From assembly GCA_025359625.1 (NCBI GenBank), contig JANYFT010000052.1, positions 1 through 61,404 on the forward strand: a stretch of DNA of 61,404 bases, written 5' to 3'. A model generated the notes under the pieces. The model was given only the letters and a program-made list of their open reading frames with translations, did no database searches and was not told the origin of the DNA. Of the stretch, positions 1 to 61,404 are shown piece by piece. Made by a program: the position numbers and the translations under genes. Each line of letters starts with the position of its first letter. Position 1 is the stretch's first letter. The stretch comes from Ferruginibacter sp. GTDB lineage: Bacteria; Bacteroidota; Bacteroidia; Chitinophagales; Chitinophagaceae.

Positions 1-132
1 TGTTCAACTGTTTTAATTGGAATTTTTGCAACGATGCATTTCTACGCTGCCGTGAAAGATCAGCACTGCAATATAGTACAAGAGTGCGACGCCAATGAAG
101 CTCAATAGTAAATCAACTGCCTGGACAAAAAA

Positions 133-609
133 TTATTGAGCTTTTCTTAATTTATCGGTCTTCACTTTTTGCCAGTATTTTTTCGCCACGAACAACATAC
201 CAAAACTTTCGCCTTCATATTTATCCATATGCTTGTGGTGCATTTTATGCGCCCAGCGAATGGTGCGGATGTAGGTATTGTTGCTGCGGGTAAACCATTT
301 AAACCGCTGGTGGATGATGACCTCGTGCACAACAAAATAGGCGAAGCCGTATAAGGCAATGCCAAACCCAATAGCCGCAGCGGTGTACACCTGGTGCTGC
401 ATACCTAGCATAATGCACAACCAACTTGGTATGGCGAATATTAAAAAGAAGGCGTCGTTTTTTTCAAAAAATCCCGGATTGGGCTGGTGATGATCCTGGT
501 GCAGGTACCATAAAAAACCGTGCATGATGTACCGGTGCGTAAGCCAGGTAATACCTTCCATAATAAAAAAAGTAGCTAATAGAATTACAATAAATAAAAA
601 CCAGTGCAT
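133..609 (-). CDS. crtZ: beta-carotene hydroxylase, sterol desaturase family (CrtZ)
   Basis: A 158-residue membrane di-iron hydroxylase that adds 3-hydroxyl groups to beta-ionone rings of carotenoids. The four His clusters of the family are visible: HRYIMH (residues 25-30), HQDHH (37-41), HEVIIH near 95-100 and HKMHH near 120. Hydrophobic stretches at the N-terminus (about 3-22) and around 53-90 fit an integral membrane enzyme. The length is normal for bacterial CrtZ. It is the last gene of the minus-strand carotenoid cluster, 10 bases after the cruF-like gene. It starts at ATG. The assignment rests on motif and context; the substrate (cyclised carotene) is inferred, because no lycopene cyclase is visible here. 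Confidence 0.9.
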   Translation of the reverse strand: MHWFLFIVILLATFFIMEGITWLTHRYIMHGFLWYLHQDHHQPNPGFFEKNDAFFLIFAIPSWLCIMLGMQHQVYTAAAIGFGIALYGFAYFVVHEVIIHQRFKWFTRSNNTYIRTIRWAHKMHHKHMDKYEGESFGMLFVAKKYWQKVKTDKLRKAQ

Positions 610-619
610 ATGTAATATA

Positions 620-1312
620 TTATTTCAAAAAAGTGCGCAGCAACAAGAAAAACATCATTTGTATCAGTAACAAATTTATAGCAAATTTGTTTTGTTTACT
701 GAATTTGCAAAAATGAAAAACAGCGAGCAGCAAAGCACTAATTGTAACCCAGCAAATGTAGTTGTACAAAGGAATACTGCCATCGCCGTTCCACTGCCAG
801 TAGCCCAATTTTATGGCTACAGGTTCTAAGAGCCAATCAAATAAAACGGCCAGTGTTGCACCATCTGCAATTACAGACATCGCTTTTAATAATTGTGGTG
901 GCGTTTTTGTTTTTGCAGCAAGCTGCGTAATAATATTGGTCAGAAAAGTATTTATACAGATGCCACAACAATACAATACAATAAACCAGTTTACACCAAT
1001 CAACAAGGGCACTTTTTGCCATTGAGGCCCCAGTACTTTTCCATAACTATAATCGCCAAATAGCAAACCGGTATTTACCCCAATTACTTCTGCTGAAAAG
1101 CCAACCATGCAGGTTATGGCTACAAAGAAAAAGAAATATTTATTTTTTTCTTTTTGTGTATATACTAATAATGCAGCACTGAGCAGCAGGTTAAAAGCTG
1201 TTGCCTTAATAAAGAATGTGTTGTCGAAAAACAGGATGCCTGCTAAGCCAATTCCGTGAAAGAGGATGGCAATAAATGTTGCTATTTGATATGCAGATAG
1301 TTTGTTAAACAA
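620..1312 (-). CDS. cruF: carotenoid biosynthesis protein, CruF-like 1',2'-hydratase (DUF422)
   Basis: A 230-residue polytopic membrane protein with about seven hydrophobic segments. The stretch FGDYSYGKVLGPQW followed by VPLLIGVNW resembles the Caroten_synth (DUF422) family, which includes CruF and bisanhydrobacterioruberin hydratases. The family hydrates the psi-end of acyclic or monocyclic carotenoids. No ATG exists near the N-terminus; the only reasonable start is TTG, 2 bases after the crtD stop codon, which suggests translational coupling. With the crtD-like gene upstream and crtZ downstream it fits a pathway to 1'-hydroxy, 3',4'-didehydro carotenoids of the myxol/saproxanthin type. The exact product is inferred. 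Confidence 0.8.
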   Translation of the reverse strand: MFNKLSAYQIATFIAILFHGIGLAGILFFDNTFFIKATAFNLLLSAALLVYTQKEKNKYFFFFVAITCMVGFSAEVIGVNTGLLFGDYSYGKVLGPQWQKVPLLIGVNWFIVLYCCGICINTFLTNIITQLAAKTKTPPQLLKAMSVIADGATLAVLFDWLLEPVAIKLGYWQWNGDGSIPLYNYICWVTISALLLAVFHFCKFSKQNKFAINLLLIQMMFFLLLRTFLK

Positions 1313-1314
1313 GA

Positions 1315-2805
1315 TCAGTGGTTTGCCTTTTTATGATCAGATGCGATTAACTCACTCACAATTTTTGCACTCTTTAAACAAAGCGGAATGCCCCCGCCAG
1401 GATGTACGCTGCCACCACAGAAATATAGTCCTTTGATGGTGTCCGTAAAATTAGCCGGACGAAAAAACGCTGAAAGTTTCGAGTTGGAACTTGTGCCGTA
1501 AAGGGAGCCCATATAAGAAGCTGTTTGCTCTTCAATCAAAACAGGATCTAAAGTATATTCTGTTTCTATTAGCGGCCTTATATCCTCACCCAGCATACGG
1601 TTAAGTTTAGTTAGTATATTGCTGCGTAAATTAATTTTTAGCTGTTCCCAGTCCTGGCCGCTGTTGGCTGGTGCATTCACCATTACAAACCAATTCTCTT
1701 TTCCATTGGGGCTTTGGCTGCTTTCCAATTTAGACGTGATATTGATGTACACTGTAGGATCCTTACTCAATTTTTTATTAATAAAAATATCGTCGAATTC
1801 GCTTTTATAATCTTTACTAAAAAAAATATTGTGCAGTTGCAATTGCGGAAAAGATTTGTTGATACCCCAGTAAAATATTACTGCACTGCTGCTACGTTCC
1901 TGTCGCAATATTTTTTTTGCCTGTTGCATATCGCCCAATAAATTTTTATAGGTAAAATAAACATCAACATTGCTTACTACTATATCAGCTAAAATATTCT
2001 CCTCCCTCACTACCACTCCTTTTACCATTCCTTCATCATGAATTATCCGCTGTACCGGGGTATCAAAAAAAAACTGTACCCCTTTTTTTATAGCAAGATT
2101 ATACAATGCATTTGTAATACTGATCATGCCACCCTGCGGATAAAAAGTTCCCTGATTTTGTTCCAGGTGTGGTATTAAACTCAGCATTGCCGGGGCTTTG
2201 TATGGATTGCTGCCATTGTAAGTTGCAAAACGGTTAAATAATTGTACCGCTTCTGGCGAATTAAAATGCCTACTGTTATATTGATCCAGGGAATTGAATA
2301 AATAAGCCGGACGCAGGGTTTTCAAGGCAGGCAAAATTGTTTTATTGAACCATGTGGTTGCTTTATGTAAAGAATTATTTAAAAAAACGGTGCCAATATT
2401 ATCATACAATTTTTTAGCATTTTTTAAATAGGCAATCACCTTTTCAGTGGGCTCATTTAACTGTTCATTTAATTCCTGTGCAAATTGTTTTGCATTTGTG
2501 TAGGCATGTATTACTTTACCATTTTCGTAAAAATATTTACAGGCAATATTTACAGGCTGATAAGAAAAATATTCTTGTATTGGTTCTTGGGCCAGTGCAA
2601 ACAATTCTTCTATATTTTGTGGTTGTGTAAATAAAGATGGGCCTGCATCAAAACGATAACCATCTTTTTCAAAGGCGGATAATTTACCACCGGGCCGGCC
2701 ATTTTTTTCATACACACTAACTGCAAAACCTTGCACTGCCAAACGGATAGCTGTTGCCATACCGCCTACACCACAGCCTATGATAATTGCTTTTCTTTTA
2801 TGCAT
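1315..2805 (-). CDS. crtD: phytoene desaturase family oxidoreductase, CrtD-like 3',4'-desaturase
   Basis: A 496-residue FAD-dependent desaturase. The N-terminal Rossmann motif GCGVGGMATAIRLA (about 10-23) and the RPGGKLSAFEKDGYRFDAGPSL region (about 37-57) are those of the CrtI/CrtD/CrtN family. The C-terminal GLYFCGGSVHPGGGIPLCL (about 460-480) is the family's FAD-closing motif. A second, different family member (crtI) lies upstream in the same cluster, so this copy is more likely the end-group desaturase than the phytoene desaturase. It starts at ATG, 118 bases after the idi stop codon. CrtD versus a second-step desaturase cannot be decided from motifs alone. Confidence 0.82.
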   Translation of the reverse strand: MHKRKAIIIGCGVGGMATAIRLAVQGFAVSVYEKNGRPGGKLSAFEKDGYRFDAGPSLFTQPQNIEELFALAQEPIQEYFSYQPVNIACKYFYENGKVIHAYTNAKQFAQELNEQLNEPTEKVIAYLKNAKKLYDNIGTVFLNNSLHKATTWFNKTILPALKTLRPAYLFNSLDQYNSRHFNSPEAVQLFNRFATYNGSNPYKAPAMLSLIPHLEQNQGTFYPQGGMISITNALYNLAIKKGVQFFFDTPVQRIIHDEGMVKGVVVREENILADIVVSNVDVYFTYKNLLGDMQQAKKILRQERSSSAVIFYWGINKSFPQLQLHNIFFSKDYKSEFDDIFINKKLSKDPTVYINITSKLESSQSPNGKENWFVMVNAPANSGQDWEQLKINLRSNILTKLNRMLGEDIRPLIETEYTLDPVLIEEQTASYMGSLYGTSSNSKLSAFFRPANFTDTIKGLYFCGGSVHPGGGIPLCLKSAKIVSELIASDHKKANH

Positions 2806-2923
2806 GATGTATTAAAACACAGTGCCGTTTTTTAATCAGCACATTTAATAAAAAAGGTAGTTTGTATTGTCTAAGTTATCGTATTTATCAACTGGTAATA
2901 ACTACGCTGGCTGTATGCCAAAG

Positions 2924-3439
2924 TTAGTACTTCAATGCAAAATAAGTTTGCAGTTTTGGAAAGGCAATTTTAAACCACTCTGTATATTTTTCGGGATGAG
3001 ATTGCAGGGAATTTTTTATTTGCTCATTTGTTTGGTAACAGTAATCGCTTACTTCTTCTTTATCAGGAATAATAGCTTCATCACAGGTTCCAATAAATAC
3101 ATGATCAAATTCATGTTCTGTCAACCCATTATCAAAAGACGTTTTATAAATAAAATCAAATACTTTTTCCAAAGTCGTTGTAAAACCCATTTCTTCTTTT
3201 AATCTTTTTGTGGCAGCCTGTAAGGTATCCTGCCCCGGAGCCGGATGGCTACAGCAGGCATTGGTCCATAATGCAGGGCTATGGTATTTATTACCAGCCC
3301 TTTTTTGTAACAACATTTCGCCTTTACAGTTAAAAATAAAAATGCTGAAAGCCCTGTGCAACAGGGCTTTTTGATGAGCTTGCATCTTTTCCATCCTGCC
3401 TGTGGGCACATCGTTCCCGTCTACTAAAATAACATCCAT
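2924..3439 (-). CDS. idi: isopentenyl-diphosphate delta-isomerase, type I (Nudix)
   Basis: A 171-residue cytosolic enzyme that interconverts IPP and DMAPP and so feeds GGPP synthesis. Catalytic features of type I IDI are present: TNACCSHP (59-66) with the active-site Cys at 63 and metal-binding His at 65, a Nudix-like stretch AATKRLKEEMG (75-85), and LTEHEFDH (106-113) carrying the catalytic acidic residues. Conserved HRAFSIFIF lies at 28-36. The length is normal. It lies 15 bases downstream of crtB in one transcription unit. The codons for residues 24-31 contain a perfect 10-bp inverted repeat with a 3-base loop (3348-3370), listed separately. Confidence 0.93.
   Translation of the reverse strand: MDVILVDGNDVPTGRMEKMQAHQKALLHRAFSIFIFNCKGEMLLQKRAGNKYHSPALWTNACCSHPAPGQDTLQAATKRLKEEMGFTTTLEKVFDFIYKTSFDNGLTEHEFDHVFIGTCDEAIIPDKEEVSDYCYQTNEQIKNSLQSHPEKYTEWFKIAFPKLQTYFALKY
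3348..3370. repeat. perfect hairpin inside idi
   Basis: Arms AAAGCCCTGT (3348-3357) and ACAGGGCTTT (3361-3370) are exact inverted copies around a three-base loop. The plus strand continues with TT, giving a terminator-like run of five T. The minus (coding) strand has T-rich sequence about 5-15 bases after the hairpin. It falls in codons for the conserved KALLHRAF of Idi, so it may be chance, but its stability exceeds that of the other hairpins seen here. Confidence 0.6.
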
Positions 3440-3454
3440 AATTTATACTGCGCT

Positions 3455-4291
3455 TTATAAAATATTAAATTGTTTTCTTACACCAGCTTTTGCTACTATA
3501 AGCACTTTACCGTATTTAGGTATACTTATGCGTTGTTCTAAAATGTTTGCAGGCGTTGTTTTCTTTATTTTTTTAAACAATGATAAATAATATTTGTAAG
3601 CAACATACACACCAAATCTTGCTTTTATGGGTAACCGTACAATACCAGCGTAAGCACCAGAAAAATCCCTGCCAATTTCTTCTTCAATCTGTTGTTTCAT
3701 AACGGGAGTAAAATTTTTAAAATCCACATCCGGAAAATAAGTTCTGCTTAATTCTTCGTAATCGGCTTTTACATCCCGTAAAAAATTTACTTTCTGAAAG
3801 GCTGATCCAAGCAACTGTGCGGAAGGTTTTAATTTTTCGTACATTTTTTTATCTCCCTCACAAAAAACATGCAGGCACATTAGCCCAACTACTTCCGCAC
3901 TTCCATAAATATATTCTTTATACCCATTACAATCGTATGTTGCTTTACTAAGATCCATTTCCATACTCTTAAAAAAAGCCGCTATCAAATTATGTGATAT
4001 GCCATACTGATTAACGGTTAACTGAAAACTATGCAAAATGGGATTTAGGCTTATCTTTCTTTCTATAGCAATATAGGTATCTGCTTTAAATTCTTCCAGC
4101 AAAACTTTTTTATTATTTTGATGAAAAGTATCTACTATTTCATCAGCAAAACGTACAAATCCATAAATGTTAAAAACAGGAGTTCGCAAACTAGGATGCA
4201 ATAATTTTATAGCACTGCTGAAGGATGTGCTATACATCTCTGTGGTTGCTTTGCTGCACTGCTGACTTAGTTTATGAAAAAGATTCATCAT
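3455..4291 (-). CDS. crtB: phytoene synthase (squalene/phytoene synthase family)
   Basis: A 278-residue enzyme that condenses two GGPP to phytoene at the membrane surface. The two aspartate-rich Mg-diphosphate sites are present: DEIVD (50-54) within VRFADEIVDTF, and DVKAD (173-177) within NFLRDVKADYEE followed by RTYFP. The early STSFSSA motif (21-27) is also typical. The length is normal. It starts at ATG (an ATG ATG pair). A 227-base gap with repeats separates it from crtI, so it may have its own promoter besides read-through. It is followed closely by idi. Confidence 0.94.
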   Translation of the reverse strand: MMNLFHKLSQQCSKATTEMYSTSFSSAIKLLHPSLRTPVFNIYGFVRFADEIVDTFHQNNKKVLLEEFKADTYIAIERKISLNPILHSFQLTVNQYGISHNLIAAFFKSMEMDLSKATYDCNGYKEYIYGSAEVVGLMCLHVFCEGDKKMYEKLKPSAQLLGSAFQKVNFLRDVKADYEELSRTYFPDVDFKNFTPVMKQQIEEEIGRDFSGAYAGIVRLPIKARFGVYVAYKYYLSLFKKIKKTTPANILEQRISIPKYGKVLIVAKAGVRKQFNIL

Positions 4292-4518
4292 TTCCTTTGC
4301 TAATTTTTGTGATCATTGGTAGTTTGTTCAATGCTTGTGTTATCTCAATCCCAAAATATCAGCACTCACTTATGCTTTTAAAGCCTTGGTATTTTGGCTC
4401 TCGTGCCAATAAAGTGATTATATCAGCACCAAAAAATAAATACTACTTCATACATTTTAAATCGAAATCTAAAATAACATTTTCAACCAGTATCTATAAC
4501 CAAATAAACCAGCTTTTG
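4292..4518 (-). promoter_or_regulatory. crtI-crtB intergenic region with repeats, probable second promoter
   Basis: This 227-base AT-rich gap lies inside an otherwise compact operon. ATATCAGCAC occurs twice in the same orientation (4356-4365 and 4420-4429). CCAAAATA (4351-4358) and TATTTTGG (4390-4397) form an 8-bp inverted pair. No open frame of note is seen. The repeats upstream of crtB suggest regulator binding and a separate transcription start, but no perfect TAnnTTTG element was found. Confidence 0.35.
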
Positions 4519-6012
4519 TTAAAAATATTTTACAATTTCCTTTGCCACCACTTCGCCGCTAATTAAACTGGGCGGCACTCCCGGGCCAGGTACTGTTAAC
4601 TGACCGGTGTAAAATAAATTTTTAATCTTCTTGCTTCTACAGGCTGGTTTTAAAACAGCAGTTTGCATTAAAGTGTTTGCTAAACCGTATGCATTTCCTT
4701 TAAATGCATTGTAATCGTCTATAAAATTACTAACCGAATAAGATCTTCTGAATATGATGGCATCTTTTACTGGCTGCCCTATCCTTGTTTCATACCGTTG
4801 CAATATATCTTCAAAATATTTATCCCTTAGTTCTTCTGTATCTCCATGTAATCCGGTGGCCACAGGAATAAGAAAGAATAAATTTTCACAACCTGCAGGA
4901 GCAACACTGTCATCGCTAACCGAAGTAACACTTACATAAAACAAAGGTTTTGTGGGCCATTGTGGAACAGTATAAATTTCTTTACCATGCACATCAAAAC
5001 TTACGTCAAAAAATAAAGTATGGTGCAAAACATTGTTAAGTTTTTTATTTAAACCAACATAATATATTAAACAGCTTGGCGCCATTATTCTTTTGTTCCA
5101 ATAATTATCTGTGTAGCTTCTATTGTGTAAAGTCAATAATTTAGTTTCTATAAAATGGTAGTCTGCCCCACCTACCACCACATCTGCATCAAACGATGCA
5201 GTTATCGTTTGTTGATTGTCAGCAGCTATTTCTGCAAAAATTCTTTTAGCAATATTTCCTTCTACATCAATTTTTACAACGTTATGGTTAAACCTGAATT
5301 TTACGCCGAGTTCAACAGCAACCTGGTAAATGCCCTCAACAATTTTATACATACCACCTCTTGGATACCAGGTGCCGGACTTTACATCGGCATAATTCAT
5401 CAGGCTATACAATGCAGGTGTATTTTCTGGCAGTGCGCCTAAAAATAATACCGGAAATTCTAATAGCTGCTGTAGTTGTTTATTTTTAAAATGTTTGCCA
5501 ATATGTTTTTTCATAGAGGTAAAAACATCCAGTTTAAATACCCCTTTTATAAGGTCAAGGTCTGCAAATTCAGTAATGGATAGCCCGGGCTTGTGTACTA
5601 ATTTATTGATGCCCACTTCGTATTTAAACTGCGCCTCTTTCATAAATTTATCCAACATTACACCGCTGCCAGGTTCTAAATTATCAAATAACTTTTTAAG
5701 CGCATTATAATCGGCAGGCATATCCATGCAGCCTTCAGGCCAGTAAATTTTATAGGAAGGGTCAAGTCTGTCAAGTTGGTAATAATCGGAAACTTTTTTT
5801 CCAAAACAATTAAAGAACCTTTCAAAAACATCCGGCATCCAATACCAGCTTGGTCCCATATCAAATGTAAAACCTTGTGCTTTTAATTGGCGGGCTCTCC
5901 CACCCGGAGTCGAGTGCTTTTCTAAAACTGTAACATCCCAACCAGCCTTAGCCATAAAACATGCAGCGGATAATCCTGCAAATCCACTTCCTATGATGAC
6001 AACGGTTTTCAA
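4519..6012 (-). CDS. crtI: phytoene desaturase (CrtI)
   Basis: A 497-residue FAD-dependent desaturase that converts phytoene to lycopene or neurosporene. The N-terminal GSGFAGLSAACFMAKAG motif (8-24) is the FAD Rossmann site. It is followed by TPGGRARQ and FDMGPSWYWMPDVFE (about 50-64), an arrangement typical of Bacteroidota CrtI. The C-terminal NLFYTGQLTVPGPGVPPSLI matches the family closing motif. The first codon is TTG (6010-6012); an in-frame stop lies just upstream and no earlier ATG is possible. It is the first structural gene after the sigma factor (62-base gap) and precedes crtB. Confidence 0.93.
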   Translation of the reverse strand: MKTVVIIGSGFAGLSAACFMAKAGWDVTVLEKHSTPGGRARQLKAQGFTFDMGPSWYWMPDVFERFFNCFGKKVSDYYQLDRLDPSYKIYWPEGCMDMPADYNALKKLFDNLEPGSGVMLDKFMKEAQFKYEVGINKLVHKPGLSITEFADLDLIKGVFKLDVFTSMKKHIGKHFKNKQLQQLLEFPVLFLGALPENTPALYSLMNYADVKSGTWYPRGGMYKIVEGIYQVAVELGVKFRFNHNVVKIDVEGNIAKRIFAEIAADNQQTITASFDADVVVGGADYHFIETKLLTLHNRSYTDNYWNKRIMAPSCLIYYVGLNKKLNNVLHHTLFFDVSFDVHGKEIYTVPQWPTKPLFYVSVTSVSDDSVAPAGCENLFFLIPVATGLHGDTEELRDKYFEDILQRYETRIGQPVKDAIIFRRSYSVSNFIDDYNAFKGNAYGLANTLMQTAVLKPACRSKKIKNLFYTGQLTVPGPGVPPSLISGEVVAKEIVKYF

Positions 6013-6074
6013 TAATTAAAATAAATCAACTTGAGTTTAAAACAAGATGATCCTGATTATTTAATGTATAAAAA

Positions 6075-6575
6075 TTAAAACCTGGTGAGTTGTTCTTTCA
6101 ACAATTTTCTTGCAAAGTGAATCCTGCTTTTTATAGTGCCCAACGGTTCATGTAACATGTCTGCGATTTCATGATATTTGTACCCTTCAAAATATAACAT
6201 AAAGGGATTGCGAAAAATAGCCGGCAGATTATGGATTGCCAACTGAATGTCTTTCATTTTTAATGCCCCTTCTGCCGCATTGGTAGCAGTAACCTGGTTA
6301 TAATTTAATAAAAATTCATTTGGAGTGCTGTCGAAAATAGTGTTTTGTTTTGCCTTGCGGCGATAGTTATTGATAAAAATATTTCGCATAATGGTATACA
6401 ACCATGCTTTAATATTTGTCCCGACATTGTATTTTTCTTTATTAGCCAACGCCCTATACATTGTTTCCTGTAGTAGGTCTTTGGCTACTTCATTATCCCT
6501 TGTTAAGGTAATGGCGAAAGGTTTTAAAAATTCTGTATTGTTTATTAGCAATTGATTGAAATCTATCGAGGCCAT
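6075..6575 (-). CDS. ECF-type RNA polymerase sigma factor
   Basis: A 166-residue sigma-70 family protein with only regions 2 and 4. Region 2 includes DLLQETMYRAL (about 33-43) and IKAWLYTIMRNIFINNYRR (about 55-73). Region 4 includes the helix-turn-helix YKYHEIADMLHEPLGTIKSR (about 132-151). I chose the ATG giving MASIDF; a TTG two codons earlier is also open. It sits between the CarH-like regulator and crtI on the same strand. That recalls the LitR-LitS pairing in Streptomyces, where a light-controlled ECF sigma drives crt genes. No anti-sigma gene is adjacent, so control by the CarH-like repressor is the likely mode (inference). Confidence 0.9.
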   Translation of the reverse strand: MASIDFNQLLINNTEFLKPFAITLTRDNEVAKDLLQETMYRALANKEKYNVGTNIKAWLYTIMRNIFINNYRRKAKQNTIFDSTPNEFLLNYNQVTATNAAEGALKMKDIQLAIHNLPAIFRNPFMLYFEGYKYHEIADMLHEPLGTIKSRIHFARKLLKEQLTRF

Positions 6576-6692
6576 TTGCAAACTGTTTAAATTATTATAC
6601 TGTAAAGTTAAACAATAATTTTAAAAAATCAAGAATATTTCGTCTAATAATTTTAATAAAATGTTAAACGATATAAAACGATTTGCAAGGAT
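6576..6692 (-). promoter_or_regulatory. regulatory gap upstream of the crt-linked sigma factor
   Basis: This 117-base, very AT-rich region lies between the CarH-like gene and the sigma gene. GTTAAAC occurs twice (6607-6613 and 6663-6669), with a related GTTTAAA at 6585-6591. AAACGAT occurs twice exactly 10 bases apart (6666-6672 and 6676-6682), one helical turn. GTTTAAA also occurs upstream of the regulator gene (7621-7627). These are candidate operator words; no operator consensus for this regulator is known to me. Confidence 0.4.
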
Positions 6693-7571
6693 TTAAAGTG
6701 TAGCTACAAATTCCATTACTTCAGGAAATGATTTCTTGAAATGGATAGGTGCCGGAATTTTCTTTTCGTAAGTATTGGTTAACATCCCGGAGATAATGAT
6801 AGGGGTACCGTTAAATTTTTTTGTGATGGTACTCATAAATTTGTCAAAATTAAAATTATCCCCTACTGATGTAAGATGGGTGTACAGGTAATCAGGCTTT
6901 TTTAAGTTCACAACATATTCTATATCATTTAAGGGAATACTGGCGCCTAAATAAATGGTGGATACACCTCTGCTCTTTAATAAATAATACATGAATAACA
7001 TACCAATTTCATGATATTCTCCTTCTGGTAAAAATAGCAATACTGTTTTATTTACTTTTAATGAAGTGACAATCCCATCAATGCCGACTATTAGTTTTTG
7101 GCGGATGATATTGCTTACAAGATGCTCCTGCGCCGGATTGATATGGTTGGTAAGCCATAATATGCCAATCTTTTCCATGAAAGGAAAAATGATTTGTGTA
7201 ATGGTTCTTTCAATACCCCGGCTCCTTATATGGTCATCTAAAATATCTTCCAGCCTCTCCATATTTAAATCTACCATGCACTGTATTAAATCATTTACAA
7301 TTCGTTCCTGTTGCGCCTGTACTTGTGTAAGCAATAAGATTTTTTCCTTTACTTCCGCATCGCCCATTCTATCTATATGCGATATCTTATACCCGTATTT
7401 ATTGAGCAGGGCAATGTTGAGGATTTTCTTTAATTCATCGTTACTGTAATAACGGATGTTGGTATCAGAACGGCTGGGTTTTAAAAAGTTGTAGCGCTGC
7501 TCCCATATACGGATGGTGTGTGCCTTGATGCCGGATAAATTTTCGAGATCTTTAATGGTAAAGAAGTTCAT
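6693..7571 (-). CDS. carH: CarH/LitR-like MerR regulator with B12-binding photoreceptor domain
   Basis: A 292-residue transcription regulator. Residues 3-70 are a MerR winged helix (FFTIKDLENLSGIKAHTIRI, WEQRY). Residues about 85-165 form the helical cobalamin cap, with W139 followed nine residues later by E149-H150, the W-x9-EH signature of adenosylcobalamin photoreceptors. Residues about 175-290 are the B12-binding Rossmann domain, with E185-Y-H187-E-I-G190 giving the lower axial His. In CarH and LitR, the dark AdoCbl-bound form represses carotenoid genes and light releases it. The position directly upstream of the sigma and crt genes supports that role. Light response here is inferred from the intact signature. 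Confidence 0.9.
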   Translation of the reverse strand: MNFFTIKDLENLSGIKAHTIRIWEQRYNFLKPSRSDTNIRYYSNDELKKILNIALLNKYGYKISHIDRMGDAEVKEKILLLTQVQAQQERIVNDLIQCMVDLNMERLEDILDDHIRSRGIERTITQIIFPFMEKIGILWLTNHINPAQEHLVSNIIRQKLIVGIDGIVTSLKVNKTVLLFLPEGEYHEIGMLFMYYLLKSRGVSTIYLGASIPLNDIEYVVNLKKPDYLYTHLTSVGDNFNFDKFMSTITKKFNGTPIIISGMLTNTYEKKIPAPIHFKKSFPEVMEFVATL

Positions 7572-7673
7572 CTTACTTATTTATATCTATTTATTTTTAT
7601 AACAAAGTCAACACTGTTTTGTTTAAAGATAACATTCCAAAGATTAACAGAAACATTCTTATCCTAATGTTAT

Positions 7674-7707
7674 TAAAAATAAAAACCCGGCCTGTGTAAG
7701 CCGGGTT
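7674..7707 (-). terminator. Rho-independent terminator after the methyltransferase gene
   Basis: The arms 7684-7691 and 7700-7707 are a perfect 8-bp GC-rich inverted repeat (AACCCGGC / GCCGGGTT) with an 8-base loop. On the minus strand the stem is followed by TTTATTTTTAAT. It lies 20 bases beyond the stop codon at 7728 and upstream of the CarH-like gene, so it separates the polysaccharide unit from the carotenoid cluster. Confidence 0.85.
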
Positions 7708-7727
7708 CAAAAATTATTCATTAAAAT

Positions 7728-8405
7728 TTATAATTTAATCCTTACAAAAAAATCCCTGTCAATATCAAAAATCTCCGCTTTATTTTGCCAGCCCATTTTT
7801 GCAAACAATGCTTCCAAATCGTTTTTTGAATAATAATATAACGGGCAATTTCTCATCTTATATCTTACTTTTCTTTGCCAGCCTAAAAAGCCCCCTGATT
7901 TTGGGAAACTCATTAATAACTCTTTAGTAATTTCTGTTTGTAATTTTTTAAACACATCTAACGGCGTTTTTATATAATCAAAAAAACCAACCAAAACTGC
8001 CGCATCAAATTGTTGGGTGAAGTGGTGTTCCAGGTATCCGCTATGCACATAATTTACTTTACCCTGTTCCGCAAACCTTTTTGTTTTTTGCTCGGCAAGT
8101 TCCAGCATACCGTCGGCAATATCCAGCCCGGTCACGGTTTTGCCTGCAACCAACAATGCTTCACAATAAACTCCGCCGCCGCAGCCAACATCCAGTATGG
8201 TTTTAATTTCCGGGTTGGCTGAATACTTCAAAACCAGATCGTAGCGCAAACGCATCGACCTACGAAAATATTTATCTAGAAACTTATCCCATCCACTTCT
8301 TTTTTTTGTATGTCCGTAAATGCTATCAAAATCAGCAGCATATCCGTGAAAAAAAGTTTCTACATCTTTGGTTTCTGTAAGGGTGTAATTTTTATTGTTA
8401 TCCAT
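7728..8405 (-). CDS. class I SAM-dependent methyltransferase
   Basis: A 225-residue methyltransferase. The SAM-binding motif I is ILDVGCGGGVYCEALL (about 70-85), followed by the acidic motif II in VTGLDIADGML. The later part holds FDAAVLVGFFDYI (motif IV position). The substrate is unknown; the sequence vaguely resembles small-molecule methyltransferases of the Mg-protoporphyrin type, but its context is polysaccharide synthesis. It starts 2 bases after the polysaccharide deacetylase stop, is the last gene of a four-gene minus-strand unit beginning with an AsnB-like gene, and is followed by a strong terminator. Confidence 0.85.
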   Translation of the reverse strand: MDNNKNYTLTETKDVETFFHGYAADFDSIYGHTKKRSGWDKFLDKYFRRSMRLRYDLVLKYSANPEIKTILDVGCGGGVYCEALLVAGKTVTGLDIADGMLELAEQKTKRFAEQGKVNYVHSGYLEHHFTQQFDAAVLVGFFDYIKTPLDVFKKLQTEITKELLMSFPKSGGFLGWQRKVRYKMRNCPLYYYSKNDLEALFAKMGWQNKAEIFDIDRDFFVRIKL

Positions 8406-8407
8406 TG

Positions 8408-9208
8408 TTATTGGTTGTTTAAAATATCAGCTACTGTGGTACATTCAAAATCAGTTAGCAATTGTTTTACTTTTTTTTCTGCAGAATATAAATTTACATA
8501 ATGGGTAAACCTGATACGCCGGTTAATGCCTGGAACTTTGGGTTGATTAATATCCAGTTCCCATGGATGTAAATAAAAAATACTGTGTCTCTCTTTTAAT
8601 ATTTTCTCCATCTTTTCTTTAAAAAAAGTGTACGGCAACAATCTAAAATAGCCTCCGCCAACTCCAAAATCAAAATTAAATACCTTAACCGTACTTATCG
8701 GAAATTCCAGTATTCCATTGGACAGTTGCTGAATTTTGGGATTAAAACCTGGTATCCCGGTACGTTTTGCATCTCCGGGGAAAACACTTGAATCATAGGT
8801 AAATCCTTCTTCTTTTAATATATCTAACGCCCAAAGGCTTCTTGCATCTATAGAAAAATAAGGAGCCCTAAATCCGGAATACTTAACGCCAAAAGAATTA
8901 ATTAATTGTTTGGATTTTTGTAACTCTTCTCTAAATGCTTCAGGCGTTAATTTGTATATAAAAGGATGAGAATAAGTGTGACAGCCAATTTCGTGGCCTT
9001 CGTTGATTATTTCACTAATCATTTTTGGATGATCTTCTATTGTTTTACCCAGCAAAAAATAGGTTGCTTTTACGTTGGCCTTCTGAAATAGCTCCAGCAG
9101 TTTATAGTGGCCTATATGCAACCTCTTTTCAAGATTTTTCCATCTATCAAAAGGAAGGTCAATGCCCTGGTACCAGTCTTCAAAATCAATTGTAAACGCA
9201 ATTTTCAT
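8408..9208 (-). CDS. polysaccharide deacetylase, NodB/DUF3473 type
   Basis: A 266-residue carbohydrate esterase-4 like protein. FTIDFEDWYQ (5-14) carries the catalytic Asp of this group. EIGCHTYSHPF (about 72-82) carries the metal-binding His-x3-His. FRAPYFSI (about 114-121) is the conserved Arg/Pro segment. The WALDIL, EGFTYDSSVFP and GIPGF pattern resembles deacetylases found in exosortase-linked exopolysaccharide loci. The frame is open for 20 more codons upstream, but the internal ATG forms a TAATG overlap with the glycosyltransferase stop and gives the family N-terminus. It probably removes N-acetyl groups from a glycan or precursor. Confidence 0.88.
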   Translation of the reverse strand: MKIAFTIDFEDWYQGIDLPFDRWKNLEKRLHIGHYKLLELFQKANVKATYFLLGKTIEDHPKMISEIINEGHEIGCHTYSHPFIYKLTPEAFREELQKSKQLINSFGVKYSGFRAPYFSIDARSLWALDILKEEGFTYDSSVFPGDAKRTGIPGFNPKIQQLSNGILEFPISTVKVFNFDFGVGGGYFRLLPYTFFKEKMEKILKERHSIFYLHPWELDINQPKVPGINRRIRFTHYVNLYSAEKKVKQLLTDFECTTVADILNNQ

Positions 9209-10380
9209 TACAGGATGTTTCGATTGTAAATTTTTTGCAACTGCTGAGCCATTATTCTCATATCCCAATACTGTATTACATGCTGATGGGCAATTTTACC
9301 AAATGATGCTCTTAGCGCCGGTTGCAAAATTAACTGTTCTGTTTTGGATATTAATAAATCTACATTTGCCTGTGGTACAATAAAGCCGGATTTTTCATTT
9401 TCCAACACTTCTGCCGCACCTTCTACTTCAAATGTTATAACGGGCACCTTCAATAAAGATGCTTCCACAATAACCCTTGGTAACCCTTCTCTTAATGAAG
9501 TAAAGACAAAAAGATCACTGACAGATAAATATTGGGGAATATCTTTTTGATAGCCCAGAAAATAGATGCTGTTGTCAGGTATGCCTAAAGTTTGTGTCAA
9601 CGTCTTACAATCCTGCAATAACTCGCCTTCACCAATCAACAAAAATTTTAAATTGGTATATTTTTTTTGCAACACAGCAAAAGCCTCAATGGCATATCTT
9701 TGTGCTTTTGAGTAAGAAAACCTACCTACTGTTACTATCACTATATCTTTCTTATTAATGCCCAACGACTTTCTAAACAGCAACTTTTCTTCCTCCGTTT
9801 GAAGGGTATGCTTTAGATAACCGTCAATATCAATACCACTTCTAACCACCTGAAAAGGGATATTTTTTCCGATATTTTCTTTATGATATTCTTCAATAGT
9901 ATCATAGCCTACAGCAACAACAAGGTCTGCACAATGAATGGTTAGCTTTTCCAGCAGAATGAAGAATTTCCTTTTCAAACTGCTCATCGGGTCATTAAAT
10001 GTAACACCATGGAGGCCATAAATTACATAAGGGCACCGGGCCATCCATGCGGCCAATTTGGTTATAAAACTGGCTTTTGTTTCGTGGGTATGTACAATAT
10101 CATATTTTTCTTTTCGGATAAGCCGGTAGTAAAACCAAAGGGCTTTTAAATCTTTTACGGGATGTATGGCATTGACTAAATGCGGGCAAATAATAATTTT
10201 AATTTCAGGATGGTCTCCAAACAAGTCATCTTTAAAATCGGCACCACAGCTTAAATGGAAGTCAAATTCACCTGCAAGATTTGTAACGGTATAATAAATA
10301 TTTTTTTCAACACCACCACCCAACACCAATCTTGTGGTGGTGTGCAAAACCTTTTTTTTCTTTATGCCTGTTTGATTCAT
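9208..10380 (-). CDS. glycosyltransferase family 4
   Basis: A 390-residue GT-B fold glycosyltransferase. The N-terminal half has the GGGVEKNI loop (about 21-28), and YDIVHTHETKASFI marks the acceptor-side domain. The C-terminal half has VTVGRFSYSKAQRYAIEAF and FTSLREGLPRVIVEA, the E-x7-E nucleotide-sugar signature of GT4. Sugar and linkage cannot be read from sequence. The start ATG directly abuts the AsnB stop (TAAATG) and its stop overlaps the deacetylase ATG, so the three genes are tightly coupled. Confidence 0.9.
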   Translation of the reverse strand: MNQTGIKKKKVLHTTTRLVLGGGVEKNIYYTVTNLAGEFDFHLSCGADFKDDLFGDHPEIKIIICPHLVNAIHPVKDLKALWFYYRLIRKEKYDIVHTHETKASFITKLAAWMARCPYVIYGLHGVTFNDPMSSLKRKFFILLEKLTIHCADLVVAVGYDTIEEYHKENIGKNIPFQVVRSGIDIDGYLKHTLQTEEEKLLFRKSLGINKKDIVIVTVGRFSYSKAQRYAIEAFAVLQKKYTNLKFLLIGEGELLQDCKTLTQTLGIPDNSIYFLGYQKDIPQYLSVSDLFVFTSLREGLPRVIVEASLLKVPVITFEVEGAAEVLENEKSGFIVPQANVDLLISKTEQLILQPALRASFGKIAHQHVIQYWDMRIMAQQLQKIYNRNIL

Positions 10381-12222
10381 TTATTGTAAGTAAACTTTTT
10401 TATACCATATTTCCATACTCAGTAAAGTCCATAAGATTTTTGCTCTTTTTTCTGCAGATATTTTTATGGTATTTCCTAATAATGATTCCAAAAATTCTTT
10501 TTTTATAAACTGCCGGCTGATAGCGGTTGGCGATCCTACATAATCAAACACAACATCTTTTAATTCCAGCTCAACCCAGTTTTTTAACGGAATTTCAAAC
10601 CCTCTTTTTGGCTGATTGATTAATTCAGAAGGAAGATATTTTTTTGCCAATTGCCTCAATAAATATTTTGTGGTGCTGCCCTTAATTTTAAACCCGTCAT
10701 TCATACCAGGCGCATATTCCAGCAACTCTTTACATAAAAACGGGCTGCGACCTTCCAACGAGTTAGCCATATTGGCGATATCCATTTTTACCAGCAAATC
10801 ACTAAACAAGGTTGTATTAAAATCCATGTTCATGATCTTTCTTAAACCGCTGATATTTGCATGGGCGATAGCGTTAAAATCAGTACGCATGGGTTGCAGA
10901 TAATCTATCCCGTGGCTAATAATATCTGTTTCATAATTCTCCATAATATCTACCCCGGCAGATAAATAAATTTCCAAATTATTTTTTGATGCTAATGAAA
11001 TCAGGCGATAGAAATAATTATATTTCGATTTTTTGTTATTACCGGGAGGCAGGATATTTTTCGAAAGTGCCGCTACATTTTTAATGAATGCATTCCTTTT
11101 AAAAAAATCATACTGTGCAAAGGGAACATACCTCCTATAGCCGCCAAACAATTCATCTGCCCCATCTCCATTTAAAATAACAGTAAGGTGTTTTTTTGCT
11201 GCCGCACTTACATAATAACTTGGTATGGCCGAACTATCAAAGAATGGTTCGCCATAATTGCAACAAATTTTTTCAAGGTCATTTTTAAGATGATCAAAAG
11301 AAATTTTTATTTCTGTATGATTGGTTTGGTATTTATCAGCTACCAATTTTGCCAAGGGCGCTTCATCGTACTCTCCATCAAATGATACGGTAAAGGTTTT
11401 AATTTTATTATTGTATTTGCTGGCTATCGCAGTTACGAGGCCGCTATCAATACCGCCGCTTAAAAAGCTGCCCACTTCCAGATCAGATGACTCTACCCTT
11501 CTTTTTACTGCTGCATTTAAATAACCATCTACTTTTTGCAGGCTTTCTTCAAGATCGTCCTTGTGCCTTTTTCCATAAAAATCATTAATGCTCCACCAGC
11601 ATTTTTTGTTGGTCTGTAATGTGGTGCAGTCAATTAATAAAAAATGGCCGGCATTTAATTCGGTCACATTTTTATAAGGTGTAAGTGCTCCATAAAATGA
11701 ACCTAACCGCAGGTAATGATAAAAATGGTCATTCTCCATCTGCAATGGCAGCAAGCCTTTCAGGCAATTTAATTCGCTGGCAAAAACAAATTTTTGGCTA
11801 TCATTATAATAGTAGAGCGGTTTTTTTCCAGCACGGTCCCTGGCAATAAATAATTTTTTTTCCTTGTTGTCATAAATAGCAAATACAAACATCCCTTCCA
11901 GGTAATGCAAAAAATCAACGCCATATTTTTGGTACAATAATAACAAGGTTTCTGTGTCAGAAAATGTTTTGCCCTGCAGGTTAAGCATTGCCCTTATTTC
12001 GTTGTGATTGTAAATTTCGCCGTTGAAGATAATAGTATAGCGCTCATCCAAATGCATCGGTTGCTTGCCCCCTTCAATATCCAGTATGGATAAACGAAGA
12101 TGATACAAATCAATATTGTCCGTCATAAAACCGGTCTGTTCATCTGGGCCACGATGCAACATATTTTGATCAATAACAGGATATGATAATTTAAAATTTA
12201 TTGAACCTGCAATACCACACAT
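10381..12222 (-). CDS. asparagine synthase-like glutamine amidotransferase (AsnB family)
   Basis: A 613-residue two-domain enzyme. The N-terminal glutaminase starts MCGIAG with the catalytic Cys2, followed by HRGPDE, RLSILD, FNGEIYNH and SDTET. The synthetase domain has the ATP P-loop SFLSGGIDSG (about 246-255) and GDGADELFGGYRRY. In polysaccharide loci such enzymes probably amidate sugar carboxylates (uronamides) rather than make free asparagine; that role is an inference from context. It is the first of three AsnB paralogues in this window and the first gene of a minus-strand unit. It is divergent from a putative polymerase gene. Confidence 0.87.
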   Translation of the reverse strand: MCGIAGSINFKLSYPVIDQNMLHRGPDEQTGFMTDNIDLYHLRLSILDIEGGKQPMHLDERYTIIFNGEIYNHNEIRAMLNLQGKTFSDTETLLLLYQKYGVDFLHYLEGMFVFAIYDNKEKKLFIARDRAGKKPLYYYNDSQKFVFASELNCLKGLLPLQMENDHFYHYLRLGSFYGALTPYKNVTELNAGHFLLIDCTTLQTNKKCWWSINDFYGKRHKDDLEESLQKVDGYLNAAVKRRVESSDLEVGSFLSGGIDSGLVTAIASKYNNKIKTFTVSFDGEYDEAPLAKLVADKYQTNHTEIKISFDHLKNDLEKICCNYGEPFFDSSAIPSYYVSAAAKKHLTVILNGDGADELFGGYRRYVPFAQYDFFKRNAFIKNVAALSKNILPPGNNKKSKYNYFYRLISLASKNNLEIYLSAGVDIMENYETDIISHGIDYLQPMRTDFNAIAHANISGLRKIMNMDFNTTLFSDLLVKMDIANMANSLEGRSPFLCKELLEYAPGMNDGFKIKGSTTKYLLRQLAKKYLPSELINQPKRGFEIPLKNWVELELKDVVFDYVGSPTAISRQFIKKEFLESLLGNTIKISAEKRAKILWTLLSMEIWYKKVYLQ

Positions 12223-12241
12223 ATAGCACTATCTTTAGTAC

Positions 12242-12298
12242 GGGCAAAATAACTCTATATTATTGAATAGCAAATGATAAATTGGGATAATTTTGCCC
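12242..12298. promoter_or_regulatory. symmetric divergent promoter pair
   Basis: On the plus strand TAATTTTG (12288-12295) is a full match to the Bacteroidota -7 element TAnnTTTG. On the minus strand TTATTTTG (12252-12245) matches with one change. Both are followed by CCC, so GGGCAAAAT (12242-12250) and ATTTTGCCC (12290-12298) make a perfect 9-bp inverted repeat 39 bases apart. They point outward towards the AsnB-like gene and the putative polymerase gene. A clear -33 TTTG was not seen at ideal spacing. Confidence 0.5.
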
Positions 12299-12346
12299 AT
12301 TCACTTCGTTCACACACAATTATAAAAGTTTTCTGATTAAAAAAGG

Positions 12347-13723
12347 ATGGGTTTTACAGAAGTCATATTATTTCCATTGTATGTTTTTATTTTTCATCTA
12401 ATTTTTTCGGCCCGGCGAAAACGTATGAACGACCCTATTTTAAGAAAATACCACAAGCATGGATTTTGGATAAAGGTATTCAGCAGTATTGCCTTTAGCT
12501 TTTTTTTTATTTACATCACCCGTGGAGATACAACAACATTATATTTTCCAGAAGGCTATCATTTATTCAAGCTTATTTTAAAAGACCCTGTTGGTAATAT
12601 ACATTTATTGTTTACTCCAGGTAGCAGTTACGATGAAAATCTTTTGCAGGACCCCGATAACATGGGCTACTTTAAATTAGAAAGTAATTTTCTTATATCC
12701 AGGCTGGTAGCTGTTTTATGCTTTTTTACTTTCGGTAAATATTTACTGATAAATCTCTTTTTTTCCATGATTTCCTATAGCGGGGTATGGCGTTTATACA
12801 AATTTTTTTATGAGCATTTTCCCTATATGCATAAAAAATTAGCCATTGCCATTATTTATTTACCTACTGTGGTTTTTTGGAGTTCGGGCATTTTAAAAGA
12901 CCCTTTATGCATGGGAATGCTGGGATGGATGACCTATTCATTGTATTGTGTTTTTGAAAAAAAAGAATCAATCATCAAAAATATAATTATAGCCATTTTA
13001 GCTGCCTATATTTTGTATATCATTAAAGTTTACATCATCATTTCGTATTTACCTTTTTATGCTTTGTACCTGGTGTTAAGTAATATTAAGCGTGTAAAAA
13101 ATAAAATTGCAAAAATAGCATTGGGGTTTATACTAATCTGTTTTGGTGTAATTGGCCTTTTTGCATTGGCCGATAAATTAAAAGAAGAGCTTGGTTTTTT
13201 TGCAGTAGATAAAATTGCTGAGTCTGTTAAAACCCAACAGACTAATTTTATAAATATGGCTGACCTGGCAGAATCCTCTTTTTCACTGGGGGTAGAATAT
13301 GATGGTTCAATAAGCAGCTTATTAAAAATGACCCCGGCCGCAATTGGCGCTACTTTCTTCAGGCCTTACTTGTGGGAATCAAAAAAAATATCAACTCTTT
13401 TGTCTTCATTAGAAAGCCTTGCACTGATGTTATTGACAGTATATGTATTTTTTAAAGCCGGGCCGCTTAAATTCTTCACCATCATTTTCAATAACTCAAT
13501 GATATTTTTTTGCTTTTTTTATTCTGTGTTATTTGCACTCTTTGTAGGTGCTACCACCCTTAATTTCGGCACCTTGGTAAGGTATAAAATTCCCTGTTTG
13601 TCATTTTATATCATCTCGATATTATTGATATGGGAAGTGGCGCTTGCGGCCAAAAAGAAAAAGAAAGCGGAAAAAGAAGCATTGGAAAATACCAACAACC
13701 TATTGATAAAAAGTATCTCCTGA
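12347..13723 (+). CDS. polytopic membrane protein, possible Wzy-like polymerase (paralogue 1)
   Basis: A 458-residue integral membrane protein with roughly ten hydrophobic segments and a long polar loop around 275-335. I do not recognise a named family. It is clearly paralogous to the protein encoded at 29652-30992. Shared motifs at matching positions are FW-x4-KDPLC (177-188), FRPYLWE (338-344) and NFGTLVRYK (406-414), plus a lysine-rich cytoplasmic tail. Size, topology, an extracytoplasmic-looking loop and conserved Arg residues fit an O-antigen/repeat-unit polymerase, and no other Wzy candidate exists in the locus. That function is a hypothesis. It stands alone on the plus strand, 2 bases from a convergent GT2 stop. 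Confidence 0.75.
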   Translation: MGFTEVILFPLYVFIFHLIFSARRKRMNDPILRKYHKHGFWIKVFSSIAFSFFFIYITRGDTTTLYFPEGYHLFKLILKDPVGNIHLLFTPGSSYDENLLQDPDNMGYFKLESNFLISRLVAVLCFFTFGKYLLINLFFSMISYSGVWRLYKFFYEHFPYMHKKLAIAIIYLPTVVFWSSGILKDPLCMGMLGWMTYSLYCVFEKKESIIKNIIIAILAAYILYIIKVYIIISYLPFYALYLVLSNIKRVKNKIAKIALGFILICFGVIGLFALADKLKEELGFFAVDKIAESVKTQQTNFINMADLAESSFSLGVEYDGSISSLLKMTPAAIGATFFRPYLWESKKISTLLSSLESLALMLLTVYVFFKAGPLKFFTIIFNNSMIFFCFFYSVLFALFVGATTLNFGTLVRYKIPCLSFYIISILLIWEVALAAKKKKKAEKEALENTNNLLIKSIS

Positions 13724-13725
13724 CA

Positions 13726-14712
13726 CTACACGGTAGCAGTCCTGTCTCTGCGTAAAAGTGAAAATAAAGTCATTCTGTTTCGGAAAGAAATTTTGGGTAA
13801 TGGGTTAAAGGAAACAAAAGGCCCTTCATTTAACCTGGTTAAGATCGTTTGTGGAGTAGCCAGGTAATTATTGCTGAAAGCATCTGTAGCAGGCCAGAAT
13901 ATAAAACGCAACTTTTTCATCTTATCTGTTTTTTGATATACCATTATTACGCCAGCCATTGCCAGAAGAAAGCAACAATAATTCATAAAGGCCATTACCT
14001 TAGTATTGTACCGGGCCTTGTGGATATGAAAACGATTGCGGATATAGAAATACATTTTCCAGGTGCTCAGATAATTCCAGTCGTTTTTGTAAGTAAAACC
14101 TGCTGCAGGATGGTAATGTATGCTATCTGCAATAGTGCATACAGGAATATTATTCTTTTTAACAATCCGCAAATAATACTCTGTTTCATCGCCCCATAAA
14201 AACAGTGTTGGTTTAGGCAGGCCTACTCTTTCTACAATATTCCTATTGAGCATAGTGCCATTAAACGGGTGGCCGATACCCTTAATTATTTTACAATCAA
14301 CAGCATCAATAGTTTTATAATCTTTCGTTTTCCAAACAAAAGATTTTTTATCTTCTTTATTTAAAACAGCACAGTTGCGCAAGCAAAGCATATCCAATTC
14401 AGGCGCTAAAATATTTTCCAGTGCATCTTCTTTAGGATAGCCATCATCATCCATACACCATATCCATGTATACCCATTTTTATATGCCCAACTGATGCCA
14501 GTATTAAACCCGCCACTGGAGCCCAGGTTTTTTTGTGTGATGGTAATTAAATCAGGTTGAGCTAGTAACCACGATTCTGTTTCGTCTGTGCTGCCATTGT
14601 TTACAACTAAAATAGCGTCAGGCGTTCTTGATTGATTTCTTAATGCAGTGATACATTCAGATAAAAGTGTCTGCCGGTTGTAAGTAACAACTACAGCAAT
14701 TACCTTTTCCAT
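13726..14712 (-). CDS. glycosyltransferase family 2, GlfT-like galactofuranosyltransferase candidate
   Basis: A 328-residue GT-A enzyme. Motifs are VVTYNRQTLLSECI (8-21), VVNNGSTDET (about 37-46), NLGSSGGFNTGI (about 62-73) and WCMDDDGYP (about 84-92), which contains the metal-binding acidic cluster. The GSSGGFNTG and DDDGYP pattern is that of GlfT1/rhamnosyltransferase-type GT2 enzymes. A UDP-galactopyranose mutase gene lies next upstream on the same strand, so transfer of galactofuranose is the best guess. A C-terminal hydrophobic patch around 245-260 may be a membrane anchor. It converges on the putative polymerase gene with 2 bases between stops. Confidence 0.87.
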   Translation of the reverse strand: MEKVIAVVVTYNRQTLLSECITALRNQSRTPDAILVVNNGSTDETESWLLAQPDLITITQKNLGSSGGFNTGISWAYKNGYTWIWCMDDDGYPKEDALENILAPELDMLCLRNCAVLNKEDKKSFVWKTKDYKTIDAVDCKIIKGIGHPFNGTMLNRNIVERVGLPKPTLFLWGDETEYYLRIVKKNNIPVCTIADSIHYHPAAGFTYKNDWNYLSTWKMYFYIRNRFHIHKARYNTKVMAFMNYCCFLLAMAGVIMVYQKTDKMKKLRFIFWPATDAFSNNYLATPQTILTRLNEGPFVSFNPLPKISFRNRMTLFSLLRRDRTATV

Positions 14713-14830
14713 TATAACGATGATTTAGGTTTATAGATATTGGACGCTACGATAACGAAACCTGATTGTACTTATTGCACCTGCTACAACTATTTAAAAA
14801 ATGTATGCTACAAACTATTGTAAGGATATA

Positions 14831-14876
14831 AGCATACCCGCATTTGCGTGAGGGATATAGTGAAGGACGGGTAGAG
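14831..14876. repeat. possible REP-like intergenic element
   Basis: This GC-richer segment stands out in the AT-rich gap between glf and the GT2 gene. ACCCG (14836-14840) pairs with CGGGT (14868-14872). Inside is CGCATTTGCG, and GTAG follows in the distal arm (14871-14874). The look recalls dispersed palindromic intergenic repeats of Bacteroidota, but no second copy was found in the window. Confidence 0.3.
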
Positions 14877-14899
14877 ATTTGAAATTAAAAACGGGATTA

Positions 14900-16060
14900 T
14901 TAAAAAGTTTCCACATTGGAGAAAACTGGGAATGGTGTATTTGCAGCCATGTTAACGCCAATTGATTTTGCCAATTCCAAAGCCTCATCAATTACATGGT
15001 GCATATCCATGTACCTGTAAGTGGCAAGCCTGCCTAAAAAAGAGATATGCTGTTGTTGCTCTGCTGCTTCCCGGTATAATTTTAATAATGCTTTATCGGC
15101 AGGCAGTCTTTTCGGATAATAAGGCACATCGGTTGGGCCTGTTTCTTTACTGTATTCTATAAAGTAAACAGTTTTATCGTGCTGCTCCCAGGGAGCAAAA
15201 TGTTTATGTTCCGTAATTCTTGTAAACGGGATTTTTTCTTCGCAATAATTTATTTGCGATGTACCCTGGTAATCGCCATCTGCATATCCTTTTTTAAAAG
15301 TAACTGTTCTATAACCCAGCCTGCCATATTGATAATTAAAATAAGCATCTATAGGCCCTGTATAGAACACATGATCGTAGCCGCTTAAATCCATTGCTGC
15401 ATCAAACTTCTTATTTAAGGTAACTGCAATGTCCGGGTGGTCAATCATTTTTTTCATTATGACAGTATACCCATCAACAGGTATGCCCGAAAATTGATTG
15501 TTGTAGTAATTATCATCATAGCTAAACCTTACCGGTATGCGTTTAATGATTGATGCCGGCAATTGAGAAGGTTCGCAACCCCATTGTTTTTTTGAATAGC
15601 CATAAAAAAATGCCTGGTACAATTCTTTGCCGATAAAACGCAACGCCTGCTCCTCAAAATTTTTAGGATCAGTGATTGTTTTATCTGCCAGCGTATCTAT
15701 AAAGGCACGGGCTTGAGATGGAGTAAAATTTTTATTAAAAAAATGATTGATAGTATAAAGGTTAACAGGTAATGAATAAACCTGGCCATCCCATACTGCC
15801 TTTACACGATGGACATAAGGCTTAAATTCACCAAAACTATTTACATAATCCCAGATGTGTTTTTTATCGGTGTTAAAAATATGTGGGCCATATTGATGCA
15901 CCATTATGTTTGTTTCCCCATCCCTTTCAGTGTGGCTGTTACCACCAATATGGTTTCGTTCATCCCAAATATCAATCTTGCAATCTATCATGCTTGCCAA
16001 CTTATTGGCCAATACGCAGCCGGAAAAACCAGAACCAACAATGAGAAAACGTTTTGACAT
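14900..16060 (-). CDS. glf: UDP-galactopyranose mutase
   Basis: A 386-residue FAD enzyme that converts UDP-galactopyranose to UDP-galactofuranose in the cytosol. The N-terminal FAD motif is LIVGSGFSGCVLANKLA (5-21), followed by the ERNHIGGNSHTE region (about 34-45). The family stretches HQYGPHIFNT (about 56-65), FFYGYSKKQWG (about 152-162) and TGPIDAYFNYQYG are present, as is the C-terminal FLGRLATYRYMDM near 342-354. The length matches bacterial Glf. It starts at ATG and is followed after 187 bases by the GlfT-like GT2. The pair indicates galactofuranose in the surface glycan. Confidence 0.95.
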   Translation of the reverse strand: MSKRFLIVGSGFSGCVLANKLASMIDCKIDIWDERNHIGGNSHTERDGETNIMVHQYGPHIFNTDKKHIWDYVNSFGEFKPYVHRVKAVWDGQVYSLPVNLYTINHFFNKNFTPSQARAFIDTLADKTITDPKNFEEQALRFIGKELYQAFFYGYSKKQWGCEPSQLPASIIKRIPVRFSYDDNYYNNQFSGIPVDGYTVIMKKMIDHPDIAVTLNKKFDAAMDLSGYDHVFYTGPIDAYFNYQYGRLGYRTVTFKKGYADGDYQGTSQINYCEEKIPFTRITEHKHFAPWEQHDKTVYFIEYSKETGPTDVPYYPKRLPADKALLKLYREAAEQQQHISFLGRLATYRYMDMHHVIDEALELAKSIGVNMAANTPFPVFSNVETF

Positions 16061-16110
16061 ATTATATTTTTAAGAGTCGGTAACAAAAATAGATGAATAA
16101 AATTTACTCA

Positions 16111-17361
16111 TTACAACAAGCCCTTACCAAGTATTGTATGATACACTTTTTTATAACGTTCAACTGCGGTTTGTAATGCATAAAAATCCTTAGCACCATT
16201 GCGTATGGCATCCTTATCAAATGTATTACCGGCAATAATTTTTTCAATTACCTTATTAAAAGAGCTTTCTGAAAAATCATTCACAACATAGCCTGCATTA
16301 TATTTTGTAACAATCTCTTCTACATCACCTACGCCGCTGTTGGTAATTACGGGTATGCCCATGGCCATTATTTCGCCATGCTTGGTTGGCGATGAGGAAA
16401 TTTTTGAGTAACATGGCTTGATAAAAAACAAGGCATAATTACTGAAGGATAACAGTGCTGGAACTTCATGCCTTTTAACTTGCTTAACTATTAACTTATT
16501 TTCGGCAAGTCCGCATTTGGCGGCCGCAGCAGCAATCATGTCATGGCCATGTGGCGAAATAAAAAGGAATTTTGCCTGGGGTATTTTATCACTTACACAT
16601 TTACAAAAACGCATCATTTCGCCTGTTAAATACCAGCCGCCAATTGAGCCCAGGTAGCTGATTATAAAATCAGCTTCTTTAATATTTAATTCAGCTCTAA
16701 ATTTTTCTTTCAGTAATTGATCAATATTGTTCGGGTTAAACAAATCCATATCTGCACTACAGGGAATCACTTCAATAAGTATTGGCTGGTTGGGAATATT
16801 TTTCCAGGTATGTATTTCTTTACGGGCAGCATAAGTGAGGCAGGTTGTATAATCAGCCTCAAGCAAACATTTGTATTCATGTTTTTTAAAAAATTTATAG
16901 ACGCTTTTAAAAACCGGGTTTTGCAAATTCCACATGCCGCCATCCACTCTTTCATTTGCCCAAAAACCTCTTACATCATTTAAAAATTTTACGCCGAAAT
17001 TTCTTTTAAGATACAAAGCTACCATTGTCGGGAGGCCGGGCCGTGTATGCACCATATCAAAATGATGGAGGGCTTGCAATTTTTTTGCCGCATTTTTTAA
17101 TGCATAAAAATCATACACAGAAGAAAGCACAGGGGGATTTTTATGATAGGGTACTGATACCCATGTAATGGGAAAAGGTGCAATCAGCGTTTCAACGTAG
17201 GCTTTATTGGCAGCATACTTGTCTGCTTTATCGCAGCTAAGTATTGTAAATGTGTATCCAAATTTTGTAAGGTTTGACAAATAAGGTATCACCTGGCTTT
17301 GGCCCAGGGGATCCGTCATTCCGTCGTAAGATATAAAGAGTATTTTTTTTGATGCTTTCAT
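16111..17361 (-). CDS. glycosyltransferase family 4
   Basis: A 416-residue GT-B enzyme. The N-terminal part has ILFISYDGMTDPLGQSQVIP (7-26), typical of GT4 enzymes in polysaccharide loci. The C-terminal domain has YLGSIGGWYLTGEM, and KHGEIMAMGIPVITNSGVGDVEEI carries the sugar-nucleotide site. Cytosolic, membrane-associated action on a lipid-linked glycan is expected. The donor is unknown. It lies 50 bases upstream of glf and 51 bases after the formyltransferase-like gene on the same strand. Confidence 0.88.
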   Translation of the reverse strand: MKASKKILFISYDGMTDPLGQSQVIPYLSNLTKFGYTFTILSCDKADKYAANKAYVETLIAPFPITWVSVPYHKNPPVLSSVYDFYALKNAAKKLQALHHFDMVHTRPGLPTMVALYLKRNFGVKFLNDVRGFWANERVDGGMWNLQNPVFKSVYKFFKKHEYKCLLEADYTTCLTYAARKEIHTWKNIPNQPILIEVIPCSADMDLFNPNNIDQLLKEKFRAELNIKEADFIISYLGSIGGWYLTGEMMRFCKCVSDKIPQAKFLFISPHGHDMIAAAAAKCGLAENKLIVKQVKRHEVPALLSFSNYALFFIKPCYSKISSSPTKHGEIMAMGIPVITNSGVGDVEEIVTKYNAGYVVNDFSESSFNKVIEKIIAGNTFDKDAIRNGAKDFYALQTAVERYKKVYHTILGKGLL

Positions 17362-17412
17362 TAAGCCTTAAAGTAACGTTGATTGTATTTATAAAAAAAA
17401 TTGGCAACCACT

Positions 17413-18228
17413 TTAAAGCGGCACCGTTTTAATTTTATTGATGTCAATGGTATATTGGGCTGACTTAAAATAAGCCGGCAATAGTTTTAAATTTTTTAAA
17501 AGCCGCCATTTTGCATTGCTGTTCCATTGCCTGCTGTAATACGTTGTACCTGCCGTAATAGATTGTTGTTTTACTTTTGGGCAATGCTCCGGATCATCCT
17601 CTAACTTTTTCAACACTTTTAAATAAAGCGTATGAGCATGGTTCATTACTTTAAGGTGCAACTCGGGCAGGCTTTCCTTTCCATCAAGGAATGTCCGTTC
17701 TGTTGTAATGATATCACCACTGTCTATACCTGCATCTATCCACATAATGGTGTTACCTATCAAATGAAATTGCTTTTCTGCAATGCACCAGTTGGTACAG
17801 TTGGGGCCACCATTAATGTACGGTGATAAACCTGTGTGTAAATTAATAATGCCTTTGGGAATGCTTAACTCCAGTATTTTCTTTTTCACTATTGAGGTTC
17901 CGGAAACCATTACCAGGTCTGGGTGCAGGCGCCTGATAAAATCAACAGAAGCTTCTGCATTTATATTTGATACCACCATTTTTTCAGTTTCAGGAAAGGC
18001 GGGATATCCTTTTTTATAGGCATCCAACAAGCTAAACCAGCTTCGGTGTAAGTTGATAAAAACAGTTCTGTTCAATACTTTTTCTATAATTTGTTTCAAG
18101 GAAAATGCAGTTGCCCTTTTTGTTTCCTTTTGTTCAACAATTATACCTGCCAGGTGAAACTGTTGGGCTATTTTATTGGCCAGCGCCACCTGGTTATACT
18201 GATGACCACAAAGTAAAACTATCTTCAT
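17413..18228 (-). CDS. formyltransferase-family protein, probable sugar N-formyltransferase
   Basis: A 271-residue protein related to methionyl-tRNA and GAR formyltransferases. The catalytic triad is visible: N129 and H131 in INLHTGLSP, and D169 in GIDSGDII. The loop GGPNCTNWCI (140-149) corresponds to the region after the active-site His. It lacks the full tRNA-binding C-terminal domain of Fmt, and its place among glycosyltransferases argues for N-formylation of an amino sugar from 10-formyl-THF. The substrate is inferred; the 4-amino-6-deoxy sugar route suggested by genes at 26515-43276 could supply one. It sits between a deacetylase gene and a GT4 gene on the same strand. Confidence 0.82.
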   Translation of the reverse strand: MKIVLLCGHQYNQVALANKIAQQFHLAGIIVEQKETKRATAFSLKQIIEKVLNRTVFINLHRSWFSLLDAYKKGYPAFPETEKMVVSNINAEASVDFIRRLHPDLVMVSGTSIVKKKILELSIPKGIINLHTGLSPYINGGPNCTNWCIAEKQFHLIGNTIMWIDAGIDSGDIITTERTFLDGKESLPELHLKVMNHAHTLYLKVLKKLEDDPEHCPKVKQQSITAGTTYYSRQWNSNAKWRLLKNLKLLPAYFKSAQYTIDINKIKTVPL

Positions 18229-18284
18229 ACATGCTTATTCATTGTAACAAATACTTTCTGTTTTATTAGATTCTAAACTAACGG

Positions 18285-19193
18285 CTATCGATACTGTTTT
18301 ATTCTTAGCCAGCTTTTCCAAAAAGGTTCATTATACAATTCTATCCGGGGTATTTCAAATGCATCGCCATTGTTCACGTCATGAATTGTATGATTTACAG
18401 CTAATCCAAAATCATAACCAGCAAGCAAGGAAGCTTCCTTCACCTGTTGGTTATAGCTGCCTACCGGATAAGAAATTACTCTTGTATTGATACCTGTATT
18501 ATTAAAAAATTCAGCTTTTGATTCTTGCAATTCCTTATCTAAATCTACTTTAGAAAGTGTGGCCAGTGGCGGATGAGTAACGGTATGCGACCCTACTTCT
18601 ACTCCTGCATTTATGATCTGCTTTACTTCCTTCCAGCTCATCATCAGATCCGAAGGAATCGTTACGTCATTAAAAGAACGTAACAGATTTTGAAGCAATA
18701 TCCTGCGTTTTTCTTCCGGTATTTTTTTTATATATTGTTTAAATTTTAAACAGAACGCAATCAGTTCCTGTTTGTTTATAAACTTATCTTTTCTACAATC
18801 ATCGGGTAAAAAACTGGTGTCGATGGTCCAGTCAATTTGTAATTTATTAGTATTAAAAAAAAGATAGTCAACCTCAAAGGTCCAGGTGGGTTTGTTTTTT
18901 GATATACAATCTGTAACAACGTAAATGGATGATGCTATTTTTAACCGGTCCATTATTGGTAAACTATATTCTATATAATCCCTGTAACCATCATCAAAAG
19001 TTATTGCTGCCAAAGGTTTTTTTACAGATGCTGGTTTAGTGTCCAATATTTCGAGTAATGGTAAAACGGTATAATTTTTTTTTACAAACTTCAGTATGTT
19101 TTCAAAACGTTTTGGATCCATAGGATCCCACATAACATCTCTTACTGGATATACCCGGTGAAATAATAATATAGATGCTTTATTTTTTTTCAT
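18285..19193 (-). CDS. polysaccharide deacetylase family protein
   Basis: A 302-residue NodB-like deacetylase. ILLFHRV (8-14) begins the fold, AITFDDGYRDY (63-73) holds the catalytic and metal Asp pair D67-D68, and GSHTVTHPPL (201-210) holds the metal His H203 and H207. RVISYPVGSYN is the later Arg/Pro segment. There is no signal peptide, so it probably acts in the cytosol or on lipid-linked material. It overlaps the upstream AsnB-like gene by 14 bases, so the two are translationally coupled. It differs from the DUF3473-type deacetylase at 8408-9208. Confidence 0.88.
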   Translation of the reverse strand: MKKNKASILLFHRVYPVRDVMWDPMDPKRFENILKFVKKNYTVLPLLEILDTKPASVKKPLAAITFDDGYRDYIEYSLPIMDRLKIASSIYVVTDCISKNKPTWTFEVDYLFFNTNKLQIDWTIDTSFLPDDCRKDKFINKQELIAFCLKFKQYIKKIPEEKRRILLQNLLRSFNDVTIPSDLMMSWKEVKQIINAGVEVGSHTVTHPPLATLSKVDLDKELQESKAEFFNNTGINTRVISYPVGSYNQQVKEASLLAGYDFGLAVNHTIHDVNNGDAFEIPRIELYNEPFWKSWLRIKQYR

Positions 19194-21063
19194 AGTGTTT
19201 TATATACCAAAGTTGAAAAACTATAAGGCCCCATATTTTTTTACCAAGATAATGATCACCTTTTTTAAATTCATTTACAATATTTTCAATGAATGCGAAA
19301 CTGAATATTCCCTGTTGCTCTATCTTACTTTTATCCAATAAATGTATGTTAATTAAGTGACTCAAATTACCTGAAAGCCATTTGGAAATTGGTGCCGGGA
19401 ATCCCCATTTTTTTCTGTAAATCAAGTGATCGGGTAAATATCGTTCCAGGTCTTTCTTCATTAAAAACTTATGCATACTGCCATTTATTTTAAATTCCGT
19501 TGGCAGGTTGATGCTGAATTCTACCAGGCGGTAATCTAAAAAAGGCAACCTCACTTCCAGGCCATTGGCCATGGAAGCAATATCCATTTTATACATCAGG
19601 TTATTGGCGAGATAATTATTGATGTCAAACAAAGAAATTTTCTCCTTGTTGTCAATCGGCATTGCTTCAATATCTTCCCAATCTTTCAATATGGTTTGAT
19701 GGTTGTATTTGCAGTTGAACAACTGGCTGATCTCTTTTTCTGAAAACATTTGCTGCTCCTGCGAAACGAGGTGCAGCATTAATTTCTTTTCGTTTTCAGC
19801 TTCCAGTAAAGCGGCGCCTTTATTATATTTCAATCCCATTTTTTTCATTACAGATGCGGCTATGTAGCGCATGGGAGTGTTGCTGTATTTATAGATATTT
19901 TTTAACTGGTTATAACGGCTGTAGTAAGTATAGCCAAGAAACAATTCATCTCCGCCATCTCCGCTTAAAGCTACTGTTACCAATTGCCTTGCTTTTTCGC
20001 ATACTATTAAAGTGGGAATAGTTGAAGGGCCAACAAAGGGCTCATCATAGGCATCCACCACCGCATCTAATTGCGAGAGGCAATAGGCTTCATTCACATC
20101 AAATTGGTGATGGGAAGTTTTTAAAATTTGCGCTACCCGTGTTGCGTATTGGGTTTCATCATATTCTTTTACATCAAACCCTATAGTAAAAGTTTCAACA
20201 GGTATATCGGCATTTTGCTGAAATTTGGCGGCAATCAAAGAGGAGTCGGTGCCGCCGCTTAAAAACGAACCCACTTTTACATCACTCAACATTCTTAGTT
20301 TTACAGAACTGTTTAAAAGGCTGTCAAAACCTTCGGTTGCATCTGCTAATGATATGGTTTTTTTTTGAACCTCGTACTTATCCAATAAATTATACCAACG
20401 GGAAATTTTCAATCCTTCAGCAGGCGTGTACTCCATGTAATGGCCGTTCGGCAATTTATTGATCTCTTTAAAAACAGATTGTGTTTTCGGTATATAATCT
20501 AAAAAAAAATAATCCTTAATGGCTTCTATATTCAGTGTTCTTTGAATTGGTAAATTTTCAAAGGCTTTTATTTCGGAGGCAAAAATAAATGCATGGTCAT
20601 CGTAAAAATAAGTTACCGGCTTTACCCCAAACCTGTCCCTTACCACGGTTAATTTTTGTTGTGCTATATCCCAAAAACTAATGGCAAACATGCCATTGAA
20701 CCAATTGAAACATTCCGTACCATATTTGGAAAAGCACTCCAGGATCACCTCACTGTCACTATGTGTTTTAAAAACGGTACCGGGTAATTTTTCTTTTTGC
20801 AATTCCTGAAAATTGTACACTTCGCCATTAAAGACCATTACAAACCTGTCGTCGTGGCTCATCATAGGTTGATTGGCAGTAATACTCAGGTCTAAAATAC
20901 TAAGCCTACGGTGTGCAAGGCCAACTATGTAATCATTATCGGTATCATTAAAGTAAAAACCTTCTGCATCAGGCCCCCTATGAGCCAGTTTATCGGACAT
21001 GGATTTTAAATGTTGCTGATTAAGCCTTTTATTTAAAGAAACATACCCCGCAATACCACACAT
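19180..21063 (-). CDS. asparagine synthase-like glutamine amidotransferase (AsnB family)
   Basis: A 627-residue protein. MCGIAGYVS with Cys2, HRGPDAEG, HRRLSILDLS, FNGEVYNF and HSDSEVIL form the glutaminase domain. SFLSGGTDSSL (about 260-270) is the synthetase P-loop, followed by LSGDGGDELFLGYTYY and a C-terminal RKKWGFPAPI. It is nearly the usual AsnB length. It is paralogous to the genes at 10381 and 36770, and the three are distinct in sequence rather than recent copies. A role in amidating a sugar acid is suggested by coupling to the deacetylase and by the locus. Free asparagine synthesis remains possible. Confidence 0.87.
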   Translation of the reverse strand: MCGIAGYVSLNKRLNQQHLKSMSDKLAHRGPDAEGFYFNDTDNDYIVGLAHRRLSILDLSITANQPMMSHDDRFVMVFNGEVYNFQELQKEKLPGTVFKTHSDSEVILECFSKYGTECFNWFNGMFAISFWDIAQQKLTVVRDRFGVKPVTYFYDDHAFIFASEIKAFENLPIQRTLNIEAIKDYFFLDYIPKTQSVFKEINKLPNGHYMEYTPAEGLKISRWYNLLDKYEVQKKTISLADATEGFDSLLNSSVKLRMLSDVKVGSFLSGGTDSSLIAAKFQQNADIPVETFTIGFDVKEYDETQYATRVAQILKTSHHQFDVNEAYCLSQLDAVVDAYDEPFVGPSTIPTLIVCEKARQLVTVALSGDGGDELFLGYTYYSRYNQLKNIYKYSNTPMRYIAASVMKKMGLKYNKGAALLEAENEKKLMLHLVSQEQQMFSEKEISQLFNCKYNHQTILKDWEDIEAMPIDNKEKISLFDINNYLANNLMYKMDIASMANGLEVRLPFLDYRLVEFSINLPTEFKINGSMHKFLMKKDLERYLPDHLIYRKKWGFPAPISKWLSGNLSHLINIHLLDKSKIEQQGIFSFAFIENIVNEFKKGDHYLGKKIWGLIVFQLWYIKHYEKK

Positions 21064-21167
21064 AAATTAGTAGTTTGAAATAAAACGAAAATAATAAAAT
21101 ATTATTTGCCTTATTAAAATTGTTATGCCTTACACTATGATGCTATGCTACAGTTTAGCGCAGTTGC

Positions 21168-22256
21168 TCAAAGAATTTCAATATACTTTTTTACAATTTC
21201 GCTAATCATATATTGATTGGCGGATTGTTTTAAAATATTAACGTCAAAAGGTTTTTGTAAAGCCTTTTCAATTGAAGCAGACATTGCGACCGGATCATTT
21301 AAGGGGCACAGATATCCTAATGCACCATCTTGTAAAATTTCTGCAGGTCCTGAAGGACAATCGGTACTCACCACCGTTTTACCCAATGCTATTGCCTCTG
21401 CTATTACATTTCCAAAACCTTCATAAATGGAAGACAATATAAACACATCACAATTGGCTACCCATTTGTAAGGATTGGCCTGAAAGCCCATTAGAAAAAC
21501 ATAGTCAGATAAATCATTCTCTTTAATATAATTTTCCAGCATTAATTGCAAGGGACCTGTGCCAAGTATAAACAATATTGCATTATCATGAGTTTGTTTA
21601 AAAAAACCAAATGCCTTTATTAAAGTAAGATGATCTTTTTGCTCTGATAACCTGCCCACCGTCAGCAGTACAATTTTATCTTTTATTTCTATTGGAAAAT
21701 TAACCTGTTCTGTTGCTAATGCATAGATCGAATTATCAAAGACTGGGTTATAAATGAAGGTTCCCTGCGGGAGTTTATGATGGCTGAAATTACGCAGCCA
21801 TTCCAAACTTCCATTACTTACAGCAATTATTTTATCGGCATGTGGTGTAATAAAAAAATGGATCAATTTTAAAATTACATCACCTTTTAAATATTTTATT
21901 GGGCGTGATGCAGGATGTGAATAATGATGTGTCAGATAAATCTTTGCCGACTTTTTGGTGATCTTTTTTGCAATAATTGCTGCGGAGCTTGCGTAATGGC
22001 TTGCAGTAAAAATATGCGTATAATTATTTTGCCTGAAGATCCGGGGAAATGTAGTGAGGTATTTTAGTAATGTTCTTCCCCCCACTTCAGTTATAGGGAT
22101 GACTGAATTTAACAGATCCAGGTAAACGCCTTTTTTTTCTCCCACCAAAAACTCCACAGCAATATTGTTATCAGCAAAGCCATTTGCTATGTTTACAAAT
22201 ACCCTTTCTGCACCGCCACCGCTAAGATCATCCAGAATAAATAAAACTTTTGTCAT
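21168..22256 (-). CDS. glycosyltransferase family 4
   Basis: A 362-residue GT-B enzyme. LDDLSGGGAERVFVNIANGF (8-27) is the N-terminal glycine-rich loop of GT4. LTVGRLSEQKDHLTLIKAF begins the C-terminal nucleotide-binding domain. SSIYEGFGNVIAEAIALGK gives the E-x7-E signature, and STDCPSGPAEIL is common in WaaG/WbnK-like enzymes. The donor sugar is unknown. It lies 26 bases after the GT2 gene and 104 bases upstream of the AsnB gene. Confidence 0.9.
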   Translation of the reverse strand: MTKVLFILDDLSGGGAERVFVNIANGFADNNIAVEFLVGEKKGVYLDLLNSVIPITEVGGRTLLKYLTTFPRIFRQNNYTHIFTASHYASSAAIIAKKITKKSAKIYLTHHYSHPASRPIKYLKGDVILKLIHFFITPHADKIIAVSNGSLEWLRNFSHHKLPQGTFIYNPVFDNSIYALATEQVNFPIEIKDKIVLLTVGRLSEQKDHLTLIKAFGFFKQTHDNAILFILGTGPLQLMLENYIKENDLSDYVFLMGFQANPYKWVANCDVFILSSIYEGFGNVIAEAIALGKTVVSTDCPSGPAEILQDGALGYLCPLNDPVAMSASIEKALQKPFDVNILKQSANQYMISEIVKKYIEIL

Positions 22257-22282
22257 TATAAAAGTGGGTGTTTTTCGATTGG

Positions 22283-23230
22283 TTATTTGTTACTGCCGAT
22301 GATATTTCTCCACTGCTTGTAGCGTTGCAATCCTGATAAAATACCCGTTAACCTGTTGGTGAGCGGTAAAAAAAATTGGTGGTTCGGAATTAATTCATAT
22401 AACCCGATCCACGCTTTTTCTGATACCCTGAAAATTTCAAAAATATAAATCATTAATCTTGTATAATGAGAAACAGAAGAAGAAATGATGCCTGCTTTTT
22501 CTGCCATAAATTGTGTGCGGTAACCATTGTTATCCCTTTGAAGATAACCATCCAGATCAAGGCGGTCTTCCTGATTATGATATAGCGTTGTATCAAATAC
22601 ACAAAAAATTGGGATGGAAAGATCATTGATCCTTTTAGACAGGTCAATATCTTCTCCCTGAAAAACAATGGACTCATTATACATACCGATTTGCTCAAAT
22701 AATTTTTTTTCAAGCACAAGGCTGCCGCTTCCAACTACGTTGTACTTATATAACCCTGTTGCAGGTTTCTTCCCTTTTTGGTGCATCCTGCCCCACATGG
22801 TATTGTAGCCGGTGGATAAAATGTATCTCCCTATTTTACTTTGTGCCAGTGTTTTCTTTAAAGATGCCGGATATTCCCAATCAATAAGGTATACAGCATC
22901 CGTATTGCTTTTTTTAACCAGGTTAGTATTGATCCAATCTATTATTTCACTATTAATCCACATATCATCATCAATAAAAAAAAGAATGCTCCCTTTGGCT
23001 TTCAATGTTCCAAAGTTTCTTGCTGATGAAACACCTTTTTTGGGATTGTCAAAATAATGAATTTTAACTGCAAGCAAACCGGGTATATTCAATATGGTAT
23101 CATCATCACTTACAACAATAATTTCTGCGTTTTTCTTTTCAACAGCCTCACATGCTTTTTGTACTGTTTGCCACAATATTTTCTCCCTGTTCCTGGTGGC
23201 GATGATGATTGAAATATCAGGTTGGTTCAT
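22283..23230 (-). CDS. glycosyltransferase family 2
   Basis: A 315-residue GT-A enzyme. ISIIIATRNREKI begins the fold, VSSARNFGTLKAKG precedes FFIDDDMWI, which is the DXD metal site, and FQGEDIDLSKRI is the distal acidic motif. The open frame begins at a TTG four codons earlier (LKFT before MNQPD); I chose the ATG. A C-terminal basic, aromatic tail follows. It lies between the FkbM gene and a GT4 gene on the minus strand. The linkage formed is unknown. Confidence 0.87.
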   Translation of the reverse strand: MNQPDISIIIATRNREKILWQTVQKACEAVEKKNAEIIVVSDDDTILNIPGLLAVKIHYFDNPKKGVSSARNFGTLKAKGSILFFIDDDMWINSEIIDWINTNLVKKSNTDAVYLIDWEYPASLKKTLAQSKIGRYILSTGYNTMWGRMHQKGKKPATGLYKYNVVGSGSLVLEKKLFEQIGMYNESIVFQGEDIDLSKRINDLSIPIFCVFDTTLYHNQEDRLDLDGYLQRDNNGYRTQFMAEKAGIISSSVSHYTRLMIYIFEIFRVSEKAWIGLYELIPNHQFFLPLTNRLTGILSGLQRYKQWRNIIGSNK

Positions 23231-23314
23231 GGTAAATTTCAATTAGGAATATATCCTGTAGAATAAAAATGAATTTCTTCAGGGTATTATTTATTTAAAA
23301 CCAAAAGATAAAGC

Positions 23315-24271
23315 CTATTGTTTGATAGCATAGATCATTCCCGAATTTAATGATTTAAATGTCGTATTAATAACATGGTAGTTGCTATTGATAAGGCTTA
23401 AAACAATATGCTCCGGGGATTTGTAATGCCACTCTATAAAATATACATCCGGCAAAGAAAGCAATTGGGCTTTATCCAATGAATCAATAATTTCATATTC
23501 TGCCCCTTCACAATCCATTTTACAAACCACAAAATGCCCACCAGTTTTTTCTTTTATTTCTGCGAAGGCAGTTGTTACAGACTTTAAATCGATTGATTCT
23601 TTTATAAAATTATCTGCTATTGTATTTGATTTTTCTGGCAATCCGCTTAACCCCATTCTGCCTTTTTGCCTTAATGAGTAATTAACAGCCATCGTTGCAT
23701 CTTCTTTAGCTAACCCATAATTATTTGTTTCTATTTTTGGTGCATACAACTTATTCAAATGAATATTATGCAGGGCCAGGTTATAGGTAGGAGAAAAAGG
23801 TTCAAATGAAAATACTTTTTTTACATTGGGCTTTACGGCATAAAACATAGAGGTAATTCCCACATTCATGCCGATGTCTATAAGTGCAATTTCTTTTTGT
23901 GTTGGGGTAATTAAATTATAAGAGCCTTCTAAAAATACTTCACATAAAATAAACAATTCTTCCTCGTCATTTATCCTGAATTGCAATGTATCTATTTTTA
24001 TATTCAGGTTTTCTTCTGCATCAATAAAAAATGTTGCCCCTTTTTTCTCTGCCAGTTTAAGCGCATTTTCATATCCTTCTACAAGCGGTAAACTGTTTTT
24101 TTTGGGTATAGCTACATTTAATTTTTTGAATTTGATTTTATTCCCAATTACATCATAATCATTTTTATGGATGCCGTAAACAGCCAGGTCATTTCCCAAA
24201 GACGATACTGCTCTCTCTATTTTAAAACCAAAAAATTGGCTGCCTTTATTAATTACCGACGTTAGGGACAT
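23315..24271 (-). CDS. FkbM-family methyltransferase
   Basis: A 318-residue SAM-dependent methyltransferase. IDIGMNVGITSMFYA (about 151-165) is the SAM-binding motif. VFSFEPFSPTYNLALHNIHLN contains the family FEP motif, cited here only as the stretch around 174-194. CKMDCEGAEYEII (about 251-263) is the second conserved FkbM block. FkbM enzymes in polysaccharide loci O-methylate sugars. It lies 2 bases after the Wzt-like ABC ATPase gene, so methylation may cap or decorate the glycan exported by that transporter. Capping is a known theme in ABC-dependent O-antigen export, and is inferred here. Confidence 0.88.
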   Translation of the reverse strand: MSLTSVINKGSQFFGFKIERAVSSLGNDLAVYGIHKNDYDVIGNKIKFKKLNVAIPKKNSLPLVEGYENALKLAEKKGATFFIDAEENLNIKIDTLQFRINDEEELFILCEVFLEGSYNLITPTQKEIALIDIGMNVGITSMFYAVKPNVKKVFSFEPFSPTYNLALHNIHLNKLYAPKIETNNYGLAKEDATMAVNYSLRQKGRMGLSGLPEKSNTIADNFIKESIDLKSVTTAFAEIKEKTGGHFVVCKMDCEGAEYEIIDSLDKAQLLSLPDVYFIEWHYKSPEHIVLSLINSNYHVINTTFKSLNSGMIYAIKQ

Positions 24272-24273
24272 TG

Positions 24274-25464
24274 TTAGTTAATTTTTACATTACCGGATAA
24301 TTCAAGATAACCCCTGTGCTGGGGAAGATAGGGGTTTATTGTAGCGTTGACCCTTTGCCCTGGCTTAACCCTTATCTGGTTTATATCAAGAACTTCTTTT
24401 CTTATTTCATTTATATTGTAAAACAATCCGATAGAATATTCGCCATCTACCAGGTTAAAATTTTCGAGTGTTACATTTAGTGACAGTTTATTTTCATGCT
24501 CCTTAAATTGATTAAGGTATGGCCTTAAATCAATAATGCCAACCCTTACACCTTTAAGACTATAGATCAATAAACAAAAATCGGGTATTAGCGGAAGCTG
24601 TTGTTCAAATCCTAACGTAATGCTGAACTGCATACTGCCGCCTGAAATTATTTCCTGCACCTGAAACAACAGTTCTATCAAGGAGACATTTTCTGTAAGC
24701 CACAACTGGCCTGCATTAAACTCTTTGTGTTCATTAAGGTAATTACCAATAAGCTGATGTGTTTCACCCTGTGCAACCAACTCTCCTTTTTGAAGTATTA
24801 TCACTTTGCTGCATAGTTGCTCAATCGCATTCATATCATGACTGACGAACAAAACCGTTCTGCCGCTTTTACTCACCTCATTCATTTTACCCAAACATTT
24901 CTTTTGAAATTCAGCATCACCTACTGCCAACACTTCATCAATGATGAGTATCTCCGGTTCAAGATGGGCGGCAACCGCAAAAGCTAAACGCAATTGCATA
25001 CCGCTGCTGTAACGTTTTAAGGGCGTATCAATAAATTTTTCTACCCCACTGAAATTTATAATGGCATCAAAATGTGTATCAATCTCAAATTTACGCATGC
25101 CGAGAATACTGCCATTCATATAAATATTTTCCCGGCCGCTTAGCTCCGGATGAAAGCCTGTACCTACTTCCAGCAAACTGGCAACACGGCCACGGCAGAC
25201 TATTTTACCACTTGTGGGTGGCGTTATTTTGCTTAGTATTTTAAGCATGGTGCTTTTGCCTGCTCCATTGCGTCCTATAATGCCAATACTTTCTCCGGGA
25301 TCTATATCAAAGCTTACATCATTCAGAGCAAGAAATGTTTTATTGTCCTTTTCTTTTTTCTTAAACGGATTAGCAATAATATCCCGTAAAGAAAGATAGC
25401 CTTCTTGTTTAGCACCAATTTTAAATTGTTTGGTAATATGCTGTACTGATAATATAGGCTTCAT
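24274..25464 (-). CDS. wzt: polysaccharide ABC exporter, ATP-binding subunit (Wzt-like)
   Basis: A 396-residue ATPase. Walker A is GRNGAGKST (about 64-72), the signature is YSSGMQLRLAFA (about 152-163), and Walker B is ILIIDEVLAVGDAEF (about 173-187). This long VGDAEFQKKC form is typical of polysaccharide exporters. The C-terminal 145 residues are a beta-rich extension like the glycan-binding domain of Wzt. It energises export of a lipid-linked glycan across the inner membrane. It is 2 bases downstream of the permease gene and 2 bases upstream of the FkbM gene. The extra domain suggests recognition of a modified chain end. Confidence 0.92.
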   Translation of the reverse strand: MKPILSVQHITKQFKIGAKQEGYLSLRDIIANPFKKKEKDNKTFLALNDVSFDIDPGESIGIIGRNGAGKSTMLKILSKITPPTSGKIVCRGRVASLLEVGTGFHPELSGRENIYMNGSILGMRKFEIDTHFDAIINFSGVEKFIDTPLKRYSSGMQLRLAFAVAAHLEPEILIIDEVLAVGDAEFQKKCLGKMNEVSKSGRTVLFVSHDMNAIEQLCSKVIILQKGELVAQGETHQLIGNYLNEHKEFNAGQLWLTENVSLIELLFQVQEIISGGSMQFSITLGFEQQLPLIPDFCLLIYSLKGVRVGIIDLRPYLNQFKEHENKLSLNVTLENFNLVDGEYSIGLFYNINEIRKEVLDINQIRVKPGQRVNATINPYLPQHRGYLELSGNVKIN

Positions 25465-25466
25465 AA

Positions 25467-26288
25467 TTATGCTAAATCAGCGAAGTAAGATTCGGTTTTT
25501 CTAAATGTATAAACACCCATTATTAATAATAATATTGCTACAATACAACTTACGCCTACCGACTGCCAATCTACCGCTTGCCCTGTAAATACGCTGCGGC
25601 AAAGTTGTATAGCGGCGGCTATTGGGTTGGCCTTCATAATAGCGCTGATCCACGGATTGCTAAATGCCTTTGCAGAATATAATACCGGGTTGGCGAATAA
25701 CAGAAACTGTATCATAAAGGGAAGCAGGTATTGAAAATCCCTGTATTTAACGTTTAATGCAGCAAGGAAAGTGCCCAGGCCAAAAGTAGTAACAACGGTA
25801 ATTAAAATACCGAGTGGCAGGCAGGTCAGTAATTTTAAAATACTTACCTGCTGGTGATAATAAATTAATACCAATACATAAATTATCAGGGCAAAGAAAA
25901 AATCTACCAGAGCGGTAAGTATAGCACTCATAGGTATTACAAGCCTGGGAAAATATATCTTCTTAATGATGTTGGCATTGGTTACCATGCTGTTGGCGCT
26001 GTTAAGCAAACCATTGCTAAAAATATTCCAGATCAGTAATCCACTTAATGCAAACACCGGATAAGGGATACCATCGCTGCCGACATTTAATGCTTTGCTG
26101 AATATCAGTGTAAACATTACCACCATAACCAATGGCTGTAATATTGCCCATAGAATTCCCAAAGCCGCTTGCTTATATTTCACTTTTACATCCCGCCAGG
26201 TGAAGAAATAAAACAGTTCACGATATTGCCATAATTCTTTTATACCAAGTGAAAACTTATTCTGAGCTTCAATTACATATTCAATCAT
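25467..26288 (-). CDS. wzm: polysaccharide ABC exporter, permease subunit (Wzm-like)
   Basis: A 273-residue ABC-2 type permease. About six hydrophobic segments follow an amphipathic N-terminus. The FFTWRDVKVKYKQAALGILWAI region (about 29-50, quoted in part) and WNIFSNGLLNSANSMV are typical of Wzm/TagG/KpsM proteins. It forms the membrane channel with the Wzt-like ATPase. It is the first gene of a compact minus-strand unit, with a 226-base gap upstream before rfbA. A Wzx flippase also exists in this window, so two export routes may coexist. Confidence 0.92.
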   Translation of the reverse strand: MIEYVIEAQNKFSLGIKELWQYRELFYFFTWRDVKVKYKQAALGILWAILQPLVMVVMFTLIFSKALNVGSDGIPYPVFALSGLLIWNIFSNGLLNSANSMVTNANIIKKIYFPRLVIPMSAILTALVDFFFALIIYVLVLIYYHQQVSILKLLTCLPLGILITVVTTFGLGTFLAALNVKYRDFQYLLPFMIQFLLFANPVLYSAKAFSNPWISAIMKANPIAAAIQLCRSVFTGQAVDWQSVGVSCIVAILLLIMGVYTFRKTESYFADLA

Positions 26289-26514
26289 TAAAAAAAATTT
26301 GGGGTATTATATTTTCCTTACTGATGCTAGAGAAATATTTAAAAGTCCATGCAAAGTTTTATGGTCGTTGCTGTATAAAAATACATTTATTTAAAGTATA
26401 ATTTTATTTGTTTGATAAATTTTGCAGACGTTCTGTGTTACAGTTGGTGGATATACTAACCGCAGCAGAAGTGAATGCTAAAATTTATTTTGAACATTAA
26501 TTGGCAGAGGCATG

Positions 26515-27375
26515 TTATTGTGCAATATTCTTCAGGTATTCGCCATACCCGCTTTTGCGCAAGGCTTCACCCAAAACCATCAACTGGTCTTTATTTATAA
26601 ATCCCATCCGCCAGGCTATTTCTTCCGGACAACCAATTTTTAAACCTTGGCGTTTTTCTATTACCCTTACATATTCACTTGCATCATTCAGCGATTCAAA
26701 AGTGCCGGTATCAAGCCAGGCAAAACCCCTGTCTAAAACACCAACTTTCAATTTTTTATTTTTCAGGTATATCCTGTTCACGTCTGTAATTTCATATTCG
26801 CCCCTTGGACTTGCAGGAATATTTTTGGCAATATTCACCACTTCATTATCATAAAAATACAAACCCGGTACCGCATAATTACTTTTTGGTTTATCAGGTT
26901 TTTCTTCAATACTGATTGCATTTAAGGAAGTATCAAATTCTACCACGCCATATCTTTCGGGATCACTTACCGGGTAAGCGAATATCACAGCCCCTTCGGG
27001 ATCAGCAGAGTCCTGTAGCAATTTACTAAAGCCACTTCCATAAAATATATTATCTCCCAAAACCAATGCTACACTATCACTGCCAATAAATTTTTCGCCA
27101 ATTACAAAGGCCTGCGCCAGTCCATTGGGTATTTCCTGTTTGGCATAAGATATTGAGCAACCCCATTGGCCACCATCGCCCAACAGCCGCATAAACTGGG
27201 CCTGGTCATCCGGTGTGGTGATGATCAATATTTCTTTTATTCCCGCCAGCATTAAAGTACTCAACGGATAATAGATCATTGGTTTATCGTAAATAGGCAT
27301 TAACTGCTTACTGATACCCATTGTTATGGGGTACAACCTGGTGCCCGAGCCTCCTGCCAGAATAATTCCTTTCAT
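26515..27375 (-). CDS. rfbA: glucose-1-phosphate thymidylyltransferase
   Basis: A 286-residue nucleotidyltransferase that makes dTDP-glucose from dTTP and glucose-1-phosphate. [18 protein letters not shown] (8-25) is the nucleotide-binding motif. [19 protein letters not shown] follows, with [11 protein letters not shown] (about 107-117), VVEFD and [16 protein letters not shown] is the conserved substrate segment. The length is that of RfbA/RmlA. It feeds RfbB, encoded separately at 28448-29500. No RfbC or RfbD gene is visible, so dTDP-rhamnose is not the indicated product. Confidence 0.96.
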
Positions 27376-27514
27376 TTATTAAAATCTTTTTAATTGGTTT
27401 GGCAATATATATAATAATTTACCAGTAAATCAGTTTTGATAATGATCTTTATGGAAAGTTTTTTTAACAATATTTATGTTTTAATATCTTTCGAATAAAA
27501 ACTAATTATCAATA

Positions 27515-28399
27515 ATGGAGCAAACGGCTCAAACACAGTGTTTATTTTGCGGAGCAACAAATAGTAAAGAATCTTTTTATGCTCCTATACTATTTAACAA
27601 CAAACATTTTGTGTACAGGGAGTGTTGTAGCTGTAAATTAAATTATAATTATCCGTTACTTACCGACGGGGATTATGAAAAATTGTATTCAGTAAGTTAC
27701 CACCAACAATATTATTTTAATGGAGAAAAAGATTTTAGCAAACAGATAGCAATGCTGCAACACACAAACGATATTAAATCGGTAATTGATTTTGGTTGTG
27801 GTGATGCAACATTTCTTAATAACCTGCAAAAAAAGGGTTTTATCTGCACAGGTGTGGAATATAATGTTGATTTGGTTAAAAAACTGGCATTAACTTACCC
27901 CGGAATTTCGTTTTATACAACAGAAGATTTTTTTTCCACAAATGAACAATATGATTGCATTCACCTCGGTGATGTATTGGAGCATATGGTGCAACCTGCC
28001 GACACAATAAAGCAATTATCAAAAAAAATACGACAAGGTGGCTATTTTTTTGCAGAGGGGCCTATTGAGCATAACCCATCCGTAGGGTATTATTTCAGAA
28101 AAAGTTTTTTTACTGTTAGTAAAAAGCTACGTCCGGCACGGGTGGCGGATGGGGTGCCTTATCATACTTTTTTAGCCAGCAAAAGAAATCAGCTGAATTT
28201 TTTTAACCGTATGGGTTACTCCACTTTTTTCATGGAAATTTATGAAACAGCCTGGCCCTTTCCTGATAAATTGGCGAACGCAAAAGGTTTTAAATTGAAA
28301 GTTCAATTCGTAGTAGCAAAAATATCTTTAGCTGTTTCAAAAGTGTTTTCGCAATTTGGCAACCGGTTTTATTACTTAGGTAAAAAACAGGGGGATTAA
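27515..28399 (+). CDS. SAM-dependent methyltransferase with N-terminal zinc ribbon
   Basis: A 294-residue protein. Residues 9-40 contain CLFC and CSSC-like pairs (C9, C12, C37, C40) that form a probable zinc ribbon. The methyltransferase core has VIDFGCGDATFLNNL (about 90-104), and CIHLGDVLEHMVQP marks the active-site region. Zinc-ribbon plus class I methyltransferase is seen in sugar C-methyltransferases of deoxysugar pathways. Its position between rfbA and rfbB, divergent from rfbA, makes a dTDP-deoxysugar substrate plausible but unproven. It starts at ATG, 139 bases from the divergent rfbA start. Confidence 0.83.
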   Translation: MEQTAQTQCLFCGATNSKESFYAPILFNNKHFVYRECCSCKLNYNYPLLTDGDYEKLYSVSYHQQYYFNGEKDFSKQIAMLQHTNDIKSVIDFGCGDATFLNNLQKKGFICTGVEYNVDLVKKLALTYPGISFYTTEDFFSTNEQYDCIHLGDVLEHMVQPADTIKQLSKKIRQGGYFFAEGPIEHNPSVGYYFRKSFFTVSKKLRPARVADGVPYHTFLASKRNQLNFFNRMGYSTFFMEIYETAWPFPDKLANAKGFKLKVQFVVAKISLAVSKVFSQFGNRFYYLGKKQGD

Positions 28400-28447
28400 C
28401 TTTTATTTTACGGATAGCACAATTTAAAAGAAGTACAAAAGACGCAA

Positions 28448-29500
28448 TTATTTAGTGCCATACATTTCCTGGTAATAATTTTGATAATTTCCACTGGTAA
28501 CATGATTTAGCCATTCTGTATTGTTAAGGTACCAGTCAATTGTTTTGGAAATACCTTCTTCAAATTGTAAAGAGGGCAACCAGTTCAATTCATTTTTAAG
28601 CTTGGTTGCATCGATGGCATAACGCAAATCATGACCAGCCCTGTCTTTTACATAGGTAATTAACTTTTCAGAAGTTCCTTTTTGCCTGCCTAATTTTTCA
28701 TCCATTTGTTTACACAATTCTTTTACCAAATCAATATTGGTCCATTCGTTATGCCCGCCTATATTGTAGGTTTCACCGATTTTGCCTGTGTGAAAAATCA
28801 CATCAATGGCCCGTACATGGTCTTCAACATACAGCCAATCCCTTATATTTTCGCCTTTGCCATAAATAGGTAAAGGTTTATTGTTAATGATATTATGTAT
28901 GCAAAGCGGTATCAATTTTTCAGGAAAATGATACGGGCCGTAATTATTACTGCAATTGGAGATTTTTACAGGCATATGGTAAGTGTGATAAAATGCTCTA
29001 ACCAAATGATCGGAAGAGGCTTTCGAGGCAGAGTAAGGGCTGCGAGGATCATAGGCTGTATCTTCCGTAAAAAAACCTTCTGCACCCAATGAGCCATACA
29101 CTTCATCAGTAGAAATATGGTAGAAGATTTTGTTGTCAAAATTATCTTTCCAAAACTCTTTAGCCGTTTGTAACAGGCAACCTGTGCCTACCACGTTGGT
29201 AGTAACAAAGGCCAACGGATCAGTAATTGATCTGTCCACATGGCTTTCGGCAGCACAGTGCAACACGGCTGTAAAGGAATGTTTTTCAAACAAAGTTCTT
29301 AAAAATGGCAGATCGGTAATATCTCCTTTTACAAACTGATAGTTTGGCTGGCCTTCAATATCTTTTAAGTTTTCAAGGTTACCAGCATAGGTCAGTTTAT
29401 CAAGGTTTACGATATTGTATTGCGGATATTTGGTTACAAATAACCTTGTTAAATGAGAGCCGATAAAGCCGGCACCGCCGGTAATTAAAATTGTATGCAT
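28448..29500 (-). CDS. rfbB: dTDP-glucose 4,6-dehydratase
   Basis: A 350-residue short-chain dehydrogenase that makes dTDP-4-keto-6-deoxyglucose. The NAD motif GGAGFIGSHL (7-16) follows the start. HISTDEVYGSLG (about 128-139) and YSASKASSDHL (YxxxK, about 158-168) form the active site, and NCSNNYGPYHFPEKLIPL is the family segment. The open frame extends 33 codons upstream; the ATG giving MHTILITGG is the family N-terminus and was chosen. It is a single-gene minus-strand unit between two plus-strand genes. Confidence 0.96.
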   Translation of the reverse strand: MHTILITGGAGFIGSHLTRLFVTKYPQYNIVNLDKLTYAGNLENLKDIEGQPNYQFVKGDITDLPFLRTLFEKHSFTAVLHCAAESHVDRSITDPLAFVTTNVVGTGCLLQTAKEFWKDNFDNKIFYHISTDEVYGSLGAEGFFTEDTAYDPRSPYSASKASSDHLVRAFYHTYHMPVKISNCSNNYGPYHFPEKLIPLCIHNIINNKPLPIYGKGENIRDWLYVEDHVRAIDVIFHTGKIGETYNIGGHNEWTNIDLVKELCKQMDEKLGRQKGTSEKLITYVKDRAGHDLRYAIDATKLKNELNWLPSLQFEEGISKTIDWYLNNTEWLNHVTSGNYQNYYQEMYGTK

Positions 29501-29651
29501 TAGCTTATAAATTAAAAGTTGGTAAAAGTATAAATAAATATTTAAGTAAACGCCGGTTACCCGTATTACAAAATGGTTAAGCCAATCATTTAATGTCAAT
29601 ATCTTTACTTACCTGATTAATTTAATAATTATAATAGTTGTATAAGGGCAA

Positions 29652-30992
29652 ATGTTAACATTAACTCACATTTTATCGTATTATGATGCAATACTTACCC
29701 CTGTTTATTTTCTGCTTATTTTAATATGGCTTGCACGCTGGAAAAAAAAATATTATCACAACTCCCCGCTTAAAAAATATATCATTCCTGCTTTTGTACT
29801 AAAAGCTTTTTGTTGCATAATACTCGCTTTACTTTACGAGTTTTATTATGGCTACAGCGATGCTCATAATTATTACTCTGGTGCAATAGATATATGGACC
29901 GCTACAAAGGAAAACCCTTTATATGGTTTAGAACTTGTTTTTAAACCAATTGAAAAATGCTCGCCCACTGCTCAAACATTTGCTACGTATATGTCAAACA
30001 GGGAATTTGCCTACACCACGGTAAACATGTTTAAGACTGCTGGTTTTATTGGTATGTTTTGTTTTGGTACTTATTTACCTATTGCATTATTTATCTGTTT
30101 GCTTAGCTTTATTGGCAGTTGGAAAATTTTCAAAGTATTTGTTGAAGAATTTCCAGCTCATTATAAAAAAATTGCCTTAACCTGCCTTTTTGCACCCTCC
30201 TTCGTTTTTTGGGGCACTAATGTCATGAAGGATCCACTGTGTATTTTTGGCTTAGGGCTATCCGTAAGTGCGTTATACAATATGATGAAGGGAAAGTTTA
30301 GTTTCTTAGAGTTGTTGCAATTAATTGCCGGTGCTTTTATTATGCTGGCATTTAAAAGTTATATTTTTTATATATTTTGTGTAGCAGGAGCATTCAGTAT
30401 CTATATAAATTTAATAACAAGCAATAAAGTGAAATTTAAGATACTAATAAGATTAGCCATGTTTGCATTATTTTTTTTAGTAACCATTTTAATCATCTGG
30501 CAAAAAAATTATTTGGCAGAAATTTTTTCCAGTGGCTTTATAAACGAAGTTACCACTATACAAAATATTCAAAAAGAGCAGGGTGGATCTGTGTATGTTT
30601 TGTCAAATACAGATGATTTCAGTTTTTGGGGTATTCTAAAAACATACCTGAACTCTTTAAATGTTGCTTTGTTTAGGCCTTACCTGTGGGAAGTGCCCAA
30701 TGTAATCGCAACAGCAAATGCACTGGAATCTTTTATTGTACTAGTGTTTAGTTTTTATCTTTTAATAAGGTTAAAAATTACCGGCTTTTTTACATTTGCA
30801 TTTAAAAACCGTGTTGCAGCTTTTGCATTAATTTTCACTCTTTTACTGGCACCTTTGGCTGGCCTGGTGTCATTTAATTTTGGTACGCTGGTAAGATATA
30901 AAACACCGGTTGTTCCCTTTTACTATACCTACCTGGTACTACTATATTATAAAGCCAAAGAAAAAAATGCAGTAATTAATAAGCCGGGGTAA
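29652..30992 (+). CDS. polytopic membrane protein, possible Wzy-like polymerase (paralogue 2)
   Basis: A 446-residue membrane protein with about ten hydrophobic segments and a polar loop around 285-335. It is paralogous to the protein at 12347-13723, with FWGTNVMKDPLC (186-197), FRPYLWE (341-347) and NFGTLVRYK (409-417) in register. No standard family is recognised by eye. A repeat-unit polymerase function is proposed because Wzx is present and no other Wzy candidate exists. It starts a plus-strand block that continues with an acyltransferase, a GT4, an FkbM-like protein and another GT4. It is divergent from rfbB. Confidence 0.75.
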   Translation: MLTLTHILSYYDAILTPVYFLLILIWLARWKKKYYHNSPLKKYIIPAFVLKAFCCIILALLYEFYYGYSDAHNYYSGAIDIWTATKENPLYGLELVFKPIEKCSPTAQTFATYMSNREFAYTTVNMFKTAGFIGMFCFGTYLPIALFICLLSFIGSWKIFKVFVEEFPAHYKKIALTCLFAPSFVFWGTNVMKDPLCIFGLGLSVSALYNMMKGKFSFLELLQLIAGAFIMLAFKSYIFYIFCVAGAFSIYINLITSNKVKFKILIRLAMFALFFLVTILIIWQKNYLAEIFSSGFINEVTTIQNIQKEQGGSVYVLSNTDDFSFWGILKTYLNSLNVALFRPYLWEVPNVIATANALESFIVLVFSFYLLIRLKITGFFTFAFKNRVAAFALIFTLLLAPLAGLVSFNFGTLVRYKTPVVPFYYTYLVLLYYKAKEKNAVINKPG

Positions 30993-31002
30993 TTGTATTT
31001 TA

Positions 31003-31034
31003 CGGGTGATATTAAAAGGGTACCCGCTTTTTAT
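31003..31034 (+). terminator. weak terminator candidate after paralogue 2
   Basis: CGGGT (31003-31007) pairs with ACCCG (31022-31026), and CTTTTTAT follows. The stem has only 5 bp with a 14-base loop, so this is a weak candidate. It lies 10 bases after the stop codon. Confidence 0.3.
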
Positions 31035-31074
31035 AAAAGAAGCTTTAAAAAATTGAAAAATACCTGTTTCAAAC

Positions 31075-31121
31075 AAAATACTTTTTTTAATAAAAGTATT
31101 TTGGTAAAATCACTATTTTTG
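31075..31121 (+). promoter_or_regulatory. inverted repeat and -7 element upstream of the acyltransferase gene
   Basis: AAAATACTTTT (31075-31085) and AAAAGTATTTT (31092-31102) are a perfect 11-bp inverted repeat with a 6-base loop. TATTTTTG (31114-31121) matches TAnnTTTG exactly and lies 55 bases before the proposed start codon. No TTTG was found at the usual -33 spacing. The repeat may be an operator or a bidirectional terminator. Confidence 0.45.
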
Positions 31122-31176
31122 AAAGATATCGCCTGTGAAAAATCCATCTTAGCTCATTTTTTATAAAAAATTATCA

Positions 31177-32235
31177 TTGCTACCTGCGCAAAAAAACTTA
31201 CAATTTATACAACTGTTGCGTGGAATAGCCTGTATCTTAGTTGCATTAATGCATGTTACGGTAACCTTTTCTCAAACCTATCACCTGCCTTTTTTGGGGA
31301 ACATTTTTAAATTTGGAGGAGCGGGGGTTGATATTTTTTTTGTATTAAGCGGCTTTATCATTACCTATAGCAACAAGCAGTATATTACAAAAGCAACAAG
31401 TATTGGAAAGTTTTTTAAAAAAAGAATGATAAGGATTTTCCCTATTTATTGGATCATCATTAGTTTACTCCTGGTTTTTCAGTTGTTGCTACCATCTTTT
31501 TACAGAACATATTTTCAATTGACTGCCGCCAACATCTTCAATACTTATTTTTTGTTACCAAATCACGACATGATAAACGGCGTAAGCTGGTCGCTTACCA
31601 ATGAGATGTTTTTTTATATACTTTTTATGCTGGCCTTATTAATTCCCTCCAAAAAATTTATTCTTTTGCTACTGTTTGTTTATTTAGCTTTTTTAATTGT
31701 TCTTCCAGCAATTCCGATTACAACTACCAATATAAATAATGGGTTTACCCAGTTACTTATATTTCCAATGAACATTGAATTTTTGTTGGGTGTTTTAGTG
31801 GTTTTTTTACTGGAAAAGTTTCCCCAAAAATGGTGTTTTCTCTTTTTAGTTACGGGGGTGGGCTGCTTTATTTTTTCTGCCGCTTTTTACACTGAAATTT
31901 TACAATTTCTTACTGGTGGATACAGGAGGGCAATCATGTTTGGATTCCCTTCTTTTTTAATTATTTTATCGCTGGTGAAATACGAGTTAACCGCTAACAT
32001 TAAAGTGCATAATTTATTTTTAAAAATTGGCGATGCTTCATATTCTATCTATCTTTTTCATTTACCGGTTGTGGTGGCGTTTTTTAAAATAATGGTAAAA
32101 CTACCTGTTACCAATCAGTTATTATTAGTGTTGTTAAATGGTGGGTTGCTTTGTGCAATTTGCTTTGCAGGGATACTGATTTATAAAAAAATAGAAAGCC
32201 CCTTAATTAAATGGCTTACTATAACTTTAACCTAA
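31177..32235 (+). CDS. acyltransferase family 3 membrane protein
   Basis: A 352-residue integral membrane O-acyltransferase with about ten TM segments. LLRGIACILVALMH (13-26) contains the conserved Arg and His of the family, and GVDIFFVLSGFIIT (about 50-63) is the second hallmark. Such proteins acetylate or otherwise acylate exported glycans from the cytoplasmic side. The start appears to be TTG; no ATG precedes the conserved RG motif, and an in-frame stop lies 25 bases upstream. It is followed after 14 bases by a GT4 gene. Confidence 0.88.
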   Translation: MLPAQKNLQFIQLLRGIACILVALMHVTVTFSQTYHLPFLGNIFKFGGAGVDIFFVLSGFIITYSNKQYITKATSIGKFFKKRMIRIFPIYWIIISLLLVFQLLLPSFYRTYFQLTAANIFNTYFLLPNHDMINGVSWSLTNEMFFYILFMLALLIPSKKFILLLLFVYLAFLIVLPAIPITTTNINNGFTQLLIFPMNIEFLLGVLVVFLLEKFPQKWCFLFLVTGVGCFIFSAAFYTEILQFLTGGYRRAIMFGFPSFLIILSLVKYELTANIKVHNLFLKIGDASYSIYLFHLPVVVAFFKIMVKLPVTNQLLLVLLNGGLLCAICFAGILIYKKIESPLIKWLTITLT

Positions 32236-32249
32236 ATTTTAAAGTGCCA

Positions 32250-33353
32250 ATGAAAATATTACATGTTTTATATTCGGGTTTAGGGGGCCATGGTAATGTT
32301 TTTTTTTCGATGGTTAAGGGTGATGTAAATAAACAAATGGAATATGAAGCGCTATTTTACGGCATTGAAGATGTAAGAGAAGAATACCTAGAGCAGTGTG
32401 CAAAAAATAAAATAAAATTCTATACTGTTAAAAAGAAACCAGGCCTTGATATCAGTTACTATAAACAAATTCTTCATCGCATTAAGTGCAGTAATCCTGA
32501 TATTGTTTTTTTACATGGCAGTGCCTATATTTTACCTGCAAAAATTGCCGGCTATTTTTCTAAAAAAAAATATAAAATTATTGTACGGGAAACCCAGGCC
32601 AATCATTTAAAAACAAAACTACAATGGCTAACATTAGGCGTTGCTATGCAGCTGGCAGATAGAATTGTTTGCTTAACGAACGAGTTTAATGAGCAGGTAA
32701 AGAAAAAAATAAAGTTGCTGTATCAGCGTAAAAAAGTAACTGTAATACCAAATGGAATTGATCTGGCACTTTATAAACCAACAGAAAAAAATAAAAATAA
32801 TACAGTATTTAATATAGGTATGCAAAGCCGCATTGTGAATATTAAAGATCATATTACACTTCTAAAAGCATTTGCCATTGTAAAAAAACAGGAAGATAAA
32901 TCAGGCAAAAAACTTACATTAAAAATTGCCGGGGATGGCGAATTAAAAAATGAATTGGTTAAGCTTTCAGAAGAATTAAAAATTAATACGGATGTTATAT
33001 TTACGGGAATGTTAAATGAACAGGATTTAATTATTTTTTTACATTCGCTTGATGTGTATATCCATGCTTCTTTAGGCGAAACCATGAGTACGGCTATAAT
33101 GCAGGCAATGGCCTGTGGCTTGCCAATAATTGCTTCAGATGTTAGTGGCATTAATAATATGCTTGCAGCAGATGTTACCGGAATTTTGGTGCCACCAAAA
33201 AATGAGGTGTTACTGGCCAATGCGATTATTAATTGTATCAGTAACCCAACATTGCTGCAATCGCTTTCGCAAAAAGCTTATGCGTACGCAGTAAGTAATT
33301 TTTCTAATCAGGCTATGTTTAAGGCCTATTATAACAAAGGATTTATGTGTTAG
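32250..33353 (+). CDS. glycosyltransferase family 4
   Basis: A 367-residue GT-B enzyme. MKILHVLYSGLGGHGNVFF begins the N-terminal domain. MQSRIVNIKDHITLLKAF starts the nucleotide-binding domain, and HASLGETMSTAIMQAMACGL carries the E-x7 type donor-site motif. The open frame extends upstream over the end of the acyltransferase gene, but the internal ATG gives the family N-terminus and removes the overlap. The sugar is unknown. It is the third gene of the plus-strand block. Confidence 0.88.
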   Translation: MKILHVLYSGLGGHGNVFFSMVKGDVNKQMEYEALFYGIEDVREEYLEQCAKNKIKFYTVKKKPGLDISYYKQILHRIKCSNPDIVFLHGSAYILPAKIAGYFSKKKYKIIVRETQANHLKTKLQWLTLGVAMQLADRIVCLTNEFNEQVKKKIKLLYQRKKVTVIPNGIDLALYKPTEKNKNNTVFNIGMQSRIVNIKDHITLLKAFAIVKKQEDKSGKKLTLKIAGDGELKNELVKLSEELKINTDVIFTGMLNEQDLIIFLHSLDVYIHASLGETMSTAIMQAMACGLPIIASDVSGINNMLAADVTGILVPPKNEVLLANAIINCISNPTLLQSLSQKAYAYAVSNFSNQAMFKAYYNKGFMC

Positions 33354-33432
33354 CATACATAGTTTATATAATGCCATTTTTCTTATTTAATTTTATAATT
33401 TTTGTATCCTTTGTGTAAATAAATAACAGAGA

Positions 33433-34305
33433 ATGATTAAATCTTTTTTTAAATCGCAGGTAGAAAATTTTCAACGGTTTATAGGTACTTACGACTTGGT
33501 TAAAGTACAGACTATGCAGCAGGAAGCTGAGTACAACAGGTTAAAAGAACAAATACGGTCAAAATATCCTGATAGCCTGGCTTTAAGCGGACATAAAGTA
33601 TATTCCCAAACGGATGAAGATGGAATTATTGAACAAATATTTAACCTGATACCGAACAATAAAACTTTTTTGGAAATAGGTATTCAAACGGGGGTTGAAT
33701 GTAATTCATTGTATTTGTTACTAAAAGGATGGAAAGGAACCTGGGTAGAAGGAAGTGAGCAATATTGTAAAATAATAGGAAAAGAATTAAATGGAATCAC
33801 CTTTAAAAATAAACTATCAGTAGTAAATGCTTTTATTGACAAAGATAATATTGTTACAATATTTAGAGAATCTTATGCCTTTTTTGGAGTGAACGAACTG
33901 GATTTTTTTTCGCTGGATATTGATGGCAATGATTTTTATATCATGGAGGAATTATTTAATAATTCCATTTTTCCAAAAGTAGTTTGTGTGGAATATAATG
34001 CCAAATTTCATCCACCCCATAAATTTAAAATAAAATACAATAAACTGCATGCGTGGGATAAAACAGATTATATGGGCTGCGCTTTACAGGATTATGCTGA
34101 TCTTTTTGAGGCATTCAATTATACCTTACTTTGCTGTAATATCCCCGGTATAAATGCTTTTTTTATCAGAAATGAGTTTGCATCAAAATTTAAAAAATAT
34201 GCTGTACATGAAATTTACCAACCATACCGGTATTATTTAAGCCCTATCCACCCTGGTCACAACCCTTCTTTAAAATATTTAAAAGACATGTTGCAGGGAG
34301 AATAA
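33433..34305 (+). CDS. FkbM-like methyltransferase domain protein
   Basis: A 290-residue protein. SQTDEDGIIEQIFNLI (about 58-73) and FLEIGIQTGVECNS (about 79-92) resemble a SAM-binding fold common in glycan loci. GWKGTWVEGSEQ follows, and FFSLDIDGNDFYIM corresponds to the second FkbM-type acidic block. The N-terminal 50 residues look helical and may pair with a partner. The substrate is unknown; O-methylation of a sugar is the best guess. It lies between two GT4 genes on the plus strand. Confidence 0.75.
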   Translation: MIKSFFKSQVENFQRFIGTYDLVKVQTMQQEAEYNRLKEQIRSKYPDSLALSGHKVYSQTDEDGIIEQIFNLIPNNKTFLEIGIQTGVECNSLYLLLKGWKGTWVEGSEQYCKIIGKELNGITFKNKLSVVNAFIDKDNIVTIFRESYAFFGVNELDFFSLDIDGNDFYIMEELFNNSIFPKVVCVEYNAKFHPPHKFKIKYNKLHAWDKTDYMGCALQDYADLFEAFNYTLLCCNIPGINAFFIRNEFASKFKKYAVHEIYQPYRYYLSPIHPGHNPSLKYLKDMLQGE

Positions 34306-34343
34306 ACTATTAGGTAAACTGCTGTTGCTAAAAAGAAGAGGTT

Positions 34344-35495
34344 ATGAAATTTAGAATTATCATAGATGCAACCACTATCGGAAAGAAAAAAGACGGCCTG
34401 TCACAATACATAATCGGCCTTATTAATAATCTTCCTGCGGCATCGTTTGAGCAATTTGAATTTATACTGCTTATTAATCCCGGAGTAGATAGAGAAGAAC
34501 TTTCCGCTGCCCTTCAATCGGGTAAGTTTACCATCCTTACAAAAAAAATAAGTTCTATAGGTCCTAAAAGAGATTGGGATATGTTTTGGTTTTTATTAAA
34601 AAATAAAAATGCGTTTCATCTCTTTCACAGCACGTCTAACCAGTACCCCTTTTTTTTAAGAAATGGTATTGCTACCATACATGATATTATTTTTTCAAAA
34701 TATTTAGATGCCCCCTGGTGGACTTTTAATTTTGCCAAAAATTACCTTCACCGCATTGTAAAAAATTCATTGTACAAATCAGCTGCAGTCATTGCAGTAT
34801 CTGCCGCAACAAAAAATGAACTATCTGCACAGTATAAATTAAACACTAAAATAAATAATAAAATACGTGTTATTCATGAAGGCTGGGAGCATTTGCTATT
34901 TGATAGTGGAGATGAAGAAATACTTCCCGTAATAAATAGTTTTGGCAATTATTTATTTTATGTTGGCGGAAGCCGTATACATAAAAATTTATCTGGTCTT
35001 ATCAGAGCTTTCATTATAGCCCGCGATAGCATTCCTGCTAATATCAAACTGGTTATTAGCGGCGACATCCGTTACATTAAAACCGAGGATAAAAAATTAG
35101 TACATGATCTAAATAAAGATGGGGAAAAAATAATCTTTACCGGATTTGTTTCTAATGGCGTTTTACAAACCATTTTTAAAAATGCAGATGCATTTATATT
35201 TCCAACCTTTCACGAAGGATTTGGTATTCCGGTTTTAGAATCTTTTTATTTTAAAAAACCATTGCTTTGTTCCAACACAAGTTCGCTGCCTGAAATTGCC
35301 GGCGATGCTGCTCTTTATTTTGATCCTGCAAAGCCTGATGATATAGCACAAACCATCATTTTTTTTTATGCAAACCCTTCTCTATGGCAATCCTTAGTTG
35401 AAAAAGGACAGCAGCGTTTAAGCCATTTTTCATGGAAAATTACCGGAGAAAAAACGGTAGCATTGTACAAGGAAATTTTATTAGACCGTGTTTAA
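34344..35495 (+). CDS. glycosyltransferase family 4, mannosyltransferase-like
   Basis: A 383-residue GT-B enzyme. The N-terminus IIIDATTIGKKKDGLSQYI (5-23) and the middle AVIAVSAATKNEL are typical of GT4 enzymes related to WbaZ/MtfB. YVGGSRIHKNLSGLIRAF begins the donor domain. FPTFHEGFGIPVLES is the E-x7-E motif, and SSLPEIAGDAALYFDP is a common trailer. A purine-rich AAGAAGAGG just upstream of the ATG could act as a weak ribosome site. It is the last gene of the 29652-35495 block and converges on the next gene. Confidence 0.9.
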   Translation: MKFRIIIDATTIGKKKDGLSQYIIGLINNLPAASFEQFEFILLINPGVDREELSAALQSGKFTILTKKISSIGPKRDWDMFWFLLKNKNAFHLFHSTSNQYPFFLRNGIATIHDIIFSKYLDAPWWTFNFAKNYLHRIVKNSLYKSAAVIAVSAATKNELSAQYKLNTKINNKIRVIHEGWEHLLFDSGDEEILPVINSFGNYLFYVGGSRIHKNLSGLIRAFIIARDSIPANIKLVISGDIRYIKTEDKKLVHDLNKDGEKIIFTGFVSNGVLQTIFKNADAFIFPTFHEGFGIPVLESFYFKKPLLCSNTSSLPEIAGDAALYFDPAKPDDIAQTIIFFYANPSLWQSLVEKGQQRLSHFSWKITGEKTVALYKEILLDRV

Positions 35496-35572
35496 AATGT
35501 TATCAGGTTATCTTTAAAATATCTTAAATAAAGAGGTTAGTTAAAAAATAGTGCTGGAAAAATCGGCAATTT

Positions 35573-36688
35573 TTATCCTGCATATTGATCGCACTTTCTT
35601 TTATAAATATCTATCACAATTTTTTCATCAAAATTTTCCTGCATTTTTTTTCTTCCTGCTATGCCCATTTTTTTCTTTTCACCTATTGATAAATGAATGA
35701 ATTTTTCCATTTTTTCGGCCAGGTCATCTACATTTTTAATGGCGCATAAATACCCGTTTATGCCATCATCTACCACTTCAGTACAACCTGGGTTACGTGT
35801 TGTAATAATTGGTTTTTCCATGCAGGCTGCTTCTAGTAAAACCTTTGGGATACCTTCTTTGTAAAAAGAAGGTAAAACAACTGCATGTACATTTTCAATA
35901 AAAGGTTTTACATCTGTTGTAGCTCCCAGGTATTTAATGGTTCCTTCTTTTTGCCATTCTTCAATTTTTTCAAGGCTAATGGCTTCAGGATTGTCATTGT
36001 CAATTTGGCCAAGCAGTAATGAGGATACAGCATACCCTTTATTTATAAGCAACCTGCTTGCCTCCACAAATATTTCTATGCCTTTATCGTATAACATTCT
36101 TGAAATAAGTAAAAAAACAGTGGTTTCATTTTCAGGATAGAATAAAGGGGGTTTAAACAATGCAGTATCTACTCCTTCGCCTGGTAAAATAAAACTTTTA
36201 TGTTCAGGAATAATGTTGTTATTTAAAAATATAGACCTGTCACTTGAATTTAAAAACCATACTTCTATTGCGTAAGCAGAACTTACTTTGTAAAGATATT
36301 TGGCAAAATAAAACAGCACCCCCTTACTTGAAAAGGCATTACCAAGGCCCGTGGTAATGCTGATACTTTTGATATTGCAAATTTTAGCAGCAAGTGTGCC
36401 GTAAATATTGGGTTTAATGGTATAATGAAAAATGAAAGCGGGTTGTAAAGCTTTGTAAATTCTTACATACTCCCGGTACAAATTAAAGTCCTGTATAGGG
36501 TTATTGCCGGATCTTTTAAGTTTTGTTACTGGTATAAACCTTATACCGGCAGCCTTTATTTTTTCTGTGTATTCATCTTCCGGGGCAACAACGCACACCT
36601 CATAACCAAAATGAATAAACTTTTTTATCAGACTTAATCTAAAATTATACATACTCCAACTGGTATTACCCGAAAAAAGAATGAGCAT
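35573..36688 (-). CDS. glycosyltransferase family 4, PglA/WbpX-like
   Basis: A 371-residue GT-B enzyme. LFSGNTSWSMYNFRLSLI (4-21), PNIYGTLAAKI and SITTGLGNAFSS resemble GT4 transferases such as PglA that add N-acetylhexosamine to undecaprenyl-linked sugars. VFLLISRMLYDKGIEIFVEA and PSFYKEGIPKVLLEAACM complete the donor domain. The frame opens at a TTG eight codons earlier; the ATG giving MLILFSGN was chosen. It lies downstream of an AsnB-like gene on the minus strand. The donor is inferred only. Confidence 0.9.
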   Translation of the reverse strand: MLILFSGNTSWSMYNFRLSLIKKFIHFGYEVCVVAPEDEYTEKIKAAGIRFIPVTKLKRSGNNPIQDFNLYREYVRIYKALQPAFIFHYTIKPNIYGTLAAKICNIKSISITTGLGNAFSSKGVLFYFAKYLYKVSSAYAIEVWFLNSSDRSIFLNNNIIPEHKSFILPGEGVDTALFKPPLFYPENETTVFLLISRMLYDKGIEIFVEASRLLINKGYAVSSLLLGQIDNDNPEAISLEKIEEWQKEGTIKYLGATTDVKPFIENVHAVVLPSFYKEGIPKVLLEAACMEKPIITTRNPGCTEVVDDGINGYLCAIKNVDDLAEKMEKFIHLSIGEKKKMGIAGRKKMQENFDEKIVIDIYKRKCDQYAG

Positions 36689-36769
36689 AAATAATTTTGA
36701 TTGAAAAAACAAGAGTGTAAATAAACAGGCAAATATAAAAACAATTTACAACTCCCAAATAAACGAGAT

Positions 36770-38641
36770 TTAATTCATCCATTTTTTCCACCACAACATA
36801 AACATAAATATCAGCCATACCTGCCAATCATCTTTAACTTTTCCATCAAGGAAGTCGTCAATTAGCCTGAGTACGTATTTTTTATGCAACACATTTTGCC
36901 GGGAGAGGCTTTCTTCATTAACCGTTTCCAGTAGTAGTGGTTTTAAATTGCCTTTTAACCAATCTCCAAAGGGTATACCAAAGCCCATTTTTGGTCTGTT
37001 CATTATTTCGACGGGCAAATATTTATGTGTTAATTTTTTTAGCAAGTATTTTTTATTACCCTTGTTATATTTCAGTTCATCAGGTAATTGTGCCGCCCAT
37101 TCAATAATACGGTGATCTAAAAAAGGCTCTCTTCCTTCAAGCCCTACACTCATAGTAGCCCTGTCTACTTTGGCTAATATATCATCGGGCAGATAGGTTT
37201 TATAATCGGCAGCTAAAAGGGTATTAATAAATCCTAACCCTGTTATTGAACTGACTTCATTTAAAGAAATATTGTGTAATGAATACGTTTGTAACAACTG
37301 TTGCAGATCATTTGCAAGAAAATGTTCACTTAATAAATCACTTGTTGAAAGAAGATTATTTTGTGTTAATAAAGTAGCAATCTTTTGGCCTCTCATGCTG
37401 ATACCAGGTATAGAAAGCAATAATTTCCCACTACCCTTTCTTATAAATAAAGGGATTTTTTTTTGTACTTTACTGATACGTGACAACTGATTGTACCGGC
37501 TATACCCTGCAAATGTTTCATCGCCTCCATCTGCAGATAAAGCTACCGTTACCTGTGCTTTTGCAAAGCGGCTTACAAGCATAGTTGGTATTGCAGAACT
37601 GTCACCAAAGGGCTCATCGTAAAAAAAAGGCAGGGAAGGTATTATTTCCTGGGCCTCTTTTGTGGTACAATAATACTCATTATGGCTGGTGCCTAAATAG
37701 GCGGCAACGCTTTTTGCATGATTGGCTTCGTTAAATGCTTCATCTTTAAATCCGATGGTAAATGTTTTTATTTTATTGGAACTGTTTTTTTGCAAAATGG
37801 CTGCCAGTAAAGAACTATCATATCCCCCGCTTAAAAAAACACCCACAGGCACATCGCTCACCATACGGTACTGAAAGGCAGACGTACAAAGCTTTTCTAA
37901 CTCATCTAAAGCTTCCGGTTCATCAATAGCATTTGTTGGTTTGTTATAATAATCCAGCACATTCCAATATTGGGTTAGTTGTAATGACTGGTCTTTTAAA
38001 TTAACTGTGGCAAAGTTCCCTGGCAAAAGTTTATGCGCATTTTTAAAAATACTATAGGGTGCTTTAATGTAGCCGTATTTAAAATAAAGTGACACCGCCA
38101 CATCATCTATTTCCTTTTTAAAATGGGCAAACTGGTGAAATGCTTTTAACTCTGATGCAAATAAAAGGCAACCATCTGCAAAATAATAGTAGAGGGGTTT
38201 TACACCAGGGCGGTCTCTTATTAAAAACACTTTTTGCAGGTTGGCATCATAAATTACAATGGAGAACATACCAATAAAACGGCTAAGGCAATCAGTACCA
38301 AATTGCTGGTATGCTTTTAATATAACCTCTGTATCTGAATTTGATAAAAAGTGATGTCCTTTTTCTTCCAGTGCTATGCGTATCTCTTTAAAATTGTATA
38401 TTTCTCCATTTAAAATAACCGCAACAGACTTGTCATCATTGTACATAGGCTGGTGGCCCAGCGGAGATAAATCTAAAATTGATAACCTGCGTTGACCTAA
38501 GCCAACAAAGGCCGCTGCTGTTTCAAAAAAAGCGGTACCACTATCATCAGGGCCACGATGCTGCAGGCTATTGCAAGCCATCGTTAATTGTTCATGGGTA
38601 ATTTTTTTATTAAAATCAATAAATCCGGTTATTCCGCACAT
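36770..38641 (-). CDS. asparagine synthase-like glutamine amidotransferase (AsnB family)
   Basis: A 623-residue protein. MCGITGFIDF with Cys2, LQHRGPDDSG, RRLSILDLSPLG, LNGEIYNF and SNSDTEVIL form the glutaminase domain. GVFLSGGYDSSL is the P-loop, followed by LSADGGDETFAGYSRY, DKVDRATMS and RPKMGFGIPF. It is the third AsnB-type gene here and close to the Pseudomonas WbpS style. In O-antigen loci such enzymes are thought to form sugar amides; a metabolic AsnB cannot be excluded. It is followed by a GT4 gene (81-base gap) and has a long divergent upstream region. Confidence 0.87.
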   Translation of the reverse strand: MCGITGFIDFNKKITHEQLTMACNSLQHRGPDDSGTAFFETAAAFVGLGQRRLSILDLSPLGHQPMYNDDKSVAVILNGEIYNFKEIRIALEEKGHHFLSNSDTEVILKAYQQFGTDCLSRFIGMFSIVIYDANLQKVFLIRDRPGVKPLYYYFADGCLLFASELKAFHQFAHFKKEIDDVAVSLYFKYGYIKAPYSIFKNAHKLLPGNFATVNLKDQSLQLTQYWNVLDYYNKPTNAIDEPEALDELEKLCTSAFQYRMVSDVPVGVFLSGGYDSSLLAAILQKNSSNKIKTFTIGFKDEAFNEANHAKSVAAYLGTSHNEYYCTTKEAQEIIPSLPFFYDEPFGDSSAIPTMLVSRFAKAQVTVALSADGGDETFAGYSRYNQLSRISKVQKKIPLFIRKGSGKLLLSIPGISMRGQKIATLLTQNNLLSTSDLLSEHFLANDLQQLLQTYSLHNISLNEVSSITGLGFINTLLAADYKTYLPDDILAKVDRATMSVGLEGREPFLDHRIIEWAAQLPDELKYNKGNKKYLLKKLTHKYLPVEIMNRPKMGFGIPFGDWLKGNLKPLLLETVNEESLSRQNVLHKKYVLRLIDDFLDGKVKDDWQVWLIFMFMLWWKKWMN

Positions 38642-39092
38642 AATTTTTTATTAAATTTTCCCTTTTGCAAACAGTTTATCAAAAACGTAGCTCCAAACAC
38701 AACTCAGGACATGGGAAGTTTTTCTTTATAGAAAGGTATATTTTATTTATAGTACAAAATATATTTTCTTTTTTAAATAAAAAATATAATAACATTTTGG
38801 ACATATCTATAAATAATACAAGAAGCAAATATTTTATTCGGGGTCATAATTTGAACAATGATAATAAAAGAAAATTTAAGTTATAAGACGTTTAACAAAT
38901 AAGGAAACAGATTGAATTGTATTAAAAGATCCGAAATTACAAATAGCCACATAATGCTATTTGCTGACCGAAATAAAGGGTAATTAAACCCAGTAACAAA
39001 GTATATTTGCAAAGATTAATAGAACTGTTTCTGAACAGCCGCTATTAGTGGCAAAAATAAAAAGCAGCGTAAAAATAAATATACTACAGTAG
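38642..39092. promoter_or_regulatory. 451-base divergent intergenic region
   Basis: This is very AT-rich sequence between an AsnB-like gene (minus) and the aminotransferase gene (plus). TATATTTG (39002-39009) is an exact TAnnTTTG -7 match on the plus strand, giving a leader of about 80 bases. CTGTTTCTGAACAG (39025-39038) is a small palindrome in that leader. A 73-codon open frame at 38665-38886 has no plausible protein character. No RNA gene or long repeat was seen. Confidence 0.4.
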
Positions 39093-40163
39093 ATGATAAA
39101 TGTAACGCAACCTTTTCTTCCCGCTTTTGAAACTTATGAAAAATATCTAAAACAAATATGGCAAAGAAAATGGCTGACCAATAATGGCCCGTTGGTACAA
39201 GAGCTGGAAGAAAAATTAAAAAACTATTTAGGAGTTAAACATCTATTGTATGTTAACAATGGAACAATCGCTTTACAAATTGCGATAAAGACACTTCCGG
39301 AAAATTGCGAAATTATTACCACTCCTTTTTCTTATGTTGCCACTTCAAATTCTATTTTATGGCAAGGCTGCAAACCTATTTTTGCTGATATAAAAAATAC
39401 TGATTTCAATATCGACCCTGAAAAAATAACAGCACTCATTAACGAAAATACCAGTGCAATTTTAGCAACCCATGTTTACGGCAATCCCTGCGATGTGTAT
39501 GCGATTGAAAAGATTGCGAGGGAACATAGTTTAAGAGTTATCTATGATGGGGCGCATGCATTTGGTGCAGAATTAAATGGAAAACAGGTTTTGTCATTTG
39601 GAGATATTGCTACATGTAGTTTTCATGCTACTAAACTTTTTCATACTATTGAAGGAGGCGCAATTATTACCAACGATGATGAATTAGCAAAAAAAATGAC
39701 TTTATTCAGGCAATTTGGCCATGTTGGGGATGATTATTTTTCTATTGGAATAAATGGAAAGGGATCTGAATTTCATGCGGCAATGGGTTTGTGTTTATTG
39801 CCAATGATGAAAGAATTTATTGAAAAAAGAAAAGGTATCTCACAACTTTATGACCAACTGCTAAAAGGCCTGCCTGTTCAAAAGCCAATAGCAGTTAATG
39901 GCACGGTATATAATTATAGCTATCACCCTGTTATTATTGATAGTGAAGAAAGGTTGCTCCGCATTCAGGCTTTACTTCGGAAGAATAATATAAATACACG
40001 ACGATATTTTTATCCATCTCTAAATAATCTTCCGCATTACAAGGGGGAAATTTGCCCAACCGCAGAATCGGTTAGTGCCAGGGCTTTAGCATTGCCAATG
40101 TATTATGACCTGGAACAAGCAGACATAAAAATTATATGCGATCTTATTAAAACCTGTTTTTAA
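39093..40163 (+). CDS. DegT/DnrJ/EryC1/StrS-family PLP aminotransferase
   Basis: A 356-residue sugar aminotransferase. The PLP lysine is K181 in SFHATKLFHTIEGGAI, a family hallmark. YVNNGTIALQIA (53-64), TTPFSYVATSNSILW (76-90), THVYGNPCD and YDGAHAFGAE give the cofactor site. It would aminate a keto-sugar nucleotide using glutamate. RfbA and RfbB are present, RfbC/RfbD and a 3,4-ketoisomerase are absent, and an acetyltransferase lies nearby, so dTDP-4-keto-6-deoxyglucose to the 4-amino sugar is the most likely reaction (inference). Its stop overlaps the WbqC start (TAATG). Confidence 0.92.
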   Translation: MINVTQPFLPAFETYEKYLKQIWQRKWLTNNGPLVQELEEKLKNYLGVKHLLYVNNGTIALQIAIKTLPENCEIITTPFSYVATSNSILWQGCKPIFADIKNTDFNIDPEKITALINENTSAILATHVYGNPCDVYAIEKIAREHSLRVIYDGAHAFGAELNGKQVLSFGDIATCSFHATKLFHTIEGGAIITNDDELAKKMTLFRQFGHVGDDYFSIGINGKGSEFHAAMGLCLLPMMKEFIEKRKGISQLYDQLLKGLPVQKPIAVNGTVYNYSYHPVIIDSEERLLRIQALLRKNNINTRRYFYPSLNNLPHYKGEICPTAESVSARALALPMYYDLEQADIKIICDLIKTCF

Positions 40164-40864
40164 TGAAGCTGGCAATTATGCAACCATATATTTTTCCCTA
40201 TATTGGTTATTTTCAATTGATAAATGCAGTTGATGCATTTGTTGTATATGATAATATTCAGTTTTCAAAAAAAGGCTGGATAAACAGAAATAGAATTCTA
40301 TCGAATGGTAAGGATGAGTATTTTACTTTTCCGTTAAAGAAGGGTTCCGATTATTTAAATGTTGATGAAAGAAAACTGGCAGAAACATTCCCTGCTGAAA
40401 AAATTAAATTAGTCCGTAAGTTAGAGATGTATAAAAAGGCCCCACATTTTGAATCTGTATTCTACTTACTACAAACAGTAATAAATGCCGGGGAAGAGAA
40501 CTTATTTAATTTCATTTATCAGTCTTTATTATCAGTTTGTGAATATTTAAATATTAAAACCAGGTTTGTCGTTTCATCCTCAATACCGATTAATCATGGG
40601 CTTAAATCTCAGGATAAGGTAATTGCTATTTGTAAGGCATTGGGTGCAACTGAATACATTAATCCGTTTGGTGGAGTAGCACTCTATTCAAATGAAATAT
40701 TTAAGCAAAATAATATTCAATTGAAATTTATTCAATCAACTTCAATTGAATACCGGCAATTCAAAAATGAATTTGTACCATGGCTTTCAATTATTGATGT
40801 TATGATGTTTAATTCAAAGGAGCGTATAATGGAATATTTGCAAACGGGCTATACCATAATATAA
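40163..40864 (+). CDS. wbqC: WbqC-family protein
   Basis: A 233-residue protein with the WbqC signature MQPYIFPYIGYFQL (5-18), VVYDNIQFSKKGWINRN (about 28-44), and a C-terminal VPWLSIIDVMMFN. WbqC proteins occur in O-antigen and sugar-nucleotide gene clusters. Their biochemical role is not established to my knowledge; an enzymatic step on an amino sugar is often assumed. It is translationally coupled to the aminotransferase (TAATG) and followed after 10 bases by two tandem propeller proteins. The family assignment is secure, the function open. Confidence 0.9.
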   Translation: MKLAIMQPYIFPYIGYFQLINAVDAFVVYDNIQFSKKGWINRNRILSNGKDEYFTFPLKKGSDYLNVDERKLAETFPAEKIKLVRKLEMYKKAPHFESVFYLLQTVINAGEENLFNFIYQSLLSVCEYLNIKTRFVVSSSIPINHGLKSQDKVIAICKALGATEYINPFGGVALYSNEIFKQNNIQLKFIQSTSIEYRQFKNEFVPWLSIIDVMMFNSKERIMEYLQTGYTII

Positions 40865-40874
40865 AGAGAGAAAG

Positions 40875-41837
40875 ATGTTTAAATGGCAAAAACAGGGCAG
40901 GGTTTTTAATCCTGTTGAAATAAAGGACAGGTCTTGGCTTAATGAATTTGCACAAGCCCCATCAGTGTTGATTTTTGATGAATTTATAAGGGTTTATTTT
41001 TCATGTCGGCCACCTGCGGATGAAAAAGGCCAGTACGTTAGTTATTCTGCATTTGTAGATTTAAACAGGAAAAATTTATTTGAAATAATAAGGGTTAGCA
41101 AAACACCTATTTTGAAATTAGGTGAATTGGGAACTTTTGATGAATTTGGAACCTACCCTGTTTCAGTAATAAAACACGAAAATGAAATAAGAGCTTATTA
41201 TGGTGGGTGGACAAGATGCGAATCTGTTCCTTTTAATGTTGCTATTGGTTTGGGCATCAGTAAAAATAATGGGGAAACTTTTGAAAAGCCGGGCAATGGG
41301 CCATTACTATCATACAGCCTTGATGAACCATTTATTTTAAGCGGCCCCAAAATCAGGAAATTTAATAATAATTGGTACCTGTTTTATATTGCCGGCAAAA
41401 AATGGATATTAGACAATGGTAAACCGGAGCCGGTTTATACAATAAGAATGGCTACATCTGCAGACGGAATAAACTGGATAAAAAATAATGCAGATCTTAT
41501 TGAAACCAAAGTGGAGGAAAATGAAGCCCAGGCCAGTCCTGATGTTTTTTTCTACCAGGGAAAATACCATATGTTTTTCTGCTATAGATACAGTGCCGAT
41601 TACAGAAACAAAAATAAAGGATATAGAATCGGGTATGCTTCATCAGATGATCTTTTCCATTGGACAAGAGATGATTCAAAAGCAGGAATTGAAATATCAG
41701 AAGAAGGATGGGATTCTGAAATGATAAGCTATCCGCATATTTTTGAACTGGATGGCGCTATGTATATGTTTTACCTCGGAAACCAGGTTGGTAGATTTGG
41801 ATTTGGATTAGCAAAATTGGAAAGCTATCAACCATAA
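40875..41837 (+). CDS. five-bladed beta-propeller, glycoside hydrolase-like protein (copy 1)
   Basis: A 320-residue protein built of repeated blade-like segments, resembling GH43/GH130-type propellers (for example RVYFSCRP, YYGGWTR, WYLFYIAGKKW, YHMFFCYRYS, MYMFYLGNQVGRFGFG). It shares with the next gene the blocks FDEFGTYPVSVI, SSDDLFHWTRDD and GWDSEMISYPHIFE. There is no signal peptide, so it is probably cytosolic. No catalytic pair can be assigned with confidence. It could act on, or bind, a sugar nucleotide or glycan intermediate. It is 10 bases after wbqC and 11 bases before copy 2. Confidence 0.8.
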   Translation: MFKWQKQGRVFNPVEIKDRSWLNEFAQAPSVLIFDEFIRVYFSCRPPADEKGQYVSYSAFVDLNRKNLFEIIRVSKTPILKLGELGTFDEFGTYPVSVIKHENEIRAYYGGWTRCESVPFNVAIGLGISKNNGETFEKPGNGPLLSYSLDEPFILSGPKIRKFNNNWYLFYIAGKKWILDNGKPEPVYTIRMATSADGINWIKNNADLIETKVEENEAQASPDVFFYQGKYHMFFCYRYSADYRNKNKGYRIGYASSDDLFHWTRDDSKAGIEISEEGWDSEMISYPHIFELDGAMYMFYLGNQVGRFGFGLAKLESYQP

Positions 41838-41848
41838 AAAAATGAAAG

Positions 41849-42820
41849 ATGAAATGGTTAAAAAGAGGATTAATATTTGATCCCACAAAGCACAAACTGG
41901 CAAACAATTGTTTGGAGTTTGCCCAAGCGCCCCAAACTTTGGTATTTGACAATTTTGTAAGGATTTATTTTTCAACAAGACAAAAAGATACCAGTACCGG
42001 AAAATACCTGAGTCATATTTCTTTTGTTGATTTTGATAAAAATTTCAAAGAGGCATTAAATATTTCTACAAACACCGTGATAGAGTTAGGTGGTTTGGGA
42101 TGTTTTGATGAGCATGGGATTTTCCCCATAAATATTGTAAGGCACAACAACAAAATCTTAGCGTATACATGTGGGTGGAGCAGGCGTATTTCTGTATCTG
42201 TTGAAACCTCCACAGGGCTGGCATTTAGTGAAGACAATGGCCTTACATTTAAAAAAGCCGGGGCAGGGCCTGTATTAACATCATCGGTGCATGAACCTGT
42301 ATTGGTTGGCGATTCATTTGTAAAAGTATATGATAACCGCTTTCACATGTGGTATATTTATGGAGAAAGATGGATTAAGCCTCAAGGTAATGAACCTGCT
42401 GCCAGGGTCTATAAAATTGCTCATGCTCTGTCGGTTGATGGAATCAATTGGCAAAAGGAAGAAGGTAAGCAAATAATTGCAGACAGTTTAAATGAAGATG
42501 AATGCCAGGCGCTTCCCACCGTACTAAAAATTGATAATCGTTACCACATGTATTTTTGTTTTAGAGAAGCAACAGATTTTAGAAAAAATGCAAATCGTGG
42601 CTATCGTTTGGGATACGCATGGTCGGATGATTTGGTAAGTTGGACAAGGGATGATGAAGTTGCTGGGATTGGTTTTTCAGAAAACGGCTGGGATTCAGAA
42701 ATGATGTGTTATCCACATATATTTGAATGCGATGGCAATGTATATTTATTGTATAACGGTAATGAGTTTGGAAGATATGGCTTCGGAATTGCCCGATTAG
42801 AAAAAGTTGATATCAGATAA
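41849..42820 (+). CDS. five-bladed beta-propeller, glycoside hydrolase-like protein (copy 2)
   Basis: A 323-residue tandem paralogue of the preceding gene. The same blocks recur: KRGLIFDP at the start, FDNFVRIYFSTR, GCFDEHGIFPINIV, YHMYFCFREATDFR, WSDDLVSWTRDD, and GWDSEMMCYPHIFE. It is similar over its full length but well diverged, so the duplication is old and both copies were kept. There is no signal peptide. It is followed after 6 bases by a GNAT gene. The function is unknown; context ties it to the amino-deoxysugar cassette. Confidence 0.8.
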   Translation: MKWLKRGLIFDPTKHKLANNCLEFAQAPQTLVFDNFVRIYFSTRQKDTSTGKYLSHISFVDFDKNFKEALNISTNTVIELGGLGCFDEHGIFPINIVRHNNKILAYTCGWSRRISVSVETSTGLAFSEDNGLTFKKAGAGPVLTSSVHEPVLVGDSFVKVYDNRFHMWYIYGERWIKPQGNEPAARVYKIAHALSVDGINWQKEEGKQIIADSLNEDECQALPTVLKIDNRYHMYFCFREATDFRKNANRGYRLGYAWSDDLVSWTRDDEVAGIGFSENGWDSEMMCYPHIFECDGNVYLLYNGNEFGRYGFGIARLEKVDIR

Positions 42821-42826
42821 TTAAAA

Positions 42827-43276
42827 ATGGATTTATTAGTTATTGATTACAAAATAAAAACTGCTGATGCAGCAAGCGTGCTGGTTCACTTAAACAAGTG
42901 TAAGGATAATTTTATGCCAGCATTAGATAAAATAGTAGACATCCGTGAATACTCAAAAAAGATAGTGGAAAACTCCATTACCTTTGAGGCATGGGTAAAT
43001 AATAATTTGGCAGGCTTGATAGCCGCCTATTTTAATGATAAAAAAAATCAGTCGGGATTTATAACCAACATAAGTATTGTGAATGAATATACAGGAAAGG
43101 GGCTGGCATTAGAACTTTTAAAAAACTGTATAGCGTATGGAAAACAAAAAAAATTTAAGGAAATTCATTTGGAGGTTTTTCATGAAAATAAACACGCAAT
43201 AAGATTATATCAAAAAAATGATTTTTATCAAACTGCCGTTAAAGACGATTTTGTTTTTATGAAGAAAATTTTGTGA
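42827..43276 (+). CDS. GNAT-family N-acetyltransferase
   Basis: A 149-residue acetyltransferase. SIVNEYTGKGLALELLKNCI (about 84-103) is the acetyl-CoA binding motif A. EIHLEVFHENKHAIRLYQKN (about 112-131) is motif B, and FYQT follows. In this setting the likely substrate is the 4-amino group made by the DegT aminotransferase, as WecD or VioB-type enzymes do in other pathways, although VioB itself is a different fold. It closes a tight five-gene run 39093-43276. Confidence 0.86.
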   Translation: MDLLVIDYKIKTADAASVLVHLNKCKDNFMPALDKIVDIREYSKKIVENSITFEAWVNNNLAGLIAAYFNDKKNQSGFITNISIVNEYTGKGLALELLKNCIAYGKQKKFKEIHLEVFHENKHAIRLYQKNDFYQTAVKDDFVFMKKIL

Positions 43277-43304
43277 GGGTATAAAAGTTATAAAAAAAAT
43301 TATT

Positions 43305-44048
43305 ATGAGTTCGGGCAGAGATTACAATAAAGAACTAAAAGATACGGCTGATCATAAATATGCTTACAACTTTGATTTTGATGTAATGCACAGGTTTATG
43401 ATACAGGCTTTTGAACCATTTTTTAAACCCGGGAATTGTTTGGAATTGGGAAGTTTTAAAGGAGATTTTACTAGGCGTCTTGCGGCTCATTTTAACGATA
43501 TAACCTGTGTTGAAGCTTCAAATGATGCTATTGCGGTAGCGAGAAGCGAATTTGGAAATAATATAAAATTTACAAATAGCCTTTTTGAAGAGGCTACTCT
43601 GCCTGAAAAATATGACAACATTATATTGACACATGTGTTGGAACATTTGGATAATCCGGTAACAGTGATGAAAAGGATTAATGATGAATGGCTGTCTGAT
43701 GAAGGACGGTTTTTTCTTGTTTGTCCCAATGCTAATGCCCCTTCCCGACAGATTGCTGTAAAAATGGGACTAATTACGCATAACAGTGCCATTACAATTG
43801 CTGAAGCAGAACACGGGCACCGCATTACTTATACCTTAGATACTTTAGAAAGAGATGCAAGGGCAGCAGGGCTAAAAGTTGTTTACCGTTCAGGAATATT
43901 TTTTAAGGCACTGGCGAATTTTCAGTGGGACAGGTTATTGAATACTGATATTATTTCTGAAGAATATTTACAAGGATGTTTTCAGTTGGGGCAAATATAT
44001 CCTGATTTATGTTCCAGTATTTTTTTAATGTGCGAAAAGGGAAATTAA
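43305..44048 (+). CDS. class I SAM-dependent methyltransferase
   Basis: A 247-residue protein. CLELGSFKGDFTRRLA (about 44-59) is the SAM motif, ITCVEASNDAIAVA (about 65-78) gives motif II, and IILTHVLEHLDNP (about 104-116) is motif IV. FFLVCPNANAPSRQIAVKMG is typical of methyltransferases acting on glycans or lipids. The target is unknown. It lies 28 bases after the GNAT gene and 28 bases before a glycosyltransferase-like gene, in the same plus-strand block. Confidence 0.85.
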   Translation: MSSGRDYNKELKDTADHKYAYNFDFDVMHRFMIQAFEPFFKPGNCLELGSFKGDFTRRLAAHFNDITCVEASNDAIAVARSEFGNNIKFTNSLFEEATLPEKYDNIILTHVLEHLDNPVTVMKRINDEWLSDEGRFFLVCPNANAPSRQIAVKMGLITHNSAITIAEAEHGHRITYTLDTLERDARAAGLKVVYRSGIFFKALANFQWDRLLNTDIISEEYLQGCFQLGQIYPDLCSSIFLMCEKGN

Positions 44049-44076
44049 TAGTCTTTAAGAAAGCATTTTTAAAAAT

Positions 44077-45288
44077 ATGAAAATAGGATTTTTAGGGAAC
44101 ACCAACAATTACCCCTTTATAATTGCAAGTCAGATGAGGGAAATGGGTTGTGAAGTTGTGCTCTATATTGATGCTCCTGCAAATGACACTTTGCACCGCC
44201 CGGAACATCATGCTTCCAATATTAAATACCCATATCCGGAGTGGATAAAAGAAAACTTTTCGCTTCGCAATGCAGCTTTTACTCACTTCCCCAATATTTT
44301 TTTAAGAAAATTATTAAGAGAATTAAATACCTGCGATGCTGTAATATTGAATGATTACGGGCATCGGTTTAAAAATTTTATAAAGCCTTCCGTTTTATCA
44401 ATAAGTATGTTTTCGGGTGGCGATCTTGAAATAATGGCTGACTATGATAATGTGCGGAAGATGAAAATGGTCAACCCTAAATTAAGTGGCGTACCTGATT
44501 TTATAAAAAAAGCTTACGCAGTCTTTTCCGTTAATCAATTACGAAAAGGAATTTCAAAGGCATCTTTAATAAGTTATTTTCCGAAAGGAATGATTCCAAA
44601 CGGAGAGAAATTTTTAAGCGAAATTTTTCGTGGCAAAAGCTTTTCACGTTTTAATCATTTTCATATTATTACAGAGGGATTTAATTACGTTGCCCCACCC
44701 GAAAATAAAATATTCAGGATTTTTTCTTTTACAAGGTTTATGTGGAAAACTCCTTTCCCGCCTGGAAGGACGATATATGAAAATAAGGGTAACGATATCA
44801 TGTTAAGGGGGATTGCTTTATTTCTTAAAACTTATGATAAACGATTAGATATTCATTTTGTTGAAAAGGGTTTGCACTTGCAGGAGAGTAAAAATCTTAT
44901 TGATGAATTAGGATTTGCTGATATGGTTACATGGCATAAAGAAATGCCTTTTAAAGATTTAAAATATCATATTAGTAAAGCAGATATCGTTTTTGAACAA
45001 ATGGGCAAGCATTTTGTCTCAGGCGGATTGTATGCAATGTTAATGGGAAGGCCATTAATTGCCAATGCCAGACCAGAAATTTTTGAACCATTACTAAACG
45101 AGCCAACTCCAATTTGCCATGCTTTAACAGAAGAGGATATTTGCAACTGGCTTCATAAACTCACATCAGATACAGAATTACTTTATTCAATTGGCAAAAG
45201 GTCAAGAGAGTATGTTCTAAAACATTTTGATATTATGAATGAAACCTTATATTTTAAAAATTTCATTCAGGAAAAATTAGCTAATTAG
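44077..45288 (+). CDS. glycosyltransferase-like protein (GT-B fold)
   Basis: A 403-residue protein that fits a divergent GT-B glycosyltransferase. The N-terminus IGFLGNTNNYPFIIASQMRE (3-22) is the first Rossmann beta-alpha unit. ADIVFEQMGKHFVSGGLYAMLMGRPLIANARPEI (about 307-340, described not quoted in full) corresponds to the donor site where E-x7-E is expected. Canonical GT4 signatures are weak, so family membership is less certain than for its neighbours. It lies 28 bases after a methyltransferase gene and just before the wzx flippase gene. Confidence 0.72.
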   Translation: MKIGFLGNTNNYPFIIASQMREMGCEVVLYIDAPANDTLHRPEHHASNIKYPYPEWIKENFSLRNAAFTHFPNIFLRKLLRELNTCDAVILNDYGHRFKNFIKPSVLSISMFSGGDLEIMADYDNVRKMKMVNPKLSGVPDFIKKAYAVFSVNQLRKGISKASLISYFPKGMIPNGEKFLSEIFRGKSFSRFNHFHIITEGFNYVAPPENKIFRIFSFTRFMWKTPFPPGRTIYENKGNDIMLRGIALFLKTYDKRLDIHFVEKGLHLQESKNLIDELGFADMVTWHKEMPFKDLKYHISKADIVFEQMGKHFVSGGLYAMLMGRPLIANARPEIFEPLLNEPTPICHALTEEDICNWLHKLTSDTELLYSIGKRSREYVLKHFDIMNETLYFKNFIQEKLAN

Positions 45289-45289
45289 T

Positions 45290-46561
45290 ATGCTTAAAAG
45301 ACTGTTTTTTAATTTAGGCTCAAAAGGAGTGGTTTTTATTAGCCAATTTATTGTTCTTATCTTAACCAATCACATAATAGGTCCCAATGGAAGAGGGATT
45401 TTTATTGCTGCAATAGCGTGGAGTAATACATTTTTAATCCTGTTTAATTTTAGTTTGTCCACAGCCATATTAAACCTGTCAAATCAAAATCCCAACAATA
45501 TTTATAAACTTGCTTACACAAGCGCTGTAGCTGCTTTTATATTAGGCTTTGCTTCATTAATATTGGGCCTTCTAATGTTTAACATATTACCATCTTTGTT
45601 TAATAATCTCTCATTAAAATATGCAGGACTGGCCTTTGCTACTATTCCTTTTATGATGATTCAGCAATATGCTTTGGCAGTTGTACAGGTAAAGGGAAAT
45701 TTCAGGGCCTTCAATATTTTGTATTCATCTTATGCAATAATAAACCTTACCGGAATTGCAGTTGTGTGGTTGATACATAAAACTTCGGTTGATTTTTTGC
45801 TTTATATTAATCTTTTTGCATGGTTTTTTACAGGAGCGTTGGGGTTCTATCTTCTTTACCCTGATTTTAAAAAAAGGTATGCTGGTAATTCTATATTAAG
45901 ACTGTTTGCCAAAACTTCACTTGCTGCACATTTTGGATCCATCGTGAGTTTCGCCGTCAGCAGATCAGACATATTGATTATTAATTATTTCTGCATTGAA
46001 AAAGAAACAGGAATATATGGCCTTGCGGTAGGCATTTCACAAGTGTTACTTATTATTCCTTTAAGTATTCAAAATTTATTATACCATTCATTATTAGGCA
46101 AGGAAAAGGAAGAACAAAAAAAAATATTATTGCATAATTCAAGGCTAACATTTACTATAATATTTGTAGCATCAATAAGCATTTTTTTGTTAAGCAGTCC
46201 CTTTGTGGCTATTGTTGGGGGAAAAGGTTTTGAAGATGCTGTCCCACTATTTAAATATTTTTTGCCTGCGGTGGTGTTTTATTCCATTCCTATGGTTTTA
46301 TCAACACAATGGAACATGATGGGCATCTTCCCCCAAATAAATATCATCGCAATCCTTATATTGATTCTTTCACTGGCTGGCAATATAATATTGGTTCCTT
46401 TAATTGGAATTACCGGTGGTGCAATTACGTTTTTAGTAATTGCTTTTTTGTCATTTTGTATTCACATATGGTTTGTGCAAAAATATCTTGGCAAAACACC
46501 TTTACAAGATATAATATTTATTAAAGCTATTGATATCCAGGCTTTTTACAAGGCAACTTAA
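45290..46561 (+). CDS. wzx: oligosaccharide flippase, polysaccharide biosynthesis protein (Wzx-like)
   Basis: A 423-residue membrane protein with about twelve TM segments. The N-terminus LFFNLGSKGVVFISQFIVL and the pattern GPNGRGIFIAAIAW (34-47), ITGGAITFLVIAF are typical of MOP-superfamily flippases. It would flip an undecaprenyl-linked repeat unit across the inner membrane. Its ATG follows the previous stop by one base (TAGTATG). It is the last gene of the plus-strand block. Presence of this flippase next to Wzm/Wzt in the same region suggests two glycans or a mosaic locus. Confidence 0.9.
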   Translation: MLKRLFFNLGSKGVVFISQFIVLILTNHIIGPNGRGIFIAAIAWSNTFLILFNFSLSTAILNLSNQNPNNIYKLAYTSAVAAFILGFASLILGLLMFNILPSLFNNLSLKYAGLAFATIPFMMIQQYALAVVQVKGNFRAFNILYSSYAIINLTGIAVVWLIHKTSVDFLLYINLFAWFFTGALGFYLLYPDFKKRYAGNSILRLFAKTSLAAHFGSIVSFAVSRSDILIINYFCIEKETGIYGLAVGISQVLLIIPLSIQNLLYHSLLGKEKEEQKKILLHNSRLTFTIIFVASISIFLLSSPFVAIVGGKGFEDAVPLFKYFLPAVVFYSIPMVLSTQWNMMGIFPQINIIAILILILSLAGNIILVPLIGITGGAITFLVIAFLSFCIHIWFVQKYLGKTPLQDIIFIKAIDIQAFYKAT

Positions 46562-46605
46562 CACTGCAATTACTGGAACTACGTAACCCCTCTAATTTTA
46601 CTTTT

Positions 46606-47439
46606 TTAAAGTTTTATTAAGTTAAAAATATAACTTCTTAAATAAGTATACTGTGCCTTTATTAGCCATTTAAAACACTTCCATTTGCTAAAATCTTTTT
46701 CTTTTGACAGGTGATATAGTTTTTTATATAGGCTAAAATTATCATGGTGCAGCTTCATTTTTTTTGTTTTGCTGATGTTATTTTCATGTTGCAACCAAAC
46801 ACCCGAAATGGACTTGCTGACTATAATTTTTTTTTCAGCAAATTTTAAACATAACCCTAAAAAAGAAAAAATATCTGCAGAGAGGATGTCACAGGCGTAA
46901 AAATCACTTTCAATGGCTGCTTGCCGGTTATATAGGGTTGACATGTGAGAAAAATAATTTCTCTCAAAAAATTTAAAAAAATAATCTTCTGCTGTAATGC
47001 TGGCTTCTGGGGATTTTATATTTGGTTCCATCAATTTTTCAAACTGATCACTCTTCAGAATATTTACGCCCTGGTAAAAAAGCGTATCTCTAATTCCACT
47101 TTTTTGAATTGCCTCCATTGCCAGGGAAATGTATTGATCATTCGTAAAATAATCATCTCCATCTAAGTTTATTACCCATTCTGCTTTTGTATACTCATTC
47201 AAACATTTTTTATAATTGCCGACCCTGCCAAGGTTAGCACTATTTTTTCTATATTTTATTCTTTGATTTTTACTAAATAATTCTAACACTTCTGCAGTGT
47301 TGTCTGTTGAGTTATCATCTGCTATCACAATTTCAATATTAGCGTAATCCTGGGCAAGGGCACTCTCAACAGCTTTAGCAATATAGTTAGCCTGATTGTA
47401 AGTTGGAATCATTATGCAAACACCGGGCACATCATTCAT
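46606..47439 (-). CDS. glycosyltransferase family 2
   Basis: A 277-residue GT-A enzyme. CIMIPTYNQANYIAKAVESA (8-27), IEIVIADDNSTDNT (about 35-48) and WVINLDGDDYF (about 89-99) give the nucleotide-binding and DXD motifs. The donor sugar is unknown. It overlaps nothing but is 6 bases after the methyltransferase gene on the minus strand. It converges on wzx with 44 bases between stops, where no clear terminator hairpin was seen. Confidence 0.88.
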   Translation of the reverse strand: MNDVPGVCIMIPTYNQANYIAKAVESALAQDYANIEIVIADDNSTDNTAEVLELFSKNQRIKYRKNSANLGRVGNYKKCLNEYTKAEWVINLDGDDYFTNDQYISLAMEAIQKSGIRDTLFYQGVNILKSDQFEKLMEPNIKSPEASITAEDYFFKFFERNYFSHMSTLYNRQAAIESDFYACDILSADIFSFLGLCLKFAEKKIIVSKSISGVWLQHENNISKTKKMKLHHDNFSLYKKLYHLSKEKDFSKWKCFKWLIKAQYTYLRSYIFNLIKL

Positions 47440-47445
47440 TATTTG

Positions 47446-48045
47446 CTACAGTTTTATAAGTATAAATTGAACCTCGTAACAGGGAATACTGCTGCTCCAG
47501 CTATCTTCATACCATTCCTTCATAAAAGTACTGGCATTAAATAGCAATTGCCACAGCCTGCGAATGGGGCGATTGATTAATAAAGGCGATTTAAAAAATA
47601 AAAAGACTAATTTCAATTGCAGGCCTGTGTCTACATTATAATTAGGTACTTTACGCTGCAGTAAAGTATCTTTTACCATGTAAGAAAAAGAATATAATCC
47701 AAAGAAACTTTTATGTGTATAATCAGAATAGAAATAGGCATTGGAAAAATGCGGCACCACAATTTCTATAAATCCCGTTTGTTTTAAAACACGTCTTAAT
47801 TCAATTAAAAGGGCAGGTATTTCTGGTATGTGTTCAAAAAAATGATAGGCATGCGCTTCATCTACAGAGCTATCCGGAAATGCTTTTATAACTTCATAAA
47901 CATCTCCTACAATATCTACTCCTTCGGCATCAAGCATATCAATCCCAATCCAGTCAGGGTGCTTTTTTAAAGACCCGCAGCCTATATCAAGTATGATAGT
48001 TTTAAATGTTTCTATCCGTTGAAGTATATTTTTTTTATCTAACAT
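47446..48045 (-). CDS. SAM-dependent methyltransferase, type 11
   Basis: A 199-residue protein. IILDIGCGSLKKHPDWIGID (about 17-36) is the SAM site. DEAHAYHFFEHIPEIPALL (about 62-80) gives the active-site loop, and LKQTGFIEIVVPHF follows. It is short, without an N-terminal extension, and shares the layout of methyltransferases that modify glycans or lipid carriers. It begins a two-gene minus-strand unit with a GT2 gene. Confidence 0.85.
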   Translation of the reverse strand: MLDKKNILQRIETFKTIILDIGCGSLKKHPDWIGIDMLDAEGVDIVGDVYEVIKAFPDSSVDEAHAYHFFEHIPEIPALLIELRRVLKQTGFIEIVVPHFSNAYFYSDYTHKSFFGLYSFSYMVKDTLLQRKVPNYNVDTGLQLKLVFLFFKSPLLINRPIRRLWQLLFNASTFMKEWYEDSWSSSIPCYEVQFILIKL

Positions 48046-48430
48046 CGCAATGATTTACTAAATGACATCAACCATTGCAAAAATAGATTGTTTGTTTCCT
48101 GTATGTATAATAAATGCTTTAGAAGAAAAAATAACTTTACAAAAAAATTTCTTTACTATAACTTCCAGAAATGGCTACCTCAATGCTATGGAATTTAAAG
48201 CAACAAAAAATTGGACAGCGTTTATTTTGAATTTTAATAAGTTGCTGCAATGTAATTATGTTTTAAAATTAAGTAAGGCAATTTATTTATTTGCTTTTAA
48301 ATTTCGTATATACATTTACACAAATAAGCATTGTTTCAGTATACTAAAAAAGGTACAATGCTAACGGGATAAATAATTGCAAACATACCAATCAGGTATT
48401 TTATTTTGTACAAAAAGATATTGTTTTACA
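48046..48430. promoter_or_regulatory. 385-base divergent intergenic region
   Basis: AT-rich sequence between a methyltransferase gene (minus) and a GT4 gene (plus). An open frame of 100 codons (48062-48364, plus) has an odd composition rich in F, K, I and C, no recognisable domain and no homologue known to me. It was not called a gene. No hairpin, repeat or RNA gene stands out. Promoters for both flanking genes should lie here. Confidence 0.4.
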
Positions 48431-49594
48431 ATGCAGAAAAAGAAAGTAGCTATTTTAATAAATGCACTGGAAGTGGCAGGAGCAGAAAAAGTTATTGCAC
48501 AGATAATAAACTCTTTTTATAAAGAATTCGACATTCACCTGGTATTATTGAACAACACAATTGAATTTGAATTACCTGTTAATGACATTACGATAAAAAC
48601 AATTGACAACACCAACCTGAAGCTTAGAAAAAGGGCGAAAGACATTTTAAAAATTCCACTACTTGCTTACCGGCTTAAAAAATATTTAGAGCAAAATAAC
48701 ATCCAGACATGTTTTTCTGCTTTGAACAGGTCTAATTATATCAATTGTTTTTTACGCATATTAAAATGGAAGGGTAAAATATTGATCAGCGAAAGATCCC
48801 ATACTTCTTCAGCCTACAATCCTCATACTATTGCTGGCAAAACAGGCCGTTTTTTGGTTAGAAAATTATATCCTCTTGCCGATGTTATTGTCCCCAATTC
48901 AGCAGGTATTAAGTATGATCTTACAACAAATTTTAATCTTACAAACGAGTTTTCAGTAATCAATAATCCTGTTAATATTGCCATGCAGCAAAAGGATATG
49001 GGCGAAACGGTTGAAGATCATAATTTTGAAAGCTTCACTTTTTCGCATGTAGCAAGAATAGAAAAGGGGAAGAACCATGAGTTGGTTTTAGCTGCCGTAA
49101 ACAAAATAAAGAACAGGGATTTTAAAGTATTAATAATAGGCCAGGGGCCGCAAGAAGAAAATATAAAAGCACAGGCACAAAAAATGGGAATCAGTGATAA
49201 AATAGTTTTTTTAGGCTATCGCAGAAATGTGGTAAAATATGTTGCCAAATCGCAGTGTCATTTGTTAACCTCCGACTCTGAAGGATTTCCCAATGCGCTA
49301 CTGGAAGCACTTGCCTGCGGCATTGCAGTTATTAGTACCGATTGCCCGACAGGCCCGGCAGAATTGTTAGCCGGTTCCTTTGTGCCTAACAGGCATTTTA
49401 CCGATGTTGAAAAGAGTAGCTATGGATTATTGATTCCTGTAAATGATGCAGATGCACTCGCCAAAGCCATGTTGATGATGATGAATGACGAAGCTTTACT
49501 TACCCAATACGCATCATTGGGAATTAAAAGGGCAGGAGATTTTGATCTACCCATTATAATGAAACAATATGCTGAACTATTAAATAGATTTTAG
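48431..49594 (+). CDS. glycosyltransferase family 4
   Basis: A 387-residue GT-B enzyme. VAILINALEVAGAEKVIAQI (6-25) is the N-terminal loop of the family. FSHVARIEKGKNHELVLAAV starts the donor domain. LTSDSEGFPNALLEALACGI holds the E-x7-E motif, and STDCPTGPAELL matches the trailer in the GT4 at 21168. The open frame starts at a TTG 18 codons upstream; the ATG giving MQKKKVAIL was preferred. It is the last polysaccharide gene before housekeeping genes. Confidence 0.9.
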   Translation: MQKKKVAILINALEVAGAEKVIAQIINSFYKEFDIHLVLLNNTIEFELPVNDITIKTIDNTNLKLRKRAKDILKIPLLAYRLKKYLEQNNIQTCFSALNRSNYINCFLRILKWKGKILISERSHTSSAYNPHTIAGKTGRFLVRKLYPLADVIVPNSAGIKYDLTTNFNLTNEFSVINNPVNIAMQQKDMGETVEDHNFESFTFSHVARIEKGKNHELVLAAVNKIKNRDFKVLIIGQGPQEENIKAQAQKMGISDKIVFLGYRRNVVKYVAKSQCHLLTSDSEGFPNALLEALACGIAVISTDCPTGPAELLAGSFVPNRHFTDVEKSSYGLLIPVNDADALAKAMLMMMNDEALLTQYASLGIKRAGDFDLPIIMKQYAELLNRF

Positions 49595-49724
49595 TCTTTC
49601 ATAAACCGATAGGGATCCTTCTTATTCTTAATTAGAAAGTTTATAACTAATCCGATTTTTAAGAAATTCTGTAATGCTTCCTGTTACGTATTCAAATAAT
49701 ACATACAATGAAAGTAAAAGTTTA

Positions 49725-49732
49725 TATATTTG
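49725..49732 (+). promoter_or_regulatory. -7 promoter element for the ABC-F gene
   Basis: TATATTTG matches the Bacteroidota -7 element TAnnTTTG exactly. It lies about 90 bases before the ABC-F start. A TTTG at the usual -33 position was not found, so confidence is modest. Confidence 0.4.
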
Positions 49733-49822
49733 AAACCTGCTTAAGGGCAACGATCCAATTTTAAAATTTCAAAAAATTATACTAATAGCTGATTTAGTAA
49801 ATCCTCCGTTACCTTTGCCGCC

Positions 49823-51718
49823 ATGCATTACGCTTCAATAGAAAATATCAGCAAATCTTTCGGGATAAGAACACTTTTTAAGAATATTACCCTAAACATA
49901 GAGGAAGGAGATAAAATAGCCCTGGTGGCCCGCAATGGTAGTGGAAAAAGCACCCTGCTTAAAATTATTACTGGTTTGGATACCCCCGATTTAGGAACTG
50001 TGTGGGTGCATAAAGACATTAAAGTGGTTATGCTGCAGCAGGACAATGATTTTGATGGCAACAAAACCATTTGGGATAATGTATTGCGCTTAGATAACCC
50101 GGTGGTAAAAGTGGTAAAAGAATACGAACAATTTTTAGAAGATGGTCTGGAAGATATTGATAAATTAGGAGAGCTGATGGCCAAACTAGACGATCTGAAT
50201 GCCTGGAGTTTTGAAAGTGATCTGAAACAGATCCTGGGCAAATTAAACCTTCACCACTTAAACGAAAAAGTAGGTAATTTAAGTGGCGGGCAAAAGAAAA
50301 GAGTAGCACTGGCACAGGCATTAATTGAAGCCGATCTGCACCAGGGGCGCTGCCTGTTGATACTGGATGAACCTACCAACCACCTGGATGTTGATATGAT
50401 CGAGTGGCTGGAAGATTACCTTGCTGCGGCAAAAGTTACACTTTTACTGGTTACACATGACCGCTATTTTTTAGATGCCGTTAGCAATGAAATTGTTGAA
50501 ATTGATGAAGAGAAAGTGTATGTGTACAAAGGCGATTATGATAATTTTTTAGAACAAAAAAGTCTTAGGCTCGAAGTGCAGCAAAGTGAATTACAAAAAG
50601 ATAAAAATATTTTTAGAAAAGAGTTGGAATGGATGCGCAAGCAGCCTAAAGCCCGTACCACTAAAAGTAAAAGCAGGCAAGATGCTTTTGTGGAAGTAGA
50701 AGACCGGGTAAAATTAAAAAAAGATGTGGAAGAAGTAAGTCTGCAGGTGAAGATGACAAGGCTGGGAGGCAAGATTTTGGAGTTAATAAAAGTGCATAAA
50801 AGCTATGGCGATCTGCAGATAATGAAAGGTTTTGATTATACCTTTAAACGTGGCGAACGTATTGGGGTAGTAGGAAAAAATGGGGTAGGAAAATCTACCT
50901 TTTTAAAAATCGCTTTGCAACTGGAAGCTCCGGATAGCGGTAAGATCAACCATGGCGATACGGTGATATTTGGTAATTTCAGCCAGGATGGATTGGTGTA
51001 CAAGGAAGATAAAAGGGCTATTGAATATGTAAAAGACATGGCTGAATATTTTCCTTTAAATGATGGCACAAAAATTAGTGCCAGCCAATTTATGGAGAAA
51101 TTTGGTTTTTCTGCAGAGCAACAGTTTACTCCCTTAAGCAAATTAAGTGGTGGTGAAAAACGCCGGTTGCATTTGATGAGTGTTCTGTTTTTAAACCCCA
51201 ATTTTTTGGTACTTGATGAACCTACCAATGACCTTGATCTGCAAACTCTGAGAACGCTGGAAGAATTTTTAATGGAATATCCCGGCTGCATCCTGATTGT
51301 TAGCCATGACCGTTATTTTATGGACAGGATGGTAGATCACTTATTTGCCTTTGAAGGCAATGCGGTAATAAGGGATTATCCCGGCAACTATACCCAATAC
51401 AGAGAAGCCATTACCAATGGCAGTTTAACTGATGAAAGGCAAATTATAAAACAGGAAACAAAAGTGGCAGAACCTGCCCCGGTTGCAAGCTCTACTGGCA
51501 GCGGGCAAAAATTATCGTTTAAAGAAAAAAGGGAACTGGAACTGCTGGATAAAGAAATGCCGGAATTACAAAAAGAAAAAGTGGGATTGGAAACAACAAT
51601 GAACGCAGGTAATCCTGGCTTTAATGAACTACAAAAAGCTGCCGAACGCATTGGCGTTATTGTACAATTATTGGATGAAAAAGAAATGCGCTGGCTGGAG
51701 TTGAGTGAAAAGAATTAA
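49823..51718 (+). CDS. ABC-F family ATPase (Uup-like)
   Basis: A 631-residue soluble protein with two ABC domains and no TM segment. Domain 1 has Walker A RNGSGKST (about 37-44), signature LSGGQKKRVALAQAL (about 153-167) and Walker B LLILDEPTNHLD (about 178-189). Domain 2 has GKNGVGKST (about 353-361), LSGGEKRRLHLMSVL and LVLDEPTNDLD. A linker of charged helix joins them, and the C-terminal 70 residues look like the Uup coiled coil. ABC-F proteins act on ribosomes or DNA. It probably belongs to the EttA/Uup housekeeping group. It is followed after 33 bases by the NagX-like gene. Confidence 0.93.
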   Translation: MHYASIENISKSFGIRTLFKNITLNIEEGDKIALVARNGSGKSTLLKIITGLDTPDLGTVWVHKDIKVVMLQQDNDFDGNKTIWDNVLRLDNPVVKVVKEYEQFLEDGLEDIDKLGELMAKLDDLNAWSFESDLKQILGKLNLHHLNEKVGNLSGGQKKRVALAQALIEADLHQGRCLLILDEPTNHLDVDMIEWLEDYLAAAKVTLLLVTHDRYFLDAVSNEIVEIDEEKVYVYKGDYDNFLEQKSLRLEVQQSELQKDKNIFRKELEWMRKQPKARTTKSKSRQDAFVEVEDRVKLKKDVEEVSLQVKMTRLGGKILELIKVHKSYGDLQIMKGFDYTFKRGERIGVVGKNGVGKSTFLKIALQLEAPDSGKINHGDTVIFGNFSQDGLVYKEDKRAIEYVKDMAEYFPLNDGTKISASQFMEKFGFSAEQQFTPLSKLSGGEKRRLHLMSVLFLNPNFLVLDEPTNDLDLQTLRTLEEFLMEYPGCILIVSHDRYFMDRMVDHLFAFEGNAVIRDYPGNYTQYREAITNGSLTDERQIIKQETKVAEPAPVASSTGSGQKLSFKEKRELELLDKEMPELQKEKVGLETTMNAGNPGFNELQKAAERIGVIVQLLDEKEMRWLELSEKN

Positions 51719-51751
51719 TTACCTTTCTTTTCTTTAATCAAACTGCCAGGC

Positions 51752-52930
51752 ATGAACCAACGCTTCTATTCCCTTGATGTATTTCGTGGTGCCACGGTGG
51801 CACTGATGATATTGGTAAATAACCCCGGCAGTTGGGGGCATATCTACACTCCGCTTGAACATGCACCCTGGCATGGCGTTACCCCAACTGATCTTGTATT
51901 TCCATTTTTTTTATTTGCCGTTGGCAATGCCATGGCTTTTGTTTTACCAAAGCTGGAAGCCGCCGGAGAAATGGTGTTCTGGAAAAAAATTATCAAAAGG
52001 ACCTTACTTATTTTTTTGATTGGAATATTTCTAAACTGGTTTCCTTTTATTAAATGGGATAACGGACAATTGGTTGGCAAGCCATGGGCTTATATTACGG
52101 CAGATGGAAAGGCCGCAGGTATCCGCATCTTCGGGGTATTACAACGCATTGCACTCTGCTACTTTTTCGCATCCGTAATTACACATTATTTTAAACAGAA
52201 AGGTGCTTTTGTAGTGAGTGCATTTTTATTATTGGCTTATTGGTTTTTATGTGTGGCGGCTAACCCTGCAGATCCCTTTAGCCTGGCAGGCTGGTTTGGA
52301 ACGAAAGTAGACCTGGCATTGGTTGGAGAAGCGCATATTTATAAAGGTGAAGGCTCATCATTTGACCCCGAAGGATTGATGAGTATTTTTGGTGCCATCG
52401 TGCAAGTAATATTTGGATATCTGGCAGGTAGCTATATTTTGCAAAAAGGAAAAACACAAGAAATGGTAAACGGCCTTTTTGTAGCCGGTTGCGTTTTGAT
52501 ATTTACAGGTTATTGCTGGGATATGGTTTTTCCTATCAACAAAAAAATATGGACCAGTAGTTACACAGTTTACACCACCGGATTAGCATTGCTTATTTTA
52601 GCAGTGATGATATACCTTATCGAATTCAAGGGCTGGAAAGGAAGGTGGGCCCGCTTCTTTGATGTGTTTGGTAAAAATGCATTGTTCATTTTTGTACTGA
52701 GCGGCGTGTTGCCAAGGCTACTGGCATTGATACAAATACCTGGTAGTATTGCTGCCGATGGAAAACCCATTTACCTAACTCCATTCAATTGGTTTTATGA
52801 AACGGTATGTAAAAAAATATTGCCGGCTGAGCCAAGGGCGGGCTCTTTAATTTATGCCCTTTGTTTTATTTCAATGATGTGGTTTTTTGCGTGGGTATTG
52901 GATAAGAAGAAAATTTACATTAAAGTGTAA
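51752..52930 (+). CDS. heparan-alpha-glucosaminide N-acetyltransferase-like membrane protein (NagX/DUF5009)
   Basis: A 392-residue membrane protein with about ten TM segments. The N-terminus SLDVFRGATVALMILVNNPG (7-26) and the following WHGVTPTDLVFPFFLFAVGN (36-59 region) are the family signature, including the candidate active-site His. Human HGSNAT transfers acetyl groups from cytosolic acetyl-CoA to lysosomal glucosamine; bacterial NagX-like genes are linked to amino-sugar use. The last 11 bases overlap the convergent galactokinase gene. Substrate inferred. Confidence 0.88.
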   Translation: MNQRFYSLDVFRGATVALMILVNNPGSWGHIYTPLEHAPWHGVTPTDLVFPFFLFAVGNAMAFVLPKLEAAGEMVFWKKIIKRTLLIFLIGIFLNWFPFIKWDNGQLVGKPWAYITADGKAAGIRIFGVLQRIALCYFFASVITHYFKQKGAFVVSAFLLLAYWFLCVAANPADPFSLAGWFGTKVDLALVGEAHIYKGEGSSFDPEGLMSIFGAIVQVIFGYLAGSYILQKGKTQEMVNGLFVAGCVLIFTGYCWDMVFPINKKIWTSSYTVYTTGLALLILAVMIYLIEFKGWKGRWARFFDVFGKNALFIFVLSGVLPRLLALIQIPGSIAADGKPIYLTPFNWFYETVCKKILPAEPRAGSLIYALCFISMMWFFAWVLDKKKIYIKV

Positions 52931-54086
52931 CGTCTATTTCTTTGGTTCCATCTCCAGTTTCAACAATGTAGGCGGCTGGTATTATATCAAAATGCTGCTG
53001 GTAAGCTTTGCTGGTTTCCTCAATAAATTGATCGATCGCATCAACTGCTACTAAATTAATTGTGCAGCCTCCAAAGCCGCCACCCATCAGCCGTGCGCCA
53101 ATTACATTCCTATTTCGGCTTGCCAATTCAACCAAAAAATCCAATTCTGCACAACTTACTTCATACAACTTACTTAATCCTTCATGTGTTGCATACATCA
53201 GTTTGCCAAACGCAATTAAATTATCCTGTTGCAACAGCTCAGCAGCTTTTTTTGCACGTGCAATCTCTTCTATTACATACAGGCAACAGTTATATACTTT
53301 CTCTGGCATATTGCTTTTGTAAACCTGTAAATCGGCTATCTTCGTTATGTCTCTAAAAGACTGAATGTTTTTTAACTGGCTCTTTAATATGCTTAACCCT
53401 TCTTCGCAACGTTGTCTGCGTGTATTGTATTCTCCGGATATTAGTGTATGCTGAACATTAGAATTTAGTAAAACAATTTTATACCCTTTCATGTGCAATG
53501 GAAAATATTGATGTTGCATGCTCCTGCAATCTAATAGCAACACCTGCTCCTGCTTTCCCATCATATTGGCAAACTGGTCCATAATGCCGCAATTTACATT
53601 AGGATAATTATGCTCTGCCCGCTGACAAAGCAATGCCAGCCCTACCCTGTTTAAACCGGTATGCAGCATTTCGTTAAGTGCAAAGGCAAGCCCGCCCTCC
53701 ACCGCAGCAGATGAACTCATTCCTGAACCTCGTGGGATATCGCCGGCAAATACACAATCAAATCCATTTATTTTACAACCCAATAATAAAAATTCGTTTA
53801 TTACACTTAGCACATAATTTTTCCACCCGCTAATTTTTTTTACATCAGTAATTGCGATGGAAAGCCACTCGTCAAAATCCATGGCGTAAAAATGAATGTC
53901 GTTGCTTTGGTTTTCTGCAATGGCATAGTACACACCTTTATTAATTGCAGCAGGCATCACAAACCCATCATTGTAATCAACGTGCTCACCAATTAAATTT
54001 ATGCGGCCGGGAGAAAAATACAATGCAGGTTCAGAAGCAAAACTTTCTTTAAAGCGTTTTAAAACGGTTGCAGCAATCGGGTTCAT
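52920..54086 (-). CDS. galK: galactokinase
   Basis: A 388-residue GHMP kinase that phosphorylates galactose at C1. PGRINLIGEHVDYNDGFVMP (about 26-45) is the galactose-binding signature. DIPRGSGMSSSAAVEGGLAF (about 114-133) is the ATP loop, and RLMGGGFGGCTINLV (about 333-347) is motif 3. The length is normal. It lies 3 bases after the galM-like gene in one minus-strand operon. Its 3' end overlaps the convergent NagX-like gene by 11 bases. Galactose-1-phosphate could in turn feed UDP-galactose and galactofuranose synthesis. Confidence 0.96.
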   Translation of the reverse strand: MNPIAATVLKRFKESFASEPALYFSPGRINLIGEHVDYNDGFVMPAAINKGVYYAIAENQSNDIHFYAMDFDEWLSIAITDVKKISGWKNYVLSVINEFLLLGCKINGFDCVFAGDIPRGSGMSSSAAVEGGLAFALNEMLHTGLNRVGLALLCQRAEHNYPNVNCGIMDQFANMMGKQEQVLLLDCRSMQHQYFPLHMKGYKIVLLNSNVQHTLISGEYNTRRQRCEEGLSILKSQLKNIQSFRDITKIADLQVYKSNMPEKVYNCCLYVIEEIARAKKAAELLQQDNLIAFGKLMYATHEGLSKLYEVSCAELDFLVELASRNRNVIGARLMGGGFGGCTINLVAVDAIDQFIEETSKAYQQHFDIIPAAYIVETGDGTKEIDVTL

Positions 54087-54089
54087 CAG

Positions 54090-55049
54090 TTAATTTAAGG
54101 GAGTTATTTTATAAGTAGTAGCAAATATCGCATTTGTTTGGGGGGCCAAAATTATTAAACCTATTCCATTATTAAACGCATCAGGTATGCCACTTAAATT
54201 TTCAATAGCAATGTTATTGCGGTGAGGAGGAGTATATAACTGCAAATAGGGATAAGATTTATCAGGGCGAATTTCTAATTGCAATTTTTGCACCGGGTCT
54301 CTTAAAACACATAATGGCTGGCACTCTGCAAAGTTTAATGAAAAACAATTGTCTAAAAATGTATCACCGATCTTTTGTAGTGAATTAAATTCATGATAGG
54401 GAATTGTTTGACCAGTAGGTACCAATTTGTCATCAAAAATTATTTTTTCTTTGCTTTGAAATTCCAGTTGCAGGTCATCTATTTTTCCACCGAGTGTAAA
54501 ATAAGGGTGCCAGCCATCCTGCATTGGAATTAACCCTTTGTCTTTGTTGGTAATTTCAGTTACGATGTGCAGGGTATTTTCTTTTTCTAAAGTATAGGTT
54601 ATTGTACAATCGTACATAAAGGGGTAACCGTTTTCGCTGCCTTTGTAAGCATAAGTTAAAACAACACTTGCATTATCGCTGTTTGCTTCCTGCTGCATTA
54701 TTGTAAATGCTGCGTCGTATATTAATCCGTGTATCGCAGTTCCATCCAATAAAAATTTATTGATTGTATATTGTTCTTCACCAAAATGATAAATAGAATT
54801 TTTTAAGCGGCATGCAAATGGTGATAGCTTGCAACTTTTAAAACCTTTTGTTTCCACATTTTTGGCAAAGTCTTCAGCAGAAGTATACTGATCAATCACG
54901 TTAATAGAACGGCCGTTGTGCAAAACTGTAAAAGCATGCAGGATCGCACCACAGGATGGGATTATTTCTACTGAGGTTTGGGTATCGTTATCTTTCAGGA
55001 TCGTTTTATTAAAACCATTTTCAGTTTTACTTTCAACAGTAAAGGCCAT
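54090..55049 (-). CDS. aldose 1-epimerase family protein (GalM-like)
   Basis: A 319-residue beta-sandwich protein. IIPSCGAILHAFTV (about 29-42), LSPFACRLKNSIYHFG (about 76-91), HGLIYD (about 107-112) and GWHPYFTLG (about 179-187) match the galactose mutarotase fold, with His and Asp/Glu in the active site. It would interconvert alpha and beta galactose for galactokinase. It starts at ATG and is the first gene of the galM-galK unit, with a perfect inverted repeat 48 bases upstream of the start. Confidence 0.9.
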   Translation of the reverse strand: MAFTVESKTENGFNKTILKDNDTQTSVEIIPSCGAILHAFTVLHNGRSINVIDQYTSAEDFAKNVETKGFKSCKLSPFACRLKNSIYHFGEEQYTINKFLLDGTAIHGLIYDAAFTIMQQEANSDNASVVLTYAYKGSENGYPFMYDCTITYTLEKENTLHIVTEITNKDKGLIPMQDGWHPYFTLGGKIDDLQLEFQSKEKIIFDDKLVPTGQTIPYHEFNSLQKIGDTFLDNCFSLNFAECQPLCVLRDPVQKLQLEIRPDKSYPYLQLYTPPHRNNIAIENLSGIPDAFNNGIGLIILAPQTNAIFATTYKITPLN

Positions 55050-55096
55050 GCTGTTATTTTAAGGTTGTGAAAGTACTAAATACTTTGTATTTACTA

Positions 55097-55129
55097 TTCG
55101 CTATCATACAACATTTGCATAATAGCGAA
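55097..55129. promoter_or_regulatory. inverted-repeat operator candidate upstream of galM-galK
   Basis: TTCGCTAT (55097-55104) and ATAGCGAA (55122-55129) are perfect inverted 8-mers. One mismatch inward, the AT steps also pair, giving a symmetric site of 33 bp around a 17-base centre. It is 48 bases before the galM start codon, in the divergent region shared with the small membrane protein. It could bind a dimeric repressor or activator; no regulator gene is adjacent. Confidence 0.45.
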
Positions 55130-55271
55130 ATGTTATTGCCGCTACTTATTGAATGAATAATAAAAACGTGTCTAACTATTATATTTAGGTCTTGCCAAAG
55201 TGCATACAATTAACCTGCGCTTAACTCATGGGTAGGGATAGAAAACTAATTTTACGTTACAATACAATTCC

Positions 55272-55574
55272 ATGGGAGATAACAACAATAAGGCGCCCCA
55301 CATTTTAAATACCTCCGCTAACTTACTCGGTATTTGCTTTTTGGTACTTACGTCTTTAAAAGTATTGAAATTAAATGGTACAACTTTTATTGATGAATGC
55401 ACTTCTGTTGCTACTATGCTATTTATGAGCAGCAGTATCTTATCATTCCTTTCTATTCGCAGCACCTCAAAAAAATCAACCAGGTATGAAAGCATTGCTG
55501 ATATTATTTTTCTATCAGGACTCCTCTGTCTTTTTGTTACTATTATGATGGTAACTTTTAATTTTATAAAATAA
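55272..55574 (+). CDS. small three-TM membrane protein of unknown function
   Basis: A 100-residue protein with hydrophobic segments about 15-31, 47-62 and 77-98, separated by short polar turns. The charged motif RSTSKKSTRYESIADI precedes the last segment. A frame on the opposite strand (55226-55495) also exists, but this one has a coherent membrane-protein pattern and an ATG start. No family is recognised for certain. It lies alone between the gal operon and mutL, which is convergent with it (23 bases between stops). Confidence 0.68.
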   Translation: MGDNNNKAPHILNTSANLLGICFLVLTSLKVLKLNGTTFIDECTSVATMLFMSSSILSFLSIRSTSKKSTRYESIADIIFLSGLLCLFVTIMMVTFNFIK

Positions 55575-55597
55575 AGTTTGTATCTGCCCGGGAGAAA

Positions 55598-57466
55598 CTA
55601 CCTTCCAAACATCTTATCCAACTCGTTTTTTTTAAACGCAGTATAAGTTGGTTTGCCATTGGGGGTAATGTTTGGTGCATTGCAGGAAAATAAATCTTCA
55701 ACTAATATTTTCATTTCTTTTTGTGTAAGGGGAGTGCCAGCTTTAATAGCCTGTTGCCATGCCAGTGAACGAAATAATTTTTCCCTTTTACTGTATTTTA
55801 AATCGGAACTAAAATGTTTAAACTGCTCCAGTATTTTTTCAATGGCAATTTTTTCGTTTCCCTGGTCTACATCTGCGGGAGTGCCCTGAATTACAAAAGT
55901 ATTGTTGCCGAAGGGCTCCAGATGATAGCCCAAAAAATGCAGTTCATGTAACAGTTCATTTACTATTCCCATATCCATTGTTGTTAACGCTATCGTTATC
56001 GGGAATAAATTTTGCTGAATGGCGATCGGTTTGCCATCTACTGCTTTTATAAAACGTTCATACAGGATCCGTTCATGCGCATTCTGCTGATGGATCACGA
56101 AAAAACCCGTATCATTTTGTACAATGATATACGTATTATGCAACTGGGTTAAATGCCCTGTTGCAATTGCAGGATGAGCTGCTAAAGCCTGCAGGCTCAC
56201 AAATCCCGGCTCACGGCTGGCTGTTACGGTTTCTACAATTTCTTTAGCGGCTGTTGTATTTAGAACGCCCGATTCTCCTTTAGCCGGTTCATACAAATCT
56301 TTCCAGTGTTTTAACTCACTCTTGTTTTCAATAAAGTGCGCCTGGTTTTTTTGGCTAAATGTATTGTATAAAGAAGTAGAAGCAGCAGATGATTTTCTTT
56401 CGTCAGTAAACGGTTTGCTTACTGCATCTAAATGCTGGATGGATGAATCCAATTCAAAGTCCAAAGTGGGTGTAATGCTAAATTGTGCCAGTGCATGCTT
56501 AACGGCACTTTTTACAAAAGCATACACGATCCTTTCATCTTCAAACTTTATTTCCTGTTTGGTAGGGTGCACATTAATATCAATCTGTGCCGGATCAAGG
56601 TCAATAAATAAGGTGTACATCGGGAATCCATCTTTTGCAATCATCTCATCAAAGGCACCCATGACTGCATGGTTCAGGTAGGCACTTTTTATAAAGCGGT
56701 TGTTAACAAAAAAGTATTGGTCGCCCCTGGTTTTTTTTGCCGTTTCAGGCTTGCCCACAAAACCGTAAATATTCATGTAATCGCTTTGCTCCTGAACGCT
56801 TACCAGTTTGGCATTATAACTATTACCCAATACCTGCACAATACGTTGTTTTAACGTACCTTTTTCTAAATGAAAAACCTGCTGACCGTTGCTGGTTAAA
56901 GAAAAAAAGATATCAGGGAACGCCATAGCCACCCTTATAAATTCATCCACAATATGGCGCAATTCAGATGGATTACTCTTTAAAAAATTTCTCCTGGCAG
57001 GCACATTAAAAAATAAATTCTTCATGGCAATACTGGTGCCTTGTTGCATGGCTACCGCTTCCTGCTTTTTTACCACACTGTTATCTATTTCAATGTAAGT
57101 ACCGGTGATATCTTCCGCCTTTTTTGATTTCAATTCTACCTGCGATACGGCAGCAATACTGGCCAATGCCTCTCCACGAAACCCCATGGTTTTAATATGA
57201 AACAGATCATCTATATTTTTTATTTTGGAAGTGGCATGCCTTTCAAAGCTCATCCTGGCATCAGTTTCGCTCATCCCTTTGCCATTGTCAATAACCTGTA
57301 TCAGTGCTTTGCCGGCATCGTTTACAATCAGTTTAATTTCTGTCGCACCGGCATCTACGGCATTTTCCATCAATTCTTTAACAGCACTGGCAGGCCGCTG
57401 AATTACTTCACCTGCTGCAATCTGGTTGGCAATATTATCGGGCAATAATTGTATGATGTCGGGCAA
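55598..57466 (-). CDS. mutL: DNA mismatch repair protein MutL
   Basis: A 622-residue GHKL ATPase. ELMENAVDAGA (31-41), IDNGKGM (59-65) and MGFRGEALASI (94-104) are the ATP-site motifs. The start is TTG, supported by AAAGGAGA four bases upstream, one of the few clear Shine-Dalgarno sites here. The C-terminal endonuclease motifs are all altered: DQHA-x2-E is HQQNAHERILYE (459-470), ACR-type is AWQQAIKAG (569-577), and CPHGRP is TPNGKP (601-606). Thus nicking activity is probably absent. It lies 45 bases downstream of the Uma2 gene. Confidence 0.95.
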   Translation of the reverse strand: MPDIIQLLPDNIANQIAAGEVIQRPASAVKELMENAVDAGATEIKLIVNDAGKALIQVIDNGKGMSETDARMSFERHATSKIKNIDDLFHIKTMGFRGEALASIAAVSQVELKSKKAEDITGTYIEIDNSVVKKQEAVAMQQGTSIAMKNLFFNVPARRNFLKSNPSELRHIVDEFIRVAMAFPDIFFSLTSNGQQVFHLEKGTLKQRIVQVLGNSYNAKLVSVQEQSDYMNIYGFVGKPETAKKTRGDQYFFVNNRFIKSAYLNHAVMGAFDEMIAKDGFPMYTLFIDLDPAQIDINVHPTKQEIKFEDERIVYAFVKSAVKHALAQFSITPTLDFELDSSIQHLDAVSKPFTDERKSSAASTSLYNTFSQKNQAHFIENKSELKHWKDLYEPAKGESGVLNTTAAKEIVETVTASREPGFVSLQALAAHPAIATGHLTQLHNTYIIVQNDTGFFVIHQQNAHERILYERFIKAVDGKPIAIQQNLFPITIALTTMDMGIVNELLHELHFLGYHLEPFGNNTFVIQGTPADVDQGNEKIAIEKILEQFKHFSSDLKYSKREKLFRSLAWQQAIKAGTPLTQKEMKILVEDLFSCNAPNITPNGKPTYTAFKKNELDKMFGR

Positions 57467-57511
57467 AATTTCTCCTTTGTTTTTTGTAAAATTACGTAGA
57501 TAACAGATTGC

Positions 57512-58048
57512 TTATTCCCAAATATCCAGGAGGTTAACCTCTGCTGTACAATTATCGTGGAGTATAAAATGATACGTTTCCGGGTTTATGGATACTGGCT
57601 CGTATTGGGTATTGATGTATTCGTATATTTCTAATTTTTTAAACTGCGGATCGACGATCAAATAATATTTTACTTTTTGTGATTGGTACAATTCCATTTT
57701 TTCGCCCCTGTCTTTAGAAGCAGTAGACGGTGATAATATTTCTACGACCAATACAGGCGGAAAATCCAGGAATTTTTTTTCTATCTTATCACATACGATC
57801 AATAGGTCCGGTTGTACAATGGTATCTTCTTTTATTTTCCAGTCTAATGGCTGAAACAATTTACAATTTTTGCATTTTTTCAATGCTTTTACAAATTCAA
57901 AATTTAGCAACACACTTACACTTTGGTGCGCCGGTACAGGTGCAGGGCACATCGCATAAGGCATTCCTTCAATTAATTCCCAATTTCCTTCCCATTGGCA
58001 ATAATCTTCATAAGTATAATAAGGGCGATATCTTTCTGCAATTGACAT
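57512..58048 (-). CDS. Uma2-family (DUF820) PD-(D/E)XK-like protein
   Basis: A 178-residue protein. YTYEDYCQWEG (about 11-21) and WELIEGMPYAM (about 23-33) form the N-terminal part. QPDLLIVCD (about 78-86), PVLVVEILSPSTASKDRGEK (about 96-115) and YYLIVDP (about 127-133) form the restriction-endonuclease-like core, with the Asp, Glu and Lys residues in place. Uma2 proteins are common in multiple copies but their role is not settled. It is upstream of mutL and divergent from the GH3 gene (75 bases apart). Confidence 0.9.
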   Translation of the reverse strand: MSIAERYRPYYTYEDYCQWEGNWELIEGMPYAMCPAPVPAHQSVSVLLNFEFVKALKKCKNCKLFQPLDWKIKEDTIVQPDLLIVCDKIEKKFLDFPPVLVVEILSPSTASKDRGEKMELYQSQKVKYYLIVDPQFKKLEIYEYINTQYEPVSINPETYHFILHDNCTAEVNLLDIWE

Positions 58049-58123
58049 AGCGTAAAGTTAAAAATATTTTATGAACTCATCTCTATTGAAATGTGCTTAA
58101 TTTGTGTTGCATATCTATTCATT

Positions 58124-61072
58124 ATGAGAAGAATCCATTTTCTGTTTATCATGTTACAACTGGGGGTTCTTGCAGGTAACGCACAAACAACAATGCTTGC
58201 GCAAAAATGGGCAGACAGTGTATTCAATAGCTTAACCCCCGATCAGCGCATTGCCCAGTTAATGATTTTGCGTTTATCTGCTTACGATTTTAAAACCAAA
58301 ACACCCATCTATTATGATAGCACCGTAGCCGAAGCCATAAAAAAATACAACGTAGGCGGCATCTGTCCGTTCCAGGGAAATCCGGTGGAATTGGCTAACA
58401 TCATCAATAAATTACAACACCTTGCACAAACACCGTTGATGACTTGCATTGATGCAGAGTGGGGTATTGGCATGCGCCTGTTTGATAGCGTAACCGCCTT
58501 ACCGCACCAGATGATGTTGGGTGCTGTACAGGATGCAACGATTGTTCACCAATATGGCAATGTAGTGGGAGAACAATGCAGGCGCTTGGGCATTAATGTT
58601 AACTATGCGCCGGTAGTGGATATCAACAACAATCCCAATAACCCCGTTATTAACGACCGCAGTTTTGGGGAAGACAAATACAAAGTAGCATTGTATGGTA
58701 TAAAATATATGCAGGGGTTGCAGGAATCTGGAGTGATGGCCTGTGCCAAACATTTTCCCGGGCATGGCGATGTTGCTGTTGATTCTCATTTTGATCTTCC
58801 GGTAATTAATAAAACCATGGCTCAATTAGATTCGCTGGAGTTGTACCCTTTTCGTGAAATTTTTCAGGCGGGTATTGGCAGTGTGATGATGGCACATTTA
58901 TACATTCCGGTGATTGATAGCACGCCTAACAGGGCAACTTCAATTTCGCAAAAAAATGTAAACGGCCTGATGCGTAACACAATAGGATTCCAGGGATTGA
59001 CCTTTACTGATGCGCTGGAAATGCAGGGTGTACAAAAGTATTTTCCCGGAGGAGCAGCTTCTGTACAATCGTTGATAGCTGGTAATGATATGCTTTGCCT
59101 GCCGGGCAATGTGGATTCAACCATTCAGAAAATAAAAGACGCCATCGAAAACAAGGAGCTAAGGTGGCAGGATATTGACCTGCATTGCAAAAGGGTGTTA
59201 ACGGCAAAGTACCAATATGGAGGAGGCCGTTTTGAACCAATCAATACCGTTAATATTACAGCCGACTTAAACAAAGACATTCCTGCTATGAAAAAGCTGG
59301 TAGCAGAAAATGCCATCACGGTATTAAACAAAACGAGCGATAATTTTTTCCCGTTGGTTGCTGATACAAAAAATCCAACAACGGATATTGCCTATGTTGG
59401 TATTGGCATCAATACCGATAATGCTTTTGCCAAAAGAATGCGTGCCGATTTTAATGCTGCTGTATTTTATTTTGATTACAAAGCTGATCCCATAAGGATT
59501 CTATCAATTGTGGCTTTAATAAAAAGCAGGTATAAAAAAGTGGTGATTGGCATCCATAATTACAGCCGAAGGCCAGCCAATAATTTTGGCCTGCCTTCCC
59601 CAGCTATTGACCTGGCAACACAGTTACAACAGGAAACCAACAGCATCAGTTTTGTATTTGGTAATCCATACGCCATCAAAAACTTTTGTGCTGCAAAAAA
59701 TGTAGTGGCCTGTTACGAAGATGATGAGTACACACAAAATGCAACCATTGATCTTTTGCAGGGGAAAATTACTGCGAAAGGAAAATTGCCTGTTACGGTT
59801 TGTGAAGCCTATCCATTTGGCAGCGGTATCATGACGGCTGCGGCAACTTTACCTGTTGCAGATCCTGCAACAGTTGGCCTTGACATTGCAAAACTAAACA
59901 GTATAGATTCCATAGCAAACAATGCCATCAGCAAAGGCGCTACCCCTGGTTGTGTTGTATTGGTAGTAAAAGACGGAAAGATCGCTTACCAAAAAGCGTA
60001 CGGTCATTTTAATTATGATAATATAGCCCCGGTAACAATGGCGTCTGTGTATGATATGGCATCTGTTACAAAAATTTGCGCTACAACTATTTCTATTATG
60101 CGCTTGTATGAGCAGGGTAAGATTGATCTGAAAAAACAATTGGGCGATTACCTGCCAATGGTAAAGGGTAGTAATAAAGAACATCTCTTAATGGAAAATA
60201 TCTTGCTGCACCAGGCAGGACTTGTTGCCTTTATTCCATTTTACCGGCAGGCGATTGATACAGTTACAGGTATTCCCCTTCCAAAATATTTTGTGCATCA
60301 GCAAAGCGATTCTTTCCACATAAGAGTAGCGGATAATTTATTTATGCGCAATGATTACAGGGATACGATGTACCACAAAATTTTACAAAGTCCGCTGGGG
60401 CCAACAGGTAAATATATTTACAGTGACAATGATTTTATTTTTTTAGGCAAAGTGGTGGAAGCCATCAGTGGCCTGCCATTAAATGAGTATGTAAAAAAAG
60501 AATTTTATCTTCCGTTGGGATTAACCTCGGCTGGTTTCAGGCCATGGGAATATTTGCCATTGAACCGCATAGCCCCTACAGAAAATGAAAAGGTTTTCCG
60601 CATGGAATTGATACAGGGAGACGTGCATGATCCTGGTTCTGCTATGTTTGGTGGCGTTGCCGGCCATGCAGGTTTGTTCAGCAGTGCGTACGATATTGCT
60701 GTGATTATGCAAATGCTGCTGAACGGAGGCGAGATAAATGGCACCCGTTATTTTAAAAAAGCAACGGTAGATCTGTTTACAGCCTACCACAGCACCATCA
60801 GCCGAAGAGGTTTTGGTTTTGATAAACCAGAGAAAGATAATGCCACCCGTCCGGAACCATATCCCTGTTTAAGTGCCTCACCACTAAGTTTTGGGCATAC
60901 CGGCTTTACCGGAACCTGCACTTGGGCCGATCCTGAAAAAAAATTGGTGTATGTATTTTTAAGTAACAGGGTTACACCTGTGGGAGACAATCCCTTGCTT
61001 GGAAAAATGAATGTAAGGCCTTCTATTCATGAAGTGATTTATAAAGCAATGATAGGAAAATCTGCAAAATAA
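58124..61072 (+). CDS. NagZ-like GH3 beta-N-acetylhexosaminidase fused to a serine beta-lactamase-type hydrolase
   Basis: A 982-residue secreted protein. Residues 1-21 look like a signal peptide (MRRIHFLFIM, then cleavage near GNAQ). Residues about 30-370 are GH3 with KHFPGHGD (209-216), DSH (220-222, the NagZ His-Asp catalytic loop) and nucleophile D296 in FTDALEM. Residues about 390-570 are the GH3 C-terminal domain. Residues about 590-980 are a class-C beta-lactamase/esterase domain with SVTK (S647-K650, SxxK) and YSD (766-768). The start was moved 11 codons in. It may cleave muropeptide-type substrates in the periplasm and act on the esters or amides, as inferred from the two domains. Confidence 0.92.
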   Translation: MRRIHFLFIMLQLGVLAGNAQTTMLAQKWADSVFNSLTPDQRIAQLMILRLSAYDFKTKTPIYYDSTVAEAIKKYNVGGICPFQGNPVELANIINKLQHLAQTPLMTCIDAEWGIGMRLFDSVTALPHQMMLGAVQDATIVHQYGNVVGEQCRRLGINVNYAPVVDINNNPNNPVINDRSFGEDKYKVALYGIKYMQGLQESGVMACAKHFPGHGDVAVDSHFDLPVINKTMAQLDSLELYPFREIFQAGIGSVMMAHLYIPVIDSTPNRATSISQKNVNGLMRNTIGFQGLTFTDALEMQGVQKYFPGGAASVQSLIAGNDMLCLPGNVDSTIQKIKDAIENKELRWQDIDLHCKRVLTAKYQYGGGRFEPINTVNITADLNKDIPAMKKLVAENAITVLNKTSDNFFPLVADTKNPTTDIAYVGIGINTDNAFAKRMRADFNAAVFYFDYKADPIRILSIVALIKSRYKKVVIGIHNYSRRPANNFGLPSPAIDLATQLQQETNSISFVFGNPYAIKNFCAAKNVVACYEDDEYTQNATIDLLQGKITAKGKLPVTVCEAYPFGSGIMTAAATLPVADPATVGLDIAKLNSIDSIANNAISKGATPGCVVLVVKDGKIAYQKAYGHFNYDNIAPVTMASVYDMASVTKICATTISIMRLYEQGKIDLKKQLGDYLPMVKGSNKEHLLMENILLHQAGLVAFIPFYRQAIDTVTGIPLPKYFVHQQSDSFHIRVADNLFMRNDYRDTMYHKILQSPLGPTGKYIYSDNDFIFLGKVVEAISGLPLNEYVKKEFYLPLGLTSAGFRPWEYLPLNRIAPTENEKVFRMELIQGDVHDPGSAMFGGVAGHAGLFSSAYDIAVIMQMLLNGGEINGTRYFKKATVDLFTAYHSTISRRGFGFDKPEKDNATRPEPYPCLSASPLSFGHTGFTGTCTWADPEKKLVYVFLSNRVTPVGDNPLLGKMNVRPSIHEVIYKAMIGKSAK

Positions 61073-61128
61073 TTTTACAACTTTACCCATTGAGAGAAGT
61101 AACAACTTCAACTCTATAAAATTAGAAC

Positions 61129-61404
61129 ATGTCTTACAACCCCAACATGCACCATCGCAGAAGTATTCGTTTGAAAGAGTATGATTATTCACAGGCAGGT
61201 TTGTATTTTGTAACAATATGTTGCCAGAACAGGATACATCGTTTTGGGAAAATTGAAAACGATGAAATGATATTGAATGAATACGGAATGATTGGATATG
61301 AGGAATGGTTAAAATTATCAGAGCGGTTTACAAATTTTGAATGGGATGTTTTTCAAATAATGCCCAACCACCTGCACGGGATTATTATGTTGACCAACAC
61401 GGTA
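61129..61404 (+). CDS. REP-associated tyrosine transposase, IS200-like (partial, cut by window end)
   Basis: The first 92 codons of a Y1 transposase, running off the right edge. RRSIRLKEYDYSQAGLYFVT (10-29) is the N-terminal beta strand region, and MPNHLHGIIM (78-87) carries the HUH metal motif H81-x-H83. The catalytic Tyr would lie beyond the window. RAYT proteins are single-copy and mobilise or shape dispersed palindromic repeats. It starts at ATG, 57 bases after the GH3 stop codon. Confidence 0.9.
   Translation, partial: MSYNPNMHHRRSIRLKEYDYSQAGLYFVTICCQNRIHRFGKIENDEMILNEYGMIGYEEWLKLSERFTNFEWDVFQIMPNHLHGIIMLTNTV

Follow-up and report, generated by a model that had tools for sequence, protein, structure and literature searches.

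What do an aminotransferase, a WbqC family protein, two β-propeller proteins, and an acyltransferase make when their genes lie side by side? The question is raised by a 61,404-nucleotide stretch of DNA from Ferruginibacter sp. (contig JANYFT010000052.1), here called the window, which is a polysaccharide locus with several glycosyltransferases. Below, we ask whether these genes belong together, what sugar they might act on, and what each protein could contribute.

A Conserved Cassette of Six Genes

Five of the genes lie on the + strand in close succession. They encode a sugar aminotransferase of the DegT/DnrJ/EryC1/StrS type (AT, 39093–40163), recognized by Pfam; a WbqC family protein (40163–40864) that may be an ATP-dependent amide ligase; PropA (40875–41837), a propeller resembling the GH43, GH130, and GH32 families; PropB (41849–42820), a PropA paralogue that is 47% identical to it and falls in a separate clade; and a GNAT acyltransferase (42827–43276), in whose region some other loci hold a formyltransferase or another GNAT. 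Pfam E-values are 7.9e-95 for DegT_DnrJ_EryC1 in AT, 9.7e-70 for WbqC, and 2.8e-15 for GNAT. AT and WbqC overlap by one base, and gaps of 10, 11, and 6 bases separate WbqC from PropA, PropA from PropB, and PropB from GNAT, so the five tightly packed genes reported in a preliminary description of this DNA are all in place. That description drew the cassette too short, however. A SAM-dependent methyltransferase (MT, 43305–44048, + strand) follows GNAT after 28 bases, and we count it as the sixth member because it is conserved as strongly as the propellers (mean pairwise identities are 0.72 for MT, 0.70 for PropA, 0.65 for PropB, 0.56 for WbqC, 0.53 for AT, and 0.42 for GNAT).

A scan of genome contigs with PropA gave 121 relatives, and we analyzed the best 80 of these, whose PropA is 63–79% identical to the window protein. 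The counts rest on a simple ORF caller and cover the + strand within 6 kb. The loci were fetched with PropA, so its presence in 78 of the best 80 is by selection; in the same loci PropB was called in 79, WbqC in 77, and MT in 72, with AT near in 63 and GNAT near in 59. PropA and PropB are adjacent in 76/80. All six genes stand uninterrupted in the order AT-WbqC-PropA-PropB-GNAT-MT in 34 of these best 80 of 121 relatives, and the five of WbqC-PropA-PropB-GNAT-MT do so in 48, with median intergenic gaps of −4 to 3 bases. The preliminary description had staked the cassette on gene order being kept elsewhere and had called for a search for conserved WbqC-propeller pairs, and these loci bear it out on both points.

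Contig ends and missed ORFs depress the counts: another choice of ORF recovers PropA in two loci (L098 and L102) and WbqC in one (L050), and in some loci scored as lacking GNAT the gene is joined to that of MT or PropB, or another acyl enzyme is present. Other absences look real: L037, L061, and L092 lack an MT call and L062 a WbqC call, though the contigs continue. One further locus, L256, has PropA without PropB.

The record titles of the relatives name Bacteroidota, alpha-, beta-, and gammaproteobacteria, Nitrospira, Planctomycetota, Omnitrophota, Patescibacteria, Armatimonadetes, Acidobacteria, and Paenibacillus. Metagenome bins, for which the taxon given may be wrong, make up many of these records, but several of the groups are also covered by non-MAG entries such as Mucilaginibacter, Variovorax, Methylomonas, Rhizobium, Buttiauxella, Kiloniella, and Paenibacillus. 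Of the 396 genomes in an order-level sample, 6, including that of the window, have a PropA relative at least 72% identical that lies next to a second copy; the 13 other listed genomes of the genus have none. Matches were found in 32 of 72,556 plasmid records (19 of them Rhizobium), at one locus among viral contigs (L256), and in no phage record. The distribution is patchy, as for a transferred module. A DNA comparison with the WbqC-to-PropB region of the Buttiauxella locus (L096) as query gave 0 matches in 20,395 E. coli records, and this route to a known O-antigen structure was dropped.

A Putatively Exchangeable Acyl Step

The region between PropB and MT varies among the relatives. It holds a Formyl_trans_N protein in L094 and L110, and in L053 after one further ORF; L064 has a different GNAT there, and L084 has a different GNAT plus three further ORFs ahead of MT. 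L109 has an ATP-grasp protein between WbqC and PropA, and no GNAT was found there; L079 also has an ATP-grasp protein, but its contig ends inside PropB. PropB and GNAT are fused in one ORF in L106, and Pfam identifies GNAT-MT fusions in one ORF in L048 and L058; by ORF length alone, L054 and L078 are perhaps also GNAT-MT fusions. Among more distant relatives, single propellers 32–39% identical (order sample) have WbqC in 11 of 20 fetched loci. Among eight plasmid regions with distant relatives that we inspected, five have WbqC, each together with a methyltransferase and an acetyltransferase, and the remaining three have no WbqC annotated. Of 10 neighbors scanned from six single-propeller loci, 4 (in L119, L122, L133, and L134) are hexapeptide acyltransferases. 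These swaps, fusions, and single-propeller loci suggest a recurring core of WbqC, propeller, MT, and AT combined with an exchangeable acyl step.

Could the genes nevertheless be chance neighbors without joint function? The window is an ordinary polysaccharide neighborhood in that it contains several glycosyltransferases, and chance neighbors might be met there. We regard this as extremely improbable, however, because the order is kept across relatives from many phyla, the gene distances are correlated (r 0.84 for PropA-PropB and 0.20–0.81 for the other 14 gene pairs, lowest with MT), and the three Pfam- or ORF-identified fusions join cassette genes. On the conserved order and correlated distances, we reject it.

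A Proposed Route to a Decorated Amino Sugar

AT passes PF01041 with 318.6 bits (cut-off 19.8) over positions 8–359 of the 360-position profile. The best curated model among those listed is DesI (TIGR04427, dTDP-4-dehydro-6-deoxyglucose aminotransferase), where its 262.3 bits fall short of the equivalog cut-off of 650, so AT is not assigned as a DesI-type C4 aminotransferase. Every curated equivalog cut-off is far above its score, and thus neither the sugar nor the carbon acted on is fixed by the match. The closest solved structure is 2po3 (8.9e-58). Outside the cassette, the window also contains rmlA (26515–27375, − strand) and rmlB, the dTDP-glucose 4,6-dehydratase gene (28448–29599, − strand), which would supply the precursor. 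They are the sole copies above cut-off in the assembly, which is 94% complete, and they make dTDP-4-keto-6-deoxyglucose a plausible AT substrate. The earlier proposal of a cassette in an amino-sugar setting is supported.

From the conserved order with gaps near zero, the closeness of AT to DesI and 2po3, the presence of rmlA and rmlB, the exchange of the acyl enzyme, and the PropB-GNAT and GNAT-MT fusions, we infer that the six genes probably form a mobile biosynthetic module making one activated, decorated amino sugar in the cytosol. The product would most likely be an N-acylated, methylated amino-dideoxy sugar nucleotide, like a modified viosamine, and would probably be destined for cell-surface glycans or flagella. 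RmlA and RmlB would produce dTDP-4-keto-6-deoxyglucose, and AT would place an amine on C4. WbqC would use ATP to activate a small acid, probably an amino acid, and would couple this acid to the C4 amine. GNAT, or the formyltransferase in other hosts, would acylate an amine of the product, and MT would add a methyl group. The two propellers would act on the sugar as a pair, each with its own pocket. Finally, a glycosyltransferase outside the core would transfer the sugar onto an acceptor, which would be surface polysaccharide here and flagellin in some other hosts.

WbqC as a Possible Ligase

WbqC passes PF08889 with 235.2 bits (cut-off 21.3) over positions 1–216 of the 218-position profile, and matches to the family occur in 156 of the 296 genomes sampled from the phylum. 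Its AlphaFold model (pLDDT 95.1) matches no solved structure at E 0.001 or better. The best Foldseek match is weak (E 0.016, probability 0.75) and is to BshC, the bacillithiol synthesis enzyme that couples an amino acid with an amino sugar. The likeness is limited to the fold, as BshC has 540 residues compared with 233 for WbqC and there is no detectable sequence similarity. The next matches, all weak and mixed with unrelated folds, include several adenylating enzymes: MccB, ThiF, E1 enzymes, and class I aminoacyl-tRNA synthetases figure among them, and many of these proteins adenylate their substrates. In hhalign, the WbqC profile was negative against BshC and PanC, as was the PanC-BshC positive control, so the comparison speaks neither for nor against a ligase. 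A search of PDB sequences with a WbqC profile gave only chance TPR matches. According to the Pfam text, a glycine transferase role has been suggested for a relative.

Prior to the fold search, a HUP-like ligase had been guessed from an HxGH-like N-terminal motif. The Gly of this motif is lost in a divergent WbqC class of ∼205 aa.

The genomic surroundings of WbqC were sampled outside the cassette, in the 29 best-scoring other loci of the phylum sample with ∼1.5 kb on each side. An aminotransferase is near 12 of these 29 WbqC genes, compared with 0/30 PanC and 0/30 BshC control loci, and a propeller is near 1 of 29. This recurrent aminotransferase and BshC as the best fold match count in favor of WbqC as a possible ATP-dependent amide ligase. 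Against that role stand the weakness of the BshC match and the divergent class, which has lost the Gly and has an aminotransferase near 0 of 20 loci (8 kb each). The weak fold hint does not establish the acyl or amino acid derivative earlier proposed as the product of WbqC.

A rival division of labor within the same sugar cassette would have GNAT acylate the AT product directly, which may leave WbqC without a task in our proposed route. WbqC would then be a transferase or scaffold, and the propellers would be non-catalytic sugar-binding partners holding GNAT and MT. We consider this account unlikely, though worth carrying forward. It fits a WbqC without a confident fold match and the PropB-GNAT fusion of L106, but it agrees poorly with WbqC genes that keep company with aminotransferases even in the absence of a propeller. 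The propellers themselves bear on it in both directions, as follows.

Two Propellers with Possibly Conserved Pockets

Neither propeller has a whole-domain Pfam match above cut-off to GH43, GH130, or GH32. PropB scores 19.6 for GH130 (cut-off 26) and PropA 17.4 for GH43 (cut-off 32.2); PropA exceeds the GH32N cut-off (25.2 vs 22.1) over 80 residues only. The AlphaFold model of PropA (pLDDT 95.1) is all-beta, and its fold matches include BT_0996 and GH32, GH43, and GH130 enzymes, with a best E of 4.6e-12 and TM scores by query length of 0.53–0.76 among the 50 matches listed. From the strand pattern and these fold relatives, PropA appears to be five-bladed. The remote fold relatives of the propellers are glycosidases and phosphorylases; GH117 propellers, too, resemble them in fold and locally in sequence. 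The GH43/GH130-like shape assigned to the propellers earlier is confirmed for PropA, and by eye neither has a signal peptide, in keeping with their cytosolic look.

In related enzymes, the catalytic acids sit where an innermost strand begins, just ahead of the blade proline. In PropA the corresponding residues are A28, Y94, G157, S221, and Y286, none of them acidic, which agrees with the earlier remark that there is no clear catalytic pair and favors non-catalytic propellers. PropB has a fixed Asp, residue 155 in blade 3, whose register against GH130 is ambiguous.

A test of the pocket gives the opposite indication. We compared positions within five residues of the innermost-strand starts, a window of our choosing, with all others, counting D, E, H, K, R, Q, and N as polar. 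Polar residues fixed in both propellers occupy 7 of 55 positions at strand starts compared with 7 of 265 elsewhere (Fisher P 0.004); the seven at strand starts are Q27, D89, E90, E217, Q219, D280, and H288 in PropA numbering. For all residues fixed in both propellers the excess is weaker (17/55 vs 52/265, P 0.07). The denser polar residues at the strand starts suggest that a working pocket may be kept in both copies, and they argue against propellers that are merely binding partners. The earlier suggestion that the propellers are phosphorylases, epimerases, or sugar sensors is not established by these results. In a tree of 79 PropA, 79 PropB, and 26 single-propeller sequences, PropA and PropB are each monophyletic (support 0.72 and 1.0), and the clade uniting them has support 0.98.

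Alternatively, the propellers could be GH130/GT108-type glycosyltransferases or phosphorylases and would then link the amino sugar with another sugar, giving a disaccharide unit as the product. There is local sequence similarity to a β-1,2-mannobiose phosphorylase (7fip, 7.4e-07 with the profile) in addition to the similarity in fold, and in one alignment register the fixed Asp of PropB takes the place of the GH130 Asp-Pro motif. However, other alignments put other blades there, PropA has Gly at that place, and a separate GT2 directly follows MT in 30 of the 66 loci with a called next ORF. We find a disaccharide product improbable and retain the single decorated amino sugar as the preferred product. 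Against the preferred pathway too must be set the P of 0.07 for all fixed propeller residues, the locus without PropB, and the absences of MT and WbqC.

Several Acceptor Settings

A flagellin ORF or fragment is present in 8 of the best 80 of 121 loci, each covering up to 17 kb. About 0.6 of 80 would be expected by chance from the density in 30 of these genomes (63 matches), which were chosen partly for long contigs and GT41 neighbors; a P value for flagellin in 5 of these 30 is not used here, since that selection biases it. In Buttiauxella sp. B2 (L096), flagellin is followed by a GT41 protein that also has methyltransferase and TPR domains and then by the six genes; beyond these lie a sigma-70 factor and a protein matching Phage_int_SAM_1. 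The sigma-70 factor (regions 2–4) is presumably FliA, by place and length, and the last protein presumably FliZ, by place. Relatives of the 1150-aa L096 protein (E below 1e-30) occur in 12 of the 80 loci, including all 8 with flagellin, although these matches may run via TPR or methyltransferase parts; Pfam confirms the GT41 domain in L096 and L101 only. Other cassette neighbors are ABC exporter genes (clusters in 11 and 10 loci), GtrA (9), and GT2. Several acceptor systems around one module point to an activated sugar as the product. The flagellin setting in other hosts is absent from the preliminary description.

Discussion

Among the closest known systems is the modified viosamine (mVio) pathway for Pseudomonas syringae flagellin (vioA, vioB, vioR, vioM, and vioT), in which a small gene island makes a dTDP-4-acylamido-4,6-dideoxy, 2-O-methyl sugar that goes onto flagellin (PMC3927599). 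The parts of that report available to us name neither WbqC nor a propeller, and the cassette described here occurs across many phyla, next to several acceptor systems. The fliC-fliA islands of Enterobacteriaceae share the insertion site of the Buttiauxella locus and contain GT41 with a methyltransferase domain, DegT aminotransferases, and acetyl- and formyltransferases; in the portions seen, WbqC and propellers are not named, and the survey table gives no island for its two Buttiauxella strains (PMC4875605). In Dickeya zeae WH1, fliA and fliC are separated by a seven-gene insert, listed in the accessible part of the paper as methyltransferase, glycosylase, two hypothetical proteins, WbqC, DegT, and a methyltransferase regulatory domain protein (PMC9650423). 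By gene names alone this is much the same set, and no function is proposed there. Within the open-access literature, which set the scope of our search, we found no propeller or GH43 protein in such a setting, and the term GH43 is absent from the accessible text on flagellin islands, including PMC5109656. BT2884-85 of Bacteroides thetaiotaomicron is a WbqC gene with a DegT gene (PMC10434189, as far as available).

At its most ambitious, our reading would make WbqC a new stand-alone adenylate-forming ligase that aminoacylates sugar nucleotides and, at the same time, the propellers the first GH43/GH130-like enzyme pair in nucleotide-sugar biosynthesis; flagella and surface glycans from different phyla would then share a conserved sugar. 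We hold this combined claim only tentatively, as a minority prospect. The WbqC family is common, and the open-access sources, as far as seen, place it in gene lists, call it uncharacterized, or mention a possible role in O-antigen production. Because the cassette has recurring partners, a varying acyl step, and, in some hosts, flagellin as an abundant acceptor, its reaction can be tested by simple mass spectrometry.

Gene Neighbors and Substitutions at Related Loci

In two of the loci fetched from other genomes, the gene immediately preceding WbqC encodes a Methyltransf_24 protein (L043:6118-7209 and L101:6156-7238), and it occupies the position where the aminotransferase is usually found. A contig from a viral collection carries WbqC, PropA (one of the two paralogous beta-propellers), a different GNAT, and the methyltransferase without PropB (L256:5280-8203). 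At loci L246, L250, and L251 on alphaproteobacterial plasmids, single-propeller WbqC sets have EamA family transporter genes nearby. An IS3 transposase splits the WbqC gene of Rhizobium leguminosarum plasmid pRlvE (L112:7009-8939); the annotation of Rhizobium sp. CIAT894 shows a full-length copy.

In the Bacteroidota loci L235 and L236, a signal peptidase (Peptidase_S26) gene is followed directly downstream by a divergent WbqC relative of ~205 amino acids, and in L236 this site is preceded by dapB. These divergent proteins are perhaps a distinct, housekeeping class of WbqC.

Other Enzymes of the Polysaccharide Locus

The polysaccharide locus of the window also encodes two asparagine-synthase-like amidotransferases, at positions 19180-21063 and 36770-38641. 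The protein encoded at positions 14900-16060 matches UDP-galactopyranose mutase with a score slightly over the curated cut-off, and because of this sequence match, the surface polysaccharide of the organism may contain galactofuranose.
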